A stretch of 22,005 nucleotides of DNA from positions 1 through 22,005 of the IMG/VR virus record IMGVR_UViG_3300035670_001353. The stretch is one strand, 5' to 3'. The position numbers and the translations under genes are program-made. The notes under the pieces are model-generated. The model was not told where the DNA came from and ran no database searches. It saw only the letters and a program-made list of their open reading frames with translations. Of the stretch, positions 1-22,005 are shown in pieces; the stretch's first letter is position 1, and the number at the start of each line of letters is the position of its first letter. Source of the DNA: a virus.

Positions 1-1578
1 TTTCAAAGCGGCAAGAATGGTAGCATTGAGAGGCGTACCACCAAGTCGCAGTTTACCACTAATCGTTCTCTCACCAAGATAATAATCTTGGCGAATGCGA
101 GCCATGTTGAGTAGATCATTTGCCATACGGCGATACTCGGTCGTGGACATGCGACTGGAGAAAAAGTTCAAAAGATTGAAACCATTTTCTACTACCATGT
201 TGCCTAATTTTTGAATTGAGCCATTATCTTGCGGCATACCCCGTTCGCCGTATGCACTGGAGAATGCATACACCTCGAAAGGAATATTCACTTTGCGGCA
301 GAAGGCAGTAAGGGTAATCAATTGCTCAAGCGTACCTGGAAGATTATCGGACATCGAACCAGACCAATCAAGAAAGAATACGATACCGTGATTCTTACCA
401 GCGGCAACATTACCTACTTTGCGGAAAATGTCATCATTGAATTTGTAGGTGTGCAATTTGTTCGTATCAATCACACCTGTATCTGAGACAGTCACACGGC
501 GCAACTCAGCGGCTCGCTTCTTCATCTCAAATTCTTTGACCAGATAGTTAATAGCGTTTTTGTTCTTGGATTCAAACTCAAGATATTCTTTAAAGTTGAA
601 TTTAATTTCAAATTCTTGAGCAAAATATGGATCTTCAATTTCTTTGAAGACATTGCCAAGAATTTCTTTGTACGAAATAATCAACTTTGAAAATTCGTAT
701 TGAGTAGCATCAGGTAATTTGCCAATTGTGATTTCTTTTTGTTCTGAAAGTTTCTCAATTGATTCTTTGAGACTTTCATCGGTAGCCGACTTGAGTTCAT
801 CATAATCTTCTAATTCTTTAGAAGGCTGATACTCGGTTGCACCGCTACTTGAGAAACCTTTGTTCTCATCTGAGAGGGCGCCGTCATCATTCTCATCGGC
901 ATCTTCATCAGAATCTTCCCAATCATCAAAATTATTTGAGCCGTTCTCAAAATCACTTGATTCGGAATCATTATCAAACTCGCCAGAGGCAAGCCGCTCT
1001 TGAAATTCTTGCTGATCTTGATTTTGCTTGTCTTCTAATTCTTGCTTACAGTAGCCGAAGAGTTCAGTAGCAATTTGCTTCACTTCATCAAAAGTGGTGC
1101 AAGTTTCAATTCGATTGATAAATGATTTTTCTTCAGGCGTAAACTGTACGGGGAACATCGGACCGACTTTGAAGTAAACATTGATTCGGTCGATAAGAAG
1201 CATTTTATTAACATCTTTGTCTTTAAGTTCAAAGAAGTCCCGCTCCATAAATTGAGCATAACCTTTAGCGAATGAACGGCGCAGACCGGGGTAGCGGTCT
1301 TTCATCAATCGTTCAATACGGGCATCTTCTACAACATTAAGAAAACCACGAAAGCCAGCAGGCATCTCATTGCCTGCTTCAATATATTCTACGGGAGTTT
1401 CAATCGCATGAGCCGTTTCGTGACCAATCAGAAGGTCTTCAATTTCTGGCGTAGTATCATTCCAGATAGGTAGTGTAACTACACGATCTTTCAAATTGAA
1501 AGAAGCGGTCTTTACATTTTTGTACTCAACACGGAGATTCTCAGTGGCAAGTAACTTAGCAAGGGTTGATTTAGACAT
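1..1578 (-). CDS. CobT-like protein with HExxH motif and C-terminal VWA domain (3' end outside window)
   Basis: The frame is open for 526 codons from ATG 1578 to the window edge, so the C-terminus is missing. A GAGGA ribosome site lies 6 bases before the ATG. Near the N-terminus there is HETAH (residues 53-57), a zincin-type HExxH, followed by EDARIE (84-89), which resembles the Glu-rich helix of CobT-type proteins and could supply a third metal ligand. A very acidic linker lies at about 205-265. From about residue 400 there is a von Willebrand A domain with MIDAS motif DWSGS (404-408) and a later GGTPLN. CobT-like VWA proteins normally work with a CobS/MoxR-type AAA+ ATPase. Cobaltochelatase-like CobS genes are known in T4-like marine phages, so the partner may lie just beyond position 1. 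A real cobalt-chelatase role is doubtful; a chaperone or protease-like remodelling role fits equally well. Domain calls are fairly sure, function is not. Confidence 0.8.
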   Translation of the reverse strand, partial: MSKSTLAKLLATENLRVEYKNVKTASFNLKDRVVTLPIWNDTTPEIEDLLIGHETAHAIETPVEYIEAGNEMPAGFRGFLNVVEDARIERLMKDRYPGLRRSFAKGYAQFMERDFFELKDKDVNKMLLIDRINVYFKVGPMFPVQFTPEEKSFINRIETCTTFDEVKQIATELFGYCKQELEDKQNQDQQEFQERLASGEFDNDSESSDFENGSNNFDDWEDSDEDADENDDGALSDENKGFSSSGATEYQPSKELEDYDELKSATDESLKESIEKLSEQKEITIGKLPDATQYEFSKLIISYKEILGNVFKEIEDPYFAQEFEIKFNFKEYLEFESKNKNAINYLVKEFEMKKRAAELRRVTVSDTGVIDTNKLHTYKFNDDIFRKVGNVAAGKNHGIVFFLDWSGSMSDNLPGTLEQLITLTAFCRKVNIPFEVYAFSSAYGERGMPQDNGSIQKLGNMVVENGFNLLNFFSSRMSTTEYRRMANDLLNMARIRQDYYLGERTISGKLRLGGTPLNATILAALK

Positions 1579-1603
1579 TCGTTTTCCTCATCATTAAGTC
1601 TAT

Positions 1604-1632
1604 ATATTACACGGCTTCCTTTGCCAAGTCAA
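1604..1632 (-). promoter_or_regulatory. Sigma70-type promoter before the CobT-like gene
   Basis: Read on the minus strand there is TTGACT (1627-1632), a 17-base spacer and TAATAT (1604-1609), inside the last codons of the preceding gene. The -35 is 5/6 to consensus and is preceded by C, like the other early-type promoters in this window. The -10 is weaker (4/6), with an alternative TATATA two bases downstream. It would add transcription of the large gene beginning at 1578. Confidence 0.5.
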
Positions 1633-1969
1633 GGGCTTCCTGCATCAACTGTAGTGTTTTTGCAACACCTGGGGGTTGTGTCTCTTCTAGCAACATCATC
1701 TCTTCTAGAATGTTGCCAACATCTTGCCCGATGTAGGGGTTGGTCGGTTTTGCTTTCGGCGTATACTCTTCAATCGGCTTCCAAGAAATCTTACGAAAGA
1801 ACCAGTCAGGCACAGTCACTTTCACTTGATAGTCTTTGCCGACAAATTTCACTTGAGCAACCGAGAGCGGCATCCAACTTTGCATTCCTTCTTTAGCGAC
1901 CAGTATAGCCTTGTCAGTCTTGGCTTTAGAGGTACCGAAAATATTGTAGTAGGCAACGGTGCGTCCCAT
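1607..1969 (-). CDS. Small phage protein with a Pro-Leu-Ser / VPDWF segment, function unknown
   Basis: This 120-residue protein begins at ATG 1969, overlapping the preceding stop codon by one base. Residues about 21-62 have the pattern 'AILVAKEG..SWMPLSVAQVKF' followed by a basic stretch and 'VTVPDWFF'. That resembles small phage accessory proteins with a 'W-x-P-x-S-x-V/I ... PEWL' layout, usually of unknown function. The rest is charged and helical, ending LAKEAV. No membrane segment or signal peptide is visible. It is probably expressed with the YodL-like gene upstream from the promoter at 2302-2329. I do not assign a function. Confidence 0.75.
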   Translation of the reverse strand: MGRTVAYYNIFGTSKAKTDKAILVAKEGMQSWMPLSVAQVKFVGKDYQVKVTVPDWFFRKISWKPIEEYTPKAKPTNPYIGQDVGNILEEMMLLEETQPPGVAKTLQLMQEALDLAKEAV

Positions 1970-2274
1970 TATACACTCTCCTTCATTGTAATCTCATTAA
2001 AACCGAAACTCGCAACAACATAAGTCTTGCCAGTCACGAGGTCTTCAAGAATGTCGCCGACTGATACGCTACGCATGTCACCGACTACATTGATTCTTGC
2101 TTTTGCCCAGATGTTGCCGACGGTGAATGCTTGCTCAAGGTCGTTGGCATCAATCATACCGACAAGATCATATTCATCGGAAATCTCGGCGATCTCTTCA
2201 GCGGACATGAAATACATGTCACGGATCTTGGGGTTTTCATCTGAAAGTTGATAGACTGCGAATCGGTTAATCAT
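1969..2274 (-). CDS. Small YodL-like accessory protein
   Basis: I start this 101-residue protein at ATG 2274 because AAGGAG lies 7 bases upstream. A longer frame reaches 2322 but would place its first codons across the promoter. The sequence opens 'FAVYQLSDENPKIRDMYFMS' (5-24), continues through an acidic middle, and ends with 'SVSVGDIL' and 'GKTYVVASFGFNEI'. The combination of N-terminal 'VYQL', central 'YDLV', then 'S-(V/L)-S-V-x-D' and a final 'SFGF' matches my recollection of the YodL-type domain, a short domain frequent in conjugative elements and phages with no settled function. It is the first gene after the terminator/promoter pair at 2302-2365. Confidence 0.75.
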   Translation of the reverse strand: MINRFAVYQLSDENPKIRDMYFMSAEEIAEISDEYDLVGMIDANDLEQAFTVGNIWAKARINVVGDMRSVSVGDILEDLVTGKTYVVASFGFNEITMKESV

Positions 2275-2301
2275 TGATTTCTCCTTAATCACTATACTTC
2301 C

Positions 2302-2329
2302 AGTATAACAGGATCTTGGCAAAAGTCAA
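2302..2329 (-). promoter_or_regulatory. Early-type sigma70 promoter restarting transcription after the terminator
   Basis: The minus strand reads TTGACT (2324-2329), 16-base spacer, TATACT (2302-2307); both boxes are 5/6 to consensus. It lies between the terminator at 2334-2365 and the YodL-like start at 2274, the expected arrangement for a new transcription unit. The C before the -35 is shared with other promoters here. Confidence 0.75.
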
Positions 2330-2333
2330 GGAC

Positions 2334-2365
2334 AAAAAAGGCTTGTTGTTTTGACGCAACAAGCC
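2334..2365 (-). terminator. Rho-independent terminator closing the cytosine-modification gene block
   Basis: On the minus strand a perfect 9-bp stem, GGCTTGTTG pairing with CAACAAGCC around an 8-base loop, is followed at once by six T residues. It lies 22 bases past the stop codon of the CmoA-like gene. It separates that block from the YodL/CobT-like unit. Confidence 0.92.
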
Positions 2366-2387
2366 TGTTAAGTTAGTGAGTACTTAC

Positions 2388-3065
2388 TTACTTAATCGCA
2401 ATGAACCCTGTGAACCCGTGATTCTGCCAGAATGAATCGATTTTACTAAAGCCAAACCCAGCACAGGCGCACATGCTCATGAGTTCTTGGCGTGTACTTA
2501 GTTTCATCATGTGGCGCAACTGGCGCTCTTTGTCCAGAATGTCATCTGAGGTAAAATGCTCTCGCTTGTAATCATAGTAGGTAAATGTGCGAATCTCTTG
2601 AATGCGAGGAGTTTCGGATACAGTCTTTTCTGCAAAGATGAATGCGCCACCATAGCGTAGACCATCATAAATTTTCTTTACAATATCTCTGCGTAGATGT
2701 TCTTGTATAAATTGAAGTGTAAAGATTGATGTTACCAATGTCGCATTTTTGAAATCAAAGTCAAGCACATTGCCACGATGATACTTCAAATTCTTGTAGT
2801 TCTTTTCATCTTCATCAAAGCCTGGGAAAAAATCTTCTTCAATCTCAATACCAAAGTAATTTGCTCTTGGTGCAAAATCGTTTTGTTCAATCATTGCTTT
2901 GAGTAGTTTGCCTGTCGAACAACCAACATCAATGACTGAAGAATCATCTTCAACAAAGTATTCGGAGTATTTAAGAATGTCTGTCCAAAGATTTGTGTAA
3001 CCACGAATTGAATGTTCGATGTGATTGTCAAAGCCTTCTTCTCTTTGTGCAAAAGTAAATTTCAT
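2388..3065 (-). CDS. cmoA: CmoA-like carboxy-S-adenosylmethionine synthase
   Basis: Bacterial CmoA converts SAM plus prephenate into carboxy-SAM (Cx-SAM), used by CmoB on tRNA uridine-34. This 225-residue protein is close to CmoA along its length: 'FDNHIEHSIRGYTN' near the N-terminus (E. coli has FP-MIQRS-PGYSN), motif I VIDVGCSTG (44-52), 'FTLQFIQ', 'KIYDGLRYGGAFIFAEK' and C-terminal 'GFTGFIAIK' (GSLVALK in E. coli). Arg181 aligns, with one gap, to E. coli Arg199, which binds the Cx-SAM carboxylate. The Asp that binds ribose is replaced by Glu in 'FGIEIEE'. The protein lacks about 18 N-terminal residues of the bacterial enzyme. ATG 3065 overlaps the methyltransferase stop by four bases, with AAGGA 10 bases upstream. 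No cmoB is visible, so the product probably feeds another transferase, most simply its neighbour. A generic SAM methyltransferase is the less likely alternative. Confidence 0.88.
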   Translation of the reverse strand: MKFTFAQREEGFDNHIEHSIRGYTNLWTDILKYSEYFVEDDSSVIDVGCSTGKLLKAMIEQNDFAPRANYFGIEIEEDFFPGFDEDEKNYKNLKYHRGNVLDFDFKNATLVTSIFTLQFIQEHLRRDIVKKIYDGLRYGGAFIFAEKTVSETPRIQEIRTFTYYDYKREHFTSDDILDKERQLRHMMKLSTRQELMSMCACAGFGFSKIDSFWQNHGFTGFIAIK

Positions 3066-4303
3066 TTTATAGATTCCTTGTACGGTTTCAATATTTTCAA
3101 ATAGACATTTGAAGCAAGTGCCGCCATCATCTTGGGTGCAACCATGCGACCAAGTCTTTCTGCTTGTTGATCAAAGGTGCCTGTCAATATGTAGTCATCA
3201 GGCATGCTCATGAGAATCTTCAACTCTTTGATCGTAAGTTTTCGATTCTTTGCGTAGTGAAATACACCACTCACACCTTTTTGTTGACCTGCTTGCGTGA
3301 GTGTTGGAGATGGTAATTGAATTGCAGGTCGAATCATGTTGAAGCAAGAACCTTTTGGATTCTTTGATCGAAACTGTTTGTCTGAAGGCTTCATATGCTT
3401 GTCTGGATTGAATGGAAGAAGTTCAATAAACTTTTTCTGAAATGAACCTTCAACAAAATCTAGCAACTCTTTTTCTTCATCAGGATCATTGACAACAGAA
3501 TCAATCGCATCTTTGATGCCAATATGTTTTGGTGTGCTTGTTGGTGGACGGGTCATCGATGCGGCATTGAGAAAGTTAATGCCAACTGCATCTGCAACAT
3601 CTTCACGAATACAAACAAAGAACAAGCGTTCTCTCGCTTGTGGCACACCATAGTCTGCGGCATTCAATACATGATGAGTTACGATATAACCAGGAGGTAT
3701 CTTTTCGAATTCATTTTGAAACTCAATCAGTTTCTTTTGTGCTTCACCAATTGTGATGCCTTTGACATTTTCTGCAATGATCACTTTCGGCTGAATTTCT
3801 TTTGCAATACGAATGTACTCGAGGAACAAGTCTTCGATTGCTTCTACAACTTGATCATCAGAGTAAGACTTTACGCCACTCTTTACGATTGTCTCTGAAG
3901 ATGAAACAACTTCGCCAGTATCAAAGTCAAAGTAAGATTCTGTAATGTGCTTCGTTGCACCTTTCCAATTCTTTTCTCGCTTACCAGCAAGTGAGAATGC
4001 TGAACATGGAGGAGAACCATCAAGTATGTCAAGTTCACCAGGTTCAAGATTAGCAACATTCAAAAAGTCTTTACCAGACAACTTCTTGATGTCGCCTGGA
4101 ATAATCTTTGTGTCTGGAAAGTTTGTAGAGTAAGTTTTAATTGCTTCTTCAACAAATTCATTAATTGCAATGACTTTGCCTCCAGCAATGCGATAGCCAG
4201 TCGAACTGCCACCACCGCCAGCAAACGTGCTGACAACAGTAAAGAGTTCTCTGGCAGACGATTTTTTCACATCGTCAACGGTATAGTGATCGTATTTTGT
4301 CAT
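3062..4303 (-). CDS. DNA cytosine-C5 methyltransferase family, atypical motif X (candidate carboxymethyltransferase)
   Basis: This 413-residue protein has the C5-cytosine methyltransferase motifs in order: motif I FAGGGGSSTG (27-36), motif IV GSPPCS with catalytic Cys100, motif VI ENV (178-180), motif VIII ADYGVPQARER (216-226), a target-recognition region, then a C-terminal motif X helix. Motif X normally reads QxGN(S/A)VxP; here it is ERLGRMVAP, so the conserved Asn is Arg386 and the next small residue is Met. That position lines the SAM pocket near the transferred methyl group. With a CmoA-like gene overlapping its stop codon, the likely donor is Cx-SAM and the product 5-carboxymethylcytosine. 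No restriction endonuclease is nearby, which argues against a restriction-modification system. The target sequence cannot be read from the protein. No good Shine-Dalgarno precedes ATG 4303; a consensus promoter does. Family is near certain, the altered donor is inference. Confidence 0.93.
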   Translation of the reverse strand: MTKYDHYTVDDVKKSSARELFTVVSTFAGGGGSSTGYRIAGGKVIAINEFVEEAIKTYSTNFPDTKIIPGDIKKLSGKDFLNVANLEPGELDILDGSPPCSAFSLAGKREKNWKGATKHITESYFDFDTGEVVSSSETIVKSGVKSYSDDQVVEAIEDLFLEYIRIAKEIQPKVIIAENVKGITIGEAQKKLIEFQNEFEKIPPGYIVTHHVLNAADYGVPQARERLFFVCIREDVADAVGINFLNAASMTRPPTSTPKHIGIKDAIDSVVNDPDEEKELLDFVEGSFQKKFIELLPFNPDKHMKPSDKQFRSKNPKGSCFNMIRPAIQLPSPTLTQAGQQKGVSGVFHYAKNRKLTIKELKILMSMPDDYILTGTFDQQAERLGRMVAPKMMAALASNVYLKILKPYKESIK

Positions 4304-4310
4304 AGTGTCT

Positions 4311-4338
4311 ATTATACAGTTTCTTCTTCAAATGTCAA
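4311..4338 (-). promoter_or_regulatory. Perfect-consensus sigma70 promoter directly before the cytosine transferase gene
   Basis: The minus strand reads TTGACA (4333-4338), 16-base spacer, TATAAT (4311-4316): both hexamers match consensus. It is built into the last codons and stop of the asparagine-synthetase-like gene. Only seven bases separate the -10 from ATG 4303, so the transcript would start at or within a few bases of the start codon, and no Shine-Dalgarno is present. Confidence 0.85.
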
Positions 4339-5127
4339 TCGACTTGTCTGCCAATCTCGGCATATGTCCATCATTCTTTTTCTTTTCCGAAAATTGATGA
4401 CTGGATCATTAAACAAGGACTCAAATGCTACATCAATGCCAGCACACAATTGTAGATTGGTATGTTTCTGCACTTTACCAATCTTTTTGAATTCTGGAAA
4501 TGCATTGACAACATGATGCTTCTGGAATGGTTGATTGACTTGAAACCAATCGAACTGATAAAAGAAGTCACGAATGTCATCATGCACATATGGGGTCAAA
4601 TACTTTTTACCAAACTTTTCTGCTACTCTCGTTTGCCATATCTTGCCACCAAGATTGTGTGGAAGATAATGATCATCACGATATTCATCAAACTTGGACT
4701 TTGGTGTTTTGTAATGCATACATGCTTTCTTGCTTACACCATAGTAACCATCAGCACCAAGTCCAGTCAATACTTCAGTCTCTTTCATGTTTGGATAAAC
4801 ATAGAGAAAAGGAAAACAACATTCAAACTGTGTCTTCTTCACACACTTGATTTCATTCAGTAGTGTAAGGAAATCTTCTCTCAGATTGTCCGTAGGAACT
4901 TCAGTATTCACGCAATCCCATCCCATAACTTCGCATACATGAACTGCTTTCATAGAATCGTATGATGGGCGATCTTTGAGATGAAATGTGTAACCTGTAA
5001 CCTTTTTACCTAGGCGATGTGCGGCAAAAGCAACTGAAATGCTATCGACTCCACCAGAGAGTAGAACTGCAACTTCATTGTCTTTTGATCTTTCGATTAT
5101 TGATTTTTCAATTAGTTTGTCTATCAT
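4312..5127 (-). CDS. Asparagine-synthetase-like ATP pyrophosphatase (amidotransferase domain, no glutaminase)
   Basis: This 271-residue protein has the PP-loop SGGVDS (24-29) and 'LTGLGADGYYG' (120-130), the counterpart of the asparagine synthetase 'G-x-G-(A/S)-D-E-x-FGG' loop, with Glu replaced by Gly. Further on, 'PYVHDDIRDFF' and 'GKVQKHTNLQL' (about 217-226) correspond to the C-terminal helices and Lys region of the synthetase domain. Enzymes of this family adenylate a carboxylate and pass it to ammonia or an amine. The N-terminal glutaminase domain of AsnB is absent, so free ammonia, a partner protein or another amine must be the nucleophile. It overlaps the dCMP deaminase end by 20 bases and abuts the cytosine transferase gene. 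A natural substrate would be the carboxylate of carboxymethylcytosine, but that is inference. QueC (7-deazaguanine synthesis) is an alternative PP-loop call; the GADGYYG loop and lack of other queuosine genes argue against it. Confidence 0.8.
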   Translation of the reverse strand: MIDKLIEKSIIERSKDNEVAVLLSGGVDSISVAFAAHRLGKKVTGYTFHLKDRPSYDSMKAVHVCEVMGWDCVNTEVPTDNLREDFLTLLNEIKCVKKTQFECCFPFLYVYPNMKETEVLTGLGADGYYGVSKKACMHYKTPKSKFDEYRDDHYLPHNLGGKIWQTRVAEKFGKKYLTPYVHDDIRDFFYQFDWFQVNQPFQKHHVVNAFPEFKKIGKVQKHTNLQLCAGIDVAFESLFNDPVINFRKRKRMMDICRDWQTSRLTFEEETV

Positions 5128-5575
5128 TTAATTTCCATGCGATGATTCCGTCACATTTATTTAGGAATTTCACTCCTTCATCTGTGCGATAATCTTCGGC
5201 ATAATAAACTTCTGTGATGCCAGATTGATAAATCAACTTAGCACACTCAATACATGGAGAACAAGTAATGAACATCGTTGCGCCATCACCACTTTCTGTA
5301 GACTTAGCAAGTTTGGCAATGGCATTTGTTTCTGCATGAAGAACTTCTGCTTTTGTTTTAAGTGTAGGACCATCACCCTGTAAATATGGAAGTGTTGGAC
5401 TTGTTACATCTTCACACTCATTTGTCCAACCTGCCGGCATTCCATTATAGCCAATGGAGATGATGCGATCATCTTTGACAATGACCGCACCAACTTTCTT
5501 TCGCTTTGCTGAAGAATGCTCTGCAAACAAATGAGCAACCTTCATGTAAGTGCCGAGATACTTTTCTTTAATCAT
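5108..5575 (-). CDS. cd: dCMP deaminase
   Basis: This zinc enzyme deaminates dCMP to dUMP, the precursor of dTMP, like T4 gene cd. Ligands are visible: HAE (80-82, His80 metal and Glu82 catalytic) and CSPC (105-108, Cys105 and Cys108). 'GYNGMPAGW' (42-50) is typical of the family. Length (155 residues from ATG 5575) is somewhat shorter than T4 Cd. A TTG two codons upstream (5581) is an alternative start; I prefer the ATG because the duplicated copy of this 5' end at 6109-6153 starts with the equivalent ATG. Its start overlaps the end of the oxygenase gene by 8 bases. It may rebalance cytosine and thymine nucleotides during replication, and sits beside cytosine-modification genes. Confidence 0.92.
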   Translation of the reverse strand: MIKEKYLGTYMKVAHLFAEHSSAKRKKVGAVIVKDDRIISIGYNGMPAGWTNECEDVTSPTLPYLQGDGPTLKTKAEVLHAETNAIAKLAKSTESGDGATMFITCSPCIECAKLIYQSGITEVYYAEDYRTDEGVKFLNKCDGIIAWKLNDRQTN

Positions 5576-5577
5576 TC
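5533..5577 (-). repeat. Direct repeat copy A: 5' end of the dCMP deaminase gene
   Basis: These 45 bases match 6109-6153 except for five substitutions. Both copies encode MIKEKYLGTYMKVA, and every difference is synonymous (AAG/AAA, TAT/TAC, CTC/TTA, GGC/GGT). Copy A is the functional start of the deaminase gene. Confidence 0.9.
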
Positions 5578-6107
5578 CCAACTTTCCCTTTTTTTGGAAA
5601 GTAATTCAAGTTAATAACACATCTAAATTTATCATCAGTACATGTTGTTCCTGTGTGTTTAATTTCAGAACTAAAAGAAACAAGTCTATTTTCTACAGAT
5701 TCAACTTTGTCTCCATTTTCAAAAAGTGTATATCCATTGTTAGTGTTCATATAAAATATTGCGGTTGTGCCGCCGATAGGCTCATTAAAGTCTGTGTGAA
5801 ATCCATATTCATAAATTTTATCGGCCGCGACAGTTAGATTTCCTTTAATTCTAAGAATTGCTAAAGGCGATATTTTAGTTAAGAGTGGTATCAAAAATTT
5901 ATAGAAATCGCTTTGTGGAGCCAAATCATTGTAAAACATATGGGTAAATTGATAATCGTATAGTGGATTAAATGTTGATCCAAATACTTTATAGTCATTG
6001 TAGTACCAAGGAAAATATGAATCTTCTCGGTTTATCAATATTTGTTTCATCATTTCAAAAGTATTTTTATCTAAAAAATCATCAATTATTTTTATGTCAC
6101 ATTCCAT
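5568..6107 (-). CDS. 2-oxoglutarate/Fe(II)-dependent oxygenase
   Basis: This 179-residue protein has the double-stranded beta-helix signature: HTD (His104, Asp106) in 'YGFHTDF', distal His151 in 'SEIKHTG', and Arg162 in 'FRCVINLNYF', the expected 2-oxoglutarate anchor. The family hydroxylates diverse substrates (prolines, nucleobases, small molecules) and is common in aquatic T4-like phages; the substrate here is unknown. Its start lies inside a duplicated deaminase fragment, and the AAGG of that fragment (7 bases upstream) serves as its ribosome site. Composition differs from its neighbour: 48 G/C in 5581-5760 (27%) against 70 in 5161-5340 (39%). This supports later acquisition. With a cytosine-modifying pathway downstream, oxidation of a modified base is possible but unsupported. 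Confidence 0.85.
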   Translation of the reverse strand: MECDIKIIDDFLDKNTFEMMKQILINREDSYFPWYYNDYKVFGSTFNPLYDYQFTHMFYNDLAPQSDFYKFLIPLLTKISPLAILRIKGNLTVAADKIYEYGFHTDFNEPIGGTTAIFYMNTNNGYTLFENGDKVESVENRLVSFSSEIKHTGTTCTDDKFRCVINLNYFPKKGKVGND

Positions 6108-6151
6108 AGAGCAACCTTCATGTAAGTACCTAAGTATTTTTCTTTAATCAT
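6092..6151 (-). pseudogene. Truncated 5' fragment of a dCMP deaminase gene
   Basis: ATG 6151 overlaps the TGA of the preceding gene (ATGA) and opens a frame encoding MIKEKYLGTYMKVA, the exact N-terminus of the deaminase, then LWNVT and a stop. After 14 matching codons the frame runs into the oxygenase gene. It looks like the original deaminase start left behind when the oxygenase gene arrived. It may still act as a leader peptide coupling translation into the oxygenase. Confidence 0.85.
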
Positions 6152-6153
6152 TC
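6109..6153 (-). repeat. Direct repeat copy B: orphan deaminase 5' end upstream of the oxygenase
   Basis: Partner of 5533-5577, in the same orientation, with 531 bases between the copies that consist almost entirely of the oxygenase gene. Forty of 45 bases match. Confidence 0.9.
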
Positions 6154-6387
6154 TTTAATTTGTTCAAATCGCTTTTCTTGAATTGTTTTCTCTTTGTAAA
6201 GTTTTCGTGGATTAGAGCATACTGGACAATCAGGATTACCACAGTCCATTACTGCATGTTTAGCGAACATGTGTGGTTGCTCAACTGGTATATGATTTGC
6301 CTTTGCAATTTTAACTTGCTTGTTTATGTAGGATTTTTTTTGATGAAGTCTTTTGGAATGTTTTTCTTTTTGGTCTTCGCTACTCAT
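6148..6387 (-). CDS. Small basic Cys-rich protein, function unknown
   Basis: This 79-residue protein is Lys/His-rich at the N-terminus and has 'MDCGNPDCPVCSNPRK' (about 47-62), three cysteines spaced C-x4-C-x2-C, with 'TIQEKRF' close to the C-terminus. The 'CGNPDCPVCSNPR...TIQEKRF' layout recalls a small protein seen in many phages and some bacteria, probably a metal-binding knuckle. Only three cysteines are clustered, so a fourth ligand (perhaps His44, 'KHAV') would be needed. ATG 6387 overlaps the deformylase stop by four bases with AAGGAG upstream. Its own stop overlaps the orphan deaminase ATG, showing the ancestral order deformylase - this gene - deaminase. Confidence 0.8.
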   Translation of the reverse strand: MSSEDQKEKHSKRLHQKKSYINKQVKIAKANHIPVEQPHMFAKHAVMDCGNPDCPVCSNPRKLYKEKTIQEKRFEQIKE

Positions 6388-6899
6388 GCCGCTCTCCTTA
6401 CTTTTCTTTGAAGAATCATTCTCTTTCTCAATGCTCTTTGCGTTTCAAAAGAGGATGCTACGGAAGTAAAGACTTTGCCTTCAAGATGATCGTACTCATG
6501 CAATGCTACTCGGGCAGACATACCAATGAAAGTATCTGTGATTGTCTCTCCAGTAAACTCTTTGTATCGAATACGAACATAGTCAGGTCGCTTTACATTT
6601 AGATACAACAAAGGAAAACTCAAACAACCTTCTTTCATGCTCACCATCTTGTCTGATACATCAACAATACGAGGATTGAAAAGTACCAGAGGTCTCTCTG
6701 CACTTGTTCGCATCGCAAAGACACGATACGGATAGCCTACCTGACACGCAGACAGACCAAGACCATCGTGGTTTACCATTGCGTTGTAAAGATTAAGTGC
6801 AAACTTTTCTGGATCGTGTGGAGGACTATCAAAGTCAAAGTTCTCACATTTCTGCAAAAGAAGTGGAGATGTCTCAGGTATCAATTTCATTTCATTCAT
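6384..6899 (-). CDS. def: Peptide deformylase
   Basis: The enzyme removes the formyl group from new polypeptides. All three family motifs are present: GLGLSACQ (46-53), EGCLS (90-94, metal ligand Cys92) and HEYDH (134-138, ligands His134 and His138, catalytic Glu135). The 171-residue length is normal for bacterial enzymes and the C-terminus is Arg/Lys-rich. Several aquatic T4-like phages encode deformylases, thought to maintain turnover of host photosystem or other proteins during infection. ATG 6899 follows GAGGA and overlaps the gp46 stop by four bases, so it is co-translated with the recombination genes. A second in-frame ATG three codons in is possible. Confidence 0.95.
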   Translation of the reverse strand: MNEMKLIPETSPLLLQKCENFDFDSPPHDPEKFALNLYNAMVNHDGLGLSACQVGYPYRVFAMRTSAERPLVLFNPRIVDVSDKMVSMKEGCLSFPLLYLNVKRPDYVRIRYKEFTGETITDTFIGMSARVALHEYDHLEGKVFTSVASSFETQRALRKRMILQRKVRRAA

Positions 6900-8608
6900 C
6901 GTACTATCCTCGAAAAACTGTTCACTTTCTCAAATCGAATTGTATGTGAAAACTTATCTTGAAGTATATCACCCTTGTGTGAGATCACAAAAAGATTTGC
7001 GCCCTCAAGCATATTTAGTATCTTCATCAACTCTTCGGTCCCATTTGAATCTAAAGATGAATCAAAGATTTCATCAAGTATCAACAGATTGGTATTTGAA
7101 GAATTCTTCAACTTAGAGACTGCTCTCCAAGTCAACATCAATGCCATATCAATTCGTTGCTTTTCACCTTCAGAGAATGACGCATAAGTAAAGTCATCCC
7201 GATGTCTTGATTTTATACTTTCCTTGAACGATTCGTCAAGAGTAAAGTTCACAAAAAAGTCAAGAGATGCCAGATACTTGTTTACCAATTTGTTGATGAC
7301 TGGAATGTATTGCTTCACAATCTTCGTTTTGATTCCAGAATCTTTCAACAATGTACCAGCAGTCTCATAGTAGAGTTTTTCTTCGGAAAGAATTTTCATA
7401 TTCTTTTCCAACTCTTTCAACTCATCATTCAATGTGGTAAGTTTTGTCTGCTCTGCTTCAACACTTTCATGCTTACCAGACAATCTTTCAATCTCTGCTT
7501 TGAGTGTATTGATTTGTCTTTGGCACACAAGCATTTCAGATTGTTCAGTAGTCAATAAAGAGTTCTTGGTATCAATCTCTGTCAGTAGTTCACTAATCTT
7601 TTCGGATCTCTCAATCAGTTTATCATACTCATTCTCTAATTGATCAAGTGCCGTTTCAACTTCACCTTTCTTTTTGTTTCGCTCTTCAGTCATGTGATTC
7701 TTAAATTCATCACCAATTGCTTGCTTACATGTAGGACAGTCTGAGTTGTCATGATAAAACTCAATGTCAGTTTCAACTTTGATCAAAGTCTTCTTCAGCG
7801 ATTTGCGAATACCATCATACTTAAGAATCTTGCCTTTGACTTTGTTTTCATCGGCAACTTGTGACCGAAGAGTTTCAATTTCCGTATGCAAAAGATTACA
7901 ATTTGTGTTACTTTTTGCATATGAAAGTTCGCAGTTGGCAATCTCTAGTTTCTGTGCTTCAATCTTTGCGTCATTGTCTTTCTTCAAAGAATCAATGAAC
8001 TGTATCTGATACTGAATTTTTTCTTTCTTTAGATCACATTCGTATTTGGCAGTATTGTATTCTTCTTTGAGTAGACTGTACTTGTCTTTCAGCACACCAT
8101 TCATGCGAGAAAAGATTTCAATGTCAAGCAAGTCTTCAATGATAGCACGGCGATCTGATGAAGACAGTTGCATGAACGGTGTGAATGATGCTGAACCAAG
8201 AACAACAATTTGTGTAAACGATTTGTAGTTAAGTTTGAGAATAAACTTTTCTAGATGTTCTTGGTAGTCACGAACTGCGGCATCTTGTTGTACAAGATTA
8301 CCATCACAATAGATTTCAAATGTACCTGGCTTGATACCACGAATGATCTTGTAGTGTTTATTGCCTGTGTCAAATTCAATCTCAACTACACAATCACGAC
8401 CATTGATCGAATTGATCAACTGTGGTTTGTTGATGTTACGAAATGCTTTTCCAAATAGCACAAAGCACAATGCATCCAGCATTGTGGATTTACCTGATCC
8501 GTTTGAACCGATTACAAGTGTGGTGTTGTTTTGATCAAGTGCAATTTCTGTGAAAGCATTTCCTGTTGAGAGAAAGTTTTTCCAGCGTAGTTTGCGAAAA
8601 ATTATCAT
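6896..8608 (-). CDS. 46: gp46 recombination endonuclease subunit (Rad50/SbcC-like)
   Basis: This ABC-type ATPase pairs with gp47 to resect DNA ends for T4-style recombination-dependent replication and host DNA breakdown. Visible: Walker A GSNGSGKST (34-42), long coiled-coil arms on either side of a zinc hook CPTC (291-294), signature FSEGEKQR (478-485) and Walker B LLILDE (508-513) followed by 'FDSSLD'. At 570 residues it is close to T4 gp46. The start overlaps the gp47 stop by four bases (ATGA), as expected for a stoichiometric complex. Confidence 0.97.
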   Translation of the reverse strand: MIIFRKLRWKNFLSTGNAFTEIALDQNNTTLVIGSNGSGKSTMLDALCFVLFGKAFRNINKPQLINSINGRDCVVEIEFDTGNKHYKIIRGIKPGTFEIYCDGNLVQQDAAVRDYQEHLEKFILKLNYKSFTQIVVLGSASFTPFMQLSSSDRRAIIEDLLDIEIFSRMNGVLKDKYSLLKEEYNTAKYECDLKKEKIQYQIQFIDSLKKDNDAKIEAQKLEIANCELSYAKSNTNCNLLHTEIETLRSQVADENKVKGKILKYDGIRKSLKKTLIKVETDIEFYHDNSDCPTCKQAIGDEFKNHMTEERNKKKGEVETALDQLENEYDKLIERSEKISELLTEIDTKNSLLTTEQSEMLVCQRQINTLKAEIERLSGKHESVEAEQTKLTTLNDELKELEKNMKILSEEKLYYETAGTLLKDSGIKTKIVKQYIPVINKLVNKYLASLDFFVNFTLDESFKESIKSRHRDDFTYASFSEGEKQRIDMALMLTWRAVSKLKNSSNTNLLILDEIFDSSLDSNGTEELMKILNMLEGANLFVISHKGDILQDKFSHTIRFEKVNSFSRIVR

Positions 8609-9678
8609 TCTATATTTTCTTGTGAGAGTGCCTCTACATAAAGTTCACGCATGAGCGTCTTGAGTTTGTTTGTGTCAGAAATATTTAGACTCTGAGTGTC
8701 AATATATTTGGATAACACGGTCATTGTATCTTCTGCTTGATTAATGATCTCATCATCACCTTGTTCTTCCGTTGCAGTAAAGTCTTCAACAATGGTTACA
8801 TCAATTGGTCCTGCTTTGTAAGTTTTGTCTAGCAAATGATCAAACAAATATGGATTTTGCTTGTTAAGAACGACAACTTTTACATATGCATTGGTATACT
8901 TGCTATAGTCAATCTTTAGTAAATCTTCCATCGTAAGATTGGCATCATCATAATTGACTTTGTAGAACATGCGATGCGGATTCTGCACATAGTCAATTTT
9001 TAAATCTTCAGTATCTATGATACCAAATACTTTTGGATCTTTGTAGTCAGACCAAAAGAGTTCGTATGGAGTACCAATGTACGTCACATTGTCATTGTGT
9101 GACCGTGTATGATAATGACCACTATACACATGATTATAATTGGACAAAAACTTATAGTCAAGTCCCTCATGCGATTCTACACCACGCATGAGAGGAAATC
9201 CAGAAAGTTCAAAGTGACCAAGACAAATTGGAGAGGATGATTGTTTTATGAATTCAAAAATCTCTTCTTCGTTCTCTTTGCATATCCACGGTATCATATC
9301 AAACTTGATACCATCAAGTTCTAAAGTACCTGACTTAGACCAGAGATGAATGTTGTCGTAGTCTTTGAGAAGTAGATCAGGAGAATTGACATCAAGACTT
9401 TCACGCCAAAAGATGTCATGATTACCAATCAATGCATGAAGAGTGATTCCTCTTTTTGCACACTCATCGAAAAAATATCTTCGACTTTCTGAAAGAGTAA
9501 AGAAGTTCACATACTTGCGCCGATCAAAGAGATCACCAAGTTGAATGATTGTGCGAACACCTCTCTCTTCTAATGTCGGAAAGAAAGTCTCAGTATAAAA
9601 TTTTTCGTAGTAAGAATGAAATGCTTTGGAATCGTTTCTTATGCCAAAGTGTGTATCACCGAGTAAACAAATTCTCAT
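8605..9678 (-). CDS. 47: gp47 recombination endonuclease subunit (Mre11/SbcD-like)
   Basis: The nuclease partner of gp46. The metallophosphoesterase motifs are in order: GDTHFG (7-12), GDLFDRR (48-54), GNHD (85-88), then 'LGHFELSGF' and 'YSGHYHTRS', supplying the usual His and Asp metal ligands. The 357-residue length fits T4 gp47. It overlaps the 60-residue gene upstream by 23 bases and gp46 downstream by four, so the recombination genes form one translationally coupled unit. Confidence 0.97.
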   Translation of the reverse strand: MRICLLGDTHFGIRNDSKAFHSYYEKFYTETFFPTLEERGVRTIIQLGDLFDRRKYVNFFTLSESRRYFFDECAKRGITLHALIGNHDIFWRESLDVNSPDLLLKDYDNIHLWSKSGTLELDGIKFDMIPWICKENEEEIFEFIKQSSSPICLGHFELSGFPLMRGVESHEGLDYKFLSNYNHVYSGHYHTRSHNDNVTYIGTPYELFWSDYKDPKVFGIIDTEDLKIDYVQNPHRMFYKVNYDDANLTMEDLLKIDYSKYTNAYVKVVVLNKQNPYLFDHLLDKTYKAGPIDVTIVEDFTATEEQGDDEIINQAEDTMTVLSKYIDTQSLNISDTNKLKTLMRELYVEALSQENIE

Positions 9679-9838
9679 GCTTGCCAGAACCTCTACTATT
9701 TCTCAAAGATTTGTCGATTGTATCACGAATTTTAGTAAGATGCAATATAGCGGCTTCTCTTAGTTCGTAGGGAGCCTTCTTGTTATCCACAAGTTTGATC
9801 CAATGTTCAAGTTGGACTGGCATAGGTGTCTGCATCAT
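9656..9838 (-). CDS. Small hypothetical protein between genes 55 and 47
   Basis: A 60-residue frame starting at ATG 9838, with GGAG five bases upstream (inside gene 55), which decides the start. It overlaps gene 55 by 32 bases and gene 47 by 23. The sequence begins 'MMQTPMPVQLEHWIKLVDNK', then a Leu/Ile-rich helix 'ELREAAILHLTKIRDTIDKSL' (split by charge every three to four residues), ending Arg/Lys-rich. It looks like a small helical protein; no family is recognised. The clean ribosome site and coupling on both sides argue that it is real. Confidence 0.7.
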   Translation of the reverse strand: MMQTPMPVQLEHWIKLVDNKKAPYELREAAILHLTKIRDTIDKSLRNSRGSGKHENLFTR

Positions 9839-10409
9839 CTGTCTCCAAAAATGTTTCTAAACTATTTGATTTTTTCTTTTGTGTTTTAGGTTGTTTGACT
9901 ACTTTGTTCTTCTTGTTGGTTTCGAAAGTCTCAATGAAGTCACGAATGAATTCTTCACTATACGAATCATGCAATGCTCCATTCAAATGCGACATGACAA
10001 GATCCTCTCCATTGTTTTCAATCAATGAGTTGATGACTTCATTCTGCATTGATTTGTATTTAATGTATAGATGCTTTTTCTCTTTCTGTATACGACGGAG
10101 AAAAGCGTAGTAGATGATCTGTGTAAAGTACGCAAATGGATTCTGTGATTTCTCTGGATCAAAGTTGTCAATATAGAGTAGACAGTTTTCAACTCCATCC
10201 GAAATCATGTCATCCTTAAATGTGTAGTTTGCAAAGTTTGGCTTTCGTGCCAGATGCGTTGCAATCTTAAAGAGACATGTGCCGATGTAGTTTGGAACAA
10301 GTGGTCGCTCTGCGTTCTTTTCTTTTGCTTCAAGAACTTGTGTGCGGAACTTCTTCATCTCTTCCAGAAACTGCTGGTTGTCTACATAGTGTTTTTGGTT
10401 TTCTTTCAT
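9807..10409 (-). CDS. 55: gp55 late-transcription sigma factor
   Basis: gp55 is the small sigma-like factor that directs host RNA polymerase to TATAAATA late promoters, working with the sliding clamp and gp33. The central 'DGVENCLLYIDNFDPEKSQN' and 'PFAYFTQIIYYAFLRRIQKE' (72-110) is a typical region-2-like core of this family. 'SNSLETFLETDD' near the C-terminus resembles the hydrophobic/acidic clamp-binding tail of T4 gp55 and gp33 (inference). I start at ATG 10409 with GAGGT just upstream, giving 200 residues; an open frame extends to 10445 but includes promoter sequence. Five late promoters in this window are its likely targets. Confidence 0.92.
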   Translation of the reverse strand: MKENQKHYVDNQQFLEEMKKFRTQVLEAKEKNAERPLVPNYIGTCLFKIATHLARKPNFANYTFKDDMISDGVENCLLYIDNFDPEKSQNPFAYFTQIIYYAFLRRIQKEKKHLYIKYKSMQNEVINSLIENNGEDLVMSHLNGALHDSYSEEFIRDFIETFETNKKNKVVKQPKTQKKKSNSLETFLETDDADTYASPT

Positions 10410-10446
10410 TTTTACCTCACTTTTACATTGACTTCGTATTGACAAA

Positions 10447-10474
10447 ATTGTATTATGACTGTGCCTGGGGTCAA
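10447..10474 (-). promoter_or_regulatory. Early/middle sigma70-type promoter before gene 55
   Basis: The minus strand reads TTGACC (10469-10474), 16-base spacer, TACAAT (10447-10452), each 5/6 to consensus. It lies in the 66-base gap between the 128-residue gene and gene 55. Expression of the late sigma factor from a host-type promoter is functionally required, since it must appear before late genes. Confidence 0.7.
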
Positions 10475-10475
10475 G

Positions 10476-10862
10476 TTAATGATAAGTAGCATTATTATTA
10501 GAACTGTGTTTTGCTAACATATCAACTAATGCTTCAAGTTCGTCTGAGAGATCATCAATCTCATCTCTCTCTTCCGACTCGGAATCTTTTACATCATATT
10601 TGTTGTACACTTCCATATAAGACTCTCTGAAATCATTGTTTGGTTCTGCTACAGAAACAATGCTTTGTTTAAAGACTCTTACTGGTAAAGAAAAATCTAC
10701 AGTAGGATCCCACTTGACTAACATGACATTGAAAGAATCTTTGCCTACTGGAGCAACAAGAATTTTAATTGGCTTCTCAATGTCAACATACGTCTTTGTC
10801 TCTTCTGAGATTGATCCTATGATTGTTTCACCTGTCAATAGTTTAAGTACTTTACAATACAT
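10476..10862 (-). CDS. Hypothetical protein with LSm-like N-terminus and acidic tail
   Basis: This 128-residue protein starts at ATG 10862 with AAGGAG seven bases upstream. The N-terminal half, 'MYCKVLKLLTGETIIGSISE' then 'YVDIEKPIKI' and 'SFNVMLVKWDPTVDFSLPVR', has the alternating pattern of a small five-strand beta-barrel resembling LSm/Hfq-like proteins ('LLTGE.I.G.' is the Sm1-like strand pair). From about residue 88 the protein is strongly acidic (ESEERDEIDDLSDELE) and ends Asn/His-rich. It lies two bases before the uvsW stop. LSm homology is a pattern impression only; the function is unknown. Confidence 0.8.
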   Translation of the reverse strand: MYCKVLKLLTGETIIGSISEETKTYVDIEKPIKILVAPVGKDSFNVMLVKWDPTVDFSLPVRVFKQSIVSVAEPNNDFRESYMEVYNKYDVKDSESEERDEIDDLSDELEALVDMLAKHSSNNNATYH

Positions 10863-10864
10863 GA

Positions 10865-12349
10865 CTACTCCTTAAGATTAATGGTATATATTTTATACTC
10901 AAACTTTTCATCATTGTAGATTTTCATTCTCTCTAAAAAGTGATCAAGCGTAAAATTCTTTCTGCTCTTATAAGTCAAATCATCCGCAATGTCATATAGT
11001 GTTGCAGAATCTTTGTTCTCCCCAAGTCTCAAGCCACGCCCAATAGACTGTAGAGTGCGAATCTTAGATTTAGAAGGAGAAGCAAAAATAATATTATGCA
11101 ACTTACGAATGTTAATTCCTGTACTAAAGGTTCCGTACGATGCCACAATGATTGCGTTGTTTTCTTCTTCAGTAATTCTTCGTACTTCTTCTCTTTCATC
11201 GACACCTACTCCGCCGTGAATGAAAAAGACAGGTCGATCTTCACACTTAGCCCATATCATATCATACAGTATTTGCCCGTGCTTTTCAACAAATTGATAC
11301 AATAAAAGTGTATTACCTTCTAAACTTAATGTGAGATTTCGTATAAACTTATTTCGTGAAACGCTTCTTACAATATAGTCAATCTCATCTTGGTACTTAT
11401 GATTCTTGTTTGCCTTGCAAATGCTTTCATCATGTTTCAGTATGAGTGCCTTAATTTTCAACTCAGCAAGATTGCTTTTGTCCATCAACTCTTTTGTTGT
11501 GGTCACTTGCTTAACTGCACCAAACAATCCTTCAAGCACTAACTTATGTGTCTGTGTTCCATCTAATGTACCAGTCAATCCAAATCGATACTTGCAGTCT
11601 GTTAAATTTGAAAGAATGGTTGTCAAAGACTTTGCTTTGAATAGATGTGCTTCGTCTCCGATGACCAAATCAAACTGTGAGAACCAATCTTTTGGCATCT
11701 TGTAAATTGATTGCCATGTCGAAATCACAATCTGTGATTTTGTGTTCTTATCAGCACCTGCCATGATTTGATGAATGTATTTATCACTCTCAAAACCATA
11801 GTCTTCGAAATCTTTGTACAACTGTGCAACAAGTGAGATTGTAGGAACAACAATAAGTGTCTTTACATTGTACCATCGTGTCAACATGTAAATAATAAGC
11901 GACTTGCCTGATGCAGTTGGCGAAAGCAACAATGCACGATTGTTTCTTACACAATGAGTAAATGCTTTGTATTGATAATCTCTCGGTTCAAATGGTATGC
12001 CAAGTGTATCTGCGAAATCTTTTGCTTCATCTAATGATAGATTCTCAGTAGAAGAAAGTTCATCATCGATTTCTAATGTGTAGTTTCTTTCATTGCAGAA
12101 TGTTTGTAGATAACCAAGTAGACCAATGTAGAGTGAATGATTCTGTCGATTGAACAAACGAATCTTTCCATCCCAAATCTTATTACGAAACGCAGGCATG
12201 AACTTGTACCCAGGAACAAAGAATGTAAAGTATTCATTGAGTTCCATACCAATACCAGATTCACACTCACATCGTAAGTAAACCTCGTTTATCTTTTTAA
12301 CAATTATACTATTGGACACCTTGAGTAAACTTTCTCCAGTCGATTGCAT
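10865..12349 (-). CDS. uvsW: UvsW DNA/RNA-DNA helicase
   Basis: T4 UvsW is a superfamily 2 helicase that unwinds R-loops and branch-migrates recombination intermediates, switching replication from origin to recombination mode. The N-terminal domain (about residues 12-95, 'PGYKFMPAFRNKIWDGKIRL') matches T4 UvsW's small DNA-binding domain. Helicase motifs follow: Q-motif/RDYQ (123-126), Walker A SPTASGKS (143-150), DEAH (232-235), 'GLTGTLDG', and motif VI 'QSIGRGLRLG'. At 494 residues it fits T4 UvsW. ATG 12349 overlaps the end of uvsY; it lacks a clear Shine-Dalgarno, and GTG 12319 (after GGAG) is an alternative start that would remove ten residues. Confidence 0.95.
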   Translation of the reverse strand: MQSTGESLLKVSNSIIVKKINEVYLRCECESGIGMELNEYFTFFVPGYKFMPAFRNKIWDGKIRLFNRQNHSLYIGLLGYLQTFCNERNYTLEIDDELSSTENLSLDEAKDFADTLGIPFEPRDYQYKAFTHCVRNNRALLLSPTASGKSLIIYMLTRWYNVKTLIVVPTISLVAQLYKDFEDYGFESDKYIHQIMAGADKNTKSQIVISTWQSIYKMPKDWFSQFDLVIGDEAHLFKAKSLTTILSNLTDCKYRFGLTGTLDGTQTHKLVLEGLFGAVKQVTTTKELMDKSNLAELKIKALILKHDESICKANKNHKYQDEIDYIVRSVSRNKFIRNLTLSLEGNTLLLYQFVEKHGQILYDMIWAKCEDRPVFFIHGGVGVDEREEVRRITEEENNAIIVASYGTFSTGINIRKLHNIIFASPSKSKIRTLQSIGRGLRLGENKDSATLYDIADDLTYKSRKNFTLDHFLERMKIYNDEKFEYKIYTINLKE

Positions 12350-12746
12350 TCTTTATTTGAAAGTTGCGCTGATTGATATTCTTGAGTACTTCTTCGATGA
12401 AAGATATTTTTTCTTTTTGATTGACAATACGAACATTGTTCATTATAATGTCCTTGTCCGAATCAAGATACATATCGATTTCATTCTTCATTAACTTCTT
12501 TACGAATGGATCCCAGTTGAGTTCATCTAACTCTTCTTGCGACATGCGACCATTGTAGTATTCATACTTCTTCAAAGAAAGGTCTTTCGATTGAAACTCA
12601 AGTGCTTTGAGTTTACGCCTTTCTTCGAAATATAATTTCAGATACTTACTATGTAGTTCTGGGATTTTAAGCGATTCATTCCCAAGTTCGGTTGTATCAA
12701 CTGACGCATCTTTGCGCCACTCTTCCATCAATTGATCTAATGTCAT
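12309..12746 (-). CDS. uvsY: UvsY recombination mediator
   Basis: UvsY loads the UvsX recombinase on gp32-coated single-stranded DNA. The 145-residue protein resembles T4 UvsY (137 residues) along its length: 'MTLDQLMEEWRKDASVDTTEL' at the start parallels the T4 'LEDLQEELKKDVFIDSTKL' segment, followed by 'LHSKYLKLYFEERRKLKALE' and 'KKYEYYNGRMSQEEL' (T4 has 'LDYYSGRG'), and a C-terminal 'RNFQIKNAIDWRKFTQG'. The start has GAGGA seven bases upstream and a sigma70-type promoter precedes it. It overlaps uvsW by 41 bases. Its position next to uvsW and gene 3 supports the call. Confidence 0.93.
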   Translation of the reverse strand: MTLDQLMEEWRKDASVDTTELGNESLKIPELHSKYLKLYFEERRKLKALEFQSKDLSLKKYEYYNGRMSQEELDELNWDPFVKKLMKNEIDMYLDSDKDIIMNNVRIVNQKEKISFIEEVLKNINQRNFQIKNAIDWRKFTQGVQ

Positions 12747-12775
12747 TACTCATCCTCACAAAATTATTTTCTATC

Positions 12776-12804
12776 ATTCTATCAAACTGGAAGGTAAAAG
12801 TCAA
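12776..12804 (-). promoter_or_regulatory. Early-type promoter before uvsY
   Basis: The minus strand reads TTGACT (12799-12804), 17-base spacer, TAGAAT (12776-12781); each box is 5/6 to consensus. The -35 overlaps the stop codon of gene 3. It marks the border between the late structural genes and the recombination block. Confidence 0.75.
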
Positions 12805-13319
12805 GTAACTTCCGATACTGTGTAGTAAGTATATGAGAACGTAACAGAGGATGAAAGAAAGTCTTGCGATTCAATCGATGAAAAATTGATTTCTCCAAGA
12901 TCGATTGGAAAGACATCAACAAAAGATACTTTCCAGTTTGGGTTGTTTGAGTTCGTTTTAATAATTAATGTAGCATCGGATGTAATGTGATTTGTGGCAC
13001 CAGGTTCTCCAATGAGAGTTCCACGCTTATTGTTTGTTTCTGGATTTGCAAGTTGGATCATCCAATTATAAATTTCATACCACGACTGCATCTCTTCATC
13101 AATCATGAATGTTAGCGTCAACTGTGAGAAGGTCATAATGTTTCCTGGAATCTGAACAGGAGCCGCTGGTGTTTGTATAGTGACTGGTGAAAGAGATAGC
13201 GTAGGAAGATTCACACTCTGCACTAAGAATGTGAAATTAGGAATTCGATTGAGTACGAATTCAAATTTGTTGTTTGAAAGAAAACTTTTGTTGACTGGGT
13301 AAGTTGTAAGAGTAGCCAT
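12801..13319 (-). CDS. 3: gp3 tail completion and sheath stabiliser
   Basis: T4 gp3 caps the head-proximal end of the tail tube and fixes tail length. This 172-residue protein (T4: 176) shares its distinctive segments: 'LTLTFMIDEEMQSWYEIYNWM' split around the conserved 'DEE-x-x-SW-x-x-x-Y-x-WM' (T4 'IVDEELKSWIGMYEWM'), and a C-terminal 'DLGEINFSS' plus 'VTFSYTYYTV' (T4 'DLSEVEFS' and 'IPYTYFQV'). Start ATG 13319 has AGGAG six bases upstream; an open frame reaches 13352 but crosses the late promoter. Gene 3 between 23 and uvsY is the order of many aquatic T4-like phages, not of T4. gp19 tail tube protein was considered; the motif spacing favours gp3. Confidence 0.85.
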   Translation of the reverse strand: MATLTTYPVNKSFLSNNKFEFVLNRIPNFTFLVQSVNLPTLSLSPVTIQTPAAPVQIPGNIMTFSQLTLTFMIDEEMQSWYEIYNWMIQLANPETNNKRGTLIGEPGATNHITSDATLIIKTNSNNPNWKVSFVDVFPIDLGEINFSSIESQDFLSSSVTFSYTYYTVSEVT

Positions 13320-13339
13320 AGTATCTCCTAATGATGTAC

Positions 13340-13347
13340 TATTTATA
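13340..13347 (-). promoter_or_regulatory. T4-type late promoter before gene 3
   Basis: An exact TATAAATA on the minus strand, 20 bases before ATG 13319 and just past the gene 23 terminator. Such octamers are recognised by gp55-programmed RNA polymerase. Confidence 0.88.
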
Positions 13348-13350
13348 AGC

Positions 13351-13380
13351 AAAAAAAAGAGGCTCCGAAGAGCCTCTTTT
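13351..13380 (-). terminator. Rho-independent terminator after the major capsid gene
   Basis: GAGGCTC and GAGCCTC form a 7-bp stem with a 4-base loop (13366-13369), extended by four A-T pairs. On the minus strand it is followed by eight T residues. It lies 25 bases past the gene 23 stop and keeps the very strong capsid transcription out of gene 3. The flanking A and T tracts would let it work in both directions. Confidence 0.92.
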
Positions 13381-13405
13381 AAAACCGATCTGAGTCGGCT
13401 TAATC

Positions 13406-14776
13406 TTACATGAGGTTTGCGATAGCAAACTTTCTGTAGTAAATGTTTCTTTCTGCGGATGTAACGAATCCAGCGGCAGAAGCAAGAGCGCCAGTAGCAC
13501 CTGTTGTTGCAAATGGGTTTGCAATCATGCCATAACGTGTCTTGAAGCCGATCTTTGGCTGGAATGTGTCTTGTCCAACTGCACGAACCATTTGGAGAGG
13601 AACGTATGGGCAGTAGAAAAGACCTGCGTCAAATGCAGAAGTACCTTTGTAGCCGATTGTAGCGTAATGAACGCCAGACGATGCGGCAAAGTATGGGTCG
13701 ATGTAAACACGGATGCGGCCGTTAAGAACACCAGCAAATGTGTTACCTGTGTCATCAACTTGAAGATTGTTGCTGAGAGCAGGTGTGTAGTCAAGAACAC
13801 CAGCCATCTGAAGTGCCGAAGCAACGTCAGACGAACAGATCATGACATTACCCTTACCTCTACGAGTTGCTTTTGCAATCGCATTGGATTCTCTTTCAAG
13901 TTGGAACATGAGACCTTTAAACTTCTCAACTGACCAACGACCGTTTGCATCAACGTCAAGGTTGAATGTACCAGAAGAAGCAACATTCTCTTGTGCGCCG
14001 ATTGTAGCAGTACGGTTGATTTGACGAATAACTTCACGATTTATTTCAGCAAGGATCTCTGTCGAGAGAATGTTTGCGAGTTCTTGCTCTGCGTCAAGAC
14101 CGTGAACTGCCTTAAGGTCTTGTGCGAGTTCCATTGTGTACTCAGCCTTGAGCGCACGGGATTGAGCAGTAACGGCAACTTTCTCAATTGAGAATGCCAT
14201 CTCTTGGAAGACTGCGTTTGTTCCTGGTGTGCTACCAAGACCTTCAGCAACTGCGGTTGTCATACCTGTACCAGTTGTGTAGTTGTTAGCCCAGTCTGTC
14301 TCAGGTGTTGCACCAGAAACAGGTGTCAAGCCAGAGTAAACAGGCGATGTGTTGCTTCCAGCAAAGTCTGTATCTGCTTCGTTGAAGAGTGCTTCAGTTC
14401 CGCCTTGCGATGTGTAACGTGAACGCATTGCAAAGATAAGTCCTGTAGGACCTGTCATTGGCTGAACGCCGCAAACGTCATAAGCGATGAGGTTAGGCAT
14501 CGAACGGCGGACGAGAGAGATAAGAACTGGATCGTATGTATCAATAGCACCAGAAGCGGCTACTGACGAGGAACCTTGCATTGCGTTTGCTGGAACGGCT
14601 TCTGTAAGAAGCGACTGTGGGTTGCGATAACCAGCAGACTCACCAAAGCGGCAATCAATCTCTTGGTTCTCAAGCAACTGAGCAACTACGGCTTTCTTGT
14701 GTGTGTCCTTAATAGCACCAAGATCAGGATGATCTAGAACTGGTGCCCATTTTTGAACGAGTTGTTGAACATTCAT
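13406..14776 (-). CDS. 23: gp23 major capsid protein precursor
   Basis: The 456-residue product forms the T4-type icosahedral head lattice. 'IDTYDPVLISLVRRSMPNLIAYDV' (split by the usual conserved positions) and 'CGVQPMTGPTGLIFAMR' match gp23, where T4 has 'MVRRAIPNLIAFDICGVQPMNSPTGQVFALR'. A gp21 maturation site fits LTE|A after Glu59 ('SLLTE|AVPA'), so about 59 residues would be removed. It is slightly shorter than T4 gp23 (521). It has its own late promoter, a strong AAAGGAG ribosome site eight bases upstream, and its own terminator, consistent with the most abundant virion protein. Confidence 0.97.
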   Translation of the reverse strand: MNVQQLVQKWAPVLDHPDLGAIKDTHKKAVVAQLLENQEIDCRFGESAGYRNPQSLLTEAVPANAMQGSSSVAASGAIDTYDPVLISLVRRSMPNLIAYDVCGVQPMTGPTGLIFAMRSRYTSQGGTEALFNEADTDFAGSNTSPVYSGLTPVSGATPETDWANNYTTGTGMTTAVAEGLGSTPGTNAVFQEMAFSIEKVAVTAQSRALKAEYTMELAQDLKAVHGLDAEQELANILSTEILAEINREVIRQINRTATIGAQENVASSGTFNLDVDANGRWSVEKFKGLMFQLERESNAIAKATRRGKGNVMICSSDVASALQMAGVLDYTPALSNNLQVDDTGNTFAGVLNGRIRVYIDPYFAASSGVHYATIGYKGTSAFDAGLFYCPYVPLQMVRAVGQDTFQPKIGFKTRYGMIANPFATTGATGALASAAGFVTSAERNIYYRKFAIANLM

Positions 14777-14805
14777 GGTTTTCTCCTTTGAGTATTATTA
14801 ATGTT

Positions 14806-14813
14806 TATTTATA
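14806..14813 (-). promoter_or_regulatory. T4-type late promoter before gene 23
   Basis: Exact TATAAATA on the minus strand, 29 bases before ATG 14776, in the 43-base gap after gene 22. An A/T-rich tract flanks it. Confidence 0.9.
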
Positions 14814-14819
14814 AAAAAA

Positions 14820-15731
14820 TTATTTTCTAATGATCTTAGAAATGTTTTTGACATAGTGTTCCATGACTGGAGAAAACGATGTATCCTCCAAGTCTTCGTC
14901 AGCACCAAACTGCTCACTTACTGTCTCTTTTGTTTCTTCTTTGGACTCAGAAAAATACTTTCTCTTTGTGAGAGCAAGTTTCTCTCTGTAATCTTCTTCA
15001 GAAACAAATTCAATGTTTTCCGACAATTGGGCAAGTTTTGCTGCCTGAACCTCAGTCAATCCTTCTGAGATGTCAGAAAGAATTGCTTCTTTCTTATAAA
15101 CACCAACCTCTGCATTGAGAGATGTGTTCTCAGTTACCATTTTGTCCAACTCGCCCTCTAATGCCTCAACCTTAGCGGCAAGTTCTTCAACCATGTCAAC
15201 TTTCTCTTCTGGAATGTCGATGTAGTGTTCTTGGAAAAGATTCTTAAGACCTGTCATGAAGTCTTCTGCAATTTCTGAACGAATGCCAGAATCGATTGCG
15301 AGTTTGTTCTCTTCCATCCACTCACCGACAACATACTCAAGATATTCGTCAACTTTGCTCACAACATTTTCGTTAATAGAAGCAATTTCTTCTTCTAATT
15401 TTTGTTGATATTCTTCTTCAAGTGCTTGGGCTCTTTCGTCTACTTTAGCAAGAACTGCGGCTTCGAAAATTGCTTTAGCATTTGTTTTGAATTCTTCAGA
15501 AAGACCTTCGCCAGAGAAGATAGCGTTGATGTCTTCATCAGAATCAACTTCTTCCTTCATCTTTTTCATCTTCATTTCTTTCTTCATTTTCATTTTGCCA
15601 TTTTCTTCTTCCTCTTCATCCTCATCTTCGTCCTCATCCTCATCATCTTCTTCTTTCATGGCTTTATTATATTTTTTCATTTCTTCAAGATCAGCGATTT
15701 CGGCTTGATCTTTTTCGGGTCCTTTAGTCAT
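14820..15731 (-). CDS. 22: gp22 prohead core scaffold protein
   Basis: The scaffold around which gp23 assembles; it is later degraded by gp21. Central 'SEIAEDFMTGLKNLFQEHYI' and 'DIPEEKVDMVEELAAKVEAL' followed by a coiled coil are typical of gp22, and the position between 21 and 23 agrees. It has 303 residues against 269 in T4. The extra length is N-terminal: residues 27-43 are almost purely Asp/Glu and 46-59 are alternating Met/Lys, an unusual polyampholyte. AAAGGAG lies upstream of ATG 15731, with its own late promoter. Confidence 0.92.
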   Translation of the reverse strand: MTKGPEKDQAEIADLEEMKKYNKAMKEEDDEDEDEDEDEEEEENGKMKMKKEMKMKKMKEEVDSDEDINAIFSGEGLSEEFKTNAKAIFEAAVLAKVDERAQALEEEYQQKLEEEIASINENVVSKVDEYLEYVVGEWMEENKLAIDSGIRSEIAEDFMTGLKNLFQEHYIDIPEEKVDMVEELAAKVEALEGELDKMVTENTSLNAEVGVYKKEAILSDISEGLTEVQAAKLAQLSENIEFVSEEDYREKLALTKRKYFSESKEETKETVSEQFGADEDLEDTSFSPVMEHYVKNISKIIRK

Positions 15732-15765
15732 AATTCTCTCCTTTGCGAATTTGAATTGCTAATTA

Positions 15766-15773
15766 TATTTATA
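15766..15773 (-). promoter_or_regulatory. T4-type late promoter before gene 22
   Basis: Exact TATAAATA on the minus strand, 34 bases before ATG 15731, immediately after the gene 21 stop. Confidence 0.88.
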
Positions 15774-15778
15774 AAATT

Positions 15779-16429
15779 TTATAGTTTAGACATGAACTTA
15801 TTGAATGTTCGCAACATATTTTCTTCCAAATTCTTTTTAGAAGATTTTTTGATAGTTTCTTTGAACTTTGCGATTTCAACTTCTTTGATAATTCCGTTGT
15901 CCCATACCCACTCTTTGCCTTCCATGATGCCACGAACAAAAGCATCGGGTGCAGATGGGTCAGCAACAATGTCGGCGGCAGTAGCAAGGTAGAAGTCATC
16001 TTTGACAACTCTTGTGCCGTCTGAACGCTCTTCAAGCGATCCCATGCCTCTTGTAGAGACACCAACACATGCGCCTTCTGCAATTAGATTTTTTACGATA
16101 TTGCCGTATGGTGTATCCATGATCTTTGCTTTACCGTAGAAGTCATTGCCTTCTTGACGGAGTTCTTTAATCATGTGAGAAACACGCTCAAGATTAATTG
16201 TAGGACCATCTGGATGACCTAACTCACCGTATGCACGATTCTTCATCACATATTCTTGAATGTAACGATTGGCTTCTTTCTGAAGAACACCAACTGGATA
16301 AACTCTTCCGTTTCGATTCTTTTGTTCGGCTTGCATGAACACGCCTTCGATGTAAAAGTTCTTCGAACCCGAATCGGATTCTTCAGTTAAAACTTTTACT
16401 TCCTCATTAATTTCTGTGATGAGTTTCAT
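15779..16429 (-). CDS. 21: gp21 prohead maturation protease
   Basis: gp21 is the serine protease of the prohead core that cleaves capsid and core proteins after (L/I)-x-E. In this 216-residue protein (T4: 212), 'NRNGRVYP' (38-45), 'GELGHPDGPTINLERVSH' (68-85, candidate catalytic His72 or His85), 'GVSTRGMG' (123-130, nucleophile Ser125) and 'DIVADPSAPDAFV' (153-165) follow the S78-type phage protease pattern. AGAGGA lies upstream of ATG 16429. No late promoter is seen directly before it, so it is probably transcribed from the promoter before the gp67-like gene. Confidence 0.95.
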   Translation of the reverse strand: MKLITEINEEVKVLTEESDSGSKNFYIEGVFMQAEQKNRNGRVYPVGVLQKEANRYIQEYVMKNRAYGELGHPDGPTINLERVSHMIKELRQEGNDFYGKAKIMDTPYGNIVKNLIAEGACVGVSTRGMGSLEERSDGTRVVKDDFYLATAADIVADPSAPDAFVRGIMEGKEWVWDNGIIKEVEIAKFKETIKKSSKKNLEENMLRTFNKFMSKL

Positions 16430-16438
16430 TTGGTCCTC

Positions 16439-16681
16439 TTATGACTTGTATGCAACAGGTGTGCAGTTTGCTACTGCACTACATGTGATTGTATCTGTAG
16501 CCGCTTTCTCAACAATCTCTACTGTGCCTGCTGGCATGATGAATGTTCCAATATGAGTGTTTGAAGCATTCTTGATTGCAACTGTAGTTAAAGATCCTGC
16601 TTGGATTCTAACTAACGTAGAATTATTAACTGTGTCTTGAGTTGTAACTGCAACTAAATTTGCGGTAGGTTTGATAATCAT
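16439..16681 (-). CDS. Small beta-rich hypothetical virion protein
   Basis: This 80-residue protein is rich in Thr, Val, Ala and Ile and poor in charge, with alternating hydrophobics suggesting a beta-sandwich ('TLVRIQAGSLTTVAIKNASN', 'IGTFIMPAGTVEIVEKAATD'). Two cysteines near the end (CSAVANC) could pair. Its ribosome site AGAGGA lies in the final codons of the preceding gene. Position in the 67-21 interval of the head block suggests a structural or decoration protein; I recognise no family. Confidence 0.75.
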   Translation of the reverse strand: MIIKPTANLVAVTTQDTVNNSTLVRIQAGSLTTVAIKNASNTHIGTFIMPAGTVEIVEKAATDTITCSAVANCTPVAYKS

Positions 16682-16682
16682 T

Positions 16683-17693
16683 TTATTCCTCTTCCATCAT
16701 TCGTGCAAACTCAAGAAGCGAATCAGCATCTTCTTCTAGTTGATGCATGAAAAATTCTTGATTCTCTTCGTTAAGATCGTTATAAAGTTTGAAAAGAAGT
16801 TCGGCATCTGTCTCTTCTTTCATTTTAGATTGGATGGTTTTGTATGCTTTCTTTGCGGCTTCTGGTCTATCTTTTACCATAGCGGAAGCAACTGCATACG
16901 GTCCTCCTCGTGTTTCGTCACCGACACCCTTCTTTTCAAATTCTTTGCCGATGGTGTGTGCCATCTTTGTTTGTTGTTTTGTGAAGTCTGCTTCTTTTAC
17001 TTGGCGCAATGTTTTTTTCTTTGCGGCAAGTTTTTCTAAACCTGGGTTGACATACTTCTCTTCAACCGACTCTTCTTCTTTCATTTCTTTAGACTTCTTC
17101 ATTTGACGCAATGTCTTTTGCATTCCTTGTTTTGCCAAATGTTTTGCAGTAGAAGGACCTTGTCCATATTTACCTGCAACGGCTGAAGGGGACTTCTTTG
17201 GCTTGTCTGGTGTGAATGGTGTTTCTGCTTCATCAAGTTTAAGAATTTCTTCTTCGGTAAGTTCAAATTCTTCAGACACTCCTAATTTTTTACTTGCTGA
17301 ATGTGCGTCAGAAGAACCTTTTTTATACCAAGAATTTTTTACAGCACCAGCATGTAAATTGGCTGCTCTTTGGTGTGCAACTCTCTTATCCCCACCAGAA
17401 CTCTTAGCAAGGGCTCTGTGCTTTGATGCTAATTGCTTATGCTTTTCAATTTGAGCGGCAGTCAATTCTTCATCAAGATCAACATCTTCACCCATGGCTT
17501 GCTTGTTGTCAAGTTTGTCTGCTTTGCGCTTGCCAGAACCTTCTTTGGTCGAAACCTTAGCAGAGCCTTCTGTTCCTTGATCTTCAGGATCAGAGATTTC
17601 TACTTTGTGTGCATTCACAAAGTCTGCTTCGCCCTTTGCTTTGGGTTTAAGATTTGGTCCTGCTTCTGCTACAAATGACTTAAAGTTCTTCAT
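16683..17693 (-). CDS. Lys/Glu-rich internal head protein candidate with capsid-targeting N-terminus
   Basis: This 336-residue protein begins MKNFKSFVAEAG, strikingly like the capsid-targeting sequence of T4 internal protein III (MKTYQEFIAEA), which gp21 removes after the Glu. The rest is a low-complexity, highly charged chain with many Lys-, Ser- and Ala-rich stretches and no clear fold, plus a C-terminal acidic helix 'LFKLYNDLNEENQEF...LLEFARMMEEE'. Several possible gp21 sites (for example ELTE at about 142-145) occur. In T4, internal proteins are packed with the DNA and injected. The gene takes the place of gene 68 between 67 and 21, so it may instead be a core scaffold protein. SD AGAGGA precedes ATG 17693; it overlaps the gp67-like gene by 14 bases. 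The capsid-targeting reading is by analogy. Confidence 0.85.
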   Translation of the reverse strand: MKNFKSFVAEAGPNLKPKAKGEADFVNAHKVEISDPEDQGTEGSAKVSTKEGSGKRKADKLDNKQAMGEDVDLDEELTAAQIEKHKQLASKHRALAKSSGGDKRVAHQRAANLHAGAVKNSWYKKGSSDAHSASKKLGVSEEFELTEEEILKLDEAETPFTPDKPKKSPSAVAGKYGQGPSTAKHLAKQGMQKTLRQMKKSKEMKEEESVEEKYVNPGLEKLAAKKKTLRQVKEADFTKQQTKMAHTIGKEFEKKGVGDETRGGPYAVASAMVKDRPEAAKKAYKTIQSKMKEETDAELLFKLYNDLNEENQEFFMHQLEEDADSLLEFARMMEEE

Positions 17694-17895
17694 CGTTTTC
17701 CTCTGTGTCGATTTGAATGTCTTCAGAATCTTCTACGGATTCTTCCTCTTGATTTAAAAATGACTGAGCCAATTCAATTTTGCGACTTTGCAATGCTGAC
17801 TGTATCTTATTGTCTAACTCATTACCGATATGAGTTTTAAAGTCTAGCGGCTTTGCTTCAATCGCACTCATTATTGCTTGCTGAATGTTATCCAT
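17680..17895 (-). CDS. 67: gp67-like prohead core protein
   Basis: This 71-residue protein matches T4 gp67 (80 residues) in layout: an N-terminal helix 'IQQAIMSAIEAKPLDFKTHI' with a continuing 'ALQSRKIELAQSFLN' helix, then a C-terminal tail of nearly only acidic residues. T4 gp67 is a core component cleaved by gp21 and needed for head shape. Position just upstream of the core/protease/scaffold genes supports the call. AAAAGGAG lies nine bases before ATG 17895 and a late promoter precedes it. Confidence 0.8.
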   Translation of the reverse strand: MDNIQQAIMSAIEAKPLDFKTHIGNELDNKIQSALQSRKIELAQSFLNQEEESVEDSEDIQIDTEENDEEL

Positions 17896-17914
17896 AATGT
17901 TCTCCTTTTGTGTT

Positions 17915-17922
17915 TATTTATA
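17915..17922 (-). promoter_or_regulatory. T4-type late promoter before the gp67-like gene
   Basis: Exact TATAAATA on the minus strand, 19 bases before ATG 17895. It is the nearest upstream late promoter for the internal-protein, 80-residue and gp21 genes as well. Confidence 0.88.
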
Positions 17923-17935
17923 TAATATTACATTT

Positions 17936-18742
17936 TCAACTGTTATAATACGGTATCTTGTAGTCTACACCACCAATATTGACTGACAAGAAACCAACTG
18001 GTGCTTCTGGTAACTCTGCTGAACCTGATGTTGCAGTATTTGATGCAGTAGAAGCAGGATTCAATCGAATGCCACCAGAGATAACTGCGGCATCATTTTC
18101 ACCAATCTTCGAAATGTTGTCGTCTTTAAAGACAAGCAATCTGTGAATATTGTCAACAAATGATGCAACTCCAAAACTTGCAGTCGGTGCAATTGAGAGT
18201 GGTCCAATAACTTTAAGAACATTAGGTTCTGGAATGACAATCGTAGACTCAATTGATGGAAATGGAACATTCTCAATTTCCATATTCAACTGAGTAAAGT
18301 TTCCAAATCGTAATGTAGATTCTACTACATTTGGATAAACAATAAAGTTCAGTTGATGATCAGTTTCAAATCCGTTTGTTGTTGTTGCTGATGTCGCATC
18401 AATAATAAAGTTGACTGAACTTGTTCCAAATACAAGTTCGCTTTCAATTTCATCAATGATGACAATGTTGAGTTGTGGTTCAGCATCACCAAATGCAACT
18501 GTAGATTCAGTTGATTCAAGAAAGATTATTTGATTGAGTTGTGAAGTACCAAATGCAAGTACACTATCGACAGAATCTGGATGTATCTGTACAAATAGTT
18601 CTGGTACTCCATAGACATTTACAGGATCGATAGCATAGTCAAATGTATCGATAACCTGTACGACTGTATTTGAGGAATAAACTTGAATTGCATCATTCTG
18701 TGCTTGTGACAGAATGGCATCAAGTTGAATCACTTGATTCAT
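17936..18742 (-). CDS. Repeat-containing structural protein, probable virion surface or fibre component
   Basis: This 268-residue protein contains (about 38-195) seven imperfect units of roughly 20 residues with the core 'ES(T/V)xx(A/V)FGxxxxQLNxxI', for example SVDSVLAFGTSQLN, TESTVAFGDAEPQLN and VESTLRFGNFTQLN. Charge is low and beta-branched residues dominate, so a beta-solenoid or stacked beta-hairpins is likely. The C-terminus 'GFLSVNIGGVDYKIPYYNS' resembles an ending I associate with phage structural proteins. No signal peptide or membrane segment. ATG 18742 has only a weak GAGAG ribosome site that can be paired in a hairpin. The neighbours are virion genes; the location on the particle is unknown. 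Confidence 0.8.
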   Translation of the reverse strand: MNQVIQLDAILSQAQNDAIQVYSSNTVVQVIDTFDYAIDPVNVYGVPELFVQIHPDSVDSVLAFGTSQLNQIIFLESTESTVAFGDAEPQLNIVIIDEIESELVFGTSSVNFIIDATSATTTNGFETDHQLNFIVYPNVVESTLRFGNFTQLNMEIENVPFPSIESTIVIPEPNVLKVIGPLSIAPTASFGVASFVDNIHRLLVFKDDNISKIGENDAAVISGGIRLNPASTASNTATSGSAELPEAPVGFLSVNIGGVDYKIPYYNS

Positions 18743-18750
18743 AACATTTT

Positions 18751-18769
18751 CTCTCTATGCTTTAGAGAG
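18751..18769 (-). other. Hairpin covering the ribosome site of the repeat-protein gene
   Basis: CTCTCTA and TAGAGAG form a 7-bp stem with a 5-base loop spanning the stop codon of the preceding gene. The downstream arm includes GAGAG, the only plausible Shine-Dalgarno for ATG 18742. There is no U-tract, so it is not a terminator; it may reduce initiation or couple it to upstream translation. Confidence 0.45.
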
Positions 18770-19163
18770 CAAAGATTCGATTTGCTCCGCTGGAGAATGC
18801 GACTGTAATATCACCACCGTTAGGAAGAATTGGCAAACCTGTTGCGGAATCGATATATGCAATCAGTCTAGAATTGGCCTGAGTGCCTGTGTTTTGAAAT
18901 ATAATTAATGCCTCACAATTTGCACCAGTCACGGATGTGAATGTTGCATCGTCAGCATCAAATACTCCATTTGTCGTAGTTTTGTTTGACAAATCCGTAG
19001 ATGATATAACTGCATTATCAGGAACATCATCTCTAAACTGATGTTCTGAACTGTATGAGTAATTTCCTGTGTCAACAAGAGCAATTGTAATCGTGTCTGT
19101 AGCCATGTCGATGTCGGCATTTAGAAACGCTTCTTTTGCTTTGGGATAGAGTGCATTTGCCAT
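18762..19163 (-). CDS. Small phage structural protein ('PNGGDIT' family)
   Basis: This 133-residue protein fits a frequent phage family of 130-140 residues: N-terminal 'MANALYPKAKEAFLNADIDM', 'ITIALVDTGNYSYSSEHQF', 'DDVP', 'GVFDADDATFTSVTG', 'EALIIFQNTGTQANSRLIAY' and C-terminal 'GLPILPNGGDITVAFSSGAN'. Members lie among tail or head genes and are presumed virion proteins of unknown placement. SD AGGAG upstream of ATG 19163 and a late promoter precede it. Confidence 0.85.
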   Translation of the reverse strand: MANALYPKAKEAFLNADIDMATDTITIALVDTGNYSYSSEHQFRDDVPDNAVISSTDLSNKTTTNGVFDADDATFTSVTGANCEALIIFQNTGTQANSRLIAYIDSATGLPILPNGGDITVAFSSGANRIFAL

Positions 19164-19188
19164 TTAAAAAACTCCTAATTTTTTTGTT

Positions 19189-19196
19189 TATTTATA
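19189..19196 (-). promoter_or_regulatory. T4-type late promoter overlapping the stop of the collagen-like gene
   Basis: Exact TATAAATA on the minus strand, 25 bases before ATG 19163. The octamer includes the TAA stop codon (19192-19194) of the collagen-like gene. Confidence 0.88.
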
Positions 19197-20772
19197 AAAT
19201 AACTGGTGTTCCAATTTTAACAAATATCTGAGTAGCAGAAATAGCGGTTCCAATTTTGAGAGAAAATGTTGCACCATCTACTGTAGATGTTGTTACAATA
19301 TTGCCATTTGCACCCAAATACAATGATGCTTCTGGCGTCCAACTCCATGCAGGGTTTGTAATTGCACCAAGCGTAACTGTTTGACCATCATCATTTAAAA
19401 TACCTAGAATTCGATCCACTTGACCAAGTTCAAGTGCTGATGCAAGAACAGTTTCCGCATTTTGATTAAGTGCAACAATTTTATACTGAACTGCATTATT
19501 GTTTTCGAACTGAACATTGAGTGATTCTGTAACAGTAACACTATTTGCTTGATTGAACGCCGCCTGTGCAATTTCAGCCGCAACATTTGCTTGTTCAAAT
19601 GCCGCATTTGCAGTTTCGCTAGAACCTGCAATAATACCTCCAATTGTTGTTCCTGCTGGTAGTTCAATTACACCATCATTTGAAGTAATTGATGCGCCAC
19701 CAAGAAACAATGTATTGCCACTTAAATATAAATCTCTAAACTGTGCAGTTGGAGAACCTAAATCATATGTTAAATTCGCTGAAGGAATGACATGCTGAAC
19801 TATTGAATTTCCTGTAAGTGTCAGCCCAGCAAATGTAACTGCATCAGTTGTATTTAATTCTTGATCAGCACCACCAACTGAAACTGCGGCAAACTCAAAC
19901 TTATTGTTAGCCGCATTGTATCTAAGATAGCGACCATTTACTAAATTATTCGTATCAACATCATCAAGATAACGAAGATTAACTTCACCAGAACCTCCAC
20001 TGCCACCACCAAATCCTTTTGCAATCGTTTGATTGACTTTTACTTTGTAATCAGAAACATCTTTTTGAAGAACTTCTTTAAACTTATTGACTTCTTCTTG
20101 TATGGCAGTAAAGTCTGCGTCTTTGCCTGGGTCTCCCTTTTCACCCCTTTCACCTTGTGGACCTGGATTGCCTTTTTCTCCACGATCACCTTTCTCGCCC
20201 TTAGGCCCTTGTTTACCAGCAAGACCTTGTTCGCCTCTTTCGCCTTTGGGTCCTTGCGGACCTACTTCTCCTTGTTTTCCTTGTAGACCACGTTCACCTC
20301 GTTCACCCCTTTCTCCTCTTGGTCCCACAGGGCCCATAGGTCCAGGCTCACCTCTATCACCCTTTTCTCCTTGCTCTCCACGTTCACCCTGTGGTCCTTC
20401 AACTCCTTGTGGTCCTTGCTCTCCACGTTCGCCTTGAATTCCTTGTTCGCCTTGAGGTCCTGTTTCTCCACGTTCTCCAACATCACCTTTGTCTCCCTTC
20501 TCACCCTGATCACCCTTCTCACCTTGAAGACCTTGAATGCCTTGCGGGCCAACGTCACCAGTCTCACCCTTGTCACCTTTAGGACCCATGAAACCACGAG
20601 GACCTTGATCTCCTCTAAGTCCTTGTGGTCCTTCTACTACCTCAACAACTTTCTCTTCTTTTAGAGAATCAATTTCTTTCTTTAATTTTGAAATCTCTTT
20701 TTTTGTGTATGCAACGGATGTTGCAACAGAAAGTGCTTCGGCAATTAATTCATCAGGCTTCTTTGTCGTCAC
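19192..20772 (-). CDS. Collagen-like virion fibre protein
   Basis: From GTG 20772 this is 526 residues; the GTG has AGAGG six bases upstream. A TTG at 20787 is possible but lacks a ribosome site. Residues about 13-45 form a short Lys/Glu coiled coil, then 57 uninterrupted Gly-X-Y triplets (48-218), rich in Gln, Glu, Lys and Arg, predict a collagen triple helix. A Gly/Ser hinge follows (GGGSGGSG), then '[22 protein letters not shown]' (as two short motifs, LRYLDDVD and GRYLRYN) and '[17 protein letters not shown]', both frequent in phage fibre proteins, and an '[11 protein letters not shown]...AAFNQAN' coiled coil before a beta-rich tip. A trimeric fibre is the natural reading. It overlaps the portal gene by 20 bases, so it could be attached near the head-tail neck. 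Confidence 0.9.
20119..20631 (-). repeat. Coding region of 57 consecutive Gly-X-Y triplets
   Basis: Each codon triplet begins with a glycine codon for 171 residues without interruption. Recurrent GER, GEK, GPQ, GEQ and GDK triplets make the DNA itself partly repetitive (9-base periodicity), prone to slippage or recombination in frame. Confidence 0.92.
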
Positions 20773-22005
20773 CTTTAGCCTCTTCAACTAAAGTATCAAA
20801 GAATTTTGTCATCGATTTTGCCAATTCTTTTTGATCTGCATCATCAACTATGCGAGGTACAGTTGTTTCATTTTGTACAACAACTGGAATTGGTTCTCTC
20901 TGCGCTGGTTGTGCTTCTTGTTGTGGTGGCGAATTTTCTTCTTCATCACCACCTTCAGCATCCTCTTCTTCTATTTCTTTATCAAGTTCTTCAATGTCAT
21001 CTTCAGTCTGACGAAGAACATGCTTACGCACCCAAGTTTTTGAAAAGTATTTGCCAACATAATTGTCGATGTCGCCAAGAATGCCAAGACGTTCTCTTAG
21101 AATCTCAACTTCTTTGAGTTCAGTAAAGTGCATGTCATTGATGAAGTCGTAAGAGATTTCTTCTTGCATTGCTTTCCATTCTGCTTTGGTACATACACCT
21201 TTAAGAAGCAATTGTGTCTCTAATAACTTATCAAATAAGTGAGAGAATCGTAAACGAAGTCTGCCAATGAACTTAGAAAACTTCAGTTCATCTCTGGTAA
21301 TTTCTGATGCACGACCAAGCGAAAATCCATTGTCGCTTTGCAAACGAGAAATTGGGACATTGAGTGATTGATAAAGTTTCTTTTGAAAATAAAGAACATC
21401 TTCAATTTCGCCTAGATTTTGTCCTGAAGGCAATGTAGTAATTTCTGTACCACGACCACCCTCTCTTCTTGGCAACCAGAAGTCTTCAAGCATTGTTTGA
21501 AATCTACGATCATCACGAATCTCACCAGTGCTTGCATCATAGACAAGTTTGTTCTTATACTTCTGCATGACTTCACGAAGATACTGCTCCGCTTTCATCT
21601 TAGGCAGATTACCTACGTCAATGTAAAAGATTCTACGTTCTGGCGCACGACTGATACGATAGATGACTGTAGCATCTTCAAGCATACGCAACTGATTGAG
21701 TGGTTTAATTGCTTTGTGTAAATGAGAGACAATGATCTTACCATCTTTATCTGTAATGCCAGAGTGAACGTAGCAAATTGAATCTGACGAAATCTTTACG
21801 CCTTGATTTCCGTCATTGTTAAAACCTTTTGCTGAGTAAATGAAGTACTCATGAGGATCTTTTTTTGCAAGTTGAACAGGACCAATTGTGGCTCTTGCAT
21901 CTTTCTTTGCTTCTTTGACTTTACGAATTTTTCTTGGATCAATGTAACGAACATCCTTAAGTCCTTGCTTTGGATTCTTTTCGTCAATCATCATGTGATA
22001 GTAGA
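20753..22005 (-). CDS. 20: gp20 portal protein (5' end outside window)
   Basis: The frame remains open through 22005 (preceding residues read YYH), so the N-terminus is missing. About 417 residues are visible. 'IDEKNPKQGLKDVRYIDPRKI', read as NPK-x-GLKD and RYIDPRKI, 'EDATVIYRISRAPERRIFYID', 'YLREVMQKYKNKLVYD', 'EDFWLPRREGGRGTEITTLP' and 'LNVPISRLQ' are hallmarks of T4-type portal proteins. The portal forms the dodecameric ring at the packaging vertex and nucleates prohead assembly. The C-terminus is an acidic, Pro/Gln-rich tail longer than I would expect, ending in a short helix. The next gene starts inside it. Confidence 0.95.
   Translation of the reverse strand, partial: YYHMMIDEKNPKQGLKDVRYIDPRKIRKVKEAKKDARATIGPVQLAKKDPHEYFIYSAKGFNNDGNQGVKISSDSICYVHSGITDKDGKIIVSHLHKAIKPLNQLRMLEDATVIYRISRAPERRIFYIDVGNLPKMKAEQYLREVMQKYKNKLVYDASTGEIRDDRRFQTMLEDFWLPRREGGRGTEITTLPSGQNLGEIEDVLYFQKKLYQSLNVPISRLQSDNGFSLGRASEITRDELKFSKFIGRLRLRFSHLFDKLLETQLLLKGVCTKAEWKAMQEEISYDFINDMHFTELKEVEILRERLGILGDIDNYVGKYFSKTWVRKHVLRQTEDDIEELDKEIEEEDAEGGDEEENSPPQQEAQPAQREPIPVVVQNETTVPRIVDDADQKELAKSMTKFFDTLVEEAKGDDKEA

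Follow-up and report, generated by a model that had tools for sequence, protein, structure and literature searches.

A predicted CmoA-CmoX-CmoY DNA hypermodification operon in a T4-like phage

Main

The closest described relative of the locus studied here is the CmoA-CmoX-CmoY system of Synechococcus phage S-B43, characterised by Yang et al. (Nat Commun, Dec 2025, PMC12783734). In that phage, carboxy-SAM (Cx-SAM) is produced by CmoA and used by CmoX to form 5-carboxymethylcytosine at GC, after which CmoY couples glycine to the new carboxylate; native virion DNA contains the glycine amide 5gcxmdC, with 5cxmdC undetectable (PMC12783734). S-B43 CmoX, whose crystal structure is PDB 8YF3, contacts the carboxylate of Cx-SAM through R350, and the wild-type enzyme accepted only this donor (PMC12783734). 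In Escherichia coli CmoA, which serves tRNA modification, Arg199 binds the Cx-SAM carboxylate (PMC3663124).

Here we describe a related operon in IMG/VR virus record IMGVR_UViG_3300035670_001353, a fragment of 22,005 bases whose whole length we refer to as the window. We consider it very probable that the window, part of a T4-like phage, carries a DNA hypermodification operon of the CmoA-CmoX-CmoY type, in which CmoA would supply Cx-SAM, CmoX would carboxymethylate cytosine and CmoY would form an amide, likely with glycine. For this operon our evidence consists of gene content, homology and residue conservation, and the chemistry is carried over from S-B43. An earlier sequence-only reading knew of no textbook pathway of this type in phages, but the published work describes one; and because the survey of Yang et al., comprising 5,615 CmoX sequences, drew on sources including IMG/VR v4 (PMC12783734), the contig may already be among them. 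With the window, this newly described hypermodification reaches T4-like phages that differ from S-B43.

Organization of the operon

All genes of the operon lie on the minus strand. In order of transcription they are a cmoY-like gene (5127-4312), predicted to encode an ATP-dependent amide ligase of 271 amino acids, a cmoX-like gene (4303-3062) for a putative DNA cytosine C5-carboxymethyltransferase of 413 amino acids, and a cmoA-like gene (3065-2388) for a putative Cx-SAM synthase of 225 amino acids, followed by an intrinsic terminator (2366-2339). The cmoY-like gene ends 8 bases upstream of cmoX, and the cmoX and cmoA reading frames share 4 bases. The terminator, real in form, consists of a 10-bp stem with an 8-base loop and a T run, the stem beginning about 21 bases past the cmoA stop codon. 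The sequence-only reading had recognised the full-length CmoA-like protein, the overlapping C5-cytosine transferase, the terminator after cmoA and the lack of a nearby cmoB, all of which hold up: no cmoB match was found anywhere in the 22-kb record, itself a fragment. It had, however, described a pair of genes and missed the ligase gene directly upstream of the transferase gene.

The start of cmoY shares 20 bases with the end of a dCMP deaminase-like gene (5108-5581, minus strand; PF00383, E 1.8e-24), which also adjoins cmoY in four related loci (L005, L023, L024 and L048); we regard it as an operon neighbour and claim no role for it in the modification. At 5568-6107 on the same strand lies a gene of a type labelled 'DNA endonuclease V' by PHROGs and in many cyanophages. 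Its product has no confident Pfam match and shows an HxD...H...R pattern like that of 2OG-Fe(II) oxygenases, and the label is possibly a widespread misannotation. A perfect TTGACA-16-TATAAT match occupies 4338-4311 (minus strand), ending just ahead of the cmoX start codon; the region is alike in L005 and L006 (88-92% identical), with one box off by a base or so, and the match may reflect chance or coding sequence.

Genes for the Gp23 capsid protein, UvsW and SbcCD-like proteins are present on the contig, which on this basis belongs to a T4-like phage. The nearest relatives of the capsid protein come from Pelagibacter phage Mosig, a Stenotrophomonas phage and Methylophilales phage Melnitz.

The Cx-SAM synthase

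The window CmoA aligns to positions 15-239 of the 239 in TIGR00740 (E 2.4e-27), with a score of 96 bits that lies below the curated NCBI equivalog cut-off of 193 bits. It also matches the E. coli CmoA structures (PDB 4gek and 4iwn; E ~1e-18) and is 48.9% identical to S-B43 CmoA. Tyr39, Gly64, Cys65 and Ser66 of the E. coli enzyme are kept, and Ile stands at the position of Asn132. Arg199, tried as a mark of CmoA membership, is absent both from the window protein and from the proven phage CmoA: its position is taken by Glu180, and an arginine, Arg184, occurs four residues on, at the position of E. coli Glu203. This charge swap is fixed in 81 aligned phage CmoAs, among them the proven S-B43 enzyme, and Arg199 is therefore not defining for the phage group. 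Arg184 may take over the carboxylate-binding role.

The cytosine transferase

The cmoX-like product strongly matches both the C5-cytosine DNA methylase family (PF00145, E 3.9e-51) and the dcm superfamily model. Its best solved relative is S-B43 CmoX itself (PDB 8yf3, E 5e-107), and the S-B43 protein, annotated as 'DNA-cytosine methyltransferase' and 47.6% identical, is among its best annotated matches. Each of the nine CmoX residues named by Yang et al. and examined here has an identical counterpart in the window protein: F25, E47, F48, D69, S95, P96, P97, C98 and R350 of S-B43 correspond to F27, E49, F50, D71, S97, P98, P99, C100 and R386. The set includes the SPPC catalytic motif (S97-C100) and, in R386, the equivalent of the arginine that contacts the Cx-SAM carboxylate. 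Because the three enzymes are each about 48% identical to their S-B43 counterparts and the Cx-SAM-specific arginine is retained, the prediction that the window transferase uses Cx-SAM for cytosine carboxymethylation is strongly supported, and with it the donor proposed by the sequence-only reading. By analogy with S-B43, we infer a GC target motif. Within the window, avoidance of GC sites was uninformative as a sign of modification, with an observed/expected ratio of 1.06.

The PF00145 and dcm matches would also suit an ordinary SAM-dependent C5-methyltransferase that makes 5-methylcytosine and has cmoA as an unrelated neighbour. So would the sister clade, typified by phage Melnitz, in which leucine replaces the arginine and a TET/JBP partner fits 5-methylcytosine chemistry. 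Yet the window protein has Arg386 where S-B43 CmoX, an enzyme that in its wild-type form takes only Cx-SAM, has R350, and cmoA accompanies the transferase gene in most related loci. On the strength of this residue and this linkage we reject the ordinary methyltransferase, which we judge highly improbable.

Comparative survey of related loci

The linkage emerges from an IMG/VR search with the window CmoX, which returned 80 loci. The cmoA gene is present in 76 of these loci, cmoY in 68 and all three genes in 65. When S-B43-type phages and tandem copies are taken in, the arginine is present in every intact CmoX sequence (93/93); for 89 of the 93 the contig also bears cmoA, and of the four others three are on short contigs. 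A second search, with the Melnitz homologue, gave a sister-clade set of 81 sequences, Melnitz included, all with leucine at the arginine position and all without cmoA. In the Melnitz record the gene next to the transferase encodes a Tet_JBP oxygenase, and homologues of it occur in 64 of 80 Leu loci as against none of 80 Arg loci; where present, they mostly touch the transferase gene or share bases with it. Locus L004 (3998-6182) and loci L086-L165 make up this Leu-type group, in which the transferase gene mostly has a TET/JBP-like oxygenase gene directly after it.

These counts are not independent, because they mainly set one clade against its sister: clustering at 70% identity leaves 13 clusters versus 1 in the Arg/Leu contrast, which is largely one strong contrast and not many. 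The arginine also turns up in distant transferases linked to cmoA, those of PaBG and Erwinia phage pEa_SNUABM_46, and in that of Moraxella phage Mcat8, whose adjoining methyltransferase ORF looks CmoA-like by eye. The rule is not absolute, since Staphylococcus phages (L169, 4950-7468; L170, 4974-6673) pair cmoA with a C5 transferase that has glycine at the arginine position; in one of them, phage F1 (L169), an Asn-synthase-like ligase lies between the two genes. A survey that demanded R350 would miss such variants. As a simple residue marker, the split, in which arginine goes with CmoA and leucine with a TET-like oxygenase, names the residues to swap. The contrast suggests a single cytosine transferase lineage serving two hypermodification routes, and this lineage appears to be divided between methyl/oxidation on one side and carboxymethyl/amide on the other.

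Tandem CmoX genes occur in L043, L044, L053-L055 and L079-L084. Both copies carry the arginine and their target-recognition regions have diverged, possibly giving one phage two DNA specificities.

The survey also bears on whether, during infection, cmoA might act apart from the DNA transferase and provide CmoB with the Cx-SAM that it uses to modify the tRNA wobble base. Bacterial CmoA does just this, and the CmoB in question could be the host's and not the phage's. Against it stand the lack of cmoB in the record and the conserved linkage of cmoA to Arg-type transferases in dozens of phages, while the Leu-type sisters do without cmoA; we therefore reject a tRNA role, which we find hardly credible, and retain the supply of Cx-SAM to CmoX.

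The ligase and the predicted end product

The window CmoY belongs to the Asn-synthase family (PF00733) and is 47.7% identical to S-B43 CmoY. Its PP-loop, SGGVDS, is intact, and the invariant residues of the family are kept. The AlphaFold2 model (pLDDT 90) matches beta-lactam synthetase and asparagine synthetase, of which the 271-residue protein covers only the synthetase half, with no glutaminase domain. Six conserved basic residues, K97, K98, K133, R150, R249 and R251, are candidates for binding the carboxylate of glycine.

By analogy with S-B43, the pathway would begin with CmoA converting SAM and prephenate to carboxy-SAM. CmoX, selecting Cx-SAM over SAM through Arg386, would flip out the target cytosine, attack C6 with Cys100 and move the carboxymethyl group to C5. 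CmoY would then adenylate the new carboxylate and couple it to an amine, of which glycine is the most likely, to yield 5-glycylcarboxymethyl-dC. DNA so modified would be expected to resist host restriction, a presumed protective role.

The sequence-only reading had taken 5-carboxymethylcytosine as the product. With an intact ligase in the same operon this base is probably an intermediate, and the amide is the likelier end product because S-B43 CmoY ligates glycine and native S-B43 DNA has no detectable 5cxmdC. That 5-carboxymethylcytosine is instead the final base, with CmoA and CmoX at work and the ligase inactive or acting elsewhere, gains some weight from relatives such as S-CRM01, RN05-S, L070 and L072, in which no recognisable cmoY lies near the pair; but with the window gene intact, 8 bases from cmoX and so close to a proven glycine ligase, we hold it to be improbable. 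The end product is thus most likely 5-glycyl-carboxymethyl-dC, glycine being assigned from S-B43. There is a lesser chance, small but real, that in this phage group CmoY adds a partner other than glycine, which would place an undescribed amide of 5-carboxymethylcytosine in virion DNA.

Comparison with known systems

E. coli CmoA, of the tRNA cmo5U modification, shares full-length homology with the window protein, but its partner is CmoB where that of the window is a DNA transferase; the two also differ at Arg199/Glu203, which is Glu/Arg in the phage group, and at Asn132, which is Ile in the window. Asparagine synthetase B and beta-lactam synthetase have the synthetase fold and the SGGVDS PP-loop in common with CmoY, whereas CmoY is only 271 amino acids long, lacks the glutaminase domain and is 11-19% identical to them in sequence. 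The Melnitz-type C5-methyltransferases are sisters of the window transferase, 42% identical and with the same fold and motifs, but have leucine for the arginine, no cmoA and an adjoining Tet_JBP oxygenase.

The window phage and S-B43 both have the three enzymes clustered, at about 48% identity each and with no cmoB nearby, and both keep the Cx-SAM arginine, the SPPC motif and the PP-loop. The gene order differs (Y-X-A in the window, A-Y-X in S-B43), the window CmoX exceeds its S-B43 counterpart by 41 residues, most of them in an insertion past the SPPC motif, and the window has T4-like structural neighbours and an adjoining dCMP deaminase gene. The window system is a further member of the published system and not the first of its type, and what is added beyond it is small: the Arg/Leu split that parallels CmoA and TET, the tandem CmoX copies and the Staphylococcus-type variant.
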